In this document: piece after piece, positions 1 to 64,000 of the stretch
Numbering within the stretch: position 1 is the stretch's first letter
Layout of the letters: the number at the start of each line of letters is the position of its first letter
From: Rhodospirillaceae bacterium bin65
GTDB lineage: Bacteria; Pseudomonadota; Alphaproteobacteria; Bin65
Assembly (NCBI GenBank): GCA_002238725.1
Contig: MPMX01000015.1
Coordinates: 1 to 64,000 of the forward strand
DNA length: 64,000 nt
Direction: 5' to 3'
The notes under the pieces: generated by a model
What the model saw: only the letters and a program-made list of their open reading frames with translations
Database searches by the model: none
What the model was told of the DNA's origin: nothing
Program-made: the position numbers and the translations under genes

Positions 1-387
1 CCCCCGACCCCCTCCCCCGGAGGGGAGGGGGAGCTTCGTTCCGGAAACGCCGCGCCAAAGCCGAAAACCGTCGCAATTCCAAGACATTGCCCCCCTCCCC
101 TTGGGGGAGGGGCAGGGGGAGGGGTATCGCGGGGAAGAATCCACCGCTGCCTATTTTTACTCTGCCCGACTTTCGCAGAGAAATCCTCTTCAGAGGGGGA
201 GACCAGGTGGGGGTGGCGTGCCGCAAGACGCACGTCGCCCCAAGGCGATTCCGCCGGCGGCCCTATACACCCCCATCCCCTCCGCTTCGCTCCGGGACTT
301 CCCCCTCTGAAGCGGGATTCGGGCGGCGCTTTCTCGCAGGGAATTCGTACTGCGGGGGCCGCGAAGCCCGGCTGCGCCCGTTCCCGG
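1..387. repeat. Non-coding stretch with inverted repeats
   Basis: No convincing gene is present; the open frames here are arginine/proline-rich and match no family. The stretch is built of palindromic GC-rich elements. C-runs and G-runs at 5-31 and 91-113 can fold on themselves. A 13-base arm at 188-200 (CTTCAGAGGGGGA) is repeated in inverted orientation at 300-312, and the match continues imperfectly to about 181 and 320. Such elements resemble the dispersed extragenic palindromes seen in many Rhodospirillales genomes (recalled, not checked). It lies downstream of the minus-strand alaS unit, so it may also serve as its transcription end. Confidence 0.55.
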
Positions 388-1128
388 CTATCCGGCGCGC
401 TTCGCCTGCCAGCGGCGGACCGTTTTGACCACCGCCGCCATGTGATAGGCCGCCGGTTCGCGCTCGTAGGCCCAGGGCCGCCCGACCGGGCAGGCGCGGC
501 GCGCCAGGCAGCCGACGGTGCGGCAGCCGCGCCCGGCCGGGCTCTCGACATGGTCGACGCAGGCCGGCGAATCGAATTCGGCGAAATCGCCGCCCTCCGG
601 CCCGTTCTCCGGCAGCGCGAAGGCGTCCGCCGGGCAGGTCGTGAGGCAGGGTTTTCCGGCGCAGGTCTCGCACGGATTGTCCAGTGCCGGCGCGTCCGGC
701 AGGGGCAGGGCGTCAGCCGTCAGCAAAGCGCCGCGGAAGGTGTGCCACAGGCCGTATTCCGGGTGGATGACCAGATTGACCGGCGCGCGATGGCCGGCGC
801 CGGCGCGCGCCGCCCATTGCTGGATCGGCGGCCAGGGCGCGCGCATCGCATCGACGACCTCGGCGCCCAGCGCCTCGGCCGCAGCGCGCAGGTATCCGGC
901 AACCCAGCGATCGAGCGGATGGCGGGCGGTCATGTCGGGGCCGCTCGCCCGGAAGGCCCGCCACAGGTCGTTGCCGGCATTGCCGATCAGCACGACCGTC
1001 CCGGCGGCCCGGCCGTCGGACAGCGGCGGCACCGCGTCTTCCGGCACCGGATGGAACGCGCCGCGCAGGAACAGCCCGCTGCCGGCGAGCGGGCCTTCGA
1101 TCCGTCGGGTCCAGTCCGGCTGCGTCAT
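388..1128 (-). CDS. 4Fe-4S ferredoxin-like protein
   Basis: A 246-residue protein with a cysteine-rich C-terminal half. Cys153, 156, 161 and 165 form a CxxCx4CxxxCP cluster motif, and Cys190, 202, 207 and 213 could hold a second cluster. The N-terminal 150 residues carry no motif I recognise. The layout recalls ferredoxin domains attached to larger redox proteins, and resembles the iron-sulfur end of QueG-type reductases, but the catalytic part of QueG is not evident. A strong ribosome site (GGAGGT) lies 6 bases before the ATG, which supports this start. It sits 53 bases after alaS on the same strand and is probably cotranscribed with it. The function is unknown; electron transfer is an inference. 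Confidence 0.8.
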   Translation of the reverse strand: MTQPDWTRRIEGPLAGSGLFLRGAFHPVPEDAVPPLSDGRAAGTVVLIGNAGNDLWRAFRASGPDMTARHPLDRWVAGYLRAAAEALGAEVVDAMRAPWPPIQQWAARAGAGHRAPVNLVIHPEYGLWHTFRGALLTADALPLPDAPALDNPCETCAGKPCLTTCPADAFALPENGPEGGDFAEFDSPACVDHVESPAGRGCRTVGCLARRACPVGRPWAYEREPAAYHMAAVVKTVRRWQAKRAG

Positions 1129-1181
1129 CGCACACCTCCAGCGCCGCCCGGCCGCGCGCGGCGTGGCTCAGGCCGGGCGCT

Positions 1182-3860
1182 TCAGGCCGCCTGGGCGGCG
1201 TCTTTCAGCGCATCCTCGATCGCGGCCAGCGCCGCGTCTGCCGCCGCCGGGTTGGGGCCGCCGGCCTGGGCCATGTCGGGCCGACCGCCGCCGCCCTTGC
1301 CGCCCAATGCCGCCGAGCCGATGCGCACCAGATCGACGGCGCTGACCCGGTCGGTCAGATCGTCCGTAACGCCGACGACGATCGAGGCCTTGCCGCCGCT
1401 GCCGGTAACCAGGGCGACGACGCCGGAGCCGATCTGCGCCTTCAGGTCGTCGGCCATCGGCTTGAGGTCTTTCGGCGAAGCGCCGTCGAGGGCGCGCGGG
1501 GCGAAAGCGATGCCGTTGACCTGTCGTGTCGCCGGCCCGGCCGCTGCGCCGCCGGCCGATCCTGCCGCGGTAACCAGGGCGCGCCGGGCGTCCGCCAGCT
1601 CTCGTTCCAGCTTCTTGCGCTCGTCGAGCAGGGCCGCGATGCGCGACGGCAGGTCGGCCGCGCCGGTCTTCAACACGGCCACAGCCCGGGCCAGTGCGTC
1701 GGATTCGCCGCGGGCAACCTGCTCCGCTGCCGCGCCGGTCACCACCTCGATCCGCCGCACGCCCGCGGCAACCGCGTTCTCCGAGACGATGCGGAACAGG
1801 CCGATATCGCCGGTCCGCCGGACGTGGGTGCCGCCGCACAGTTCGGTCGAGTAGAAATCGCCGGCCTCGTCCGGGGCAGGCGGCCCCATCGAGACGACGC
1901 GCACCTCGTCGCCGTATTTCTCGCCGAACAGGGCGAGCGCGCCAGCCTCGACGGCGGCGTCCGGCGTCATCAGCCGGGTCAGTACCGCGCCGTTGGCGCG
2001 GATACGGCGGTTGACATCGTCTTCGACGGCGGCGGTCTCATCCGGCGTCAGCGCCTTGGGATGGCTGAAATCGAAGCGCATGCGCTCCGGCCCAACCAGC
2101 GAGCCCTTCTGGGTCACATGATCGCCCAGCACCCGGCGCAGGGCTTCGTGGGCCAGGTGGGTGACCGAATGGTTGGCGCGCACCCGGGTCCGGCGTTCGC
2201 CGTCGACGCTCAGCCGCACGGCGTCGCCGACGCTGACAGCGCCCTCGACGACCCTGCCGAAATGAACGTGCAGGCCCTCTGCACGCTGGACGGTGTCGCC
2301 GACCTCGATGCGGCCGGCCTCGGCCTCGAGAATGCCGGTATCGCCGATCTGGCCGCCGGATTCGGCGTAGAAGGGGGTCTGGTTGGCGATGACGGAGACC
2401 GCGTCGCCGGCTTCGGCCCGCTCGACGGTTGCGCCGTCCCGGACCAGCGCGAGGATCTGGCCTTCGGCGGTCTCCGTTTCGTAGCCGAGGAACTCTGTGG
2501 CGCCGTGACGGTCGCGCAGGCCGAACCAGATGCTGTCCTCGGCCTTGTCGCCGGAACCCGCCCACGCCTTGCGCGCCTCGGCGCGCTGGCGCTCCATGGC
2601 GGTATTGAAGCCGTTGAGATCGACCGCCCGGCCCTGGCCGCGCAGCACGTCCTGGGTAAGATCGAGCGGAAAGCCATAGGTGTCGTAGAGCCGGAAGGCG
2701 ACATCGCCGGCCAGCGTTTCGCCGTCGGCCAGTCGGCCGGTCTCTTCGGCGAGCAGCCTGAGGCCGCGGTCCAGAGTCTGCCGGAAGCGGGTTTCCTCCA
2801 GCTTCAGCGTCTCCGCGATCAGGGCTTCGGCGCGCAGCAGTTCCGGAAAGGCGTGGCCCATGATGTCGTTCAGCACGCCGACCAGCCGGTGCATCAGCGG
2901 GTCGCGCGCGCCCACCATATGGGCGTGGCGCATGGCCCGGCGCATGATCCGGCGCAGGACATATCCGCGGCCCTCGTTGGACGGCAGCACGCCATCGGCG
3001 ATCAGGAAAGCCGAGGCGCGCAGATGGTCGGCGATCGCCTTGAAGCTGGCGCGCTGGCCGCCGTCCGGGTCGCCGTCGGTGGCGTGGGCCGCGGCGTCCA
3101 TGATCGGGCGGATCAGGTCGCTGTCGTAGTTGTCGTGCTGGCCCTGGAGGATCGCGGTAATCCGCTCCAGCCCCATTCCGGTATCGATCGACGGCCGGGG
3201 CAGCGGTTCGCGGTTGCCGTCCTCGAACTGCTCGAACTGCATGAAAACGAGATTCCAGACCTCGATGAAGCGGTCGCCGTCCTCGTCCGGGCTGCCCGGC
3301 GGCCCGCCGGGGACATGGTCGCCATGGTCGTAGAAGATCTCGGAACACGGCCCGCACGGCCCGGTATCGCCCATCGACCAGAAATTGTCCGAGGTTCCGA
3401 TCCGGATGACCCGGCGCTCCGGCAGGCCGGCGATCTTGCGCCACAGGTCGAAGGCCTCGTCGTCCTCGGCGTAGACCGTGGCGAGCAGCCGGTCCGCCGG
3501 CAGGCCATACTCATTCGTCACCAGGTTCCAGGCCAGATCGATGGCGACATCCTTGAAATAGTCGCCGAACGAAAAGTTGCCGAGCATCTCGAAAAAGGTG
3601 TGGTGCCGGGCCGTATAGCCGACATTTTCGAGATCGTTGTGTTTGCCGCCGGCGCGGACGCATTTCTGCGAGGTGACCGCCCGGCTGTAGTCGCGCTGTT
3701 CGAGGCCGGTGAAGACGTTCTTGAACTGCACCATGCCGGCGTTGACGAACATCAGCGTCGGGTCGTTGCGCGGCACGAGCGGGCTGGACGCGACCGGCGT
3801 ATGGCCGTGTCGCCCGAAGAAATCGACGAATGCCGAGCGGATTTCGTTGCCTGTGGACAT
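1182..3860 (-). CDS. alaS: Alanyl-tRNA synthetase
   Basis: Charges tRNA-Ala in the cytoplasm. The 892-residue length is normal for the family. The class II catalytic core begins right at the N-terminus ([16 protein letters not shown]), followed by the tRNA-recognition region. The editing domain carries its zinc-type ligands in [10 protein letters not shown] and CGGTH, and the C-terminal domain has the glycine-rich [16 protein letters not shown] segment. The start at 3860 fits the conserved N-terminus. In many alphaproteobacteria alaS follows recA; here a MaoC gene on the opposite strand and a repeat region lie between them. Confidence 0.98.
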
Positions 3861-3889
3861 GGCGACAATCTATGGCTGGGGGCCCTGAC

Positions 3890-3911
3890 AAGAAAGCGGC
3901 AAGAAAGCGGC
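3890..3911. repeat. 11-bp tandem duplication upstream of alaS
   Basis: The unit AAGAAAGCGGC occurs twice head to tail (3890-3900 and 3901-3911) in the 126-base gap between the divergent alaS and MaoC genes. It falls in the probable alaS leader. No function is evident; replication slippage is the simplest origin. Confidence 0.9.
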
Positions 3912-3986
3912 GACCGAACCGGCGCCCGCCCCGTGGACACGCCCAATCGCCGCACAACCCCGAACATGGATGGGAGCATGACATAG

Positions 3987-4466
3987 ATGAGCAAGCGGGA
4001 AAGGAACGCAAGAGCGTCGCGCTGGTTCGAGGATTTCAGCCTCGGCGAGGTCTACACCCTGCCGTCACGCACCCAGACCGGCGGCCTGTTCGCCATGTTC
4101 CAGGCGGCGTCGGGCGACAACGACCCGATCCATTACGATGCGGAATACTGCCGGGCGCGCGGCCATCGCGACATGCTCGCCCACGGCATGCAGGTCATGA
4201 TCCAGTCGGCGGCGGGCGCCGGCTCATTCCCGTCCGAGGTGGCCGATTCGCTGGTCGCCATGCTCGACGTCAGCGGATCCTTCCTCAAGCCGGTCTACCG
4301 GGAGGACACGCTCTACCCGCAGCTCGAGATCGTCGCTTTGGAGCCGCAGAACAGCACCGGCATCCTGACCATGCGCGCGACCATTCATAACCAGGACGAT
4401 ACGTTGGTCTTCGAAGGCCAACACCGCTACCTGATCCGCAAGCGCCCGGACGGCGGCGGGGCGTAG
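3987..4466 (+). CDS. MaoC-like hydratase/dehydratase
   Basis: A 159-residue single hot-dog domain protein of the MaoC/R-specific enoyl-CoA hydratase type. The hydratase signature is visible in GDNDPIHYDAEYCRARGH, with the Asp and His expected to activate water, followed by the conserved MLAHGMQ turn. Family members hydrate enoyl-CoA or dehydrate hydroxyacyl-CoA; the actual substrate cannot be told from sequence. It is transcribed alone, divergently from alaS, and is followed by a repeat-rich intergenic region, so the context gives no pathway. Confidence 0.88.
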   Translation: MSKRERNARASRWFEDFSLGEVYTLPSRTQTGGLFAMFQAASGDNDPIHYDAEYCRARGHRDMLAHGMQVMIQSAAGAGSFPSEVADSLVAMLDVSGSFLKPVYREDTLYPQLEIVALEPQNSTGILTMRATIHNQDDTLVFEGQHRYLIRKRPDGGGA

Positions 4467-4896
4467 CCCGTGTGCTCGATTTTTGCGCCGCGACGGGGGC
4501 GCGGCGCTGCCCGATCCACCCCCTTTTGCCGCCCCGGACGGAGCGCAGCGCAGATCCGGGGTCCAGGAGCCTGCCCTGAGCTTGTCAAAGGGGCCACGGG
4601 CCGAAGCCTTTCGGGTCGGCCCTTCGGCTTCGCTCAGGGCAGGCCCTGGGCCCCTTTCCGATAGCCGACGCCTCAAAGTGCCCCCTCTGTGCCACCCCGG
4701 ACGGAGCGCAGCGGAGATCCGGGGTCCAGGGGCCACAGGAAAGGTCGTGCCGGGCGACTCTGGGCCCCGGATCAAGTCCGGGGCGGCAATGATAGCAATT
4801 GTCAGGCATCGCCGAACGGGCGGCGTTTGCAGGTATCGCCGCCCCCCCCCGGCCGTAGGCGGAAATCCGGCCCTGCACGGTCAAAAGCAGGAGACC
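4467..4896. repeat. REP-like intergenic repeat cluster
   Basis: About 430 bases between the convergent MaoC and GFA genes with no plausible gene. A 36-base element begins at 4532 and recurs at 4695 with one mismatch; each copy has an internal hairpin from CCCCGGA and TCCGGGG. An inverted repeat pairs CCTGCCCTGAGC (4570-4581) with GCTCAGGGCAGG (4632-4643). A third element around 4763-4785 contains CCCCGGATCAAGTCCGGGG. These match the style of extragenic palindromes common in alphaproteobacteria (general knowledge). They probably end or stabilise the two converging transcripts. Confidence 0.85.
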
Positions 4897-5361
4897 CTAA
4901 CCCTCCCGCGGCGGCAGCGGCGCGCGGTTGTCGGAGGCGGCGGGGAAATGGTGCCGGTCGGGCAGGTCGTAGTAGTCACCCTTGTCGTCGGCATAGATGC
5001 CGAAGGCGGTCCTGAGGCCGGTCGCCCCGTCCAGGGTTCCGGCGGCGATCGAGATCTTGCCGGAGCCGGTGAACTCGAAGAACAGCGTCGCGCCGCAGCG
5101 CTCGCAGAAGCCGCGCCGGCTTTCCGGCCCGGAGGCGTACCAGCGCAGGCTGTCGGCGGACTCCAGCTCGAAATCGTCGGTCCAGGCCTGGGTCGCCGCC
5201 AGGTAATGGCCCGTGGTCTTGCGGCAGGCCGTGCAGTGGCACTCGATCACGTCGCGCATCGGGCCGCGTATCCGGTAGACCACGCCGCCGCACAGGCAGG
5301 AACCGCGCTGGCCGGCCGCCGCGTCCTTTTCTTCCGGACCGCCGGAGCCGCCGGCGGCCAT
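4897..5361 (-). CDS. GFA / CENP-V family zinc-binding protein
   Basis: A 154-residue protein of the glutathione-dependent formaldehyde-activating (GFA) fold. Three cysteine pairs are visible: GSCLCGGVVY, CHCTACRKTTGHY and FCERCGATLFF, matching the family's zinc ligands. Most members have no proven substrate, and formaldehyde activation should not be assumed. The chosen ATG at 5361 leaves 25 bases after the recA stop; a longer frame would overlap recA and adds no conserved sequence. It is probably read through from recA, although nothing else ties it to DNA repair. Confidence 0.88.
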   Translation of the reverse strand: MAAGGSGGPEEKDAAAGQRGSCLCGGVVYRIRGPMRDVIECHCTACRKTTGHYLAATQAWTDDFELESADSLRWYASGPESRRGFCERCGATLFFEFTGSGKISIAAGTLDGATGLRTAFGIYADDKGDYYDLPDRHHFPAASDNRAPLPPREG

Positions 5362-5386
5362 TAACGCGCCTGTCCGTGCGGTGCGG

Positions 5387-6472
<1,086 letters not shown>

Positions 6473-6567
6473 TGAACGCTCCCTTATTCCATATCTGCCG
6501 CAGTGTGACGAGGGGGTCGCGGCAGGCTCCAAACCTCATGAAGCCCGAACGTATCGCATTTGTTCCG

Positions 6568-6582
6568 GTTCTTCAAGTGTTC
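6568..6582 (-). promoter_or_regulatory. LexA (SOS) box of recA
   Basis: The sequence GTTCTTCAAGTGTTC is an exact GTTC-N7-GTTC, the LexA operator established for alphaproteobacteria (read as GAAC-N7-GAAC on the recA strand). On the minus strand it overlaps a possible -35 (TTGAAG, 6571-6576), with GATACG about 16 bases on as a candidate -10. It lies about 96 bases before the recA start. LexA bound here would block the promoter, giving damage-induced recA. Confidence 0.88.
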
Positions 6583-6638
6583 ATGTTGTGTTTATTTTTG
6601 TTCTTTCGGCAATATCCGGGGGAGGGCAGGAAAAAGCG

Positions 6639-7871
6639 TCAGGCGCCGTGGCGGCGGAAGACCAGGCTGCAGTTCGTGCCGCCGAAGCCGAAGCTGTTGC
6701 TCATCGCCTGGTGGAGCCCGGCGTCGTCGATCCGCTCGGTCACCAGCGAAAGGCCGTCGGCCGCCGGGTCCGGCTCGTCCAGATTGGCCGACGCGGCGAC
6801 GAAATCCTCGTTCAGCATGATCAGGGAATAGATCGCCTCATGCACGCCGGCGGCGCCCAGCGCATGGCCGGTCAGCGATTTCGTCGACGCGATATACGGC
6901 TTCTGGTTGCCCTTGCCGTTGGTGAAGACGGCCCGGATCGCCTCCAGCTCCGTGGCGTCGCCGACCGGCGTGGAGGTGCCGTGGGTATTGATGTAGTCGA
7001 CCGGCGCGTCGAGCCCGTCCATCGCCATCTTCATGCAGCGCGCCGCCCCGTCGCCGGAGGGCTGGACCATGTCGTAGCCGTCGGAGGTGGCGCCGTAGCC
7101 GACGATCTCGCCATAGACCTTCGCACCGCGCGCCGCGGCATGCTCCAGTTCCTCGACGACGACGCAGCCGCCGCCGCCGGAAATCACGAAGCCGTCCCGG
7201 TTGACGTCGAACGGGCGCGAGGCCTTCTCCGGCGTGTCGTTATAGCCGGAGGACAGGGCGGGCATGGCGTCGAACAGCATCGACAGCGACCAGTGCAGCT
7301 CCTCGCCGCCGCCGGCGAACACGACATCCTGCTTGCCGAGCTGGATCTGCTCCAGCGCGTTGCCGATGCAATGGGCGCTGGTCGAGCAGGCCGAGGTGAT
7401 CGAATAGTTGACGCCCCGGATGCCGAACGGCGTCGCCAGGGTCGCCGAGTTGGTGCTCGACATGGTCCGCGGCACCATGAACGGCCCGATCTTGCGGGTC
7501 GTGCCCTTGTCGCGCAGCAGGTCTGCGGCCAGGACCTGATTCCGGGTCGAAGGCCCGCCCGAACCCATGATGAGGCCGGTCCGCTCGTTCGAAATGTCCG
7601 CCGGCTCCAGCCCGGCGTCGGCGATGGCCTCTTCCATCGCGACATAGTTGTAGACCGCGCCGTCGCCCATAAAGCGGCGCAGCCGCCGGTCGACCGCCTT
7701 GTCCGGGTCCATGCGGATCGCGCCGTGGATGTGGCTGCGGAAGCCCATGTCCCGGTAGGTCTCGCAGAAGCGGATGCCCGAGGCGCCGTCGCGCAGGGAC
7801 TCCGTCACCTCGCCGCGATTGTTGCCGATCGCGGAGACGATGCCGATCCCGGTGATGACAGCGCGCCTCAT
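6639..7871 (-). CDS. fabB: Beta-ketoacyl-ACP synthase I
   Basis: Condensing enzyme that elongates fatty acids and, with FabA, allows unsaturated chains to form under anaerobic-type synthesis. The 410 residues show the thiolase fold with the active-site cysteine in SACSTSAH, the two histidines in [11 protein letters not shown] and [12 protein letters not shown], and the C-terminal NSFGFGGTN loop. Its start lies 12 bases after the fabA stop, so the pair is one operon and probably translationally linked. FabF/FabB are close paralogues; adjacency to fabA decides for FabB. Confidence 0.95.
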
Positions 7872-7883
7872 CCTGATGCTCCG

Positions 7884-8396
7884 TCAGCCGGTGAACAGGC
7901 CGACCCGAAGGTTGCCGGCCTCGTATATGACCTTTCCGTCCGCCAGTACCTGCCCGTCGGCCACGCCGAGAACAAGTTTCCGCGCAATCACCCGGCGGAA
8001 ATCGATCCGGTAGGTCACCAGTTTGGCGGTCGGCAGCACCTGGTCGGCGAACTTGACCTCGCCGACGCCGAGCGCCCGGCCGCGGCCCGGATGCCCCAGC
8101 CAGCCGAGATGGAAGCCGACGAGCTGCCACAGCGCATCGACGCCCAGGCAGCCGGGCATCACGGGATCGCTCTCGAAATGGCACTCGAAGAACCACAGGT
8201 CCGGCCGGATATCGAACTCGGCCGTCAGGGTCCCCTTGCCGTGCGCCCCGCCGTCTTTCGCGATATTGACGATCCGGTCGAACATCAGCATGGGCGGCAG
8301 GGGCAGCCGCGCGTTGCCCGGACCGAACAGTTCGCCATGGCCGCAGGCGATCAGGTCTTCATAGTCGAAGGCGTTGCGGTCGCGGAAATCCGTCAT
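7884..8396 (-). CDS. fabA: 3-hydroxydecanoyl-ACP dehydratase/isomerase
   Basis: Dehydrates beta-hydroxydecanoyl-ACP and isomerises the trans-2 to the cis-3 product, the branch point to unsaturated fatty acids. The 170-residue protein shows the catalytic His in [17 protein letters not shown] and the partner Asp in [16 protein letters not shown]. The start at 8396 ([15 protein letters not shown]) matches the usual N-terminus; 18 upstream in-frame residues lack similarity. It leads the fabA-fabB operon. Confidence 0.96.
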
Positions 8397-8508
8397 CGTG
8401 CCGTCGGCGGGCTCTGGCGTTGTTGTCAGGCACACCAAAACCCTACGCACTCACCGGCTTCCATTACGCAGGCCGCAAGTCCGCAGAGGGCATCGACGCG
8501 CCCGGAAC

Positions 8509-8550
8509 TGTCAACATGTCCTTGAAAAAACGCATATAGGAACCGGTTCC
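8509..8550 (-). promoter_or_regulatory. Candidate fabA promoter/operator
   Basis: Between the glycerophosphodiesterase stop and fabA there is a perfect 12-base palindrome GGAACCGGTTCC (8539-8550), directly followed on the minus strand by TATATG, and then a perfect TTGACA (8509-8514). No good -10 sits 16-18 bases from the TTGACA, so which element is the promoter is unclear. The palindrome is a plausible operator; the regulator is unknown. Confidence 0.35.
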
Positions 8551-8568
8551 GGAAAACGCCAAGAAAAA

Positions 8569-9291
8569 TTACAGCGCCGCGGCAATCGCACCGGGACAAT
8601 CGCTGAACACGCCGGTGACGCCCCAGGAAAACAGGTCCCGCGCGCGGCCGCCGTCGTTGACCGTGTAGACGCCGATTTCGATGCCCTCGGCAGTCAGTTG
8701 CCGGACCGGGTCCGCGGCCAGTCCGCGGTCGCCGACATGAAGCGCTGCCGCGCCCAGGGTTTCAAAGGCCTCTCGCCATTCGTCCGCGAGTGTGGGTGTT
8801 ACCACGGCGACCGGCAGGTCGGGGGCGGCCTTGCGCACCGCCACGAGGGCGGCATGGTCGAAACTGGAGACCAGAGGCGGGTCCTGCGCCCGCCATGCCC
8901 GTCCGAGCACCGCCACCAGCGCCGCAGCTGCGGCAGACGAATCGCCTGCCTCGCATTTGAGCTCGATATCGAGACGCAGATCCAGCGCGTGCGCCGCATC
9001 GATGGCATCGTCGAGCGACGGGACGGGCTCGCCGGCAAAAGCTGCGCCGAATCGCGTGCCGGCATCCATCGCGGTAAGCCGCGCCAGCGGAAGTTCCCGG
9101 ACCCGGCCGGTCGCCGTCGTCGTCCGGTCGACGCTCGGGTCGTGCATCAGCACCAGCCGGTGGTCGGCGGTCAGGCGAACGTCGATCTCGACCCATCGGC
9201 AGCCCTGCCGGGCCGCCTCACGCAGCCCGGCCAGGGTGTTCTCAGGTGCATCCAGCGCCGCGCCACGATGGCCGATGACGCGGGGCAGCAT
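8569..9291 (-). CDS. Glycerophosphodiester phosphodiesterase
   Basis: Hydrolyses glycerophosphodiesters from phospholipid turnover to glycerol-3-phosphate and an alcohol. The TIM-barrel signatures are clear: IGHRGAALDAPENTL with the catalytic His, WVEIDVRLTADHRLVLMHD with the metal-binding Glu/Asp and second His, and a late VYTVND strand. The 240-residue form starting at 9291 (MLPRVIGHRGA) fits cytoplasmic members; an extension to 9453 is arginine/alanine-rich, overlaps the pnp end and is unlikely. There is no signal peptide. It lies 76 bases downstream of pnp, so some readthrough from the nusA operon is possible. Confidence 0.92.
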   Translation of the reverse strand: MLPRVIGHRGAALDAPENTLAGLREAARQGCRWVEIDVRLTADHRLVLMHDPSVDRTTTATGRVRELPLARLTAMDAGTRFGAAFAGEPVPSLDDAIDAAHALDLRLDIELKCEAGDSSAAAAALVAVLGRAWRAQDPPLVSSFDHAALVAVRKAAPDLPVAVVTPTLADEWREAFETLGAAALHVGDRGLAADPVRQLTAEGIEIGVYTVNDGGRARDLFSWGVTGVFSDCPGAIAAAL

Positions 9292-9367
9292 CGGCCGGCC
9301 GCCCGCCCGTGCCGGCACTTCCGACGGCCCGGGCGCGCAAGCGCAGTAAAGCGGCTGTGCCCGCAGC

Positions 9368-11557
9368 CTAGTCCCGCCGGCGCGGGCCGCGGTCCCGATC
9401 CCTGTCCCTGTCGCGGCGGGGGCCGCTGCGGCGCGGCTCCGCCACCTCGACATCCATGCGCTCTTCGCCGGTTTCCTGATCCACCTTGCGCATGGACAGC
9501 TTGACCTTGCCGCGGTCGTCGAAGCCGATGCAGTAGACTTTCACCTCGTCGCCCTCGTTGACGACATCGGTGACCTTGCCGACCCGGCCATCGGTCAGTT
9601 CGCTGATATGGACCAACCCGTCCTTCGCACCGAGGAAGTTCACGAAGGCGCCGAAATCCATCACCTTGACGACCTTGCCGGTATAGATCGTGCCGGCCTC
9701 CGGCTCGGCGACGATGCCGTTGATCCAGTCGATGGCGGCCTGGGTGGCCGTTTCGTCGGTCGCGGCGATCTTGATCGTGCCGTCGTCGTCGATGTCGATC
9801 TTGGTGCCGGTCTGCTCGGTGATCTCCCGGATCACCTTGCCGCCGGTGCCGATGATGTCGCGGATCTTGTCCTTGTTGATCTGGATGGTCGTGATCCGCG
9901 GCGCATGGGCGCTCACGCTCTCGCGCGAGCCTGCGATCGCCTTGCCCATCTCGTCCAGGATGTGCAGGCGGCCGTCGCGCGCCTGGTCCAGAGCGATCTG
10001 CATGATCTCCCGGGTGATCGAAGTGATCTTGATGTCCATCTGGAGCGAGGTGATGCCGTCGGCCGTGCCGGCGACCTTGAAGTCCATGTCGCCCAGATGG
10101 TCCTCGTCGCCCAGGATGTCGGACAGGACGGCGAAGCGTTCGCCGTCCTTGATAAGGCCCATGGCAATGCCGGCGATCGGCTGTCGGATCGGCACGCCCG
10201 CATCCATCATGGCGAGCGAGGTGCCGCAGACCGTCGCCATGGACGACGACCCGTTCGATTCCGTGATCTCCGAGACGACCCGGACCGTGTAGGGGAAATC
10301 CTCGTCGCCCGGCATCATCGGGCGGACGGCGCGCCAGGCCAGCTTGCCGTGGCCGACTTCGCGCCGGCCGGTGAAGCCGACCCGGCCGGTTTCGCCGACT
10401 GAGAAGGGCGGGAAATTATAGTGGAGCAGGAAGTTTTCCCGATACTCGCCCTCCATCGCGTCGATGATCTGCTCGTCCTGGCCGGTGCCCAGCGTGGCCG
10501 TGACCATCGCCTGAGTCTCGCCGCGGGTGAACAGGGCCGAGCCGTGGGTGCGCGGCAGCACGCCGACTTCGGCGACGATCTGGCGCACGGTTTTGGTGTC
10601 CCGGCCGTCGATCCGGTTGCCGGTGTCGAGGATGTCGCCGCGGACGATTTCCTTTTCCAGCTTCTTGAAAGCGTCGGCCGCAACTGCCTGCCGGCTTTCA
10701 TCGTCGGCGACGGCGGCAAAGGCCTTGTCGCGCACGGCGCCGATCTTCGTATGGCGCTCCTGCTTGACCGTCTCGGCATAGGCCTCGCGAAGATCCTTGT
10801 CGATGCCGGCTTCGCGCCAGAGGCCGTCGACCTCGGCAAGCGCGGCCGGCGGCTCCGGCACGTCCCGGGGCTCCTTGGCCGAGGCTTCGGCCATATCGAT
10901 GATTGTGTCGATGACCGGCTGGAAGTGCTCGTGGCCGAAGCTCACGGCGCCGAGCATGATGTCCTCGCCCAGTTCCTGCGCTTCCGATTCGACCATCAGT
11001 ACGCCCTCGCGCGTGCCGGCGACGACCAGCTCCAGGTCCGAGGTTTCCAGCTGGTCGAAGGTCGGGTTGAGAACGTATTCGCCGTCGATATAGCCAACCT
11101 TGGCGCCGGCGATCGGGCCCATGAAGGGGATGCCGGAGATCGTCAGGGCCGCCGAGGCGGCGATCATCGCCGGGACGTCGGCGTCGTTCTCCATGTCATA
11201 GCTCATGACCTGGAGCATCACCTGGGTCTCGTTGCGGAACCCGCTGGCGAACAGGGGCCGGATCGGCCGGTCGATCAGGCGCGAAACAAGCGTTTCCTTT
11301 TCGCTTGGCCGGCCTTCGCGTTTGAAAAAGCCGCCGGGAATTTTGCCGGCGGCGTAGGTTCTTTCCATGTAGTGGACGGAGAGCGGAAAGAAATCGATGC
11401 CCTCGCGCGGGCTGTGTTCGGCGACTACCGTCGCCAGGACCGAGGTCTCTCCGTAGCTCGCCAGCACGGCGCCGTCTGCCTGACGGGCAATTCGGCCGGT
11501 TTCGAGCGTCAATGTGCGGCCGCCCCACTCGATGGAGCGTTTGCAGATGTCGAACAT
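9368..11557 (-). CDS. pnp: Polynucleotide phosphorylase
   Basis: 3'-5' phosphorolytic exoribonuclease and degradosome component. The 729 residues carry two RNase PH cores (the first with RPIRPLF, the second with the [12 protein letters not shown] region), a KH domain with [13 protein letters not shown], and an S1 domain beginning near [18 protein letters not shown]. The C-terminal tail is a short arginine/aspartate repeat ([16 protein letters not shown]), which is common in alphaproteobacterial Pnp. It is last in the rimP-to-pnp operon, after rpsO as in E. coli. Confidence 0.98.
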
Positions 11558-11593
11558 GTAGGGTGTTTTCCTGTAAACCTTGCGTTACCCGTC

Positions 11594-11642
11594 GGCCGGA
11601 TTGCCGGCGGGGTTTTTCCGGGCCCGCCGCTTGGGGCGGGCC
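11594..11642 (-). promoter_or_regulatory. pnp leader hairpins
   Basis: The 148-base rpsO-pnp gap holds a hairpin with 8-base arms GGCCCGCC (11621-11628) and GGCGGGCC (11635-11642), and a smaller one at 11594-11607 (GCCGG/CCGGC). On the transcribed strand the big hairpin is followed by an A-run, not a U-run, so it is not a terminator. In E. coli the pnp leader hairpin is cut by RNase III for Pnp autocontrol; the same role here is inference. Confidence 0.5.
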
Positions 11643-11705
11643 GTTGATTGGCATCGCTTCGGGGGCGGTCCCGGCGGCGCAGTGGCCAACGGGACGGCAG
11701 GAATC

Positions 11706-11975
11706 CTATCGCCGGATTCCGAGGCTCTCGATCAGCGATGCATACCGGCTCTCGTCCTTGCTCTTCAGATAGTCGAGCAGCCGGCGGCGCTGGCCCACCA
11801 TGATCAGCAGGCCGCGACGCGAATGGTGATCCTTGCGATGATCGCCCAGATGGTCCGTCAGGTTGCGGATGCGTTCGGTCAGGATGGCAACCTGGACTTC
11901 CGGCGACCCCGTGTCGCCGTCATTCCGGCTGAAATCCTTGATCAGTTCCTGCTTCCGCTCGGCGGTAATCGACAT
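11706..11975 (-). CDS. rpsO: 30S ribosomal protein S15
   Basis: Primary 16S rRNA-binding protein of the 30S platform. The 89 residues have the usual length and landmarks: [15 protein letters not shown], the [19 protein letters not shown] helix-turn and [11 protein letters not shown]. The start at 11975 gives the conserved [12 protein letters not shown]. It lies between truB and pnp, the standard order. Confidence 0.98.
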
Positions 11976-11994
11976 CGGACGCCTCCTTCGGGGG

Positions 11995-12957
11995 CTAAAG
12001 ATTGAAAACCCGCACCGGTTGTGCCGAACGGCCGTTCAGTCGCATCAGCGCGATCGCCTCGCCGTTCAGCAACGCACACAGGGGGGCGTTGTCGGGAAGG
12101 CCGTCGATCCGTTGGCGGTTGCCGGTCCGAAGAACCGGCACCGGTTGTCCGTTGCGGATCCGGGCGGCCTCACTCTCGGTCACGTCCAGGGCCGGGATGT
12201 CGTCCAGCGCCTTGGCGACCGGTTGCAGCAGGGCTGCACTGTCGATGGCGGGCGATGGTGCATCGCCGCCGTCTTGCGCGCCCATATGGCGCGGGGTCGG
12301 CAGTTTTTCCAGAGGAATCGCGTCGCAGTCGCGAAACGGGCCGTTTCGGGTGCGCCGCAGCCGGCTGACATGGCCGACGGTGCCGAGCGCGACCGCCAGA
12401 TCGCGGGCCAGGCTGCGGACATAGGCGCCCTTGCCGCAATCCAGGTCGAAGACGGCATGGTCGGCATCGACGATCTCGATCAGTTCCAGCCGGTCTATGA
12501 CGACCCGCCGTGCCGCGAGGTCGACGGATTCGCCGGAGCGCGCCAGCCTGTAGGCGCGTTCGCCGTCCACCTTGACGGCGGAGAATTGCGGCGGCGTTTG
12601 TGCAATCTTGCCGAGGAAGGCCGGCAGGGCGCAGGCGATCTCGGCCCCGGCCGGCCGCCGGTCGCAGGTCGCGACGACCGTCCCCTCGGCATCGTCGGTG
12701 TTTCGCGCTTCGCCCCAGCGGACGGTAAACCGGTACGACTTCCGCCCGTCCATCACGAACGGGACCGTCTTGGTCGCTTCGCCCAGGGCGATCGGCAGGA
12801 CTCCGGAGGCGAGCGGATCCAGCGTTCCGGCATGGCCGGCCTTCTGCGCGTCGAACGCGCGCCGGACAATCCCGACAGCCCGGGTGGAACCCATGCCGAC
12901 CGGCTTGTCGACGTTGACCCAGCCGTGAACCGGCCGCCCGCGCCGCCTACGCGCCAT
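11995..12957 (-). CDS. truB: tRNA pseudouridine-55 synthase
   Basis: Converts U55 of the tRNA T-loop to pseudouridine. The 320 residues include the catalytic block [23 protein letters not shown] with its Asp, the [18 protein letters not shown] segment, and [26 protein letters not shown]. The C-terminal 60 residues form a PUA-like end. Its start overlaps the rbfA stop by 11 bases, so translation is probably coupled. Confidence 0.97.
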
Positions 12958-13354
12958 CTTCCGTCGCGTCCGGCTTGCCCGGCAGGTCCCTCGCCACCCG
13001 GTCGTCGGTCAGCAGGGCATCGACGGCGCTGGCCGTGTCATACGACCTGTCGGCGTGAAAGCTCAGTTGTGGCGTGAATTTCAGATGGACGGCCCGGCCC
13101 AGCCGCCCGCGCAGGAAGGGCGCGGCACGGTTCAGCGCCGCTGCAACCTCATCCGCCGACCGGCCGCCCAGGGGGTAGACGAAGACTTTGGCCGTTTTCA
13201 GGTCCCGGCCCGGCCGCACTTCGCTGACCGTGATCGAGATATCCCGCAGGACCGGGTCGCGGAAATTCTCTTCCGCGAACAGCCGTACCAGCGCATGGCG
13301 GATTTCCTCGCCGACGCGCAACTGCCGCTGGGTCGGGGGCTTGCTCGTAGCCAT
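12947..13354 (-). CDS. rbfA: Ribosome-binding factor A
   Basis: Small KH-fold factor needed for 30S maturation. The chosen 135-residue form starts at 13354 (MATSKPPTQRQLRVGEEIRH); the 26 in-frame residues before it have no family similarity. Conserved features include the N-terminal helix RVGEEIRHALVRLF, the strand ISITVSEVRPGRDLKTAKVFVYPLGG and the C-terminal LKFTPQLSFHAD. It lies between infB and truB. Confidence 0.96.
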   Translation of the reverse strand: MATSKPPTQRQLRVGEEIRHALVRLFAEENFRDPVLRDISITVSEVRPGRDLKTAKVFVYPLGGRSADEVAAALNRAAPFLRGRLGRAVHLKFTPQLSFHADRSYDTASAVDALLTDDRVARDLPGKPDATEDGA

Positions 13355-13395
13355 AGATCGGTACGCTCGAACCCGTAAGGGCAGGCCGCGCCGGA

Positions 13396-16113
13396 TTACA
13401 GCGTGCGCTGCACTTCCTCCACCTCGAAACACTCGATCTGGTCACCGATTCGGATGTCCTGGTACCGGTCGAAGGACATGCCGCACTCCATGCCGCCATG
13501 GACCTCGCGCACTTCGTCCTTGAAGCGCTTGAGGGTTGCGAGCTTGCCTTCGTGGATCACCACGCTGTCGCGCAGCAGCCGGACGCCGGAGCCGCGCCGG
13601 ACAACGCCCTCGGTGACCCGGCAGCCGGCGACGTTGCCGACCTTCGAGACCTTGAAGACCTCCAGGATCTCGGCGTAACCCAGGAAGGTTTCGCGGATTT
13701 CCGGCGCCAGCATGCCCGACAGCATCGCTTTGATGTCGTCGTTGATGTCGTAGATGATCGAATAGTAGCGGATATCGATCCCGTCCCGCGCCGCCAGGTC
13801 GCGCGCCTGGCTGTTGGCCCTCACGTTGAAGGCGAGGATCATCGCTTCCGACGCCTTGGCGAGCGTGATGTCCGATTCGCTGATCGCGCCGACGCCGCTG
13901 TGCAGGATCTGGACCTTGACCTCGTCGGTCGACAGCCTGTCCAGCATACCGGAGATGGCTTCGGCCGAGCCCTGGACGTCCGTCTTGATCAGGATGGGAA
14001 GCTCCTGCGCTTCGCCGGCCTGGATCCGGGAGAACATCTGCTCGATCGAGCTGCGCGGCAGGCCGGCGTCTTTCTTGGCGACGCGCTGCCGGTATTCGGA
14101 GATTTCCCGCGCCCGGCCCTCGTCGCCGACGACCAGAAAATCGTCGCCGGCGCCCGGGGTGCCGTTCAGGCCCAGAACCTCGACCGGCGCTGACGGGCCG
14201 GCCGCCTTTATCGGCTCGCCGCGGTCGTTGACCAGCGCCCGCACCCGGCCCCATTCCTGACCGACGACGAAGATATCGCCGACCTCGAGCGTGCCGCGCT
14301 GGACCAGAACGGTCGCAACGGCGCCGCGCCCGCGTTCCAGCTTGGCTTCCACCACCACGCCCTGGGCTTCGCGGTCGGGATTGGCCCGCAGATCCATCAG
14401 CTCGGCCTGCAGAAGGATGGCCTCTTCCAGCTTGTCCAGGTTGGTCTTCTCGGTGGCCGAAACCTCGATGCACAGGACATCGCCGCCCATCGGTTCAACC
14501 TGGATGTCGTGCTGCAGCAGCGCGGTCATCACCCGGTTCGCGTCGGCGCCCCTGGTGTCGATCTTGTTCACGGCGACGATGATCGGCACCTCGGCCGCCT
14601 TGGCATGGGCGATGGCCTCGATGGTCTGGGGCTGCACGCCGTCGTCGGCCGCCACGACCAGGATCACGATGTCGGTGACCGTCGCGCCGCGCGACCGCAT
14701 TTCGGTGAACGCCGCGTGGCCGGGCGTGTCGAGGAACGTGATCTGCCCTCCGCTTGCCAGGTTCACCCGATAGGCGCCGATATGCTGGGTGATGCCGCCG
14801 GCTTCGCGCCCGGCGACATCGGTTTCGCGCAGGGCGTCGAGCAGCGATGTCTTGCCGTGGTCGACATGCCCCATGATGGTGACGACGGGCGCACGCGGTT
14901 TCAGCGTCTCATCCGGGTCCGGCGCGCCTTCCAGGCCGATTTCCACGTCGGCTTCCGACACGCGGCGGATCTTGTGGCCGAATTCCTCCACGAGCAGTTC
15001 TGCGGTGTCGGCGTCGATCGACTGGGTCATCGTCGCCATAACGCCCATCTTCATCAGCGCCTTGACCAGGTCCGCGCCCTTTTCCGCCATGCGGTTGGCG
15101 AGTTCCTGCACCGTGATCGTTTCGGGAACTACGACCTCGCGGCTCTGCTTCCGGTGTTCGATCGGGCCTTTCTGGGCGCGTTGCTTTTCCTTTTCCCGCC
15201 GCCGCCGCGCCGCCGCTTCCGAGCGCTTGCGCTCCATCCCGGCATCGCCGATCTCCAGCGCCTGGGTGATGGTCAGGCGGCCGGTCCGCCGGCGCGGTTC
15301 GCCGCGTTTGCCGGCAGCCGGACGCTTCGGTTCGGCCTTGCGCCGGCGCTCGTCGCGGTCTTCTTCCCGGCCGGGGTCCGCTGCGCCGGCAGCGGCGCCC
15401 CGGTCCGGCGGCGGCGCGCTCGGCCGTACCGCCGGTTTCGGCGCCACTTTCGAGCTCGGCGTGAAGCCGACCCCGAGTTCCTGGGACGCGAGTTGGCGCG
15501 CCAGATCGTCGGCCTTGGCGCGTTCTTCGGCGAACCGGCGCGTCTTCTCTTCATCTGCCAGGTCGGGCTGTTCGTCTTCCGGCTGCACCACACCCGGCAC
15601 TGCCTCGGCGACCGTCTCCGTCTCGGCCGGCACGGCGTCCTCCGGCGCGGCGCCACCCAGATCGGGCTGTGGCGCTTCGCCGGGATCGACGGATTCGGAC
15701 ACTTCGACGACGACCTCCGGATCGGCCTGGAGATCCGGTCGGTCGATTTCGACCGGTTCGTCCGCACCGGCCTGCGGGTGCTCCGGGCGTCCGTGGGTGG
15801 CGTCGGCCTGCTTCAGGGCGCGCAGCCGCGCCTCCCGCTCGGCCTGGCTCAGCATCGGGCCGGCGCTGCTCTTCTTCTCGGCGAAGGCGCCTTCCGCGCT
15901 CTGCGCCGCTTCTTCCTTGACCTCGGCCATCCGGCCGCTTTCGCCGCGCCGGAAGGTGCGTTTCTTCTTCACCTCAACGGCAACGGTCTTCGACCGGCCG
16001 TGGGAGAAGCTCTGCTTCACGACACCGGATTCGACCGTCTTCTTGAGTTCGAGGCGGCCGGGCCTGGATAGCGTCAGCGGCTTCTTTTCTTCGTCCTGTT
16101 TCGTCTCAGCCAT
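13396..16113 (-). CDS. infB: Translation initiation factor IF-2
   Basis: GTPase that delivers initiator tRNA to the 30S subunit. The 905 residues have a long charged, low-complexity N-terminal region (to about 310) with an IF2 N-terminal segment, then the G domain with [15 protein letters not shown] (G1), DTPGHAAF (G3) and NKID (G4). Domains II-IV follow, including [19 protein letters not shown] and the C-terminal fMet-tRNA-binding domain ending in [12 protein letters not shown]. The start is 5 bases after the ylxR stop, so the two are tightly linked. Confidence 0.98.
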
Positions 16114-16117
16114 GCCG

Positions 16118-16885
16118 TTACCGTTCCTGCGCCGCTTCGTGCGCCGTTTCGCCGTCCTCCAGAGAGGCGGCGCCTGCAGTCTGTCTCACGCCGGCCAGCC
16201 GCTGCAGATCGCGATACAGACGATCGGCGAGCGGACTCGCTGCCACTGCAACATGAACCAGCCGTTCCCGGCCGAGCGCTGCGCCCAGTTCAGCCGAATC
16301 CAGCGCGGTGGCGATCCGGACGCACTTCGATCCGGCCGCTGCACGCCGGGCGAGTTCCCGGCCGTCCCTGCCTGCGCTGTCCCGCGCCGTCAACATCAGT
16401 GTCGCGCCGCCGGACACAATCGCCGCGCGGACCTTGTCGAAACCGCTTTCGACCAGCCCGGCGCGGCGCGCCAGGCCGAGTGTCGCCCGGCACCGTTGCG
16501 CCAGCAGCCGCTCGACCGTATCGGGCAGTCCGGCCGGCACCGATACCCGTTTGCGTACCGACCGCGCCGCCGCTTTCGTCAGCCCCGGCGCTGCCAGCGC
16601 ATCGCGGGACGCCGTAACCCACAGGCCGCGGCCGGGAAGCGTTTCCGCCAGATCCGGCGTCAGCGTTCCGTCCGGCGCGACGACGAACCGAATCATGCCG
16701 TCGCGCGGTCCGGTGCGGCGCGTGACCGCGCAGCGGCGCGGATTGCCGCCGTCGGTAACGGCCCGGCCGCTTTCGTCCCAACCGCTTTCGTCCCGGCCGC
16801 TTTCGCCCCTACGGCCGCCGGCGCCCCGAACATTGCGGTCCGGGCCGGAGGCATCGGGGTCGGCGGTATACGCCGGCAATGGCAT
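16118..16885 (-). CDS. YlxR-like RNA-binding protein (DUF448 plus L7Ae-like domain)
   Basis: A 255-residue protein sitting between nusA and infB, the usual place of ylxR. The DUF448/YlxR part runs from [20 protein letters not shown] to about residue 130. The C-terminal half ([21 protein letters not shown]...) resembles the L7Ae-type domain commonly fused to it in alphaproteobacteria. The N-terminal 45 residues are poorly conserved and include three in-frame DESG-type repeats, so the true start could be later. A role in translation or RNase P modulation is proposed for relatives; it is not shown here. Confidence 0.9.
16763..16807. repeat. Three in-frame 15-bp repeats in ylxR
   Basis: Three near-identical 15-base units (16763-16777, 16778-16792, 16793-16807; plus-strand core CCGCTTTCGTC) encode successive [14 protein letters not shown] repeats in the N-terminal region of the YlxR-like protein. 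The length is a multiple of three, so copy changes would keep the frame. Confidence 0.85.
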
Positions 16886-16927
16886 CGCAGTGTCGATCGC
16901 CTGCGGTCCTTCCTGTCCGTGCCGGGG

Positions 16928-18673
16928 CTATGCCGCCGTCGCGGCTTCGCCTTCGGCGGCTTCGTCCGCCTCGGCTTCCGCCGCCAGGGCGGCCAGGTCT
17001 TCGTCGGTCACCCATCCGGCGGTCTTGCGGGCGTTCATGACAATGGCCTCGGCTTCCTCCGTGTCCAGCGGGCTCGGCTGCACCATGGCGGCGAGCTTGT
17101 AGGGCTTGAGAAAGTTGAGCATGTCGAGGGTCAGGTCGATCTTGTTGTCTTCGTCCGGAGTCTGGCCGGCCATCAGTTGGGCCCGGCGTTTTTCCTTCAC
17201 ATGGCCGAGATCGTCCGCCGAAATGCGCGCCTCCTTCGTCAGCACGATGAAACGCAATTCCTCGGAACTGAGATCCGCCAGGTCGTCGATTTCCCGGACC
17301 GCGGCTTCGCCGAGCTGCACCAGCATGGCGGGCGTAAGCCCGTCGATCTCAGCCAGCGCATCCGCGACGCCCAGCGTCCGCCGCCGCTCGGTCAGTTCGG
17401 CGTCGCGGCGCTCCAGGAATTCCCGGGCGCGTTCGCGCAGGGCTTCGGCAATATCCTCGTCGAAGGCTTCGATGGCCATCAGGTCTTCGAGGGGCACGAA
17501 AGCGACTTCCTCGATCGTCGAGAAGCCTTCGGTCACCAGCAGGTGCGCGATGACATCGTCGACGTCCAGCGCCTCGATGAACATGGCGCTGCGGGTGCGG
17601 AACTCTTCCTGCCGGCGCTCCGATTCGGCCTGTTCGGTCAGGATGTCGATGTGCCAGCCGGTCAGTTGCGAGGCGAGGCGCACATTCTGGCCACGCCGGC
17701 CGATGGCGAGGCTCTGCTGTTCGTCGGGGACGACGACCTCGATGGTCCCGGTGTCCTCGTCCAGAACCACCTTGGCGACCTCGGCCGGCGCCAGGGCGTT
17801 GACGACGAAGGTGGCATGGTCGCGCGACCAGGGGATGATGTCGATTTTTTCGCCCTGCAGTTCCTGGACCACCGCCTGGACACGGCTTCCGCGCATGCCG
17901 ACGCAGGCGCCGACCGGATCGATCGAGCTGTCATTGGAGATCACGGCGATTTTCGCGCGCGAACCGGGGTCGCGCGCCACGGCGCGAATCTCGATGATGC
18001 TGTCGTAGATTTCCGGCACCTCCTGCGCGAACAGTTTCGCCATGAATTGCGGATGGGTGCGGGACAGGAAGATCTGCGGGCCGCGCAGTTCCTGGCGCAC
18101 ATCGTAGATATAGGCCCGGATACGGTCGCCCTGGCGGAAATTTTCCCGCGGAATCAGCTCGTCACGCCGGACGATGGCTTCGGCCCGTCCCAGATCGACC
18201 ATGACATGGCCGAACTCGACCCGCTTGACGACGCCGTGGACGACTTCCGTCACCCGGTCCTTGTATTCCTCGTATTGCCGCCCGCGTTCGGCCTCGCGGA
18301 CCTTCTGGACGATGACCTGCTTGGCGGTCTGCGCCGCGATGCGGCCGAAATCGATCGGCGGCAGTGGATCGACGATGAAGTCGCCGACTTTCTTTTCAGG
18401 ATCGATCCGGGCCGCGTGCTCGGGGGTGATCTGCGCGCCCTCGTCCTCGATTTCCTCGGCGACCTCGCGATAGCGCGCCAGCAGGATTTCGCCGTTGTTG
18501 CGGTTGATGGTGGCCCGGATATCCAGGTCGTGGCCGTATTTCGAGCGGCCGGCTTTCTGGATGGCCTGTTCCATCGCGTCGATAACCTCGTCCCGTTCGA
18601 TACCCTTCTCGCGGGCGACGGTGTCGGCAACCTGGATCAGTTCCGGCCGGTGCAAAGTCGTTACGACGTTCAT
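16928..18673 (-). CDS. nusA: Transcription termination/antitermination factor NusA
   Basis: RNA polymerase-associated factor acting in pausing, termination and antitermination. The 581-residue protein has an N-terminal RNAP-binding domain, an S1 domain (about 135-200, [19 protein letters not shown]), and KH domains with [14 protein letters not shown] and [14 protein letters not shown]. The C-terminus has acidic repeat modules ending in an alanine/glutamate-rich tail. The start at 18673 ([20 protein letters not shown]) matches the family; the longer open frame upstream overlaps rimP in another phase and is spurious. Confidence 0.97.
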
Positions 18674-18708
18674 TTCGCGATACCGTGCATGTTCATTTCC
18701 ATGGTTCC

Positions 18709-19224
18709 TCACGCATTGGGCCGGGCTCGCTGCCCTGCCGCCGGCGCGCCCGGCGCGGCGGCCGGTGCGATGGCCGGGACAAGCCGGGCCTTTTCGATGT
18801 CCGCCAGGGCGAGGCGCCGGGCGCCGTCGCCGGTGTCCAGCAGGACGGCGTCGTCGTCCAGGCCGCGCAATACGCCCTTGAAGCGCTTCTGGCCGTCGAC
18901 CGGCAGGCTCAGCTCCAGTCGCGCCTCGCAGCCGGCGAAGCGCTCGTAATCCTTCGGCCGGGTCAGAGGCCGGTCGAGCCCGGGGGAGCTGACCTCCAGA
19001 GTGTATTCCCCGGCGATCGGGTCTTCGACGTCCAGCACCGCCGACGCCAGACGGCTGATCCCGGCGCAGTCGTCCAGCGTGAGCGGCTGCCCGTCCAGCC
19101 GGTCGCACATGATCTGCAACGTCGGGCTGCGCCGGCCGCCGCCCAGCTGGACGCGCACGATCTCATAGCCCAGGGCGGCGAGGCCCGGCTCGATCGTCGC
19201 GGCAATCCGGTCGGTCAACTGCAT
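18709..19224 (-). CDS. rimP: Ribosome maturation factor RimP
   Basis: Factor for 30S maturation and the first gene of the operon. The 171-residue protein starts at 19224 (MQLTDRIAATIEPGLAALGYEIVRV); the family block EYTLEVSSPGLDRPLTRPKDYERF is intact, followed by the SH3-like C-terminal domain. An alternative frame reaching 19419 would translate the leader hairpins and is rejected. Its transcript begins near 19393 and passes a leader terminator (see 19321-19376). Confidence 0.96.
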   Translation of the reverse strand: MQLTDRIAATIEPGLAALGYEIVRVQLGGGRRSPTLQIMCDRLDGQPLTLDDCAGISRLASAVLDVEDPIAGEYTLEVSSPGLDRPLTRPKDYERFAGCEARLELSLPVDGQKRFKGVLRGLDDDAVLLDTGDGARRLALADIEKARLVPAIAPAAAPGAPAAGQRARPNA

Positions 19225-19320
19225 GGCGCTCCGTGGCGGCTGGCCGCCGGGAAAACAGGGTGTCGAACGGGGTTGGGAAGCGCAGCGCTGCCGGCGAGCC
19301 CGCGCCCGCGCGGTTTCGCC

Positions 19321-19376
19321 AACAAAAAAGAGCGGGCCGCCAGGCCCACCCTTTGCACCGGGCCCCTCAGGGACCC
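19321..19376 (-). terminator. rimP-nusA leader attenuator (hairpin plus intrinsic terminator)
   Basis: On the minus strand two hairpins follow the promoter. The first has arms GGGTCCC (19376-19370) and GGGGCCC (19366-19360) with a TGA loop. The second has arms GTGGGCC (19349-19343) and GGCCCGC (19338-19332) with a TGGC loop, directly followed by TCTTTTTTG: a textbook intrinsic terminator about 100 bases before rimP. Complementarity between the GGCCC of the first and the GGGCC of the second would allow an alternative, antiterminating fold. NusA itself affects termination, so feedback is plausible. Confidence 0.85.
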
Positions 19377-19399
19377 ATCGGGTTCTTGTTTTAGGCCGC

Positions 19400-19427
19400 A
19401 ATATACGTGCTTGCGGCAATCTGGCAA
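19400..19427 (-). promoter_or_regulatory. Promoter of the rimP-nusA-infB operon
   Basis: On the minus strand TTGCCA (19427-19422) is followed after 16 bases by TATATT (19405-19400), a good sigma-70-type promoter. It would start transcription near 19393, just ahead of the leader hairpins. Confidence 0.7.
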
Positions 19428-19461
19428 GAGAATTGCCGCGCCCGATTGTCTGCCCGTCTTT

Positions 19462-19507
19462 TCTTTGAACCGGATTGCTACTTCTCTTTGAACCGGATTG
19501 CTACTTC
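19462..19507. repeat. 23-bp perfect tandem duplication
   Basis: Bases 19462-19484 are repeated exactly at 19485-19507 (each unit begins TCTTTGAACCGG and ends GCTACTTC), 64 bases before the oxidase start. It may be a recent slippage duplication or a pair of protein-binding sites. Confidence 0.9.
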
Positions 19508-19570
19508 GGGCATGAATGCCGGCGGAACCGGGAACACCGGGCGCGGGTTCATCGAAGACGGTGCAGCGGC

Positions 19571-21151
19571 ATGACCGAGGGACGGCTGAAATTCTGGGGC
19601 TGGGGCTGGGACGGCGAGGGCGCGACGGCGGAAGAGGTCGCGACCCTGAAGCGCCGCTACGGCGCGGCGCTCGGCATCGACAGTTTTCCGGACGCTCCGC
19701 CGCCGCGCGAGGACGAGTTCGACCTGCCCGCGCCGCGGCTCCGCCCGCCGCCGGCCCTCGAAGCGATCTGCGCCGCCGATCCGCACACGCGGCTGGTCCA
19801 CGCGATGGGCAAGTCCCTGCCCGACGCCGTGCGCATGTTCGACCGGCAGGCGCCGCATGTCCCCGACGTTGTGGCGTTTCCCGAGAACGACGAACAGGTA
19901 CTGGCGGTCATGGACTGGGCGGCCGGCGCCGGCGCGGCGCTGATCCCCTTCGGCGGCGGCAGCTCGGTGGTCGCCGGCGTCGAGCCCGATGTCGGCGACG
20001 GCTACAAGGGAGCAATCACGCTTTCCACCGTGCGCATGGCCGGCGTGGTCGAGATCGACCGGACGTCCCGCGCCGCGCGGATTCGCGGCGGCACGCGGGT
20101 GCCCGACCTGGAAGCGGCGCTCAAGCCCCACAGCCTGACCTTGCGCCATTTTCCGCAGAGTTTTCCGATGGCGACGGTCGGCGGCATGATCGCGACCCGC
20201 TCGGGCGGGCATTTCGCCATGCTCTACACCCACATCGACGATTTCGTCGAATCGACGCGCACGGTAACGCCGGCGGGCGCCATGGAGAGCCGCCGCCTGC
20301 CCGGCAGCGGCGCCGGGCCGAGTCCGGACCGCTTCGTCATCGGCTCCGAAGGGTCGGTCGGCGTCATCACCGAGGCCTGGCTGAGATTGCAGGACAAGCC
20401 TGTATTCCGCGCCAACGCGGCGGCGGCATTCGACGATTTCCACGAAGCCGCAGAGGCCGTGCGGGCGGTCGCGCAGTCCGGCCTGAACCCGGCCAACTGC
20501 CGCCTGGTCGACGGCGAAGAATGCCGGATCAACGGCGTCAGCGACGACGGTCGGCACCTGCTGGTGCTCGGTTTCGAATCCGCCCATGCCGATGTCGCGC
20601 CGGCGATGGCGCGCGCCCGGGAGCTGGTGCAGGACCATGGCGGGCTGGTCGACGACAGCGGCCATGCCGAGGGCGCGGTCGGCCGCTGGCGCACCGCCTT
20701 CATCCGCATGCCCTATTTCCGCGAGGTCATCACGCCCTGGGGCGTGCTCAACGACACCTTCGAGACCAGCATCACCTGGGACCGGTTTCCCGAATTCCAC
20801 CGCAACGTGATGGCGGCGACCCGCGCGGCGATCCGCGCGGCAACCGGCCGCGACGGCATCGTCACCTGCCGCTTCACCCATGTCTATCCGGACGGGCCGG
20901 CGCCCTATTTCACCCTGCACTGCAAGGCTGACCGGGCGCGCATGATCGACCAGTGGACGCCGATCAAGCAGGCGGCGTCGGACGCGGTCATCGACAATGG
21001 CGGCACGATCACCCACCACCATGCCGTCGGCCGCGACCACCAGCCCTGGTACGAGCGCCAGCGGCCGGACCTGTTCGGCACCGCCTATGGCGCGGCCAAG
21101 CACGCGCTCGATCCGGCCGGCATCATGAACCCCGGCGTCATCGTCGGCTGA
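19571..21151 (+). CDS. FAD-linked oxidase, alkyl-DHAP synthase-like
   Basis: A 526-residue flavoprotein of the VAO/PCMH superfamily. The FAD-binding half shows IPFGGGSSVVAGVE, the RHFPQSFPMATVGGMIATRSGG block typical of alkyldihydroxyacetonephosphate synthases, and IGSEGSVGVITE. The C-terminal cap has RFTHVYPDGPAPYFTL, the histidine-rich THHHAVGRDHQPW and a final DPAGIMNPGVI. The start at 19571 (MTEGRLKFWGWGW) matches AGPS-like N-termini. Bacterial relatives are mostly uncharacterised; ether-lipid synthesis or D-2-hydroxyacid oxidation are both possible. It stands alone ahead of the SRAP gene. Confidence 0.9.
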   Translation: MTEGRLKFWGWGWDGEGATAEEVATLKRRYGAALGIDSFPDAPPPREDEFDLPAPRLRPPPALEAICAADPHTRLVHAMGKSLPDAVRMFDRQAPHVPDVVAFPENDEQVLAVMDWAAGAGAALIPFGGGSSVVAGVEPDVGDGYKGAITLSTVRMAGVVEIDRTSRAARIRGGTRVPDLEAALKPHSLTLRHFPQSFPMATVGGMIATRSGGHFAMLYTHIDDFVESTRTVTPAGAMESRRLPGSGAGPSPDRFVIGSEGSVGVITEAWLRLQDKPVFRANAAAAFDDFHEAAEAVRAVAQSGLNPANCRLVDGEECRINGVSDDGRHLLVLGFESAHADVAPAMARARELVQDHGGLVDDSGHAEGAVGRWRTAFIRMPYFREVITPWGVLNDTFETSITWDRFPEFHRNVMAATRAAIRAATGRDGIVTCRFTHVYPDGPAPYFTLHCKADRARMIDQWTPIKQAASDAVIDNGGTITHHHAVGRDHQPWYERQRPDLFGTAYGAAKHALDPAGIMNPGVIVG

Positions 21152-21179
21152 CGAAACCGCGGGCGGACGGGCGAAGCCG

Positions 21180-21854
21180 ATGTGCGGCCGCTATTCCCTG
21201 ACCGATCCGGACGAGGCGATCCGCCGGCTGTTCGGCTATGACGGCCCGGCGCTGAACTGGCCGCCCATGTACAACGTGCCGCCGACGCAGGATGTCCCGG
21301 CCGTGGTCAGGGGCTCCGGCGATGCGCCGCGCGCGCTGGTCAAGGCGCGCTGGGGGCTGATCCCGTCCTGGGCGAAGGACATGAAGATCGGCGCGAAACT
21401 GACCAACGCGCGGGCCGAAACGATTGCCGAAAAACCGAGCTTCCGCAGCGCTTGGCGAAAACGCCGCTGTCTGATCGCCGCCGACGGCTTCTACGAATGG
21501 CAGCGCGACGGTGCGGTGAAGATCCCCTATCGCGTGACCTACGAGGACGGGCGGCCTTTCGCCTTCGCCGGCCTGTGGGAACGCTGGGACGGCCCGGACG
21601 GGCCGCTGCGGTCCTGCACCATCGTCACGACCGATGCCAACGCCGTACTGGCGCCGATCCACCACCGGATGCCGGTCATTATCGACCCGCCGGAATTCGG
21701 GCGCTGGCTGGGCCTAGAAGACGCGTCGGACGACGATCTGCACGCTCTGCTGGCGCCGAGGGACATCGCGGGCTTCCGGCCCTACCGGGTCAGCGACCGG
21801 GTCAACAAGGTGCAGAACAACGACCCGGCGATCCTGGAGCCGCTGGCCGCCTGA
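21180..21854 (+). CDS. SRAP (HMCES/YedK) family protein
   Basis: A 224-residue SOS-response-associated peptidase-fold protein. Family members use Cys2 to form a stable thiazolidine crosslink to abasic sites in single-stranded DNA. The key residues are all visible: MCGRYSL with Cys2, TNARAETI with the Asn, ADGFYEW with the Glu, and IHHRMPVI with the His. It starts 28 bases after the oxidase stop on the same strand. I did not find an SOS box directly upstream. Confidence 0.95.
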   Translation: MCGRYSLTDPDEAIRRLFGYDGPALNWPPMYNVPPTQDVPAVVRGSGDAPRALVKARWGLIPSWAKDMKIGAKLTNARAETIAEKPSFRSAWRKRRCLIAADGFYEWQRDGAVKIPYRVTYEDGRPFAFAGLWERWDGPDGPLRSCTIVTTDANAVLAPIHHRMPVIIDPPEFGRWLGLEDASDDDLHALLAPRDIAGFRPYRVSDRVNKVQNNDPAILEPLAA

Positions 21855-22014
21855 ACCCGGACCGCCCCGGCGGCAGCGTTCCTGCCTGCGCTGCGATCCC
21901 GGCAAAAATTGGCGCAGCGCGACCGTGCCGCCTGTCCCCCGGGCCGGCCCATTGCCATCTTCTCAGGCAGGGCAGGCGTCCCTTCCCCGCACCTTCCCGG
22001 CGAATGAGGCAGGC

Positions 22015-22635
22015 ATGCCGAAGACCGCGCTACAGGCTCTGCTCGTTGCCCTGATTGCCGCCGTTGCCGTAGCCGCCGGCGTTTATCTGTGGCGCGCCGG
22101 CGACGATGCCGGGCAATCGGCCGAAACCCGCAGCACGGGCAAGGCCCTGATCGGCGGCCCGTTCACGCTGGTCGATCACACCGGAGAGACCCGGACCGAA
22201 AAGGACCTGCTCGGCAAATTCGCCGTCGTCAATTTCGGCTTCACGAACTGCCCGGACGTCTGCCCGACGACCTTGCAGACCATTTCGGACGCGCTGGAGA
22301 TGCTCGGGCCGGCGGCGCAGCGGATCCGGCCCGTGTTCGTCAGCGTCGATCCGGACCGCGATACCGTGGCGCGTCTCAAGACCTACCGCAACGCCTTCGA
22401 CGACCGCTTCCTGATGCTGACCGGCAGCGAGGCGGCAGTCGCCCGGGCCGCCAAGGCCTACAAGGTCGGCTACAGCCGGATGAAGCCGGCGGCCGACGGC
22501 GGCTACATGGTGAACCACACGGCGCTGATCTACCTGATGGCTCCGGACGGCGCCTACATCACCCATTTCCCGTTCCGGATCGCGCCGGAGAAACTGGCGG
22601 CGGCCCTGAAGAAATGGGTCGGGCGCAGTAGCTGA
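22015..22635 (+). CDS. SCO family protein
   Basis: A 206-residue membrane-anchored thioredoxin-fold protein of the SCO1/SenC family, which delivers copper to the CuA site of cytochrome oxidase or handles thiols in the periplasm. It has an N-terminal membrane anchor (about 6-25), the copper ligands Cys-x3-Cys in FTNCPDVCPTTL and the later His in VNHTALIYL. The start at 22015 gives a clean anchor (MPKTALQALLVALIAAVAVAAG). No oxidase genes lie nearby. Confidence 0.95.
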   Translation: MPKTALQALLVALIAAVAVAAGVYLWRAGDDAGQSAETRSTGKALIGGPFTLVDHTGETRTEKDLLGKFAVVNFGFTNCPDVCPTTLQTISDALEMLGPAAQRIRPVFVSVDPDRDTVARLKTYRNAFDDRFLMLTGSEAAVARAAKAYKVGYSRMKPAADGGYMVNHTALIYLMAPDGAYITHFPFRIAPEKLAAALKKWVGRSS

Positions 22636-22695
22636 GGCCGGCAATTTTCGCTGGCGCACCTTGCCTGTTCGGCGCCGTTGCGCCATTCTCCAGAC

Positions 22696-22923
22696 ATGAG
22701 CGCGCCTGCCATCCTTGCTGCCTCCCTTGGCGCAACGGGCCGACCGGTTCTGCGGTCCCTGGCCCGCCGGCAGTGGATCCTGGTCGGCGCCGCGCTGGCC
22801 GGCGCCGTGCCCGGCGCATTGTTTGCGACCGAAATCGTCCAGGCGGCGACCGGCCTGTGGAGCGTCTATGTCGTCCCGGCCTTTTTCGAGACGATGCTGA
22901 GCGGCATCCCCTTCTGCGGTTGA
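22696..22923 (+). CDS. Small hydrophobic protein, unknown
   Basis: A 75-residue frame starting at ATG 22696 (MSAPAILAASLG) with one likely membrane segment (about 27-50, ILVGAALAGAVPGALFATEIV) and a second hydrophobic stretch before the end. A TTG 18 bases earlier is also possible. It lies between the SCO gene and the convergent MetE-like gene, 12 bases from the latter's end. I recognise no family; it could be a chance frame. Confidence 0.4.
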   Translation: MSAPAILAASLGATGRPVLRSLARRQWILVGAALAGAVPGALFATEIVQAATGLWSVYVVPAFFETMLSGIPFCG

Positions 22924-22935
22924 AGCGGGAAACCG

Positions 22936-23970
22936 CTACAGGCTTGCGCGCGCCTGCGCGGCGCCCGCGGTCATGGCCGCCAGTTTTTGTTGCGCGATGT
23001 AGCGCGGCAGGGCCGAGAAGCCGCAGTCGGCGGTGATCCAAAGAGATTCGGCGGGAATGTGGTCCAGGCAGAGGGCGATCCGCCCGGCGACCGTTTCGGC
23101 GTCCTCGACCAGAAAGTTCTTCACGTCGATCACGCCGGCCGCGATGGTGAAGCTGCCGGCCAGCGACGCCATCAGGTCCAGTTCCGCCATTTCCCGGTTG
23201 GCGAACTCGAACATCAGCAGGTCGCAGCGCAGGGATTCGATGGCGTCCATCATCGGCGCGATCCGGCGGTCGGCAAACGGTCTTCCGGTATTGTTGCCGA
23301 AGCAGACATGGACGGCGGTCTTCGCCGGCACGCCTTCGAGGCAACGGCCGATCGCGTCCGCGCCTTCCGCAATAGAGAGGCCGTGCGGCGCCCGCGGTAG
23401 CCCGGGTTCGTCGATCTGGACCAGGGTTGCACCCGCATCGGCCAGCGCGGACACTTCGGCATGGGCAAGGGCAACCAATCGCTCCAGCACGCCATCGCGG
23501 TCATCGCCGTTCAGTTCGATCGCCTGGAGGAAAGTCAGCGGGCCGGGAATTGCCACTTTGACCGGAAAATCGGGCGCCATGGCCTTGAGCAGAGCGAACT
23601 CCTCGACCGCGCCCAGCCCGTCCGGCGCCTCAAGCTCGCCGGCGACCCTGAAATGCGGCGCCGAATCGTATCCGGCGATGCCGAGGCGCCGGCGCGGCGG
23701 GACGCGCTCAAGGCCGCTCAGGCGGTCGAACATCTCGTAGACGAAGCGTTGGCGCCGCAATTCGCCATCGCTGATAACGTCGACTCCAGCCTCCATCTGG
23801 TCCGCCACGACGATCCGCGTTGCGTCCTCAAACAGCTCCTCGATGTCGTGGGCGCCCCATTCGCCCTTTCGCGCGGCGCGCCAGGAGGCGATAAACCAAC
23901 CGGGCGCCGCCATCGAACCGACCCCCATCGTCGGCAGAACCGGCAGCGCCGGAAACGGAAGATGGTTCAT
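22936..23970 (-). CDS. MetE C-terminal-domain-like methyltransferase
   Basis: A 344-residue protein of the cobalamin-independent methionine synthase C-terminal (UROD/MetE-like) fold. Zinc-binding residues are visible: His and Cys in VHVCFGNNTG, Glu in LMFEFANREM and Cys in ITADCGFSALPR. It starts at 23970 (MNHLPFPALPVLPTMGVGSM). It lacks the MetE N-terminal half, so it is one of the short MetE-like enzymes whose methyl donor and acceptor are usually unknown. No methionine riboswitch or metF is seen nearby. Confidence 0.88.
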   Translation of the reverse strand: MNHLPFPALPVLPTMGVGSMAAPGWFIASWRAARKGEWGAHDIEELFEDATRIVVADQMEAGVDVISDGELRRQRFVYEMFDRLSGLERVPPRRRLGIAGYDSAPHFRVAGELEAPDGLGAVEEFALLKAMAPDFPVKVAIPGPLTFLQAIELNGDDRDGVLERLVALAHAEVSALADAGATLVQIDEPGLPRAPHGLSIAEGADAIGRCLEGVPAKTAVHVCFGNNTGRPFADRRIAPMMDAIESLRCDLLMFEFANREMAELDLMASLAGSFTIAAGVIDVKNFLVEDAETVAGRIALCLDHIPAESLWITADCGFSALPRYIAQQKLAAMTAGAAQARASL

Positions 23971-24093
23971 GCAGATCGCTCCCTCGACTGACCGGACCGA
24001 CTGTCGCAGCGCCCGCCGCGCGAGGCAACGGCCTTCGATTTGTCGTTGCGGCCGTCTGGCCTCCATGTTCGAACGGAGAGGATATATCCGGAA

Positions 24094-24963
24094 ATGAGCC
24101 GGCAACCCGCGGTCGAAACCTTTTTTCACGAGCCGACCTTCACCGCGACCCATGTCGCCTGGTGTACGGATACCGGCAAAGCCGCCATCGTCGATTCGGT
24201 GCGCGATTTCTGCCATCGGTCCGGGCGGCTGACCGACGATTCGGCGGCCGAGGTAGCCGCCTTCGTCCGCAGCAACGGGCTGACCGTTGAGCGCATCCTG
24301 GAAACCCACGCCCATGCCGATCACCTCAGCGCCGCGCCCTGGCTGAAGCAGGCGCTGGGCGGACGGATCGGCATCGGCCGCGGGATCGTCGACGTGCAGC
24401 ATGCCTTCGCCGATGTCTTCGACAGCGGGCCGGATGGCGGCCCGGACGGTGCGCAGTTCGATGATCTGTTCGGCGACGGCGCGCGTTTCGGCCTCGGCAA
24501 TCTCGCGGTCGAGGTATTGCACACACCCGGCCATACGCCGGCCTGCGTCAGCTATTCGATCGGCGACGCGGTGTTTGTCGGCGACACGATCTTCATGCCG
24601 GACTATGGCAGCGCGCGCTGCGATTTTCCCGGCGGCGACGCCCGCACCCTGTACCGCTCCGTGCACCGCCTCTTCGGGCTGCCGGACGAAACAAGGGTTT
24701 TCTTGTGCCACGACTACAAGGCGCCCGGCCGCGACGCCTTTGTCTGGCAGACCACGATCGGCGAGGAGAGACAGCGCAATATCCATATCCGTGAGGGGGT
24801 CGACGAAGACAGTTTCGTCGAAATGCGGATGAACCGGGACCGGACGCTGGACATGCCGTTGCTGATTATTCCCTCGATTCAGGTCAATATGCGCGCCGGT
24901 CATATGCCTCCGGCGGAAAGCAACGGTACGATTTACCTCAAAGTGCCGCTAAACCGGCTGTAG
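24094..24963 (+). CDS. MBL-fold hydrolase, persulfide dioxygenase-like
   Basis: A 289-residue metallo-beta-lactamase-fold protein. The metal motif is THAHADHL, followed by a His in HTPGHTPACVSY, an Asp in FVGDTIFMPDYGSARCDFPGG and a His in LCHDYKAPG. This pattern, especially the SARCDFPGGDA block, is typical of the ETHE1/Blh persulfide dioxygenase group, which uses one iron. The start at 24094 (MSRQPAVETFFHEPTFTATHV) follows AGAGGA about 12 bases upstream and fits the family. No BigR-type regulator or rhodanese is adjacent, so the sulfur role is inferred from family only. Confidence 0.88.
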   Translation: MSRQPAVETFFHEPTFTATHVAWCTDTGKAAIVDSVRDFCHRSGRLTDDSAAEVAAFVRSNGLTVERILETHAHADHLSAAPWLKQALGGRIGIGRGIVDVQHAFADVFDSGPDGGPDGAQFDDLFGDGARFGLGNLAVEVLHTPGHTPACVSYSIGDAVFVGDTIFMPDYGSARCDFPGGDARTLYRSVHRLFGLPDETRVFLCHDYKAPGRDAFVWQTTIGEERQRNIHIREGVDEDSFVEMRMNRDRTLDMPLLIIPSIQVNMRAGHMPPAESNGTIYLKVPLNRL

Positions 24964-25009
24964 CCGGCGCTTCGGGCCGGCGTCCAGAATCGAAGGTCCG
25001 ACAGGCACA

Positions 25010-26272
25010 ATGGCCCAATCCCCGCAACCGGCTCTGCAAGTCAGGGAACAGCCCTATGGCTGGGTCATGGTGGCTGTGACCTTCCTGCTTTCGGTGCTGA
25101 CCTTCGGCGGATTGCCGGCTGTCGCGGTATTCCTCAAACCGCTGACCCTTGAGTTCGGCTGGACCCGGGGCGAAACCTCACTGGGCTACACGGCCATTGC
25201 GGTTTCGGCTGCCGTGGCCGGGCTGGGCTACGGGGTTCTGGCCGACCGGTTCGGCACGCGCGCCATCATTGTGATCGCCGCGCTCGGCATGGGCGCCGCC
25301 TATCTGTTGCAGTCCGGCCAGTCGACGCTGACCGGATACTATCTCGCCCACATCCTGTTCGGCGCGACCGGCCTTGCGGTGGTCAGCGGCCCCCTGCTGA
25401 TCGGGATCGGCTACTGGTTCGGCCGCAACAAGGGCCTGGCGATCGGCATCGTCGCTTGCGGCGGCGGCGTCGGCCAGGCGCTCATGCCGGTCGTCAATCA
25501 CTGGTTCATCGAGGCCGGTGGATGGCGCGACGCCCTGTTCAATCTCGGCCTGATCTATCTCGCGCTGGGCGTCCCCCTGGCGCTGATGGTGCGCGATTCG
25601 CCGGTCCGGCTGGCGGCGCGTGCGGCCGGCGGCGATGCGTCCGGCGCCCTGACGCAGAGCCAGACAGGCCTGCCGGCGCGCGAAGTCATCGCCTGGCTGT
25701 CCGTCGCCGTGTTCCTGTGCTGCACCTGCATGGCGGTACCGATCGTGCATCTCGTCCCGCTGATGACGGACCGCGGCGTCGATTCCTCGACCGCCGTCCA
25801 GATTCTGTCAGCGTTGATGCTGGCCGGCGCGGGCGGGCGGCTGGTCGGCGGCACGATTGCGGACACGCTCGGCGTCCTGCCGACCTATTTCGCCATGTCG
25901 GTAGGGCAGACCGCGGTGATCTACTGGTTCGTCGCGGTCGACAGCATGGTTCTGATCTGGCTGCTGGCCATCATTTTCGGCCTGTTTTTCGCCGGCGTCA
26001 TGGTCTCGTTCATCACCTGCTGCCGGGAATTCATCCCACCGCGCATCGGCGGCCGGGGCATGGCGGTGGTCGGCCTGCTCGGCTGGGGCGGCATGGGCTT
26101 CGGCGGCTTCATCGGCGGCGCCGGATACGACTGGGCCGGCAACTATCGCCTGGCCTTTGCGCTTGCTGTCGCGGCCGGTATCGCCAACCTGATCGTGCTT
26201 ATCGTCTTCGCCAAGAGGATCGGCGGCCGCGGCAGCATGAAACTGTGGCTGCCGCGGCGCGTTGCGGCATAA
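25010..26272 (+). CDS. MFS transporter, monocarboxylate/oxalate-formate type
   Basis: A 420-residue inner-membrane carrier with 12 predicted hydrophobic segments. The GYGVLADRFGTRAIIVI loop between helices 2 and 3 is the MFS signature, and the overall look (YGWVMVAVTFLLS at the start) is that of the MCT/oxalate-formate antiporter branch. The substrate is unknown. It follows the MBL hydrolase by 46 bases and may be cotranscribed. Confidence 0.88.
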   Translation: MAQSPQPALQVREQPYGWVMVAVTFLLSVLTFGGLPAVAVFLKPLTLEFGWTRGETSLGYTAIAVSAAVAGLGYGVLADRFGTRAIIVIAALGMGAAYLLQSGQSTLTGYYLAHILFGATGLAVVSGPLLIGIGYWFGRNKGLAIGIVACGGGVGQALMPVVNHWFIEAGGWRDALFNLGLIYLALGVPLALMVRDSPVRLAARAAGGDASGALTQSQTGLPAREVIAWLSVAVFLCCTCMAVPIVHLVPLMTDRGVDSSTAVQILSALMLAGAGGRLVGGTIADTLGVLPTYFAMSVGQTAVIYWFVAVDSMVLIWLLAIIFGLFFAGVMVSFITCCREFIPPRIGGRGMAVVGLLGWGGMGFGGFIGGAGYDWAGNYRLAFALAVAAGIANLIVLIVFAKRIGGRGSMKLWLPRRVAA

Positions 26273-26426
26273 GACACACAAGCCGGGCGCGACCGATTTC
26301 GAGCGGCTCCGCCGAAATAAATTTATTGCCGAATTGAATTCCACAGAAAATTCAAATTAGACCGCCTGCCGGACGTCGCTACGTTTGTCTCCTTCGTGAG
26401 GCATTAAACGGCAAGCAGGTCGGGCA
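26273..26426. promoter_or_regulatory. AT-rich intergenic region before porin
   Basis: A 154-base gap whose middle (about 26310-26360) is strikingly AT-rich for this genome (AAATAAATTTATTGCC...), as expected for a strong promoter region ahead of an outer-membrane protein. I cannot assign -35/-10 boxes with confidence. Confidence 0.4.
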
Positions 26427-28262
26427 ATGCGTTCAACGGAAATATACGGCCTCCGATTCGAACGAATTCCTCGCGCCGGTCGTTGTGTCCAAAGCCGTCC
26501 GGACCCGGACCGGCGGGAAGGGCGACAGGGCGCGCGGCCTGAAGCCGAGGCGCACCTGGGCGCGCAATCGGCGCTCCGGCGCCCTTCATTCGCTTTGTCG
26601 AACATCGGTCAGAAGGCAAGGTCGCCCGAACGGGTTCGTCGGCGCGCGCCGACCGAACGCGAGTCGCGCGGGACGGCCGTCGGCGTCGCCGGGTTCTATT
26701 CCGGCGCATCAGCCCGAAAGCATCCGGCGGCCATACCGGGTCTGGTTCTTGCAGCCCTGATAGGTCTGGTGCCGGTGACGGCTCATGCCGACCCGGCCAA
26801 GACGCTGATCGAGCGCCTCGACCGGCTCGAGCGTGAGAACCTGCAACTGCGCAGGGAAGTCGATGGGCTCAAGGCCGTACTGGCGGGGAACGAAACGAAG
26901 AATCTCCGTGGAACGCCGCCGCCGCCGAATGGCTCGGAGTTGCCGCGCTCCGTCAAAGCGGCGAAGGCTGCGAATTTGCCGGAAGCTGCCAATAGTCCGC
27001 CGGACAAACCGAAGGAGTTCGTTCGGCTGGACTCAAAATTCGGGTATCAAATCCTCGACCCGACAACCGGCATAAATCGCAAGCAACGTCTGATCTTGAA
27101 GGCGAGGCAAAGCAAAACGCTTCGCCCGGATACGGTGCATCTTCAAGGCGCGGTGACGGCGATTTCCAACGTCCAGTCGAGCAACAGGGCCGGCAAGTTC
27201 GGCTATCTGATGCGTCATCCCACCGATAAGAATCAGGTCGGAAAAACCGTTTCGGAAGCGGCGATCCATTCGGCCAGGCTCGGCCTCACGGGGATGCTCG
27301 GTGACTGGATTACGGCGCATGTCGAAATCCTGTTCGATCCGGAGCAAAGCTTCGGCGAAGGCATCAACACCGACATCAGGCGCAACCGGCTCCAGATGCG
27401 CCGCGCCTATGTCCTGTTCGGCAATCCCGACCGCGCGCCCTTCTATGCCAGCATCGGCAAAATGACCGTTCCGTTCGGCCTGACCGATACAGTCAACCCG
27501 TTCACGGCGTCCACCGTCTGGCACGCATTCGGCGGCTTGGCGAACGGTGCGACGGTCGGCTACGCGGACGGCCGTCTCAGCCTGTCGGCCATGGCGGTCC
27601 AGGGCGGCGCGCAATTCCGTGCCGCCAACGCGCCGGTGGACGGGACCGCCGTACCCAGCCGGCTGAACAATTTTGCGGTGGACGCCAACTACCGGTTCGG
27701 GCTGGGCGCGGCCGGCGCGCTGCTGCTCGGCGGCTCCTATCTGCACGGGTCGGCCTATTGCCAGGACTATCCGGTCCGGCACTTCGAGCCATGCCAGCGC
27801 AACAACCCGGCGTTCGATGTCTACGGCAAGCTCACCGTCGGCAATCTCACGCTCAAGGGCGAGTTCGCCCGGACGCTCGACGTATGGCCCGGCACCTTCA
27901 ACCCGGACATTCCCGAATTCGCGGCCAGCAAGGTGACGGGTTTCGACGCCGGCGTCCGCTATCGGGTACCGTTCGAAGACGGTCCGCTCGACATTTCCGT
28001 CGAATTCGGCCGCTTCCGGGCGGGCCCCGGCGGCGCGCCCTGGGAGCGCCAGGACCAGCTCGTGTTCGGCGTCGCCTGGTTTCCCCGGCCGAGCGTGAAA
28101 CTGTTCGGCGAAATTATCCGCACCGAGGGCTACGCGCCGCTGAACTCCATCAGCGGCGGCAGCATCAGGAACGCGGACGGCGAGGTCGTGAACGACCGCA
28201 CGCACAGCGACAGGTCGGCCCGCACCCGTGTCCTGCTGCTCGGAGTCAACGCCGGGTTCTGA
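26427..28262 (+). CDS. Outer-membrane porin-like protein
   Basis: The frame gives up to 611 residues. The secretion signal is internal: a hydrophobic stretch from about residue 100 (AAIPGLVLAALIGLVPVTAHA) with likely cleavage before DPAKTL. The first 90 residues are arginine-rich and probably untranslated, so the real start may be a TTG at 26595 or another alternative codon nearer the signal. The mature part has a short coiled coil (IERLDRLERENLQLRREVDGL), a proline/asparagine-rich linker, then about 430 residues of alternating strands ending in a terminal Phe (LLLGVNAGF), typical of beta-barrels. It resembles phosphate-selective (OprO/P-like) porins; the substrate is unknown. Confidence 0.75.
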   Translation: MRSTEIYGLRFERIPRAGRCVQSRPDPDRREGRQGARPEAEAHLGAQSALRRPSFALSNIGQKARSPERVRRRAPTERESRGTAVGVAGFYSGASARKHPAAIPGLVLAALIGLVPVTAHADPAKTLIERLDRLERENLQLRREVDGLKAVLAGNETKNLRGTPPPPNGSELPRSVKAAKAANLPEAANSPPDKPKEFVRLDSKFGYQILDPTTGINRKQRLILKARQSKTLRPDTVHLQGAVTAISNVQSSNRAGKFGYLMRHPTDKNQVGKTVSEAAIHSARLGLTGMLGDWITAHVEILFDPEQSFGEGINTDIRRNRLQMRRAYVLFGNPDRAPFYASIGKMTVPFGLTDTVNPFTASTVWHAFGGLANGATVGYADGRLSLSAMAVQGGAQFRAANAPVDGTAVPSRLNNFAVDANYRFGLGAAGALLLGGSYLHGSAYCQDYPVRHFEPCQRNNPAFDVYGKLTVGNLTLKGEFARTLDVWPGTFNPDIPEFAASKVTGFDAGVRYRVPFEDGPLDISVEFGRFRAGPGGAPWERQDQLVFGVAWFPRPSVKLFGEIIRTEGYAPLNSISGGSIRNADGEVVNDRTHSDRSARTRVLLLGVNAGF

Positions 28263-28304
28263 GCGACGCGGAGGCCAGCGGAGCCCCTGCCCTGCGGCGC
28301 CCCG

Positions 28305-29369
28305 CTACTGGAAGTGCGGCATCACTTCCTGCGAGAACAGGCGCATCGAGGCGAGCGCTTCCTCGTAGGAAACGGTGTTGAAGTTGACCTGCAGGGACGC
28401 GACTTCAAAGCCTCCGGTCAGATCCTGATAGTCGGCGATCCGCTGGCGGACCGCTTCCGGCGTGCCGACCCAGGCCGCGCCCTTCTCCACCTGGCTATCG
28501 AAGGATTCTTCGGCGAGCCCGGCGATGATCTTGTCGTAGCCGGGATAGTCTTTCGAGGTCGTGCCGCCGGTCCAGTGCGATGCCGCGTCGACCAGCGATT
28601 TCAGATACCTGTTCATCGGCTGGCGCGCGATCTCCGCCGCCCGTTCGGCGTTCTCGTGGCACAGCATGTGGAAGGCGAGCATGACCTCGCCCCTGCCAGG
28701 GTGGCCGGCCTCCTGCCAGGCTTCGCGATAGAGCGCCAGCAGCTCCTTCATCTTGCCGCCGGCCAGCGGGATCGCCATGACCTTGTGGCCCGCCCTGCCG
28801 GCGTTGACGAAGCTCTCCGGCGTCGCGAAGGCTGCGATCCAGAAGGGCGGGCGCGGCTTCTGGGTCGGCCGCGGCAGGGAGGTGACATGCTCGAAGCTGT
28901 GGAAGCGGCCGTCATAGGAGACGTCCTCTTCCTCGAGCAGCCGGCGCACGATCTCCATGCCTTCCTCGAAGCGGGCCCGGCTCTCGTCCAGGCTCACTTT
29001 GAAATTCTCGAACTCGTGGGGCAGGAAGGCGCGGGCGAAGCCGCATTCCATGCGCCCGCCGGTGATCGCGTCCATCATGCCGATCTCGCCGGCGATCTTG
29101 AGCGGATGGTTGAACGCCGGCAGAACCGCGCCGGTGATGAAGCGCGCCTTTCGGGTGCGCATCGAGGCCGCCGACAGGAAGAGGTGCGGATTGGGCGAAT
29201 AGCCGCCGTAGGGCAGGAAATAATGCTCGACCGTGCGCAGGTTGGTGTAGCCCAGCGCATCCATGTGGTCGACCAGGCGCAGCGCCTCGCCCCAATAGTC
29301 GCGGGCAGACTGAATGTCCGGCCCGACATCCGGGAAAAACTGCAGCCCGAAATCGATTCTGCCTGCCAT
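28305..29369 (-). CDS. LLM-class flavin-dependent oxidoreductase
   Basis: A 354-residue bacterial luciferase-like monooxygenase fold protein. It begins IDFGLQFFPDVG and shows the family blocks TVEHYFLPYGGYSPNPHLFLSAA, ITGGRMECGFARAFLPHEFE and PPFWIAAFATPESFVNAGRAG. It would use FMNH2 or F420 with oxygen to oxidise an unknown substrate. It is divergent from a MarR regulator with paired palindromic sites between them, which suggests regulation by that protein. Confidence 0.9.
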   Translation of the reverse strand: MAGRIDFGLQFFPDVGPDIQSARDYWGEALRLVDHMDALGYTNLRTVEHYFLPYGGYSPNPHLFLSAASMRTRKARFITGAVLPAFNHPLKIAGEIGMMDAITGGRMECGFARAFLPHEFENFKVSLDESRARFEEGMEIVRRLLEEEDVSYDGRFHSFEHVTSLPRPTQKPRPPFWIAAFATPESFVNAGRAGHKVMAIPLAGGKMKELLALYREAWQEAGHPGRGEVMLAFHMLCHENAERAAEIARQPMNRYLKSLVDAASHWTGGTTSKDYPGYDKIIAGLAEESFDSQVEKGAAWVGTPEAVRQRIADYQDLTGGFEVASLQVNFNTVSYEEALASMRLFSQEVMPHFQ

Positions 29370-29420
29370 GAACGCCTCCCTCGGCCGACCGTCCGCGCCG
29401 GCGCCTTACGGATCGATCGT

Positions 29421-29480
29421 CAGTATACAGACGAGTTGTGCGCCGGCAATCGGTTTTATCAGTATACGGAGGAAATTTTC
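29421..29480. promoter_or_regulatory. Candidate MarR operators (CAGTATAC repeats)
   Basis: In the 128-base gap between the LLM gene and the MarR gene, CAGTATAC occurs at 29421-29428 and 29460-29467. The similarity extends: TCAGTATAC[A/G]GA[C/G]GA in both. Each holds the palindrome GTATAC, and they are 39 bases apart, about four helical turns. The second lies about 30 bases before the MarR start. This is a reasonable operator pair for autoregulation and divergent control. Confidence 0.6.
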
Positions 29481-29497
29481 GGACCTATGATCGGCCC

Positions 29498-30049
29498 ATG
29501 AACAGACCGAAACCTGCCGGCGGCGGTCCCGGCGCGCGCGCTACCGTACCGCCGGATGCCGCCGGGCGGCCCATCGACGGCGTTGCCCTGCACGAAACGC
29601 CCGGCCACCTGCTGCGCCGCGCGCAGCAGCGCGCCGTCGACCTGTTCGTCCAGGAGGTCGGCGAACGGGGGCTGCGCCCGCCGCAATTCGCCCTGCTGCT
29701 GGCGGCCTGCCAGAATCCGGAGGCCAACCAGAGCGAACTGGTCCGCATCACCGGGATCGACCGCAGCACGGCCGCCGACATGATCACGCGCCTGGCCGGC
29801 CGCGGCCTGATCCGCCGGGCCCGCACCGAAGCCGACGGGCGCGCCAACCGGCTGAGCGTCACCGCCAAAGGCGTTGCGGCGCTCGAAGCCGCTGCGGACC
29901 GGGTCGCGCGCGCCCAGGCGCGCATCGTCGCGCCGATTCCTGCCGGCCAGCGCGCGCAGTTCCTGAAGAATCTCGCACGCATCGCCGATTTGCCCGATCC
30001 TCCGGCCGGCCCGCCTGCGGCGAACGAATCCCAAGGGAAAGGAGGCTGA
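29498..30049 (+). CDS. MarR-family transcriptional regulator
   Basis: A 183-residue winged-helix regulator. The recognition helix region is QSELVRITGIDRSTAADMITRLAGRGLIRRARTEADGRANRLSVTAKG, a clear MarR signature. The start at 29498 (MNRPKPAGGG) follows the second operator-like repeat. The proline/alanine-rich tail is not conserved. It ends 2 bases before the FAH-family gene, so both are in one operon, and it probably senses an aromatic or degradation intermediate handled by the neighbours (inference). Confidence 0.93.
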   Translation: MNRPKPAGGGPGARATVPPDAAGRPIDGVALHETPGHLLRRAQQRAVDLFVQEVGERGLRPPQFALLLAACQNPEANQSELVRITGIDRSTAADMITRLAGRGLIRRARTEADGRANRLSVTAKGVAALEAAADRVARAQARIVAPIPAGQRAQFLKNLARIADLPDPPAGPPAANESQGKGG

Positions 30050-30051
30050 CC

Positions 30052-30909
30052 ATGCGCCTGTGCCGCTACAACGACAACCGCCTGGGCCTGGTCGAGGGTG
30101 ACCGGATCGCCGACGTCACCGCCGCGCTGGATGCAATCCCGCAATCGTCCTGGCCGCTCCCTCCCGGCGACCTGCTGATCCGGCACCTGGACGCCGTCCG
30201 GGCGCGGGTGAAAGAGGTCGGGCCCGGCGCCGAGCGGACCCCCACGGCCGGCGTCCGCTTCCTCAGCCCGGTCGCCAACCCGACCAAGGTGATCGGCATC
30301 CCGGTTAACTACCAGCTCCATATCGACGAGGCGATGGAGGACAAGGGCCTCTCGGCCGGCAACCGGATCCTGAAGATCGAACAGGCCGGGCCGTTCCTGA
30401 AGGCCTGCTCCGCGCTGGTCGGCCCGTCCGAGGGCGTGGCGCTGCGCTTCGCCGACCGGCGCAACGATCACGAGGTCGAGCTGGCGGCGATCATCGGCAA
30501 GACCGCCGACCGGGTGCCGAAGGAGGGCGCGCTCGACCATATCGCCGCCTACGCCATCGGCCTGGACATGACGGTGCGCGGCAGCGAGGACCGCTCGGTG
30601 CGCAAGAGCATCGACAGCTACGCGGTGCTCGGCCCGTGGATGGTGACGGCCGACGGGATCGCCGATCCCGACAATCTCGACCTGGAAATCCGGGTGAACG
30701 GCGAAACGCGGCAGAAGTCGAATACGCGGAACATGATTTTCTCGGTCGCGCGGCTGATCGAATTCTGCTCCGCCTTTTACACCCTGCATCCCGGCGACGT
30801 CATCATGACCGGCACGCCGGAAGGGGTCGGACCGGTCGAGGCCGGCGATGTCATGCACTGCTTCGTCGAAAGGGTCGGATCGATGGACGTGCCAGTGCGT
30901 AACGCCTGA
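30052..30909 (+). CDS. Fumarylacetoacetate hydrolase family protein
   Basis: A 285-residue FAH-fold enzyme. The metal site is visible in NDHEVELAAIIGK with the acidic pair, and AYAIGLDMTVRGSEDRSVRKSIDSYAVLGPW carries the Asp ligand and Lys/Ser region; TGTPEGVGPVEAGD is the terminal family block. Relatives cleave C-C bonds in acylpyruvates or catechol meta-cleavage products, or decarboxylate oxaloacetate; the specific substrate is unknown. The pair with the MarR gene and the divergent LLM oxidoreductase suggests a small degradation module. Confidence 0.93.
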   Translation: MRLCRYNDNRLGLVEGDRIADVTAALDAIPQSSWPLPPGDLLIRHLDAVRARVKEVGPGAERTPTAGVRFLSPVANPTKVIGIPVNYQLHIDEAMEDKGLSAGNRILKIEQAGPFLKACSALVGPSEGVALRFADRRNDHEVELAAIIGKTADRVPKEGALDHIAAYAIGLDMTVRGSEDRSVRKSIDSYAVLGPWMVTADGIADPDNLDLEIRVNGETRQKSNTRNMIFSVARLIEFCSAFYTLHPGDVIMTGTPEGVGPVEAGDVMHCFVERVGSMDVPVRNA

Positions 30910-30922
30910 GCGTAACGCCTGA
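30897..30922. repeat. 13-bp tandem duplication over the FAH stop codon
   Basis: GCGTAACGCCTGA occurs twice in tandem (30897-30909, 30910-30922). The first copy carries the stop codon of the FAH gene, and the second is downstream. It probably arose by slippage and does not change the protein. Confidence 0.92.
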
Positions 30923-30963
30923 GCGCGACCTTCCGCCCGGCGCCGACGCCGTCTCCCGGACCT

Positions 30964-30991
30964 CTTGAAGCCGGGCCGATAATCCCCAAAT
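30964..30991 (+). promoter_or_regulatory. Sigma-32 (RpoH) heat-shock promoter of hsp20
   Basis: CTTGAA (30964-30969), 14 bases, then CCCCAAAT (30984-30991). This closely matches the classical heat-shock promoter CTTGAA-N13/14-CCCCATNT. It lies about 120 bases upstream of the hsp20 ATG and would start the transcript near 30999. Confidence 0.85.
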
Positions 30992-30999
30992 GAACCCTG

Positions 31000-31112
31000 T
31001 TCCGGATGCCGATCGCGGGTCCGGGGCCTGTCAAAACGGCCGCCGACCATGGTGGTGGCGGCCCGTGCCCCGGCTTCCGGGGCCGTCACATTGCTTCGAA
31101 GGAGGATGTGCA
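31000..31112 (+). ncRNA. ROSE-like RNA thermometer in hsp20 leader
   Basis: The 113-base leader folds as three hairpins in a row. The first pairs GGCCGCC (31038-31044) with GGCGGCC (31057-31063). The second pairs CCCCGG (31068-31073) with CCGGGG (31077-31082). In the third, CACAT (31087-31091) pairs with ATGTG (31106-31110), enclosing the ribosome site AAGGAGG (31099-31105). The strand facing the ribosome site contains TTGCT, the hallmark of ROSE thermometers, where its G forms a weak G-G pair with the Shine-Dalgarno sequence. Melting on heating would free translation. Confidence 0.85.
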
Positions 31113-31574
31113 ATGACCCGACTCGATTTCTCTCCGCTGTTCCGTTCCACCGTCGGTTTCGACCGCGTTTCGCGCCTGCTCGAAGCGGCGCTGAACGATA
31201 ACGGCAACGCCGCACCGGCCTATCCGCCCTACAATATCGAGAAGCTGTCCGACGACGCCTACCGCATCGTCATGGCGGTCGCAGGCTTCGGCGACGAGGA
31301 CATCGCCGTCACGGTGAAGGAAAACACCCTGTTCGTCGAAGGCCGCGTTGCCGACAAGGACGAAGGCGGGCGCTATCTGCATCGCGGAATCGCCGGCCGC
31401 GCGTTCGAGCGCCGTTTCGATCTCGCCGACCATATCCAGGTCGAGGGCGCGTCGCTCGAGAACGGCCTGCTGGTCATCGACCTGCGCCGGGAAATTCCGG
31501 AAGCGCTCAAGCCGCGGATCATCGCCGTCAAGTCCGCCAAGTCTCCCAAGGCGATTTCCGGCAAGGCTGCGTAA
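31113..31574 (+). CDS. Small heat-shock protein, Hsp20/IbpA type
   Basis: A 153-residue alpha-crystallin-domain chaperone that holds unfolding proteins. The N-terminus MTRLDFSPLFRSTVGFDRV is that of the IbpA-like class, the crystallin domain runs from about residue 35 (PPYNIEKLSDDAYRIVMAVAG) to 125, and the short tail lacks a clear IxI. The start follows AAGGAGG by 7 bases. Upstream are a heat-shock promoter and a ROSE-like leader; downstream is a strong hairpin. This is a self-contained heat-shock unit. Confidence 0.96.
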   Translation: MTRLDFSPLFRSTVGFDRVSRLLEAALNDNGNAAPAYPPYNIEKLSDDAYRIVMAVAGFGDEDIAVTVKENTLFVEGRVADKDEGGRYLHRGIAGRAFERRFDLADHIQVEGASLENGLLVIDLRREIPEALKPRIIAVKSAKSPKAISGKAA

Positions 31575-31605
31575 CCCTCTCCGCGGCCCGATCGCCGAAC
31601 CTGAG

Positions 31606-31637
31606 CGCCGGCCGCCCGGGCAACCGGGCGGCCGGCG
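31606..31637 (+). terminator. Terminator hairpin after hsp20
   Basis: A perfect 14-base stem (31606-31619 with 31624-31637) is closed by a GCAA tetraloop, followed by TCCATTTG. The U-run is short, so it may act as an RNA-stabilising 3' end as much as a terminator. Confidence 0.75.
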
Positions 31638-31842
31638 TCCATTTGCGCCGGAAATTCCGCGTACGACCGGGCGAAAAACGGTTGGCAGGCAGCATAATTG
31701 AGCGCACACGGCGGCCGGGCCGAACAGGGTGCGCCACAGCCGTCTTTTTCCGCTTTCCTTTCGCAGAAATTTCAGGCATTAGCCGCGCCCGGTCCGTGCA
31801 TGGCCACGGGCCTGTCCCCGGTGCTCGATCAGAGGTGCGGGC

Positions 31843-32736
31843 ATGTTGGACTATGAGGCGATTGCCGCCGATTACCGGCACAACGGCTTCGTCGTGATCG
31901 AGCGGTTCCTGCCCGAGGGCTTGCTCGCCGAACTCCAGGCCGAAACGAAAAGCAAGGTCGCCGCCGCCCGCGAGGGCAGGCTTTCCGGCCCGCATTACGA
32001 TGTCATCGGCACGCCCGGTGGCGGTTTCGATCTGCGTCGGATTGCAAACCCCGAAGAGGCCGGCGCCGTTTACGACCGTGTCATGCGGTTCGAACCGCTG
32101 ATCGATCTGGTGGCGCATCTGCTCGGCGGCACGGTGCGCTTCGATCATGCCAAGCTGAATTTCAAGCCTCCGGGCGGTGGCGGCGCCCTGGAGTGGCATC
32201 AGGATTTCGCATTCTACCCGCAAACCAACGACGACATGCTGGCCGTCGGAGTCATGATCGAAGACAGTATTCCGGAAAACGGTCCGCTGCTGGTCGTGCC
32301 GGGCTCCCATCGGCACGAGGTTTACGATCACCATCAGAACGGCGTTTTCGTCGGCGGGATTCCGGCCGACCGCCTGAACGGGGCGGCGCACGCCGCCGTG
32401 GCCCTTACAGCGCCGGCCGGCTCGATCTCGATTCACCACGCCCGGACGCTTCACGCCTCGGACCGCAACCGGGGCGGTACGAACCGGCCCCTGTTATTGC
32501 TCAACTATTTCGCCGTCGACGCATTTCCGGTTTTCCACGGCTACGACTGGGACAAATTCAATGCCCGCATCCTGCGCGGCAGCCCTGTCGATTGCCCGCG
32601 TTTCGCGCCAGTCCGTTGCAAGGTGCCGTTTCCCGCGCCGGTGCCCGCCGGCCGCCACACGACGGGCTCGATCTTCGATACCCAGGCCGACATGACGGGC
32701 GGACTGGTCCTCGAGCGCCAGAGTGCCGCCCCATGA
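31843..32736 (+). CDS. Phytanoyl-CoA dioxygenase family protein (first of pair)
   Basis: A 297-residue Fe(II)/2-oxoglutarate-dependent oxygenase of the PhyH type. The metal triad is readable as His and Asp in LEWHQDFAFYP and a later His in ISIHHARTLHAS; the Arg in TNRPLLLLNYFA would bind 2-oxoglutarate. It starts with MLDYEAIAADYRHNGFVVIERFL, the usual opening helix and strand. The substrate is unknown. Its stop overlaps the start of the next gene (ATGA), so the two are coupled. Confidence 0.92.
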   Translation: MLDYEAIAADYRHNGFVVIERFLPEGLLAELQAETKSKVAAAREGRLSGPHYDVIGTPGGGFDLRRIANPEEAGAVYDRVMRFEPLIDLVAHLLGGTVRFDHAKLNFKPPGGGGALEWHQDFAFYPQTNDDMLAVGVMIEDSIPENGPLLVVPGSHRHEVYDHHQNGVFVGGIPADRLNGAAHAAVALTAPAGSISIHHARTLHASDRNRGGTNRPLLLLNYFAVDAFPVFHGYDWDKFNARILRGSPVDCPRFAPVRCKVPFPAPVPAGRHTTGSIFDTQADMTGGLVLERQSAAP

Positions 32737-33596
32737 TTGCCGCAGCGGCACTGCCGGAACCTCAGGACCTGGCGACGGCGTCGCCCATGACCGATACCCC
32801 GGCTTTGGCGGAACGCTATCGCCGCGACGGCTTTGCCGGTCCGATCCGGATCGTGCCGCCGGAACGCTCCGGCGAGTTGCAAGCCATGTTCGAAGCCTAT
32901 GAGGCGCATTCCCTGGCAGCGCGCGGCCGGACCAGCCATATCAAGCCGCATCTGGTCGACCCGGCGTTTGCGAAACTCGTCCTGTCGCCGGCGGGGAAAG
33001 CGGCGGCCCGGGCGGTGCTCGGCCCGGAAATTCTGCTGTGGAGCACCGGTTTCTTCATCAAGTCAGCCGGCGCCGGCCGGTTCGTGAGCTGGCACCAGGA
33101 CGCCTGGGACTGGGGTCTGACGCCGCATCTCGGCATTGCAACCCTGTGGCTGGCGCTGTCGCCGTCGACGGTGAAAAGCGGTGCGGTCCGCTTCGTGCGC
33201 GGCTCCCATACCCGCGGCTTGGTGCGCCACGAGGAAACCTTCGGGGCCAACAACATCCTGTCGCTCGGCCAGTCCATCCCGGTGAATGAAGATGCCGAGG
33301 ACATTGCCGATGTCGAATTGCAGCCCGGCGAGGCGTCGCTGCACAACGGCCTGACGATCCACGGCGGCGGGCCCAACCGTTCGTCCCGGGACCGGATCGG
33401 TCTCACCATGACGTTCATCCGGGCCGACGCGGTTCAGCACAAGGGACGCGATCTGGTGACGGCGGTCGACGGGTGCCGGCCGGACCGCTTCGACTATGAA
33501 TCGCTTCCGGTCGAGCGTTTCGGTCCGGCGGAAATTGCCATGCTGGAGGAGTCCCTGCGCCGGCCCAGCGGATTTGGCGACATGACGGTGAAATAG
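32733..33596 (+). CDS. Phytanoyl-CoA dioxygenase family protein (second of pair)
   Basis: A 287-residue PhyH-type oxygenase, distinct from its neighbour. Metal residues are in FVSWHQDAWDWGL and the late ASLHNGLTIHGGGPNRSSRDRIGLTMTFI block (His and Arg). The substrate helix TVKSGAVRFVRGSHTRGL is well kept. An alternative start lies at 32787 (MTDTPALAERYRRDGF), which fits the family N-terminus equally well; 32733 is chosen for the ATGA overlap. The two genes probably act on the same or successive substrates, which cannot be named. Confidence 0.9.
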   Translation: MIAAAALPEPQDLATASPMTDTPALAERYRRDGFAGPIRIVPPERSGELQAMFEAYEAHSLAARGRTSHIKPHLVDPAFAKLVLSPAGKAAARAVLGPEILLWSTGFFIKSAGAGRFVSWHQDAWDWGLTPHLGIATLWLALSPSTVKSGAVRFVRGSHTRGLVRHEETFGANNILSLGQSIPVNEDAEDIADVELQPGEASLHNGLTIHGGGPNRSSRDRIGLTMTFIRADAVQHKGRDLVTAVDGCRPDRFDYESLPVERFGPAEIAMLEESLRRPSGFGDMTVK

Positions 33597-33682
33597 GTTT
33601 CCCGGCGCTTTCGGCCTTGCGCTTGCGATGGGTCGTCCGGTTCCCCGGCCGCACTCAACCAACCGACGAAGCCGGCAGTCCG

Positions 33683-34363
33683 CTACAGGTCGGGCGCGTT
33701 GAGCGGTTTCCAGTCTCCGGCCAGCCGGAGGCGCGCCTCGGCCTTGTCCTGCAGGCCGGCCAGGTCGATGCCGCCGATCATTTCGCGCACAACCGGGCCG
33801 TCTTCGGCGATATCGATCACGGCGTAGTCGGAATAGATCCGGTTGACGCAACGCTCCCCGGTAAGGGGATAGGTGCAGCGCTTGAGGATTTTCGGCGCAC
33901 CCTTCCGGGTGCAGAGTTCCATCATCACGTAAATGCCGCGCGCGCCCATCGCCAGATCCATGGCGCCGCCGATCGCCGGCAGCCGGCTTTCGTCGCCGGT
34001 CGACCAGTTCGCCAGGTCGCCTGCGGCCGAGACCTGGTAGGCGCCGAGAACGCAGAGGTCGAGATGGCCGCCGCGGACCATCGCGAAGCTGTCGGTGTGG
34101 TGGAAAAAGGCGCCGCCCTCCACCAGCGTGACCGGCTTTTTGCCGGCGTTGATCAGATCCCAGTCTTCCGCGCCTTCGGCCGGCGACGGCCCGAGGCCCA
34201 GAATGCCGTTCTCGCTGTGCAGCATCACCTCGCGGTCGTCGGGCAGGTAGTTTGCGACCATCTCGGGCATGCCGATGCCCAGGTTGACATAGGCCCCGTC
34301 CGGGATGTCCTGGGCGATGCGCCAGGCGATCTGGGGCCGGCTGAGCGGTTCTGCCATGCTCAT
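33683..34363 (-). CDS. 3-oxoacid CoA-transferase, subunit B
   Basis: A 226-residue beta subunit of a class I CoA-transferase of the succinyl-CoA:3-ketoacid (ScoB) type. The catalytic glutamate is in VMLHSENGILGLGP, and GGHLDLCVLGAYQVSAAGDLANW is the family block. Its ATG overlaps the subunit A stop by 4 bases (34360-34363), so translation is coupled. The pair would activate acetoacetate or a related acid with CoA from succinyl-CoA; subtypes such as the 3-oxoadipate enzyme cannot be excluded. Confidence 0.93.
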   Translation of the reverse strand: MSMAEPLSRPQIAWRIAQDIPDGAYVNLGIGMPEMVANYLPDDREVMLHSENGILGLGPSPAEGAEDWDLINAGKKPVTLVEGGAFFHHTDSFAMVRGGHLDLCVLGAYQVSAAGDLANWSTGDESRLPAIGGAMDLAMGARGIYVMMELCTRKGAPKILKRCTYPLTGERCVNRIYSDYAVIDIAEDGPVVREMIGGIDLAGLQDKAEARLRLAGDWKPLNAPDL

Positions 34364-35025
34364 CGATCCACCTTTACGACAGCGTCGACGAATATTCCGG
34401 GCGTTACGATCCGTTCGGGGTCCAGCCCGCCGTCTTCGTGGACCTCGCTCACCTCGGCGACCGTGCGCCGGCCCGCCATGGCCATGGAAGGGCCGAAATT
34501 GCGCGCCGCCTTGCGGTAGGTGAGATTGCCGAAACGGTCGGCGACATGGCCCTTGACCAATGCGACATCGCCGCGGATCGGCAGTTCGAGCAGATAGTCC
34601 TTGCCGTCGATGCGCCGGACCTCCTTGCCGTCCGCGACCTGCGTCCCGACGCCGGTCGGCGTGAAAAAGCCGCCGAGCCCGGCGCCGCCGGCCCGGATGC
34701 GCTCGCTGAGCGTGCCCTGGGGCACAACCTCCAGCTCGATTTTCCCGGCTGCGTACAGCTCCGGGAAGACGACGCTGCCCACGCTGCGCGGGAAAGAGCA
34801 GATCATCTTGCGCACCCGGCCCGCCGCCAGCAGCGCGGCGATGCCGTGGCGGCCGACGCCGGCATTGTTGTTGACCAGCACGAGATCGCGCGCGCCCTGT
34901 TCGATCATGCCTTCGACCAGGACGTTCGGCACGCCGGCCTCGCCGAAGCCGCCGATCAGAACGGTAGAGCCGTCCTCTATGTCCTCGAGGGCGTCCGAAA
35001 CGGAACGGGCGATTTTGTCGATCAT
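34360..35025 (-). CDS. 3-oxoacid CoA-transferase, subunit A
   Basis: A 221-residue alpha subunit. The CoA-binding motif GSTVLIGGFGEAGVPNVLVEGM is at the N-terminus, and IELEVVPQGTLSERIRAGGAGLGGFFTPTGVGT is the second family block. The start at 35025 (MIDKIARSVSDALEDIEDG) matches the family; a longer frame to 35226 is not conserved. It is the first gene of the two-gene operon. Confidence 0.93.
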   Translation of the reverse strand: MIDKIARSVSDALEDIEDGSTVLIGGFGEAGVPNVLVEGMIEQGARDLVLVNNNAGVGRHGIAALLAAGRVRKMICSFPRSVGSVVFPELYAAGKIELEVVPQGTLSERIRAGGAGLGGFFTPTGVGTQVADGKEVRRIDGKDYLLELPIRGDVALVKGHVADRFGNLTYRKAARNFGPSMAMAGRRTVAEVSEVHEDGGLDPERIVTPGIFVDAVVKVDR

Positions 35026-35209
35026 GCAAACCCTGTGTTTCGGGGCGGGACTGCCGGGACCGGGGGTGCCACAGTAGCAACCCGCTTTCGGGAATAGCAG
35101 AATTCGCCCGGCCGATTTCGTTCTTTCTAGCGGTTCGGTGCGGATTATTGGCGCAATCCGGTGTCGCAGCGGCGGCCGATCGAACGCGGATTGTGCCGGC
35201 GCAAGGCGC

Positions 35210-36738
35210 TCATGCGCCGAACGCAAACAGGGCGCCCGCCACGACAGCTGCAGCGGCGAGGGTAAAGGGGCCGTTCCAGCGCCAAGAAAGCGTGGTTCCC
35301 CGGACGCCGGTTGCGCGTGCCACCAGCAGCACGGTCGTCCCGAACGGCGAGCCGGTCAGGTTCAGGCACCAGCCCATAATGAAGGCGAAGCCGAGCAGCG
35401 TCGGATCGAGGCCGAGCGCCGGATTACCGATCAGCACGCTGCCGAAAAAGGTGACGACGAGGATCGGCGGCGCCGCCAGCTGGGGCCGCCGAGGGCCCCC
35501 CGGCGGGGCGGCCCCGCGAGCGGGGACGGCGGCGGCCCCGGGGGGGGGGCGAGCAGGTAGATCGCCTCTGCCGGCAGCCGGTCGAGGTGCAGCCAGGCGC
35601 CGACCCGCGCAGGCTCCAGCAGGCCGGCCAGCATCAGGCCGCAATAGCCGCCGGTCGCCAGGGTCAGAGCCTCCGGCATGCTGTGCGGGATCGAAACCGT
35701 CGCGAGTTCGCGCACCCGTGCGGCGAAGGAGCCGCCTTCGTCCGGATCCTTGCCGGCGCGGCGGGCGGCGCGGGCCTGAACCCGGAGCCAGGCCAGCGTG
35801 ACGAGCGGCGCCATCGGCATCAAGGCGACGATCACGGTGACGCCCGACGCCAGGACGACCAGCGCGCAGCCGCCGATCAGCGTCAGGCAGACCAGCGAGA
35901 ACCGGACCGCCGCCGCGCGCGGGAATTCGCGCCGGAGCCCGGTCGGCAGCTTGCCCTCCCGCGCCAGGCGCCGGCGGGCGCGCCGGCCGACGATCCGGTC
36001 GTTCAGCCAGCCGAGCGGCAGCATTGCCGCCGCCACCGCCGCACCCATGCCGGCCAGGGCGAGCGGATCGGCGCCGATAACGGCGACCGGAATGAGCGCC
36101 TGGGCGACAGCCGTCGGCGACCAGGCGATGACCCAGGAAAAGCCCCGCATTAGCGCCGACAGCTGCCGCTGCTCGCGAACCGCCGCCGCTGCCGGCTCGT
36201 CCTTGCGCGTGGCCTCGACGCCCCGCACGATCAGCGGACCGAACAGGCTGAGCGTGCCGAAGTTGAGCAGCACGCCCATGGCGTGGCTGCCGGTATGGAT
36301 CGCCAGATAGCGCCGGCCGGGCGGCTGGCGGGTCAGGTAGTCGCCCAGCGCCAGTACGGCCGAAGAGCCACCGGCCCCGACCCGGAGCAGCGCGATCAGG
36401 ATCATGAAGGCGGCGAGGAATACGGCCCGCTGCAACGACTGTTCGACCAGCACCGCCGGCGCCGGAAGGGTCGCCAGGGCGACGGCGGTTACCGAAAGGG
36501 CGGCGGCAAGCAGGCCGCGTTCCCGCCATCCGATCTGGCGCTGTCCGATTGCGATGCAGAGCACCAGGCAGGCCGACGAGGTCAGCGCGGCGGCGCGGAA
36601 ACCGGTAAATTGATGGACCAGAACGCCCGCGCACAGAAGCAGCAGGCCGGCGCACAGCAACCAGTGCAGGGCGGCGCCCGGTGCGGTGCTCGGACCGACG
36701 GTCGCCGGTGCTTCCCCGGATGCGTGCTCCCCGCTCAA
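35210..36738 (-). pseudogene. Frameshifted polytopic membrane protein
   Basis: From a TTG at 36738 the frame encodes about 400 residues with roughly ten hydrophobic segments (for example WLLCAGLLLLCAGVLVHQF, LFLAAFMILIALLRVG, ALVVLASGVTVIVALMPM) and ends at 35431. A second frame, shifted by one base, continues as a clear membrane protein end (ILVVTFFGSVLIGNP, LGFAFIMGWCLNLTG) to 35210. The change happens in a nearly pure G/C stretch at about 35482-35550, including a run of ten G at 35540-35549. Either the gene is broken, phase-variable, or the sequence has an error. It looks like an ion or organic-anion permease; the family is unsure. Confidence 0.7.
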
Positions 36739-36769
36739 AGCCGGCGGATATGGACGGATTGCAAGGCCA

Positions 36770-37495
36770 CTACCGCGCGCCGAGCTGTCTCAGTTGCAGG
36801 GCGCGCCGGCGCTGCGCCAGCAGGGCTGCCCGGCTGCGCAGGATCAGTACGGTCACGAAATAGGCCATGAATCCGGCAATCATCAGCAGCAACGGCCACA
36901 GCATCGAGGGGTGAATGGTCGGTCCGCCGAGTTTCAGGATGCTCGCCGGCTGGTGCAGGGTACTCCACCAGTCGACGGAGAACTTGATGATCGGCAGGTT
37001 GATGACACCGACCACGGCGAGCAGGGCCGCTGCCCGCGCGCCCCGTTGCGGATCGTCGAAGGCCCGCGCCAGCGCCATGTGCCCGAGATAGAGGAACAGC
37101 AGCACCAGCACCGATGTCAGGCGGGCGTCCCACACCCACCAGGCGCCCCACATGGGCTTGCCCCACAACGATCCGGTGGCGAGCGCCAGCACCGTGAAGC
37201 AGGCGCCGATCGGCGACGCGGCCTGGGCCACGATGTCGGCGACCGCGTGACGCCAGATCAGCGCGGCCGCGCTTGCGCCCGCCACGACGAGATAGATGAA
37301 CAGGGCCATCCAAGCCGACGGAACATGGACATACATGATCCGCACGCTTTCGCCCTGCTGATAATCGGCGGGCGAAAAGACCAGCGCCCAGGGGATGCCG
37401 ACGCCGAGGCAGAGCACCGTCGCTGCCAGGCTCCAGGGAAATACGGCGCGGGCGAGGCGGCGGAACCGCGCAGGATTGGCGAAACCGTGGAACAT
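36770..37495 (-). CDS. ccmC: Haem exporter CcmC
   Basis: Integral membrane protein that loads haem onto CcmE for cytochrome c maturation. The 241 residues have six hydrophobic segments, the tryptophan-rich motif WGAWWVWDARLT (about 116-127), and the two periplasmic haem-ligand histidines His57 (YVHVPSAW) and His181 (TLHQPAS). The start at 37495 (MFHGFANPARFRRLA) fits; a longer frame is low complexity. It is alone: ccmA, ccmB, ccmD and ccmE are not next to it, unlike most Ccm loci. Confidence 0.95.
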   Translation of the reverse strand: MFHGFANPARFRRLARAVFPWSLAATVLCLGVGIPWALVFSPADYQQGESVRIMYVHVPSAWMALFIYLVVAGASAAALIWRHAVADIVAQAASPIGACFTVLALATGSLWGKPMWGAWWVWDARLTSVLVLLFLYLGHMALARAFDDPQRGARAAALLAVVGVINLPIIKFSVDWWSTLHQPASILKLGGPTIHPSMLWPLLLMIAGFMAYFVTVLILRSRAALLAQRRRALQLRQLGAR

Positions 37496-37690
37496 GGGCG
37501 AAAGATTAGGTCCGGTCCCGCCGCCGCACCATCCCGGCGCTTTGTCGCCGCCGGTTCGGCGTTCGCGGCGAGGGCGGTCGCTGCAATCCCTGTATCCGGC
37601 CGGAGCGCCGTTGGGGTAATGGTGCCGTGCGCCGGTTTCGCCCTCGCGGCAGCGCCGGAACAAGGCCGCGCAAGAAGGATCTGACACCCC

Positions 37691-38083
37691 ATGGAATTTC
37701 TCGAAACGCTCAAGAGCGTCATGAATGTCGAAACGTCCGGCCAGTTGATCTGGGTGATGGTCGGCTTCCTGGGGCAGGCGATGTTCTCGGCCCGCTTCAT
37801 CGTCCAGTGGTTCGTCAGCGAGAAGGCGAAGGAAAGCATCGTGCCCATCGCTTTCTGGTATTTCAGCATCCTCGGCGGCATGACCCTGCTGACCTACGCC
37901 ATCTGGCGCCGCGATCCGGTGATCATCTGCGGCCAGGCCGGCGGCCTGCTGATCTATGCCCGCAACCTCTGGTTCATTTACAACAAGCGCGCGCGCGCGG
38001 CCGACCGGGTGCCGACGGACAGCGACGCCGAATGCCTTGCGGTCGGGTCCGCAGCGGCCGAAACGGAGAAGAAAAGGGGATAA
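37691..38083 (+). CDS. LAB_N domain membrane protein
   Basis: A 130-residue protein consisting of the lipid A biosynthesis N-terminal (LAB_N) domain: MVGFLGQAMFSARFIVQWFVSEK, then VPIAFWYFSILGGMTLLTYAIWRRDPVIICGQAGGLLIYARNLW. It has three membrane segments and a charged C-terminal tail. In other bacteria the domain is fused to LpxB or to glycosyltransferases, or stands alone near them; here there is no lipid A gene nearby. The function is unknown. Confidence 0.88.
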   Translation: MEFLETLKSVMNVETSGQLIWVMVGFLGQAMFSARFIVQWFVSEKAKESIVPIAFWYFSILGGMTLLTYAIWRRDPVIICGQAGGLLIYARNLWFIYNKRARAADRVPTDSDAECLAVGSAAAETEKKRG

Positions 38084-38093
38084 GGCCGCGCGC

Positions 38094-38885
38094 TCACCGG
38101 CCTCCGGCCGGCGACAGCATTTCGATCTGCTCGGGATGGGTGGCGACGATCAGCGGACCGTTGCGGCTGCGAACCCAGCCGCGCACGCGGATGTTCCGGC
38201 CTTCCAGCGCCTTGAGATCGATGCCCGCTGGACCGAACAGGCGGCGGGCGCGATTCCCGATTCGCACGGTGAAATCGGTCCGCCAGTCATCGCCGAAATT
38301 CAGATAGGCGACGTTGCGGAAACTGGCGACGGCCTTCACCCGCCCCTCGACGATCTGCCATGATTCAAGATCGCGCCGGACGGTATCGAGGGTCCGGACG
38401 GCGTAGCGCCCGTCGGCCCACAAGCCCAGGCCGGCCCGCCGCGCCGCAGCTTCGCGCACCAGCAGTTCGGCGATGCGCAGGCGGTTGTCGGCATAACTGC
38501 GCACCCGGACATGGCCGGCCGAGACGAGATCGCCCTGGACCCAGCGCGGCCCGACGAACAGATGGACGAGCAGACGACCGTAGCGGTCGGTGCGGCGGCC
38601 GGCGTAGAACAGCCGGACCGGCCTGTCGAGAACCAGGGCGGCGAGCGCGCGCCGCGAGGTTTCGGCGTGGGGCCACGGCCGCCGGTCGCGCCCGCCGAGG
38701 CGCGGCGCCTCGACGCCGGCAAGGCGCGCCGTGTCGCCGGTCGCCAGCCGCACGGTCGCACCGTTCACGACATCGACGACCCGCGCCTCGCCCGCCGGCC
38801 GCAGCGCTTCGGGCGCGGCAGATGCCCCCGGCGCGGCCAGCAACAGGAGGAACGGCAGCGCCGCCGCCGGGCTGCCGCGGCGCAC
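38094..38885 (-). CDS. Secreted nuclease-fold (SNase-like) protein, likely inactive
   Basis: A 263-residue protein from a GTG at 38885, which gives a classic signal peptide (MRRGSPAAALPFLLLLAAPGASA). An ATG at 38972 is an alternative but puts 29 extra residues before the signal. The OB-fold runs from VVDVVNGATVRLATGDTARLAGVEAPR through YGRLLVHLFV and GLGLW. Of the staphylococcal nuclease catalytic set, the two arginines are kept (Arg54, Arg104), but the Asp is Glu59, the Thr is Ala60, and the glutamate is replaced by Arg62. A C-terminal 90-residue part follows, with another beta-rich domain. Probably a binding rather than cutting protein. Confidence 0.8.
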   Translation of the reverse strand: MRRGSPAAALPFLLLLAAPGASAAPEALRPAGEARVVDVVNGATVRLATGDTARLAGVEAPRLGGRDRRPWPHAETSRRALAALVLDRPVRLFYAGRRTDRYGRLLVHLFVGPRWVQGDLVSAGHVRVRSYADNRLRIAELLVREAAARRAGLGLWADGRYAVRTLDTVRRDLESWQIVEGRVKAVASFRNVAYLNFGDDWRTDFTVRIGNRARRLFGPAGIDLKALEGRNIRVRGWVRSRNGPLIVATHPEQIEMLSPAGGR

Positions 38886-38966
38886 GGAACGGGTGACCTT
38901 CCGGGCGCGCTCGGCTACAGATGCGCGTCGCGTCTCTTCCAACGCTGGCAAGCCGCTCGCCCTCTC

Positions 38967-39980
38967 ATGCATGCCGAAGCCAATCCGTCCGTTTCCCGAT
39001 CCGTTTCCGGATCCGCTTCTGGATCCGCTTCCGGCGCCCGGGCCGATCTGTTCCCGGCGATCGAGCCCTACGACTGCGGGTTCGTCGCGCTCGATCATGG
39101 CCACAGGATGTATTGGGAGCAATCGGGCAATCCGGCCGGAGTCCCGGCCGTGTTCCTGCATGGCGGGCCGGGCGCCGGCACGTCGCCGACCCACCGGCGC
39201 TATTTCGACCCCGCCCATTACCGGATCGTCCTGTTCGACCAGCGCGGCGCCGGCAAGTCGACGCCGCCGGGCCATATCGAGGCCAATTCGACGCAACATC
39301 TGATTGCCGACATGGAACGGCTGCGGGCGCTGCTCGGCATCGAGTCCTGGTGGCTGTTCGGCGGCTCCTGGGGCAGCGCCCTGGCGATGGCCTACGGGGC
39401 GGCCCACCCGGCGCGCTGCCGCGGCTTCGTCCTGCGCGGAATTTTTCTCGGCCGCCGGGCGGAGCTGGACTGGTTCCTCAGCGGGATGAAGCGGATCTTT
39501 CCGGAAGCCCATCGTCGCTTCGCCGAATTCGTACCGGCGGCAGAGCGCGGCGATCTGCTGACCGCCTATCTCTCGCGGCTGACCGATCCCGATCCGGCGG
39601 TCCACCTGCCTGCCGCCCGCGCCTGGAGTGCGTATGAAGGCGCCTGCTCCACGCTGCTGCCGAGCCCGGACACCGTCACGGCCTTCCAGCAGGACCGCAT
39701 GGCGCTGGGTCTGGCGCGGATCGAAGCGCACTACTTCCGGAACGGCATGTTCCTGGACGGCGAGGACCTGCTGCACGGTATCGGCAAGCTCCGCCATCTG
39801 CCCTGCACCATCGTCCAGGGCCGCTACGACGTGGTCTGCCCGATCATGACGGCGGACGAACTTTCCCGGGCCTGGCCCGAGGCCGTCTATGTCGTGGTGC
39901 CCGACGCCGGCCATTCGGCGATGGAGCCCGGCATCCGCCGGGCGCTGCTGGAAGCGATGGAAGGCTACAAGAAAACCTGA
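38967..39980 (+). CDS. pip: Prolyl aminopeptidase
   Basis: Alpha/beta-hydrolase that removes N-terminal proline from peptides. The 337 residues include HGGPGAGTSP, the nucleophile Ser134 in FGGSWGSALA, the Asp in GRYDVVCP and the His in DAGHSAMEP. The start at 38967 lies in ATGCAT, shared with the possible upstream start of the divergent nuclease-like gene. The N-terminal 24 residues include four tandem repeats (SVSRSVSGSASGSASG), absent from typical members. Cytoplasmic; no signal peptide. Confidence 0.93.
   Translation: MHAEANPSVSRSVSGSASGSASGARADLFPAIEPYDCGFVALDHGHRMYWEQSGNPAGVPAVFLHGGPGAGTSPTHRRYFDPAHYRIVLFDQRGAGKSTPPGHIEANSTQHLIADMERLRALLGIESWWLFGGSWGSALAMAYGAAHPARCRGFVLRGIFLGRRAELDWFLSGMKRIFPEAHRRFAEFVPAAERGDLLTAYLSRLTDPDPAVHLPAARAWSAYEGACSTLLPSPDTVTAFQQDRMALGLARIEAHYFRNGMFLDGEDLLHGIGKLRHLPCTIVQGRYDVVCPIMTADELSRAWPEAVYVVVPDAGHSAMEPGIRRALLEAMEGYKKT
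38988..39035. repeat. Four 12-bp tandem repeats in pip
   Basis: Four 12-base units (38988-38999, 39000-39011, 39012-39023, 39024-39035; consensus TCCGYTTCYGGA) encode SVSR, SVSG, SASG, SASG at the N-terminus of prolyl aminopeptidase. Copy number could change without frame loss. Confidence 0.9.
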
Positions 39981-39996
39981 CGCCGAATTGGCGGGC

Positions 39997-40287
39997 CTAC
40001 CCGGCCGCGGCGTCGATGAAGCGGGCGAGCGCGATATCCTTCTCGCTGACCCCGCCGGCGTCATGGGTGCTCAGGGTGATTTCGACCCGGTTATAGACAT
40101 TGAACCACTCGGGATGATGGTCGGCCCGCTCGGCAAAGAGCGCCACGCGCGCCATGAAGCCGAAGGCTTCGTTAAAATCCCGGAAGCGGAAATTTTTTGC
40201 GATTGCGTCGCGTCCATCGACTTCCGACCAGCCATCGAGGTCTGCCAGCGCGTCGCCGCGCGCCGGGCCCGTGAGCCTTTCCGTCAT
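39997..40287 (-). CDS. Pterin-4a-carbinolamine dehydratase
   Basis: A 96-residue PCD/PhhB-type enzyme that recycles the pterin cofactor of aromatic amino acid hydroxylases, or acts in pterin metabolism. The signature is complete: [33 protein letters not shown] with the active His pair. The preceding [17 protein letters not shown] helix is normal. No phenylalanine hydroxylase is nearby. It converges on pip with only 16 bases between. Confidence 0.95.
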
Positions 40288-40358
40288 CGTCGTCCTCCCA
40301 CGCCGGGCCGAACCCGGCCATGCCTTGTGCGCCGCGCTGCGCTTCCTATCTCGGCGCT

Positions 40359-40850
40359 ATGAGCGCACGAGACCGGATAACGCCCCGCCGGAACCGGGCA
40401 ACGCCCGTCGTAACACCGCAGAACCGGCCGCGGCAAGGCGCGCCTGCGGTGGGGCTTGCGGCCGGGACGGGCGAACCGGATGACAAAATCCTGGCGATCG
40501 CGGAGCGGTGCTACGCGGCGCTGCCCGCCGATTTCCGGCGATATGCCGACAATGTCGTCATCACGATCCAGGATTTTCCGGATTCCGATACCCTCGCGCA
40601 CATGGGCTGCGCCACCCGCTGGGATCTGCTCGGCCTCTACAGCGGCATCGCGGTGGGCGAGAAAGAATCAGGATACGTTGCGCCGGCGCCCGACCGCATC
40701 TTTCTCTATGCCCGCCCGATTGCGGCCTATGCCAAGGAAACCGGGGAGCGGCTCGTCGATGTCGTCCGCCATGTGCTGATCCACGAAATCGGCCACCATT
40801 TCGGCCTGTCCGATGCCGATATGGAACGGATCGAGGCGGCATGCCGATGA
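40359..40850 (+). CDS. Zincin-like metallopeptidase (Zincin_1 family)
   Basis: A 163-residue small metallopeptidase of the PF06262 type. The zinc motif is HVLIHEIGHHFGLSDADM, with HEIGH as HExxH and the downstream Asp as the third ligand candidate. Upstream there is the family helix LPADFRRYADNVVITIQDFPD. The start at 40359 is chosen for a reasonable N-terminus, but the first 45 residues are disordered and unconserved. The gene is followed 67 bases on by a Lon-like protease. Confidence 0.85.
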   Translation: MSARDRITPRRNRATPVVTPQNRPRQGAPAVGLAAGTGEPDDKILAIAERCYAALPADFRRYADNVVITIQDFPDSDTLAHMGCATRWDLLGLYSGIAVGEKESGYVAPAPDRIFLYARPIAAYAKETGERLVDVVRHVLIHEIGHHFGLSDADMERIEAACR

Positions 40851-40917
40851 GCCGCCTGCCGCCTGCCGCGGTGCGCGATGGCGGGAAATGGCCTTCGGCA
40901 ACAGGACGGGATTGACC

Positions 40918-43323
40918 ATGGCCTCCACCGATCCGCTGACGCCCGGGGAGCTGCGCTGGACCTGCGATCCAGCATCCCTGGGATTCGAGACCACTGCCGG
41001 GTTGCAGCCGGTCGGCGATGTGGTCGGCCAGCCGCGCGCGGTGGCGGCGCTGGAATTCGGCGTCGGGATGGACCGGCAAGGCTACAACCTGTTCTGTTTC
41101 GGCCCGCCCGGCGCCGGCAAGCATTCCATCGTGCGCAACCATATCGTCGGCGCAGCGCGGGACCGGCCCGCGGCCGCGGACTGGGTCTACGTCCACAATT
41201 TCGACGAGCCGCACCGGCCCGCGGCGCTGAAACTGCCGACCGGCCGCGCCGGCGCCTTTCGCGATGCGATGGACAGGCTGGTGCGCGAACTCAAGGCCGG
41301 CATCCCGGCCGCCTTCGAATCCGACGAGTATCAGGCCCGCCGGAATGTCGTGGAGCAGTCTTTCCGCAATCGCCAGGCCGGGGCGTTCGGCGCGCTGCAG
41401 CGGGCGGCGGCCGCGCAGAATATCGTCATGGTCCAGGGCGAACAGGGATTCATGTTCGCGCCGGCGGACGATGGCCAACCGATGCAGCAGGACGCCTTCA
41501 ACGCGCTGAGCGAACGGGAGCGCACCGCCTTCCAGAAACTCGTCGAGGAATTTCAGGCCCGCCTGCAGGAGACGATGCGCCAATACCCGGCCTGGGAGCA
41601 GGAGACCCGGGCGGTCCTGCGCGCGCTCAACCGGGAAGTCGCGCGCAATGTCACAACCGTGCTGGTCAGGGGCGTCCGGGACGAATTTGCCGACCTGCCG
41701 GAAATCGTCGCCTTTCTCGGCCGGGTCGAAGACGATGTCGTCGACAATGTATTCGACTTCCTGAAGGCGTTGCAGGAACAGCAGCAGGGCGGCGACGGCG
41801 GCCGGCAGATCGCCAATCTGGTCGGCCGGCCCAACGAGTTGACCGGCCGCGACGAGAACGCCGCTTTCCGGCGCTACGCCGTCAACATCGTCGTCCAGCA
41901 CGATCCGTCGGGCGGCGCCCCGGTGGTGACAGAAGATGCGCCCGTCCTGGGCAACCTGGTCGGCCGGGTCGAGCACACCGCGCGGTTCGGCACCCTGGTG
42001 ACAGATTTCTCGCTGATCAAACCCGGCGCGCTCCACAAGGCGAACGGCGGGTTCCTGATCGTCGATGCGCGCAAGCTGCTGATGCAGCCGATGGCGTGGG
42101 AAGAATTGAAGCGTGCGTTGATTGCGCGCGAAATCAGGATCGGCACGCTGCCCCAGCTCATGGGCCAGCAGACCACGGTCACGCTCGACCCGCAGCCCAT
42201 CCCGCTGAGTGTGAAAGTCCTGCTGATCGGCGAGCCCGGGCTGTATTACTCGCTGGCAGCGCGCGACCCGGATTTCGACACGCTATTCAAGGTTGCGGTC
42301 GAGTTCGCCGGCCATCTGGACCGGACGCCGGAAAACATCGGCCTCTACGCCCGGCTCATCGCCCGCATCCAGCAGCGTGAAAGACTGTTGCCGCTCGCCG
42401 CTCCGGCGGTGGCGCGGCTGCTGGAACACGCGGCGCGCAGGGTTTCGGACCGCACCAAGCTCTCGGCGCAGGTGGCCGAAATCTACGACATCGTGCGCGA
42501 GGCCGAGCATGGCGCGCGCAACGAAGGCCGGGATGCCGTCGGGGCCGACGATATCCGGTCCGCCATCGATGCGCGGATCTATCGGTCCGACCGCATCCGC
42601 GAGACGATGTACGAGCAGATCGAGCGCGATTCCGTGCTGATCTCGACCGACGGCGAGGCGGTCGGCCAGATCAACGGTTTGAGCGTTCTGGCGATCGGCG
42701 GTTTCTCGTTCGGCAAGCCCTCCCGGGTTTCGGCCAGCGTCCGGTTCGGCAAGGGCGAGGTGATCGACATTGAACGGCAGGTCGACCTCGGCGGTCCGCT
42801 GCATTCCAAGGGCATTCTCATTCTGCAGGGGTTTCTGGGCCAGCGCTTCGGGCAGGACCGGCCGATCGCCATGGCGGCGAGCCTGGTGATGGAGCAATCC
42901 TATGGCGGCGTCGACGGCGACAGCGCCTCCTCGACCGAGCTCTATGCCCTGCTCTCCGCGTTGAGCGGCATCCCGATCCGGCAATCTCTCGCTGTCACCG
43001 GTTCGGTCAACCAGTTCGGCGAGGTCCAGGTCATCGGCGGGGTCAACGAGAAGATCGAGGGCTTTTTCGATATCTGCAGGGCGCGCGGCCTGACCGGCGA
43101 GCAGGGCGTGCTCATCCCGCAAGCGAACGCCGCGAACCTGATGCTGCGTCAGGATGTTGTCGACGCCTGCGCGGAAGGAAACTTCCGGATTCACGCCGTC
43201 GCGTCGATCGACGAGGGGATCGAGGTGCTGACCGGGACCGGCGCCGATACGGTCAACGAGCGGGTCGGCGAAACCCTCGACCGGTTTGCCGAACGGGCCA
43301 AGGAGTTCGCCGGAAGTTTCTGA
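40918..43323 (+). CDS. ATP-dependent Lon-like protease (YcbZ/LonB type)
   Basis: An 801-residue protein of the AAA_32/LonB-like type. The Walker A motif is GPPGAGKHS (62-70), the middle has a long helical insertion, and the C-terminal Lon protease domain has the catalytic dyad Ser669 (GVDGDSASSTE) and Lys712 (GGVNEKIEGF), 43 residues apart as in Lon. Start at 40918 (MASTDPLTPGELRW). Members are ATP-dependent proteases of poorly known substrate, related to E. coli YcbZ. It lacks the N-terminal substrate domain of classical Lon. The preceding zincin gene may share its transcript. Confidence 0.92.
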   Translation: MASTDPLTPGELRWTCDPASLGFETTAGLQPVGDVVGQPRAVAALEFGVGMDRQGYNLFCFGPPGAGKHSIVRNHIVGAARDRPAAADWVYVHNFDEPHRPAALKLPTGRAGAFRDAMDRLVRELKAGIPAAFESDEYQARRNVVEQSFRNRQAGAFGALQRAAAAQNIVMVQGEQGFMFAPADDGQPMQQDAFNALSERERTAFQKLVEEFQARLQETMRQYPAWEQETRAVLRALNREVARNVTTVLVRGVRDEFADLPEIVAFLGRVEDDVVDNVFDFLKALQEQQQGGDGGRQIANLVGRPNELTGRDENAAFRRYAVNIVVQHDPSGGAPVVTEDAPVLGNLVGRVEHTARFGTLVTDFSLIKPGALHKANGGFLIVDARKLLMQPMAWEELKRALIAREIRIGTLPQLMGQQTTVTLDPQPIPLSVKVLLIGEPGLYYSLAARDPDFDTLFKVAVEFAGHLDRTPENIGLYARLIARIQQRERLLPLAAPAVARLLEHAARRVSDRTKLSAQVAEIYDIVREAEHGARNEGRDAVGADDIRSAIDARIYRSDRIRETMYEQIERDSVLISTDGEAVGQINGLSVLAIGGFSFGKPSRVSASVRFGKGEVIDIERQVDLGGPLHSKGILILQGFLGQRFGQDRPIAMAASLVMEQSYGGVDGDSASSTELYALLSALSGIPIRQSLAVTGSVNQFGEVQVIGGVNEKIEGFFDICRARGLTGEQGVLIPQANAANLMLRQDVVDACAEGNFRIHAVASIDEGIEVLTGTGADTVNERVGETLDRFAERAKEFAGSF

Positions 43324-43360
43324 CCGTCGCGGTGCAGGCTCCCCCACCCGGGCGGACGCG

Positions 43361-44344
43361 TTACGATAACCCGGTCTCGATGACAACCTTGCCGGTCGAT
43401 TTGCGCCCCAGCAGCATGGCCATCGCGGCCGGCGTTTCCTCCAGCGCGAAAGTGGCCGAAATGTGCGGCTTGAGCAGGCCGTCGGCGTACCAGCCGAGCA
43501 GTTCCTCGAAGCCGCTCAGGATCACTGCCGGATCGTTCTTCATGTACGCGCCCCAGAACACGCCGACGGCGGCGGCGTTCTTGAGCAGCAGATAGTTGGC
43601 CGGCGCCTGCGGAATGCGGCCGGCGGCGAAACCGATAACCAGCAGCCGGCCTTCCCAGGCGATACAGCGCAGCGACGCGTCGAACACGTCGCCGCCCACC
43701 GGATCGTAGATGACGTTGGCGCCCTTGCCGCCGGTCAACTCGAGCACCCGGCTGCGGATGTCTTCCTCGGAATAGTCGATCGTTTCCCCGGCACCGTTGG
43801 CTTCTGCAATGGCGCGTTTCTCGGCGCCCCGAGCCGTGCCGATCACGCGCGCGCCGAGCACCTTGCCGATCTGCACGGCGGTGAGCCCGACGCCGCCGGC
43901 CGCACCGTGGACCAGCAGGGTTTCGCCGGCCTGCAGGTGCCCGCGATGGCGCAGCGCGAGATGGGATGTGCCATAGGCAACCGGAAAGGCGGCGGCGTCG
44001 GCAAATCCCATGCTGTCCGGAATCTTCAGCACCCGTTGCGCCTGTACGACGCACCGCTCGGCAAAACTGCCATGACCGGTCAGCGCCATGACCCGATCAC
44101 CTTCCTTCAGGCCGGTCACCCCGGCGCCGACGGCTTCGATCTCACCGGCCGCTTCCATGCCCGGGCTGAAGGGAAAAGGCGGTTTTTCCTGATATTTGCC
44201 GGCAACGATCAGCGTGTCGGCGAAATTCAGCCCGGCGGCGTGTACGGCGACCCGCACCTCGCCCGCGACCGGATCGCGCACCGGCAGCGAATCAACCGTC
44301 AGATCTTTCGGATCTGTCCATTCCCGTACAACGACTGCCCGCAT
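43361..44344 (-). CDS. NADPH:quinone reductase-like MDR protein
   Basis: A 327-residue zinc-free medium-chain reductase. The GroES-like half begins MRAVVVREWTDPKDLTVDSL, and the Rossmann half shows LLVHGAAGGVGLTAVQIGKVLGARVIGTARG. No structural zinc cysteines are present. It would reduce a quinone or enone with NADPH. Its end converges on the Lon-like gene; the asparaginase lies 24 bases upstream on the same strand, so they may form an operon. Confidence 0.92.
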   Translation of the reverse strand: MRAVVVREWTDPKDLTVDSLPVRDPVAGEVRVAVHAAGLNFADTLIVAGKYQEKPPFPFSPGMEAAGEIEAVGAGVTGLKEGDRVMALTGHGSFAERCVVQAQRVLKIPDSMGFADAAAFPVAYGTSHLALRHRGHLQAGETLLVHGAAGGVGLTAVQIGKVLGARVIGTARGAEKRAIAEANGAGETIDYSEEDIRSRVLELTGGKGANVIYDPVGGDVFDASLRCIAWEGRLLVIGFAAGRIPQAPANYLLLKNAAAVGVFWGAYMKNDPAVILSGFEELLGWYADGLLKPHISATFALEETPAAMAMLLGRKSTGKVVIETGLS

Positions 44345-44368
44345 GGCGTTTCCTGCCCCGTTCGATTG

Positions 44369-45397
44369 TCAATGTTTGCCCAGCCAGCCGGGCGCGATTT
44401 CGAAACCTCCGACGATGTCGCCGGCAGTGTTGCGGATCGGCGGCTCCACATAAGGGCTGAGCGCGGCCCAGTCCCTATCGTCGAGCAGTTCGAGATACCG
44501 CAAGACGGCGGCCATGGCCACTTCCGCCGCGCGGCGGGCGCCATCGTCGATTTTCAGCGCCACACCGAGGCCGAAATAGGGCAGGGCCGCCGCATAGACG
44601 CCCTCCGCACCGGTCTTGGCGATCAGGCCGTTGCCTTTCCGCCTGATCAGCGCCGTGTCGAAACGTTCGCTCCCGGCGACATGTTCCGGATGGCTCACAA
44701 TCGCGACCTTGAGCCGCCGGATGGCGGACTGGCGCGGCACCGGCATGCCGCGGGTATCGCCGAACCGGGCATAGGCGCGGGCAATGGCTTCCAGCGGGAT
44801 GGCCCAGCAGGGCGCGCTGCAGCCGTCGACCGTCACCGCCGCATCGCTCAGGTCTGCGTCGGTCATTTCGCAGAGGGTTTCCCGGATCCGCTGCTGCACC
44901 GGATGATCCGGTCGTGCGTAACCCTCCGGGGGCTGGCCGGAATGGAGCGCCGCCGCGATCATCGCCAAATGTTTGCCGCTGCAATTATTGTGGAGCCGCG
45001 ACGGCGCCTCGCCGGCCGCCTCCATCCGCGCCGCGGACATGCGACCCAGAGGCAAATGCGGTCCGCAGGCCAGTACAGCCTCCGGCAGGTCCAGCCGGCG
45101 CAGCCAGGCGCGCGCAGTGCGCAGGTGGGCCGGATCGCCGCTGTGCGAGGCGCAGGCAAGCGCCAGTTCCTCGCCGGTGGATTTCCAGACGTCTGCCGCG
45201 CCGTCTTCTATGTAGGGAATCGCCTGAAGCGGCTTGACCGCCGAGCGCGGCAGGATCGGCCGGCCGACATCCCCGGCGGCGAGCACGGTGTCGCCTTCGA
45301 CGTCGATCACGCACACCGCTCCGCGATGGGTGCTTTCGACGAAGCCAGAGCGGACGACGTTGATCAGCACGGGATTAATGGGCGGATCGACGGTCAT
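44369..45397 (-). CDS. L-asparaginase, ReAV (asparaginase II family) type
   Basis: A 342-residue enzyme of the PF06089 family, related to the inducible Rhizobium etli asparaginase and unrelated to the E. coli type. Family marks are ILPRSAVKPLQAIPYIE (with the Ser-x-x-Lys), CASHSGDPAHL, SRLHNNCSGKHLAMI, TVDGCSAPCWAIPL and a zinc-type Cys pair. Converts asparagine to aspartate and ammonia. The start at 45397 (MTVDPPINPVLINVVRSGFVES) is normal. Confidence 0.93.
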   Translation of the reverse strand: MTVDPPINPVLINVVRSGFVESTHRGAVCVIDVEGDTVLAAGDVGRPILPRSAVKPLQAIPYIEDGAADVWKSTGEELALACASHSGDPAHLRTARAWLRRLDLPEAVLACGPHLPLGRMSAARMEAAGEAPSRLHNNCSGKHLAMIAAALHSGQPPEGYARPDHPVQQRIRETLCEMTDADLSDAAVTVDGCSAPCWAIPLEAIARAYARFGDTRGMPVPRQSAIRRLKVAIVSHPEHVAGSERFDTALIRRKGNGLIAKTGAEGVYAAALPYFGLGVALKIDDGARRAAEVAMAAVLRYLELLDDRDWAALSPYVEPPIRNTAGDIVGGFEIAPGWLGKH

Positions 45398-45500
45398 ATA
45401 CTTCAGTCTTCAATAAGAACAGACCGGGCGCGTGATGGGCATGGTCGGTTTTCGCAAAATAATCTTGTCCGCTTCATAGAGACAGACCAAATCACTGTCC

Positions 45501-46055
45501 ATGCGCGGTTATTTTGGCATCGGTGCGGAAGGCGTTTCGAAAGCCATGAATGCAGGTGCACTGTTTCGCACTGCTCATGCATTCGGCGCGAGTTTTCTGT
45601 TCACGGTCAACGCCGCCTGCAGCCGGCGTGAGCTCGGCAAGTCCGATACGTCGAAAAGCTGGGCGCACGTTCCGCTGCATGATTTCGCTTCCTGGCAGGA
45701 TATTCGCCTGCCTGCCGGGTGCAGCCTTGTCGGCATCGAATTGACGGACAGTGCGATCGACCTGCCCAGCTTCAGGCATCCGCCCCAGGCCGCCTATATC
45801 CTGGGTCCGGAGCGCGGCGGCCTGTCGCCGGAAGTCACTGCGCTCTGCGCCCATGTGGTGAAGATCCCCACCAAATTCTCTGTGAACCTGGCTTTGGCCG
45901 GCGCCATCGTGATGTATGATCGCCTTCTGTCGATGGGCCGTTTCGCGCGGCGGCCGGAAACGCCGGGCGGGCCGGCGGAACCGTTGCCGTTGCCGGAATT
46001 CGGCCAGCCCTTGTGGGTCAGGAAAGAGCAAAACCGGGAAAAGCACGGTGGATAG
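45501..46055 (+). CDS. SpoU/TrmH-type RNA methyltransferase
   Basis: A 184-residue SPOUT methyltransferase. Motif 1 is NAGALFRTAHAFG, motif 2 is AAYILGPERGGLSPEV and motif 3 is KIPTKFSVNLALAGAIVMYDR, which forms the knot that binds S-adenosylmethionine. The RNA target (tRNA or rRNA 2'-O-position) is not clear. It is divergent from the asparaginase gene over a 103-base gap. The next gene starts 16 bases after its stop. Confidence 0.92.
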   Translation: MRGYFGIGAEGVSKAMNAGALFRTAHAFGASFLFTVNAACSRRELGKSDTSKSWAHVPLHDFASWQDIRLPAGCSLVGIELTDSAIDLPSFRHPPQAAYILGPERGGLSPEVTALCAHVVKIPTKFSVNLALAGAIVMYDRLLSMGRFARRPETPGGPAEPLPLPEFGQPLWVRKEQNREKHGG

Positions 46056-46071
46056 GGATAGTCCTGCCGCA

Positions 46072-46614
46072 ATGTCCGTCGCGAACCGGCGGCACCTTGT
46101 CGCGATAGCCATTCTCGCAGGCTGGGCGCTGCCGGCATCCCTGGCGACGGTCGTACAGGCGCAGTCGGGAACCGGCAGCTTCATCGCAAAATTCCAGGAC
46201 TGGGAAGTCCACAAAGCACGGGTCGGCGACGCCACCGTCTGCTACGCAGCGGCCATCCCCAAGAGGAGCCAGGGCAAGTACAAGCTCCGGGGCGAGACCA
46301 GCCTCCTCGTATCCTTCTGGCCGTCGCACAAAATTCGCGGACAGGTCGAGGTTCGCGCCGGCTACACCTACAGGAACCGCAGCGTCGCAAGGCTGAGATT
46401 CAACAATGGCGCGGCATTCAAGCTCCGCACCGACGCCGACAGCGCCTGGGGCGACAATGCGGCCCAGGACCGGAAAATCGTGAAGAACCTGTCCGATCGG
46501 GCGCGGCTGACGGTTACCGGCAGATCGTCGCGCGGCACCCGGACCGTCGATACCTATTCGCTGCGCGGTTTCCGCGCCGCATTCGCCAGGGCAAAATCGG
46601 CCTGCGGCATGTAG
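46072..46614 (+). CDS. IalB-like invasion-associated family protein
   Basis: A 180-residue exported protein. The signal peptide is clear (RRHLVAIAILAGWALPASLATVVQA) with likely cleavage after VQA. The mature part contains FQDWEVHKARVGDATVCYAAAIP and LRGETSLLVSFWP, typical of the invasion-associated locus B family, with two cysteines likely to form a disulfide. The name comes from Bartonella; in free-living alphaproteobacteria the role is unknown. Start 46072; a GTG at 46048 is possible. It follows the methyltransferase closely. Confidence 0.85.
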   Translation: MSVANRRHLVAIAILAGWALPASLATVVQAQSGTGSFIAKFQDWEVHKARVGDATVCYAAAIPKRSQGKYKLRGETSLLVSFWPSHKIRGQVEVRAGYTYRNRSVARLRFNNGAAFKLRTDADSAWGDNAAQDRKIVKNLSDRARLTVTGRSSRGTRTVDTYSLRGFRAAFARAKSACGM

Positions 46615-46701
46615 CGGCCGGCCGATGCGGCCGGAGGACTCCCCTTTCGCGCGCTTGCGGCCTAAACAGGGCGCTTCGCCCGGCTTTTCCGAAGAGCGCT
46701 T

Positions 46702-47517
46702 ATGATTCGCAGAAACCCCGTGAAGTCCCGGCTTGCGGCCGGCCGGAAATGCCTCGGCCTCTGGCTGGTGGCCAACAGCAGCATGACCGCGGAGATCGTC
46801 GCCGGGACGGGAGTCGATTTCGTCATTATCGATCACGAACACGGGCCGGGCGACCTGATCGGCGCGGCCGGGCAGATGCAGGCGCTGCGCTCGGGCGGCA
46901 TCGGCGCTGCTAACGACGACGGCCGCGAGCCCGGCGGGCCGGCCGCCATCGTTCGCGTGCCGTGGAACGATACGCCTTATATCAAACGGGCGCTGGATAC
47001 CGGCGCCGAAGGCATCATGGTGCCCTATGTCGAAACCGCGGCAGAAGCGGAAGCCGCGGTCCGCGCCTGCAAATATCCGCCGGCCGGCAACCGGGGATGC
47101 GCCGTAAGCGCAATCCGGGCCACCGGCTTCGGTCACGACAGCGCCGAGTACTGGGACCGCATCAACGACGAAGTCTGCGTCGTCCTGCAGATCGAGACGC
47201 AGAAGGGTATCGACAACATTCCGGAGATCGCGCAGGTCGATGGCGTGGACGTCCTGTTCGTCGGCCCGACCGACACGATGGCGACCAGCGGTTTCAATCC
47301 GACCGCGCCGACCGCCGAAGCCCTCGCCATCGTCGAAAGCGCCGAAGCCGCCATCGAAGCGGCCGGCAAGCCGATGGCCGCCGTGCCCTATGGCGGCCGG
47401 TCCGCCGCGCAGATGTTCGACCGCGGCTACGATCTCGTTGCCGCCGGCAGCGACCTTTCCCTGATCCGCGCCGGCGCTCGCGCGGCGATGGACGCCCACC
47501 GCAAGCGGTGGGGTTGA
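46702..47517 (+). CDS. HpcH/HpaI-type aldolase
   Basis: A 271-residue class II pyruvate aldolase of the HpcH/HpaI/citrate lyase-beta superfamily. Key blocks are DFVIIDHEHGPGD (base His), RVPWNDTPYIKRALDTGAEGIMVPYVETAAEAE (metal Glu) and VLQIETQKGIDNI. Such enzymes cleave 2-keto-3-deoxy acids to pyruvate and an aldehyde. The insertion GAANDDGREPGGPAA near residue 75 is longer than usual. The MDR reductase follows 48 bases on and may be in the same transcript. Confidence 0.92.
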   Translation: MIRRNPVKSRLAAGRKCLGLWLVANSSMTAEIVAGTGVDFVIIDHEHGPGDLIGAAGQMQALRSGGIGAANDDGREPGGPAAIVRVPWNDTPYIKRALDTGAEGIMVPYVETAAEAEAAVRACKYPPAGNRGCAVSAIRATGFGHDSAEYWDRINDEVCVVLQIETQKGIDNIPEIAQVDGVDVLFVGPTDTMATSGFNPTAPTAEALAIVESAEAAIEAAGKPMAAVPYGGRSAAQMFDRGYDLVAAGSDLSLIRAGARAAMDAHRKRWG

Positions 47518-47565
47518 GAGCCTGCCGGCAATGTCCAAGATCGTTCGAAGACGGAAGTGTCGCCC

Positions 47566-48603
47566 ATGACCTTAATGAACCGCCAATGGCTGCTGGCCGA
47601 ACGGCCGACCGGTCTGTTCGACGAATCCACGTTCCGGATGGTGGAGACGCCGGTTCCGGAGCCGGGCGAAGGCGAATTCCTGGTCCGCAATATCTGGCTG
47701 TCCGTCGATCCCTATATGCGCGGCCGGATGAACGCCGGGAAAAGCTACGCCAAGCCGGTCGAGGTCGGCGCCGTCATGGAGGGCGGTACGGTCGGCGAGG
47801 TCATCGAGTCCAACCATCCGGATTTCCAGGCCGGCGATATCGTCGACGAGCGCCTGGGCTGGCAGGAATATGCCGTGACCCGCGGCCGGGGCGCCCGCAA
47901 GATCGATCCGTCGCTCGCGCCGATCTCGACGGCGGTCGGCGTCCTCGGCATGCCCGGGATGACGGCCTATTTCGGTACTAAGGATGTGATGGGCGTCAAG
48001 GAGGGCGGCACGGTTGTCGTATCGGCTGCGTCCGGCGCGGTCGGCGGACTGGTCGGCCAGATCGCCCGGATCGAGGGTGCGGCCCGGGTCGTCGGCATTG
48101 CCGGCGGCGAGGCCAAGTGCCGCTATTGCGTCGATGAGCTGGGCTACGATGCCTGCCTCGACTATCGCGGTTACGGCAAGGATACGGCCGCGCTCGGGCA
48201 GGCGCTGGCGAAAGCCTGCCCGGACGGCATCGACGGCTATTTCGACAATGTCGGCGGTTGGATTTCGGACGCCACCTATCCGCTCGCCAATCCGTTCGGC
48301 CGGGTCGCCATCTGCGGCATGATCAGCGAATACAATCTGACCGAGCCGGAGCGGGTGCCCCGCTATACCCGGCAGATCCTCACCAACCGGCTGCGCGTGA
48401 CGGGCTTCATCGTCACCGATTTCTGGAGCCGCTGGCCCGAGGGCCTGGAAGACATGGCCGGCTGGATCGCCGAGGGCCGGATCCAATATCGCGAGGATGT
48501 CGAAGTCGGCATCGAAAATGCTCCCAAGGCGTTGCTGAAACTGTTCCGCAGCGAGAATTTCGGCAAACAGCTGGTCAGGCTGCGCGACGATCCTGCGGCC
48601 TGA
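47566..48603 (+). CDS. NADP-dependent oxidoreductase (MDR, CurA-like)
   Basis: A 345-residue zinc-free medium-chain reductase. Typical blocks: NRQWLLAERPTG, LSVDPYMRGRM, GMPGMTAYFGTKDVMGVKEGGTVVVSAASGAVGGLVGQIARI and YFDNVGGWISDATYPL. This is the leukotriene B4 dehydrogenase/CurA subgroup, which reduces C=C bonds of enones. An ATG at 47566 is chosen because GGAAG lies 8 bases upstream. It is distinct from the QOR-type MDR gene at 43361. Confidence 0.93.
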   Translation: MTLMNRQWLLAERPTGLFDESTFRMVETPVPEPGEGEFLVRNIWLSVDPYMRGRMNAGKSYAKPVEVGAVMEGGTVGEVIESNHPDFQAGDIVDERLGWQEYAVTRGRGARKIDPSLAPISTAVGVLGMPGMTAYFGTKDVMGVKEGGTVVVSAASGAVGGLVGQIARIEGAARVVGIAGGEAKCRYCVDELGYDACLDYRGYGKDTAALGQALAKACPDGIDGYFDNVGGWISDATYPLANPFGRVAICGMISEYNLTEPERVPRYTRQILTNRLRVTGFIVTDFWSRWPEGLEDMAGWIAEGRIQYREDVEVGIENAPKALLKLFRSENFGKQLVRLRDDPAA

Positions 48604-48619
48604 TCCGGTTTCGGCCGTC

Positions 48620-50200
48620 CTACGCCGGAGCGGAGCGCCCCGGGGTTGCAGCCGGCGGCGGCGGAAAGATGGCGGTGAAGTTGCTGCCGACGCCGAGTTC
48701 GCTGGAAATTTCCAGACGCCCACCGTGGCGGGCGACGATATGCTTGACGATCGCCAGTCCCAGCCCGGCGCCGCCGGAATCGGGGGCCTGGCCGGCAGCG
48801 CCGGCAACCTCGCCGCCAGAAGGCGCCGCTGCGGCCACGGTGGTGTTGCGCGCGCGGGCAACGTCAACGCGGTAGAACCGCTCGGTCAGCCGCGGCAGAT
48901 GCTCTTCGGGAATGCCGTCGCCGCTGTCGCTCACCGCTATCGCCACTGCGCCGGCGGCCGTCCCGTGCGCGTTCGGGCTGAACACCCGGACCTCGATCGC
49001 CGATCCGGGCCGGCCGTATTTGATCGCATTTTCGATCAGGTTCCGGGCGACCTGGGCAATCTGGTCTTCGTCGCCGGCGATTTCCGCCGGTTCGAGGTCG
49101 TGCATCACCACGATCCAGTTGCCGAGGCGGTCGGCGACGATTTTCAGCGCATCCACGACGCGCCGCACCGTGGCGTTGAGTTCGACCCGGCCGGTCGGCG
49201 GCCGGTGCTCGTCCATCTCGATATTCGACAGCGACAACAGCGTATCGACCAGCCGCGTCATACGCGCCGTCTGTTCTTCCATGATCCGCAGGAAGCGCTC
49301 CTGGGCTGCCGGATCGTCCGCCGCCGGCCCGCGCAGGGTTTCCAGGAACCCGGCGAGCGAGGCGAGCGGCGTGCGCAGTTCGTGGGAGACGTTGGCAACC
49401 AGATCGACCCGCTTCCGGTCGGTCTGGACCTCGGCGGTCAGATCGCGCAGCAGGATCAGCGCCCCCGGAAGGCCGCCCTGCCGGCCGACCGTCGTTTCCG
49501 GTTCGCCGGAAGAGCCGGTCTGCCCGCTTCGGCCGAGCGGCGCGACCAGCGCCTCGATATGCCGGTCCTGCGGTACGGATTCGCGGATGGTCACCTTTCG
49601 CTCGATACCGTCCTCGATGGACTGCTGGACCGCAGACAGCAATTCCGGATGGCGAATCGAATCCGGCAGCGGTCGCCGCTCGGCCACGCGCCGTAACAGA
49701 TTCTCCGCCGGACGGCTGACGGCCGCGACTTCGCGGCGCTCGTCGACGAGGATGGCGGGCGCCGGCAGGTTCCTCACCAGGCCGATCGCCGCCTGCCGGA
49801 CGGACGCGCCGGGATTCTCGTCGCCGGCGCTTTCCGATTCGGCGGATACAGCACCGGTCGGTCCGGATCCGGGGCGCTGCGCGAACCGCGATCCGATGGC
49901 TGCGAAGGCCAGCGCCGTGGCGATACCGGCTACGGCGCCGGCCAGTATGCCCTGCAAGGCGCCGGCACCGGCATTGACAATGCCGGCCACGGCGCCGGCG
50001 GCGGCCCCGATGGCCAGGGGCGCCGCGAGGTCGCGCCCCGATCTCTCGGGTGGGGCAGAGGCAGCGGGCACACGGCGGCGCGGCGCATCGGGCGCTCCCT
50101 GGGGGGCGTCCTCATTCGTCTCCGGAGTATCGGTGCGCGCGTCGACCACTTCCGGCCCTCTGTCGCCGATCCTGGCTGTTGTCCGGTGCGGTCCCGGCAC
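48620..50200 (-). CDS. Sensor histidine kinase (PhoR-like)
   Basis: A 526-residue membrane kinase. A glycine/alanine-rich hydrophobic hairpin (about 58-104) forms one or two membrane segments, followed by a PAS-like domain (about 138-260), the H-box NVSHELRTPLASL with His273, the N-box NLIENAIKYG, and G1/G2 boxes SDSGDGIP and GGAGLGLAIVKHIV. A glycine/alanine-rich insertion lies between G1 and G2. No response regulator or phosphate gene is adjacent, so it is an orphan here; PhoR-like is by similarity of the kinase core only. Confidence 0.93.
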   Translation of the reverse strand: MPGPHRTTARIGDRGPEVVDARTDTPETNEDAPQGAPDAPRRRVPAASAPPERSGRDLAAPLAIGAAAGAVAGIVNAGAGALQGILAGAVAGIATALAFAAIGSRFAQRPGSGPTGAVSAESESAGDENPGASVRQAAIGLVRNLPAPAILVDERREVAAVSRPAENLLRRVAERRPLPDSIRHPELLSAVQQSIEDGIERKVTIRESVPQDRHIEALVAPLGRSGQTGSSGEPETTVGRQGGLPGALILLRDLTAEVQTDRKRVDLVANVSHELRTPLASLAGFLETLRGPAADDPAAQERFLRIMEEQTARMTRLVDTLLSLSNIEMDEHRPPTGRVELNATVRRVVDALKIVADRLGNWIVVMHDLEPAEIAGDEDQIAQVARNLIENAIKYGRPGSAIEVRVFSPNAHGTAAGAVAIAVSDSGDGIPEEHLPRLTERFYRVDVARARNTTVAAAAPSGGEVAGAAGQAPDSGGAGLGLAIVKHIVARHGGRLEISSELGVGSNFTAIFPPPPAATPGRSAPA

Positions 50201-50299
50201 GGCCCATTCTATCGGGCACTCTATACGCCGGACATGACATCACGGTGAACGCCGTCGGGCAACGGCCCGGCGGCCGGCCCCGGCCAGCTACCGCCCGGT

Positions 50300-52558
50300 T
50301 CAGACGGCATCCGCAGCGGCAAACGCGGCCAGGTTCATCAGATCGTTCACGGTCGAGCCCATCTGGGCGATCTGCACCGGCTCGTCGAGGCCCAGCAGGA
50401 TCGGGCCGATCGCCGTGCCCCCGCCGATCTTCTGCATCAGCTTGGCCGAAATGTTGGCGGCGTCCAGCGTCGGCATGACGAGGACGTTCGCCGGTTCCGA
50501 GAGCCGGCAGAACGGATAGAGTTCCATCAGGGCCGGATCGAGGGCGACATCGGCCGATAGGTCGCCATCGTATTCGAAATCGGTCCGGCGCGAGTCGAGC
50601 AGCGCCACGGCATCGCGGATCCGGTTGCCGCGATCCGTCAGCGGATTGCCGAAATTGGAATGGGACAGGAAAGCGACCCGCGGTTCGTGCCCCAGATCGC
50701 GCGCCTTGGCGGCGGCCTGCTCCGCGATATCGGCAAGCATGACCGAGGTCGGTTCTTCATTGACGCTCGAATCGACGATGAACACGGTCCGGCCGCGCGC
50801 GACGATCATCGTCATGCCGAAGACCCGGGCGCCCTGGCGGTTGTCGATGACGTAGCGAATCTGCTCGTAGCTGACGGCGAAGCGCCGGGTCAGGCCGGTG
50901 AGCATGGCGTCCGCCTCGCCGCTGGCGACCAGACAGGCGGCATAGACGTTGCGGTCCTGGTTCACGATGCGCTGGCAGTCGCGGAACAGCCAGCCTTCGC
51001 GTTGTTTGCGCCGGTACAGCAGGTCGGCGAACTGCCTGTGGGAAGTCGACTTGCGGGCGTTGTGAACCTCGACGCCCGCGGGCAGCTCCAGGCCCGCTTC
51101 GTCCAGCGCCTCCTGGATCAACTGTTCGCGGCCGACCAGCACCGCCGTCCCATAGCCGGAGGTGACATAGGCGATGGCCGCCCGGATGGCCCGTTCTTCC
51201 TCGCCTTCGGCAAAGACCATCTTCCTCGGGTTCGCGCGGGCCTGGTCGAAAACGCGCTGAAGGGAGGAGGCGGCCGGATCCAGCCGGCTGCGCAGCTCCT
51301 GGCGGTAGCCGTCCTCGTCGACGATGAATTTGCGCGCGACTCCGCTCTCCATGGCGGCCGTGGCGACGGCGAAGGGCACCGCCTCGATCAGGCGCGGATC
51401 GAAGGGCACGGGAATGACGTAGTCCGGCCCGTAACGCAGGCGGCGGCCGGCATACGCAGCGTCGACCTCGTCCGGTACGTCCTCCCGCGCCAACTTGGCC
51501 AGCGCCTCGGCGGCGGCGATTTTCATCTCGTCGTTGATGGTCGACGCCCGGACATCGAGGGCGCCCCGGAAGATATAGGGAAAGCCCAGCACGTTGTTGA
51601 CCTGATTCTGATAATCGGACCGGCCGGTCGCGACGATGGCGTCGGCCCGGACCGCCTGGACTTCTTCCGGCGTGATCTCCGGGTCCGGATTGGCGAGGGC
51701 GAAAACGATGGGTTTGGCGCCCATCCGCTTGATCATGTCCCGGGCGAACGCGCCCTTGACCGACAGGCCGACCGCGACGTCGGCGCCGCTCAGCGCCTCG
51801 TCGAGCGTGCGGGCGTCGGTGACCGCCGCATGGGCCGATTTCCACTGGTTCATGCCCTGCTCGCGCCCCTGGTAGATGACGCCGCGGGTATCGCACATGA
51901 TGACATGATCGGCTGGCACGCCCATTGCCTTGATTAGCTCCGCGCAGGCGATGCCCGAGGCGCCGGCGCCGTTTATCACAACCTTCGCCTGGCGGATCGA
52001 ACGGCCGGTCAGATCGAGCGCGTTGATCAGTCCAGCCGACATGATGATCGCGGTGCCGTGCTGATCGTCGTGGAAGACCGGAATGTCCAGCAGTTCGCGC
52101 AACTGCTGTTCGATGATGAAACAGTCCGGCGCCTTGATGTCCTCCAGGTTTATTCCGCCGAAGCTGGGGCCGAGATAGCGGACGCAGTTGATAAAGGCAT
52201 CGACATCGTCGGTGCTGACTTCCAGGTCTATGGCATCGACGTCGGCGAAGCGCTTGAACAGGACGGCCTTGCCCTCCATGACCGGCTTCGAGGCCAGCGC
52301 GCCCAGGTTGCCGAGGCCGAGAATGGCCGTACCGTTGGAGATGACGCCCACCAGGTTTCCGCGCGCCGTGTAGTCGTAGGCGGTGCCTTCGTCTTCCGAG
52401 ATGCGCAGCACCGGCGCCGCAACGCCGGGCGAATAGGCCAGTGCCAGGTCCCGCTGCGTCGTCAGCGGCTTGGTCGGCGTTATCTCGATCTTGCCCGGCC
52501 GCCCGGAGGCGTGCATCAGCAGGGCTTCCCGGTCGGTGACGTGTTCGGATTCGGACAT
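50300..52558 (-). CDS. maeB: NADP-dependent malic enzyme (MaeB type)
   Basis: A 752-residue enzyme that oxidatively decarboxylates malate to pyruvate. The N-terminal malic domain has [13 protein letters not shown] and the NAD(P) region with [16 protein letters not shown]; the C-terminal 320 residues are a phosphotransacetylase-like domain ([22 protein letters not shown]-like [18 protein letters not shown]), the hallmark of MaeB. The terminal domain is usually regulatory, sensing acetyl-CoA. It is divergent from mutS over 204 bases. Confidence 0.96.
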
Positions 52559-52762
52559 GGCGTCGGCGCTGGCGGAAAAGTGGCGATTAACCGCGGTTAT
52601 AGGGCGCTGCGCCGCTCATGCCCATCGCCGCCACCGTCACACCCCCGGGGGCTGGCCGGCGGGCGGGGACCGAGAACCGATATCGACAAGGGTGGCAAGC
52701 TTGGCGAGGATAGCGGCAATGACAATTGAACCGTTGCGCCAAGGCGCCATCTTTCGCTGCCC

Positions 52763-55417
52763 ATGAACGTTCCCGTCCAGCCATCCGGAAAGCCGGGCCT
52801 CACGCCGATGCTGGCGCACTACCGGGAGGTCAAGGCGGCGCATCCGGATTGTCTGGTGTTCTACCGGATGGGCGATTTCTACGAACTGTTCTTCGACGAT
52901 GCCGTGGCGGCGGCCGGCGCGCTGGATATCACGCTGACCAAACGCGGCAAGCAGGCCGGCCAGGATGTGCCGATGTGCGGCGTGCCGGTTCATGCGGCGG
53001 AGACCTATCTGGCCCGGCTGATCCGCGCCGGCTTCAAGGTCGCCGTGTGCGAGCAGATGGAAGACCCGGCCGCGGCAAAGAAACGCGGCGGATCGAAGGC
53101 GCTGGTCAAGCGCGACGTCATCCGGGTCGTCACGCTGGGCACGCTGACCGAGGACACGCTGCTCGACGCCCGGGCCCACAGCTATCTGTCGGCGCTGGCC
53201 GAGGCGGGCGGCGAACTGGGGCTGGCCTGGCTCGATATGACAACCGGAGATTTTGCCGCCCAGCCGGTCGCGCCCGGCGACCTGGGCGCGGCGCTGGCGC
53301 GGATCGAGCCCTCGGAGATACTGGTGTCGGACGCGTTGATCGAGCGGCCGGCGCTGTACGAAGCGTTCGCCGACTGGCGTGACCGGCTGACGGTTCAGCC
53401 GGCCAGCCGCTTCGACAGCCTCAACGCCGCCGCCCGTCTGACCGCGCATTTCGCGGTTGCGTCGCTCGATGCTTTCGGCGCCTTCACAAGGTCGGAGGCC
53501 GCCGCCGCGGGCGCCTTGCTGGATTATGTCGATCTGACCCAGCGGGGCCGGGCGCCGCACCTTTCCCGGCCGGTCCGCCACAGCGGCGGCGTCGGGATGG
53601 AAATCGACGCGCCGACGCGCCGCAATCTCGAATTGACCCGGACCCTGTCCGGCGACCGCAAAGGCAGCCTGCTTTCGGTGATCGATCGCACCGTCACCGG
53701 CCCCGGCGCGCGGCTTTTGACCGTGCGGCTCGCCGCGCCGCTCACCGATGTCGCCGCCATCGAATCGCGGCTCCGGCTGGTCGGCTTTTTCGCCGACGAT
53801 TCAGGCGTCCGGGGCCGGGTGCGCGACCTGCTGAAACAGATACCGGATGCCGAGCGCGCCCTGTCGAGGTTGACCCTCGGCCGTGGCGGTCCGCGCGATC
53901 TCGCGGCGGTCCGCGATGCGTTGGCGCAGGCCGGCCCCCTGGCCGAAGCCCTCGGCACCACGGGCCTCGCCGATCTTGAGGAATTGACCGACCTGGTTCG
54001 CCGGCTGGGCCGTCACGATCCGCTGGTCGACCGGCTGAGCCGGGCCCTGGCCGGGGATCTGCCGCTGCAAAGCCGCGACGGCGGGTTCATCGCGCCCGGA
54101 TATTCCGACGCGCTGGACGAACAGGCGGCGTTGAAGAAGGACGGCCGCGGCCTGGTTGCGCAAATGGAAACGGGCTTGCGCGAGGAAACCGGAATTCCGT
54201 CGCTCAAGATCCGGCATAACAATGTGCTTGGCTATTTCATCGAGGTGTCGACGGCCCAGTCCGCCAGGATGCCGACCGGCCCGGACAGCCCCTTCATCCA
54301 CCGGCAGACCATGGCGAGCGCCACCCGCTACACCACGGTCGCCCTGTCAGAACTGGAATCCGATATCGTCCGGGCGGCCGACCGGGCGCTGGCGATCGAA
54401 CTGGTGCTGTTCGACGACCTGGTTGCCGAAGTGCTGGGCCAGGCGGAACCGGTTGCGCGTGCGGCGCAGGCCATGGCGGAAGTCGATGTCGGCGCCGCAC
54501 TGGCCGAGCTTGCCGCCGGGAGCGGCTGGTGCCGGCCCGCCGTGACTCCGGACACCGCCTTTGCCGTGGTTGGCGGCCGGCATCCGGTCGTCGAGGCGAT
54601 GCAGCCCGACACGCCCTTCGTTCCGAACGATTGCGACCTCGGTTCCGAGCGGAATTTGTGGCTGCTGACAGGGCCGAACATGGCCGGCAAGAGCACCTTC
54701 CTGCGCCAGAACGCGTTGATCGCCATCCTGGCGCAGGCCGGCAGCTTCGTGCCGGCGCAGCAGGCGACGATCGGCATTGTCGACCGGCTGTTTTCGCGGG
54801 TCGGCGCGGCCGACGATCTGGCGCGCGGCCGCTCGACTTTCATGGTCGAGATGGTCGAGACTGCCGCGATTCTGAATCAGGCCACGCCGCGATCCCTTGT
54901 CATTCTGGATGAGATCGGCCGGGGCACCGCCACCTTCGATGGCCTCTCGATCGCCTGGGCGACGGTCGAATTTCTGCACGAAAATATACAATGCCGCGCG
55001 CTGTTCGCGACCCACTACCACGAGTTGACCGCGCTTTCCGCCCGGCTCGACCGGCTGTCCCGGCACACCATGCGGGTCAGGGAATGGCAGGAGGAGATCG
55101 TCTTTCTGCACGAGGTTGCGCCCGGCGACGCCGAGGCCAGTTACGGTATCCATGTCGCCCGGCTGGCCGGCCTGCCGGCAGCGGTCGTTGCGCGCGCCGA
55201 AGAGGTTCTGGCGACGCTGGAAGCCGGCGACCAGGGCGCCAATGTCAGCCGTCTGGCAGACGATCTGCCGCTGTTCAGCGCCGGCGTCGCAGAACCGGCG
55301 GGGCCTGCCGGCCCGTCCGAAGCCGAGCGGCTGCTGGAGAACCTCAATCCGGACGAACTGACGCCGCGCGCGGCGCTGGAATTTCTCTACCGGTTGAAAG
55401 CGGCGGCACGGGATTGA
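52763..55417 (+). CDS. mutS: DNA mismatch repair protein MutS
   Basis: An 884-residue mismatch-recognition ATPase. The mismatch-binding Phe-x-Glu is in [15 protein letters not shown] near the N-terminus, the core has the GYFIEVS block, and the ATPase has Walker [15 protein letters not shown], Walker B/ABC signature [15 protein letters not shown] and [22 protein letters not shown], and ATHYHELT. The start at 52763 gives [24 protein letters not shown]. It leads the block mutS-...-glnD-murJ-trpS, a common alphaproteobacterial neighbourhood. Confidence 0.97.
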
Positions 55418-55440
55418 ACGGCGCCGGCACGCTGCCGGAT

Positions 55441-56406
55441 CTATTGCGCCTCGACTGAGAGGCCCAATTCCCTGGCCAGCCGGTCGATGCCGACCTGGGT
55501 GGTCGGGCGGTTCAGCGCCAGGCGCAGCAACGGGACCGGGCGCTCCGGCATCGCCTTCAGGGTGATCGTGCCCCGTTTCCTGACGAATTGGATCAGGGCG
55601 TCGAAGGCTTGCCGGACAATCGCGTGAGGCTGGGCGCCCTTTTGAAGCTCCAGCGCTCTCAACGCCTGCTCGATGACCTGTTTCTTGTCCGAGCCGGTCT
55701 CTTGGGCACGCTTCTCGGCCAGCTTGTCGATCGCGCCGCTGTCCTTGAGGGACAGGCTGAGGCCACCGATCTTCGCGCCTGCCATGAGGCCCATGACATA
55801 GGCCGGATCGATGTCACCGCCGTCTTGCATTTCCTGCAAAGCGGCGAAATCCAGCCCATGGAGCCGTGCCTGCAAGCTGAACGTTCCCCATTCCCGGACA
55901 GCGAGGTCGAAGGTTTGGAGGTCGATGATCCGTCCATCCGCCTTGTAGTCCCATCGCGCCTTCAGATCGGCAACGAAAGTCGTTGTCCCGGCTGCCACCA
56001 TGAGCGCCGATAATTTCCGGTTCAAGGCCGTCAGTCCGATGACCTCGATATCGCCATGGGGCGACATTGCGACATTGTTCCAGTCGATCCGCCGGACGCG
56101 CACTTCGGCGGCCGCGACCGCCGTTGGCCGGCCGTCCCAATCCTTGCTCTCGATGCTGAGGTCGCGGATCAGAACGCCTTCCTTGCCCAGCGCCTCGGCG
56201 CTTTTCCAGGCAACGGTGCCGCCGGCCGCCTTGAATTGCTCTGAATTTTTCAGGTCTGCGAACAGTTTCTCGGCGCGGGCCTGGCCGGTGGCGGAATCGC
56301 CGCCAGCCGGCCCGCCGGGTCCGCCCGATATCACGGCGAGATAGAAAACAGCGGCGGCGACGGCGGCGAGAACGCCGGCGATTCCTGCGCGGGACAGGCT
56401 CATCAT
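55441..56406 (-). CDS. Membrane-anchored protein of unknown function
   Basis: A 321-residue protein with an N-terminal membrane segment (AGIAGVLAAVAAAVFYLAVIS) followed by a periplasmic region rich in beta-strands (VAWKSAEAL, LIRDLSIESKDWDGRPTAVAAAEVRVRRIDWN, IEVIGLTALNRKL). I recognise no family with certainty; the layout is reminiscent of AsmA-type or DUF2125-type envelope proteins. It lies head-on to mutS and divergent from glnD, breaking an otherwise plus-strand block. Confidence 0.75.
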   Translation of the reverse strand: MMSLSRAGIAGVLAAVAAAVFYLAVISGGPGGPAGGDSATGQARAEKLFADLKNSEQFKAAGGTVAWKSAEALGKEGVLIRDLSIESKDWDGRPTAVAAAEVRVRRIDWNNVAMSPHGDIEVIGLTALNRKLSALMVAAGTTTFVADLKARWDYKADGRIIDLQTFDLAVREWGTFSLQARLHGLDFAALQEMQDGGDIDPAYVMGLMAGAKIGGLSLSLKDSGAIDKLAEKRAQETGSDKKQVIEQALRALELQKGAQPHAIVRQAFDALIQFVRKRGTITLKAMPERPVPLLRLALNRPTTQVGIDRLARELGLSVEAQ

Positions 56407-56700
56407 GGCTGGTGCGTCGATCTCCGGTGTTCGATAGCCGGCGGGCAGCCGGTTGCTTCTTCAGGATATGGCCGTGCAGGGCGTGTACCGGCATCCTCCT
56501 GCCTGTGCCGGAACGTCGCGGCTACGCGGACGCTGCCAGCCTACAGGACACGATCGGACGCCGAACCGCGCGATCTTCGGCGCAGTGGCTGGCCTGCATT
56601 ACGCCCGGTAATAGGTTATACGACGTTAATGCGCCGTACCGGCGGCGCGTCGCCGGGTGCCCGCGAAACTGCCCTGCAGCCTCATCGGACCGATCTCGTC
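56407..56700. other. Intergenic region upstream of glnD
   Basis: A 294-base gap between the unknown membrane protein (minus) and glnD (plus). Its only AT-rich patch is around 56609-56632 (GTAATAGGTTATACG), a possible -10 area for the glnD operon. A run-on of glnD to an upstream ATG at 56629 is less likely than the start at 56701. I see no gene here. Confidence 0.5.
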
Positions 56701-59478
56701 ATGGATTTTTCGAGTGCCGCCCCGATCACCAACCAACGCCGGGTCGTCGACCGGCGCGAACTTGTCGAGAAGCTCGATGCCGTTGCCGTGAAGATCGGCG
56801 ATCCGTCGGCCCTCCGCGCAGCGGTGCTCGCCGTGCTGAAGTCTGCGCTGGAGGCGGGCCGGGTCGAAATCCGGCGGCGTTTCGAACGCGAGGCCGATAC
56901 CGCTGCGCGCGGCCATCGGTGTGTCCAGGGCCACTGCTTCCTTGTCGATCAGATCGTCCGGGTCATCTACGACTTCGCCTACGAAAGGGTCTATCCGGTC
57001 GCCAACCCGACGGAGGGCGAAAAACAGGCAATCGTCGCGGTCGGCGGCTACGGCCGGGGCGAGCTGGCGCCCCAGTCCGATGTCGATCTCCTGTTTCTGT
57101 CGAACTGGAAGCTCACGCCCCATGCGGAGCAGATCGTCGAATTCCTGCTTTATACTTTGTGGGATCTCGGTCTCAAGGTCGGGCACGCGACCCGGTCGGT
57201 CGACGAGTGTATCCGGCTGGCGAAGTCCGATCTGACGATCCGGACATCGTTGCTGGAGGCCCGCTACCTGTGGGGCGATGCCGGCCTCTACCGCAGCCTG
57301 CGCCAGAAATTCCGCGATTTCACAGCCGCCGAGGGGACGAACGACTTTGTCACGCAAAAACTCGCGGAACGGGATGTGCGGCACGAGAAGATGGGCGACA
57401 GCCGCTATGTCCTGGAGCCCAACATCAAGGACGGCAAGGGCGGATTGCGCGATCTCCATACGCTGTTCTGGATCGCCAAGAATCTCTATCGGGTCGATGC
57501 GATCGGCGATCTGGTGGAACGCAACGTTTTTACCGACCAGGAGTCGGGGCTGTTCCGCAAGGCGCACGCATTCCTGACCACGGTCCGCTGCCATCTGCAC
57601 TATCTGACCGGCCGGCCCGAAGAACGCCTCACCTTCGATGTCCAGCCCGAGATCGCCCGGCTGATGGGCTATGGCGACCGGAAAGCCCAGCGCGGAGTCG
57701 AGCGCTTCATGCGCCACTACTATCTGGTTGCCAAAGATGTCGGCGACCTTACCCGGATCTTTTGCGCTGCTTTGGAGGACGAGACCAAGCGGCGGCCCTG
57801 GGTCCGGCTGCCGGGGCGGCTGGGCGGCGAGCGTGAGTTCGGCGATTTCGTGGCCCGGTCCGGCCGGCTGAACACCAAGCACGAAAAGGTTTTCCGGCAG
57901 GACCCGGTGAACATTCTGCGGCTATTCGAAATTGCCCAGGAGCAACGGATCGATGTCCATCCGGCCGCGCTCCGGCAGGTTACGCAGTCGCTGAAATCGA
58001 TCGACCAGGCGGTTCGCCAGGACCCGGCGGCCAACGCCAGTTTCCTCGCCATGCTGACGTCGAGGAACGATCCAGCGGCGACGTTGCGCCGGCTCAACGA
58101 GGCCGGCGTGCTCGGCCGTTTCATCCCGGACTTCGGCCGGGTCGTCGCCCAGATGCAGCACGACATGTACCACGTCTTTACGGTCGACGAACATTCGATC
58201 CGGGCGATCGGCCTGCTGCACCGGATCGAGGCCGGCGATCTTGCCGAAGATCACCCGCTGGCGACCGGGATCGTCCACAAGGTCGCCTCGCGCCGCGCGC
58301 TCTATGTCGCCGTGCTGATGCACGATATCGCCAAGGGACGCGGCGGCGATCACTCCATACTCGGGGCCGAGTTGGCGCTGGACCTGTGCCCCCGGTTCGG
58401 GCTGGACGACGAGGAGACGGAAACCGTGTCCTGGCTCGTCCGGTACCACCTGACGATGAGCAACACGGCGCAGAAACGCGATATCGACGACCCGAAGACG
58501 ATCCGGGATTTTGCCGATCACTGCCAGTCTCCCGAGCGGCTGCGCCTCCTGCTGGTCCTGACCGTCGCCGACATGCGGGCGACCGGGCCGTCGGTGTGGA
58601 ACGGCTGGAAGGCGGCGCTGCTGCGAGACCTCTATTACCGGACCGAAGAACTGCTCAGCGGCAGCGTCGGGGCCGACGGCGTCGCGGCGCGGGTGGCGCG
58701 GGCAAAGGATGCCGTGGCGGATCGGCTGGCGGACTGGCCGGCCGAAGAAATCGATGCCTATCTGTCGCTCGGCTACACCGCCTATTGGCTGTCGCTCGAC
58801 AGCGCGACCCATGCCCGCCACGCCGCGCTGACGCAGAAGGCGCACCGGGACAAAGCGGAAATTTCCATCGATGTCGGGATCGACGAAAAGCGCTCGGTGT
58901 CGGAGGTTACGGTCTATACGCCGGACCATCCGGGCCTGTTTTCCCAGATTGCCGGCGCCATGGCGCTGTTCGGTGCGTCGATCGTCGAGGCGCGCATCTT
59001 CACCCTGGCGAACGGCCATGCGCTGGATATCTTCACGATCCAGAATGCGGCCGGCAAGGCAATCGCCGATCCGGCCGATCTGGACCGGCTGAAGACCCGC
59101 ATCGCCGGTAGTCTGACCGGCAAGTTGCGGCCCTGGCGGGAACTGGTCGGCAGGGAATCCCTGCCTCGTCGTGCGCGCGACGTGTTCGAAGTGCCGCCGC
59201 GCGTCCTGATCGACAACACCGCGAGCAACTTCTTCACTGTCATCGAGGTCAACGGCCGCGACCGGCCCGGCCTGCTCCATGACGTGACCCGCGCGCTCAC
59301 CGAGAGCGGCATGCAGATCGGCACGGCCAAGATTTCGACCTATGGCGAACGCGTTGTCGACGTTTTCTATGTCAAGGATGTGTTCGGCATGAAGATCGCC
59401 AACCCGCAGAAGCAGGACGAGGTGCGCAAGGCCGTCCTGGCATCCCTCAGCACGGCGCCGGAGTATGCGGCGGCATAA
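56701..59478 (+). CDS. glnD: PII uridylyltransferase / uridylyl-removing enzyme
   Basis: Bifunctional sensor that uridylylates or deuridylylates PII proteins in response to glutamine. The 925 residues contain the nucleotidyltransferase site GGYGRGELAPQSDVDLLFL, a HD domain (VLMHDIAKGRGGDHS), and two C-terminal ACT domains (SEVTVYTPDHPGLFSQIAGAM and FTVIEVNGRDRPGLLHDVTRAL). The start at 56701 (MDFSSAAPITNQRRVVDRREL) fits alphaproteobacterial GlnD. It heads a run of plus-strand genes through trpS. Confidence 0.97.
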   Translation: MDFSSAAPITNQRRVVDRRELVEKLDAVAVKIGDPSALRAAVLAVLKSALEAGRVEIRRRFEREADTAARGHRCVQGHCFLVDQIVRVIYDFAYERVYPVANPTEGEKQAIVAVGGYGRGELAPQSDVDLLFLSNWKLTPHAEQIVEFLLYTLWDLGLKVGHATRSVDECIRLAKSDLTIRTSLLEARYLWGDAGLYRSLRQKFRDFTAAEGTNDFVTQKLAERDVRHEKMGDSRYVLEPNIKDGKGGLRDLHTLFWIAKNLYRVDAIGDLVERNVFTDQESGLFRKAHAFLTTVRCHLHYLTGRPEERLTFDVQPEIARLMGYGDRKAQRGVERFMRHYYLVAKDVGDLTRIFCAALEDETKRRPWVRLPGRLGGEREFGDFVARSGRLNTKHEKVFRQDPVNILRLFEIAQEQRIDVHPAALRQVTQSLKSIDQAVRQDPAANASFLAMLTSRNDPAATLRRLNEAGVLGRFIPDFGRVVAQMQHDMYHVFTVDEHSIRAIGLLHRIEAGDLAEDHPLATGIVHKVASRRALYVAVLMHDIAKGRGGDHSILGAELALDLCPRFGLDDEETETVSWLVRYHLTMSNTAQKRDIDDPKTIRDFADHCQSPERLRLLLVLTVADMRATGPSVWNGWKAALLRDLYYRTEELLSGSVGADGVAARVARAKDAVADRLADWPAEEIDAYLSLGYTAYWLSLDSATHARHAALTQKAHRDKAEISIDVGIDEKRSVSEVTVYTPDHPGLFSQIAGAMALFGASIVEARIFTLANGHALDIFTIQNAAGKAIADPADLDRLKTRIAGSLTGKLRPWRELVGRESLPRRARDVFEVPPRVLIDNTASNFFTVIEVNGRDRPGLLHDVTRALTESGMQIGTAKISTYGERVVDVFYVKDVFGMKIANPQKQDEVRKAVLASLSTAPEYAAA

Positions 59479-59512
59479 TTTGTTTGACGAAAATAAAAAT
59501 TTGTGCAACAAA
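59479..59512 (+). promoter_or_regulatory. Candidate promoter/operator of the toxin-antitoxin pair
   Basis: The 56-base gap after glnD is much richer in A/T than its surroundings. TTGACG (59484-59489) may be a -35. The arms TTTGTT (59479-59484) and AACAAA (59507-59512) form an inverted repeat around it. This looks like an autoregulated toxin-antitoxin operator; no -10 can be fixed with confidence. Confidence 0.45.
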
Positions 59513-59534
59513 CGCCGCCGAAAGAGAGGGTGCC

Positions 59535-59873
59535 ATGGCTGAATCGATCACGATCACGATGGCCCAGTTGCGGGAATTGCTGGCGGCGGTCGGCGTCGCG
59601 GTTTCCGACGATACCGCCCGCGATGCCGTATACGGCATGGGGATGGCCGATAAAGGCGTGGCGTATGTTGTCGAATCGGCATCCAAGGACCGCCGGATTG
59701 CGGCGCGGATCGACGATGTCCTCTATGAACGGGCGCGGGCGGCCACAGGCTTTGCCCGGGATTCCGATCTGGTGCGGGCCGGGCTGGAGGCGCTGGCCGA
59801 TCCCGACGGGTTCGGTTCGTGGCTCGCGGCCCGGCGCGGTTCGCTGCCGCGGGACTTCACGATCGATCTGTGA
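59535..59873 (+). CDS. Probable antitoxin, RHH-like
   Basis: A 112-residue protein. Its C-terminal half (RIAARIDDVLYERARAATG, then a second helix ARDSDLVRAGLEALADPDGF) resembles the strand-helix-helix of ribbon-helix-helix antitoxins, and the end SLPRDFTIDL is a plausible toxin-binding tail. The N-terminal half is unlike known antitoxins. The ATG at 59535 follows GAGAGGG. Its stop overlaps the next gene's GTG (GTGA at 59870-59873), so toxin translation depends on it. The assignment rests mostly on the paired PIN protein. Confidence 0.65.
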   Translation: MAESITITMAQLRELLAAVGVAVSDDTARDAVYGMGMADKGVAYVVESASKDRRIAARIDDVLYERARAATGFARDSDLVRAGLEALADPDGFGSWLAARRGSLPRDFTIDL

Positions 59874-60472
59874 GCCTGACCGCCGACCTGGCGCGCTGGC
59901 AGCGCCGCATCCGGCCGGAGAAGCGCCGAACGCCCCTCAGCTTCAGGGACCGTTCGGCGCTTCCGTTCTTTCCGGCGGCAGGCCTCTCGGGGCCGGTCAT
60001 GCTGGATACCTGCGCCTATATCGATGCCCTGGCCGGGCGGATGCCGCTGGCCCTGCAGGCGCTGCTGCCGGGCCGCCGCCATTTCCACTGCACCGTCTGC
60101 CTCGGCGAACTGGCCTTCGGATTGGGCGCTATGGCGCCGGAGGCCGCGCATGCCGATCGCTCCAGGGCGGCGATTGGAGACTTGCTGGGCCGGATCGAAA
60201 CGCGGAGAACCAGCGCACTCCCGGCATCGGGCTGGATGGCGGCCGGCCTGATCGCGGGCATGCTGGCGCGGCTGCAGGGGGGCAGCCGGGCCGATCGCCA
60301 GCGATTCTATGCCGACGCCGCGATCTATCTGACCGCCCGGGCAACGGGCGCGACGCTCGTTACGGCGAACTGGCGCGACTTCGACCTGATCGACCAGGTG
60401 GCGGCCGACGGGCAGGCCGGCGCCCGGCTGGTCTACTACGTGCCGGAGACGGTGCGGGCCGGCGCATCATGA
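59870..60472 (+). CDS. PIN-domain toxin-like protein (VapC-type)
   Basis: A 200-residue protein. From about residue 42 it shows a PIN nuclease domain: Asp46 in PVMLDTCAYID, Glu80 in CLGELAFG, Asp149 in YADAAIYLTARATGATLVTANWRDFDLI and Asp170 in that last block, the four acidic residues expected to bind magnesium in RNases such as VapC. A 40-residue basic N-terminal extension is unusual. It starts at GTG 59870, overlapping the antitoxin stop, and its TGA overlaps the murJ ATG (60469-60472). The RNA target is unknown. Confidence 0.75.
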   Translation: MSLTADLARWQRRIRPEKRRTPLSFRDRSALPFFPAAGLSGPVMLDTCAYIDALAGRMPLALQALLPGRRHFHCTVCLGELAFGLGAMAPEAAHADRSRAAIGDLLGRIETRRTSALPASGWMAAGLIAGMLARLQGGSRADRQRFYADAAIYLTARATGATLVTANWRDFDLIDQVAADGQAGARLVYYVPETVRAGAS

Positions 60473-62019
60473 AGCTGCTTCGATCCACCGCCATCGTGGC
60501 ATTCTGGACCCTCGCCAGCCGCATCCTCGGATTCGTGCGCGATATTCTGCTGGCGCACTATCTCGGCGCTGTCGGGGTCATCGAGGCGTTCATCGTCGCT
60601 TTCCGCTTCCCCAACATGTTCCGGCGGCTCGTCGCCGAAGGCGCCTTCGCCGCCGCCTTCGTCCCCATGTTCTCGAAACGGCTGGAGCAGGATGGCCGGC
60701 GCGAGGCGATGCTGTTCGCCGATCGGGTATTTTCCCTTCTGGTTATCGTCCTCGCGATATTCACCGTCATCGTCGAAATCTTCATGCCGCAGGCACTGCT
60801 GGTCGTTGCGCCCGGGTTCCACGCCGAGCGGCCGGAACTGTTCGATACCGCCGTCCTCCTGACCCGCCTGACCCTGCCCTACCTGCTGTGCATGGCGATC
60901 GTGGCGATGATGAGCGGAATGCTCAATTCGTCCTACCGGTTCGCCGCCGCCGCCGCCGCGCCGATCCTGCTCAATGTCCTGCTGATCCTCGGCCTTCTGT
61001 TCGCAAGGGACATGTTCGAGACGCCGGCCCATATGCTGGCCTGGGGCGTCGCCATTGCCGGCATCGGCCAGTATGTCTGGCTTGCCTGGGCCTGCCGCAG
61101 GGCCGGCATCGGCCTGCGCCTGCGCTGGCCTGAATTCACGCCGGCGGTCAAGCAGCTGTTGAAGCTGATGGTGCCCGGCCTGATCGCCGGCGGCGTGACC
61201 CAGATCAACATCCTGGTCGGCACGATCATCGGCACCTTCCTGACCGGCGTCGTTTCCTACATCCACTATGCCGACCGGGTGTACCAGTTCCCCCTTGGCC
61301 TGGTCGGCATCGCGATCGGCACGGCGCTGCTGCCGGAGTTGTCGCGCACCTTGCAGAGCGATGAAGCAAGCGCCAACAGGGTCCAGAACCGCGCCATCGA
61401 ACTGTCGATGCTGCTGACGCTGCCGGCGACCGCTGCGCTGATCGTTATCGCGCTGCCGCTCGTCACCGTGATGTTCCAGTATGGCAAATTCACGCCGGAC
61501 GCCGCCGCCGCCACGGCCTGGGCGCTGGCCGTCTTCGCGACCGGCCTGCCGGCCTTCGTGCTGATCAAAGTCCTGTCGCCCGGCTTCTTCGCCCGGCAGG
61601 ACACGCGCAGACCAATGATCTACGCCGTCGTTTCCATGATCGCGAATATGGGCCTTTCGCCCTTGCTGGTCTGGCCGCTCGGCGTCGGCTATCTGGGTAT
61701 TCCGATCGCCACGTCGATCGCCGCCTGGATCAACACCGGGCTGCTCATCTGGTTCTTGGTTCAGCGTGGCCATCTCACCCTCGATTCCCGCCTGCTGGCG
61801 CGGTTGCCGCGCTTCGCCTTCGCCGCGCTGGTCATGGCCGGCCTGCTCTGGCCGGCGGCCGACGCGCTGTGGCCGTGGCTCTCCGGCGAGGTCTGGCAGC
61901 GCGTTCTCGCGATACTGGCCGTCGTGATCGGCGGCGGTGCGGTCTATGCGGCGGCCTGCCTCCTGCTGCGCGCCGCCACGATCGGCGAGATGAAGGCGAT
62001 GCTGCGCCGTTCCGAATAG
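60469..62019 (+). CDS. murJ: Lipid II flippase MurJ
   Basis: Membrane protein that flips lipid II to the periplasm for peptidoglycan synthesis. The 516 residues have 14 hydrophobic segments and the family blocks AHYLGAVGVIEAFIVAFRFPNMFRRLVAEGAFAAAFVPMF and YADRVYQFPLGLVGIAIGTALLP. The ATG overlaps the PIN gene stop by 4 bases, so its ribosomes may come from the toxin gene. This essential-type function is thus placed downstream of a toxin-antitoxin pair, which is odd. Confidence 0.96.
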   Translation: MKLLRSTAIVAFWTLASRILGFVRDILLAHYLGAVGVIEAFIVAFRFPNMFRRLVAEGAFAAAFVPMFSKRLEQDGRREAMLFADRVFSLLVIVLAIFTVIVEIFMPQALLVVAPGFHAERPELFDTAVLLTRLTLPYLLCMAIVAMMSGMLNSSYRFAAAAAAPILLNVLLILGLLFARDMFETPAHMLAWGVAIAGIGQYVWLAWACRRAGIGLRLRWPEFTPAVKQLLKLMVPGLIAGGVTQINILVGTIIGTFLTGVVSYIHYADRVYQFPLGLVGIAIGTALLPELSRTLQSDEASANRVQNRAIELSMLLTLPATAALIVIALPLVTVMFQYGKFTPDAAAATAWALAVFATGLPAFVLIKVLSPGFFARQDTRRPMIYAVVSMIANMGLSPLLVWPLGVGYLGIPIATSIAAWINTGLLIWFLVQRGHLTLDSRLLARLPRFAFAALVMAGLLWPAADALWPWLSGEVWQRVLAILAVVIGGGAVYAAACLLLRAATIGEMKAMLRRSE

Positions 62020-62121
62020 CCGGCCCGGCGTACCGGGACCATTCCGCCGCCTTGACCGGGCCGGCGCGGATGGGGTTAGTCCTGCACCGGTCTCCCTCTC
62101 CCGCGCCATCCTCCCTTTGCC

Positions 62122-63153
62122 ATGAAACGCATCTTTTCCGGTATCCAGCCCTCCGGCGGGGTTACGCTCGGTAACTATCTCGGCGCGATCCGCAACTGGG
62201 CGCGGCTGCAGCACGAGGGCTTTCACTGCATCTATTGCATGGTCGATCTGCACGCGGTCACGGTTTGGCAGGAGCCGGCGCTGCTGGCCGACCAGACGCG
62301 ACAGGTGACCGCCGCCCTGGTGGCCTCGGGCATCGATCCGAAGGTTTCGGTCGTGTTCCATCAGTCGGCCGTGCCCGCCCACGCCCAGCTTGCCTGGATC
62401 TTCAATTGCGTCGTCCGGCTCGGCTGGATGAACCGGATGGCCCAGTTCAAGGAAAAGGCCGGCAAGGACCGGGAGAAGGCGTCCCTCGGCCTCTACGCCT
62501 ATCCCGCGCTGCAGGCCGCCGACGTGCTGCTCTACCATGCGACCCATGTGCCGGTCGGCGAGGACCAGAAGCAGCATGTCGAGTTGATGCGCGACATCGG
62601 GAACAAGTTCAACCACGACTTCGGCGTCGATTTCTTCCCGCCGCCCGAGGCGATGATCTTCGGCGGCGCGACCCGGGTGATGAGCCTGCGCGACGCGACG
62701 AAGAAGATGTCGAAATCCGATCCGTCGGACATGAGCCGCATCAACATGACCGACGATGCCGACGCCATCGCGCTCAAGATCCGCAAGGCGAAGACCGACC
62801 CGGAGCCGCTGCCGGGGCCGGACGTCGTCGGGCCGGACGGCGGGGTCAAGCCGGACGTCGAGGCGGCGCGGCCCGAGGCCTTCAATCTCGTGCGCATTTT
62901 CGCCACGTTGGCCGACCGGCCGGTCGCGGACGTGCTCGGCGAGTTCGAGGGCCAGGGCTTCGGCCGCTTCAAGCCGGCGCTCGCCGACCTTGCGATCGAT
63001 AAACTCGGCGCCATCAATGCCGAAATGCGCCGGCTGCTCGACGATCCGGCGGAGATCGACCGGGTGCTCGCCGACGGCGCGGAAAAGGCGCGCGGTATCG
63101 CCGATCCCATTCTGGCGGAAACCTACCGGATCGTGGGTTTCCTGAAAGCCTGA
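62122..63153 (+). CDS. trpS: Tryptophanyl-tRNA synthetase
   Basis: Class I synthetase for tRNA-Trp. The 343 residues show [16 protein letters not shown] (HIGH-like signature), the [27 protein letters not shown] substrate region and the [10 protein letters not shown] motif. The start at 62122 ([13 protein letters not shown]) is standard. The 102-base gap from murJ holds an inverted repeat (GCCGGCCCGG / CCGGGCCGGC, 62019-62028 and 62056-62065) of unknown role. It probably belongs to the glnD-murJ transcript. Confidence 0.97.
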
Positions 63154-63238
63154 CAGGCGCCGGCCGGATCGTTCGGACATCGGCGGGCCTCGTTGCCGGG
63201 GTCTTGTTGCCGGGGCGGGCATCCCCCATCTCTTGCCG

Positions 63239-64000
63239 ATGGCCCGCAAAGCAGATCCGCTTTTCGACGACGATGCCGGCCGGCCGCGCCGCGGCGCGAT
63301 CGACGCCGAAGGAAGCCGAAAACCCGGCAGGCTCACCCGGCTGTTCCGGCGCAGGCCCCGAAGCCGGCGGCCGGCTGCCGGGGCCGATGCGCCGACCCGA
63401 CGGCCGCCGAGGCGGCTGCGCGGGCGCATCGTGCGGTGGACTCTCTACGGTCTGCTCGCGATCGTTCTGCTCTATTACCCGGTCGGCATGGCGGTCATGC
63501 ACCGCATCGGCGACGACACCGCAATGACGGCGCCGGCGGAAGAGGGCGCCAGCCGGGCCGTTGCCATGGCGGCGGCGCTGATCCGGCGCGAAACCGTCGA
63601 TCATGCCTGGACGCCGAACGATCCCTTCATCTATCCCTCGTGGGCGCTCGACAACCTGCCCCATTTCCAGGTCGGTATCCGCGACGCGCTCGGCCGTTTC
63701 GCCATCGAGATGGCCGACAAGATCGGCCGCAACCGCGGCTCCAGCGCGGTCGACAAGGACCTCGAGGACGCCATGGGCAAGCTGCGCTACTCGCCCTACA
63801 CCTGGGTCTGGGACATCAGCGTCAGCCTGCTGCCGACCTCTTCGACCGAAGCCCAGTACCGCGCCGCCATGCGCTCCCTGCTGCGCTACAACACGCGCCT
63901 CGCCGCCGGTTCGGCGACCTTCGAGCGGCGCGCCGACAATCTGCAAACCCTGATCGACCGGGTGAATGCCGATATAGGCTCGGATTCCGCGCGCATCGCC
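63239..64000 (+). CDS. DUF2333 family protein (partial, runs off the window)
   Basis: An open frame of at least 254 codons without a stop by the window end. It has a basic, low-complexity N-terminus, a membrane segment (VRWTLYGLLAIVLLYYPVGMAV), and then a periplasmic part with TVDHAWTPNDPFIYPSWALDNLPHFQVGIRDALGRFAIEMADKIGR and LRYSPYTWVWD, which match the DUF2333 family. The start MARKADPLFDD follows the trpS stop by 85 bases. The function is unknown. Confidence 0.85.
   Translation, partial: MARKADPLFDDDAGRPRRGAIDAEGSRKPGRLTRLFRRRPRSRRPAAGADAPTRRPPRRLRGRIVRWTLYGLLAIVLLYYPVGMAVMHRIGDDTAMTAPAEEGASRAVAMAAALIRRETVDHAWTPNDPFIYPSWALDNLPHFQVGIRDALGRFAIEMADKIGRNRGSSAVDKDLEDAMGKLRYSPYTWVWDISVSLLPTSSTEAQYRAAMRSLLRYNTRLAAGSATFERRADNLQTLIDRVNADIGSDSARIA

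Follow-up and report, generated by a model that had tools for sequence, protein, structure and literature searches.

A putative toxin-antitoxin pair with a candidate operator directly upstream of murJ in six species of one alphaproteobacterial genus

Gene organization between glnD and murJ

The window analyzed here, a stretch of 64,000 nucleotides, carries two small genes between glnD and murJ, with all four genes on the forward strand. The upstream neighbor glnD (positions 56629 to 59478, ending in TAA; N-terminal start unrefined) is followed by an AT-rich gap of 56 nt (43% GC) and then by a gene for a 112-amino-acid antitoxin (59535 to 59873, ATG start, TGA stop). This gene shares a GTGA (59870 to 59873) with the GTG start of a gene for a putative 200-amino-acid PIN-domain toxin (59870 to 60472), which in turn shares an ATGA (60469 to 60472) with the ATG start of murJ (60469 to 62019). 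murJ encodes the lipid II flippase and is single copy, with one match in its own genome; trpS starts downstream at 62122. A preliminary description of this DNA placed an RHH-like gene and a PIN gene between glnD and murJ, joined by GTGA and ATGA overlaps, and the open reading frames are exactly as it claimed. The first overlap is identical in all six species that carry the pair, while the ATGA of the window is replaced by GTGA in the other five, giving them GTGA at both junctions. ATGA and GTGA overlaps are frequent in bacterial operons and unsurprising by themselves; the significance of the arrangement comes from its conservation, its probable single gain and its putative operator, rather than from the overlaps alone. 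The description also held that the GC content of the pair is like that of its neighbors. This is true of the antitoxin gene (66%, compared with 65-66% for glnD, murJ, and trpS) but not of the PIN gene (72%), so the match is only rough.

The pair belongs to an accessory toxin-antitoxin family

An AF2 model of the PIN protein, built from an alignment of 51 members, has a pLDDT of 92.4, and its best superposition is with FitB (2bsq, Z 12.6), with VapBC11 and other VapC structures at Z of about 11-12.5. In this model, the product of 59870 to 60472 has a PIN fold with FitB and VapC as its nearest structures, which bears out the earlier domain assignment. Curated models did not place the protein among VapC members: Pfam PIN (PF01850) scored 17.3 bits (E 0.0077; cut-off 23.6) and the NCBIfam VapC model NF047863 scored 11.8 bits (cut-off 140), both below cut-off. 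Acidic residues are found at D46, E80, D149, D170, and D172 and are conserved among the 51 relatives, with D46 and E80 invariant and D149 nearly so. Residue 149 is equivalent by fold to VapC Asp98, which has been named as an active-site residue (PMC3384007), and we infer RNase activity for the PIN protein. The toxin also has an N-terminal extension of ∼40 amino acids and a C-terminal tail of 10 amino acids (median of 3 in relatives) that reaches the murJ start; the tail is lineage specific and lacking in most relatives. Elsewhere, the same genome has 20 PIN family matches, 19 of them above cut-off, and is rich in PIN-type genes.

The antitoxin, aligned with 40 partners of PIN relatives, has an RHH-like core at about residues 54-90 and a C-terminal, toxin-binding-like tail that ends in DFTIDL. 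Its sequence pattern and two predicted helices fit an RHH protein; the AF2 model is of low confidence (pLDDT 64), profile searches gave no RHH profile match, and the antitoxin profile run against sequences of solved structures returned designed repeat proteins only, which is uninformative.

A scan using one genome per species found 182 PIN relatives, of which 80 were kept. Many come from the Rhizobiales, sphingomonads, Acetobacteraceae, Methylobacteriaceae, and Caulobacteraceae, and 75 plasmid records carry a relative, annotated on plasmids as “VapC family toxin.” An even draw over the class Alphaproteobacteria gave a match in 4 of 223 genera. The family is accessory and patchy in alphaproteobacterial chromosomes and plasmids. 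At nearly all of the 80 kept loci, a small gene lies upstream of the PIN gene, overlapping it or directly adjoining it. The encoded partners combine an RHH-like core with a short motif at the C terminus that is made up of acidic and hydrophobic residues. Such near-universal pairing with an RHH-like partner argues for a coherent toxin-antitoxin (TA) family. The earlier reading of the window genes as a TA-type pair of RHH-like and PIN proteins is upheld by homology, by the pairing in relatives, and by the FitB/VapC-like model, which together leave the TA nature of the pair well supported. glnD or murJ is nearby at only four of the 80 loci, all from the window's genus.

A probable single gain in the ancestor of six species

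The pair lies at glnD-murJ, in the same place and with the same junctions, in six of the seven species of the window's genus, and no other sampled genus has it at this position. In the seventh species (G006), the pair is missing and the gap from glnD to murJ is 71 nt. Two species from another genus of the family (G008 and G010) also have no pair, with gaps of 75 and 197 nt; in G009, another gene lies upstream of murJ. In a murJ protein tree, the six pair-bearing species fall apart from G006 and the outgroups with a support of 0.95. Together, this tree and the gaps in G006 and the outgroups indicate that the pair was probably acquired once, on the branch leading to the six species. The spacing across relatives, with gaps of 71-197 nt where there is no pair, indicates that it was inserted rather than ancestral, and the native glnD-murJ spacer is gone in the pair-bearing species. 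We rejected universality of the pair in the group because only six of the seven genus members have it, and recent transfer because the single gain predates the divergence of the six species. The view that the pair is not a recent arrival therefore holds, with a gain before the six species diverged and purifying selection since. The pairwise dS among these species reaches about 0.6. dN/dS is mostly 0.13-0.34 for the pair and 0.07-0.18 for murJ, values that place both antitoxin and PIN genes under purifying selection, weaker than that on murJ. There is some sign of recombination of the PIN gene within the genus, as G002 groups with G001/G003 in the PIN tree but is the sister of G004 in the glnD, murJ, and antitoxin trees. 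The relatives from this genus in the scan are metagenome-assembled genomes of uncultured Rhodospirillaceae or Alphaproteobacteria, one labeled Spongia_Bin9. They come from different assembly projects, and contigs span the whole glnD-trpS stretch, so the arrangement is not an assembly artifact.

In other alphaproteobacteria, glnD and murJ had been described as usual direct neighbors. Adjacency is indeed common, but it is not universal: glnD lies at most 200 nt upstream of murJ in 17 of 34 sampled loci. Other genes, such as a TetR-like gene or an oppositely oriented MFS transporter gene, lie between the two at loci L138, L140, and L122. That different genes occur here suggests a site open to insertion.

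A candidate operator shared across the family

The gap between glnD and the antitoxin gene holds an imperfect dyad, TGTTTGAC-N14-GTGCAACA (59481 to 59510, forward strand), which ends 24 nt before the antitoxin ATG, overlaps a -35-like element, TTGAC(A/G), and is a putative operator. Across the six species it takes the form TGTTTGAC-N14-GTGYAACA, with 15 of 16 arm positions invariant compared with 2 of 14 in the spacer. It is the sole such site in the genome, where a search allowing up to 2 mismatches found no further copies. The same dyad precedes distant antitoxins, for example, TGTTTGAC-N14-GTCAAACA at Phenylobacterium locus L077. Overall, 61 of 75 antitoxin upstream regions score at least 10, compared with 2-4% of shuffled or random controls; because the scoring rule was drawn up after some of the sequences had been seen, and because many loci are close relatives (Sphingobium), these counts overstate independence, though the matches are nonetheless diverse. 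Upstream of the antitoxins at L077, L047, L103, and other loci, the family dyad is roughly TGTYNRACA-N12-TGTYNRACA.

Inverted-repeat operators are usual for TA systems of this kind. In one example, the RHH protein FitA together with FitB binds 36-bp operator DNA as a tetramer of heterodimers (PMC3920265). The shared dyad is likely the operator throughout the family, on plasmids and chromosomes alike, and its occurrence before antitoxins across that family suggests that the module probably carried in its own control element. A consensus promoter scan scored no promoter, so the putative promoter is placed solely by the dyad and the TTGAC element. The dyad was absent from the preliminary description, which dwelt on translational overlap. 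It implies a transcriptional linkage, with murJ lying behind an autorepressed TA promoter; this linkage is at least as important as the overlap and is the newer and stronger point.

Translation and supply of MurJ

MurJ, the cell wall lipid II flippase, is normally essential. A search for Amj did not find it. A Shine-Dalgarno-like stretch lies before the antitoxin gene (59518 to 59534, forward strand), with a computed anti-Shine-Dalgarno pairing of -8.3 kcal/mol. The corresponding value is -11 to -12 kcal/mol in four other species and -3.3 kcal/mol in G004, and thus pairing at the antitoxin is strong in five of the six species. The PIN and murJ starts, with only -3.6 to -6.6 kcal/mol, do not have a strong Shine-Dalgarno sequence. 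However, the sequence is also lacking at murJ of G006 (0.2 kcal/mol) and at trpS (1.9 kcal/mol), where there is no overlap at all, so its absence is no proof of dependence on reinitiation. We found no support for an RNA structure that masks the starts of PIN or murJ: their unpaired probabilities are 0.25-0.44, and murJ of G006, which lacks the pair, is alike (0.38). A crude consensus scan found no internal murJ promoter within the PIN gene, in keeping with the translational chain first proposed, although one may have escaped it. At synonymous sites near the junction with murJ, variability is reduced only slightly.

Given the sequence features, translational chaining of murJ to the toxin is plausible. 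murJ is probably expressed partly from the autorepressed TA promoter and by reinitiation, though read-through from glnD may supply most of its mRNA. Repression, the position of the promoter, reinitiation, and a dependence of the MurJ level on them are what we infer from this layout.

How the arrangement may work

Our preferred explanation, which we hold to be rather probable, is that a TA module was inserted once and that murJ is now the third cistron of an autorepressed, reinitiating antitoxin-toxin-murJ unit. A type II module of the FitAB/VapBC kind, with its autoregulated promoter, would have entered glnD-murJ in the ancestor of the six species and replaced the native spacer, leaving murJ thereafter behind the antitoxin and toxin genes. 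The antitoxin-toxin complex would bind the dyad at 59481 to 59510 and repress the promoter, ribosomes would load at the antitoxin Shine-Dalgarno sequence, and termination-reinitiation at GTGA and then at (A/G)TGA would carry translation from antitoxin to PIN to murJ; read-through from glnD could provide further murJ mRNA. The sole MurJ supply would then be tied to transcription of the module, and a clean loss of the module would not be easily survived. This tie would explain its long retention.

It is also conceivable, if somewhat doubtful, that this was an ordinary TA insertion into a permissive intergenic site, that murJ is transcribed mainly by glnD read-through or from an undetected internal promoter, and that the overlaps have no regulatory meaning, having arisen incidentally when a deletion fused the toxin frame to the start of murJ. 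The frequency of (A/G)TGA overlaps in operons, the TetR-like or opposite MFS genes that some alphaproteobacteria have between glnD and murJ, a toxin tail length compatible with read-through to the next stop, and the 20 other PIN matches in the genome all fit such an insertion. However, six species at dS of up to about 0.6 have kept not only the arrangement but also the operator arms and the two overlaps, the native spacer is gone, and no promoter-like site was found within the PIN gene.

The toxin of G004 bears on what maintains the arrangement. Its PIN protein has a D149G substitution (FLAGAAIYL; L043:6001-6600) at a catalytic metal ligand, and operator, antitoxin, frame, and overlaps are all kept. 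This toxin may be dead while the rest of the arrangement persists, which weakens the idea that an active toxin maintains it; if D149G is confirmed, an active toxin is unnecessary for retention. The substitution also fits a pair domesticated as a regulator, with toxicity lost or fading, an autorepressor that sets murJ expression, and the PIN protein kept as a structural co-repressor, as does the fact that both genes are under purifying selection, though of a weaker kind than murJ. Yet D149G comes from a single metagenome-assembled genome, the PIN dN/dS of G004 is not strongly raised, and the other five pair-bearing species retain every acidic residue; we regard domestication as improbable. A stronger version of the preferred explanation, in which the module's own promoter and reinitiation chain made the sole lipid II flippase module dependent and antitoxin turnover releases the RNase and at the same time increases the MurJ supply, would amount to a positional addiction module. 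We consider this version speculative and, on balance, unlikely.

Why chromosomes retain TA pairs is debated. The present case can be dated: a pair whose family operator is recognizable captured the region upstream of a single-copy gene that is normally essential, and it has persisted there while six species diverged. This makes retention through capture of a neighbor's expression, rather than through toxicity, directly testable. If our explanation is true, lipid II flipping falls under TA autoregulation.

Comparison with known toxin-antitoxin systems

Of the known systems, FitAB of Neisseria gonorrhoeae (2bsq, 2h1c) is structurally the closest. The toxins share a PIN fold (Z 12.6, rmsd 3.4 over 136 residues, 15% identity), and in both systems an antitoxin, RHH-type in FitAB and RHH-like by sequence pattern in the window, lies upstream with an operator before it, putative in the window. 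Unlike FitB, the window toxin has the extra N-terminal segment of ∼40 amino acids and the C-terminal tail, and we know of no essential gene chained behind fitAB. VapBC systems with RHH forms of VapB, such as VapBC11, likewise consist of an antitoxin-toxin bicistron and a PIN protein with D/E/D residues; VapC Asp7, Glu42, and Asp98 have equivalents by fold in the window protein. In contrast to VapC, the window toxin is 60-70 amino acids longer, falls below the Pfam PIN and NCBIfam VapC cut-offs, and is linked to murJ. The relA-mazEF-mazG operon similarly embeds a TA pair among housekeeping genes, but its toxin and antitoxin folds differ from those of the window pair and its neighbors are not a single-copy cell wall flippase. 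In kis-kid (parD) of plasmid R1, antitoxin and toxin translation are coupled, in addition to autorepression (PMC3920265), but the coupling is not described as reaching a chromosomal housekeeping gene. Among the titles and abstracts listed in searches of the open literature, we found no TA pair linked in this way to murJ or to any other essential gene. Altogether, the pair is a known kind of TA system, and what is new is its unusual and old position.
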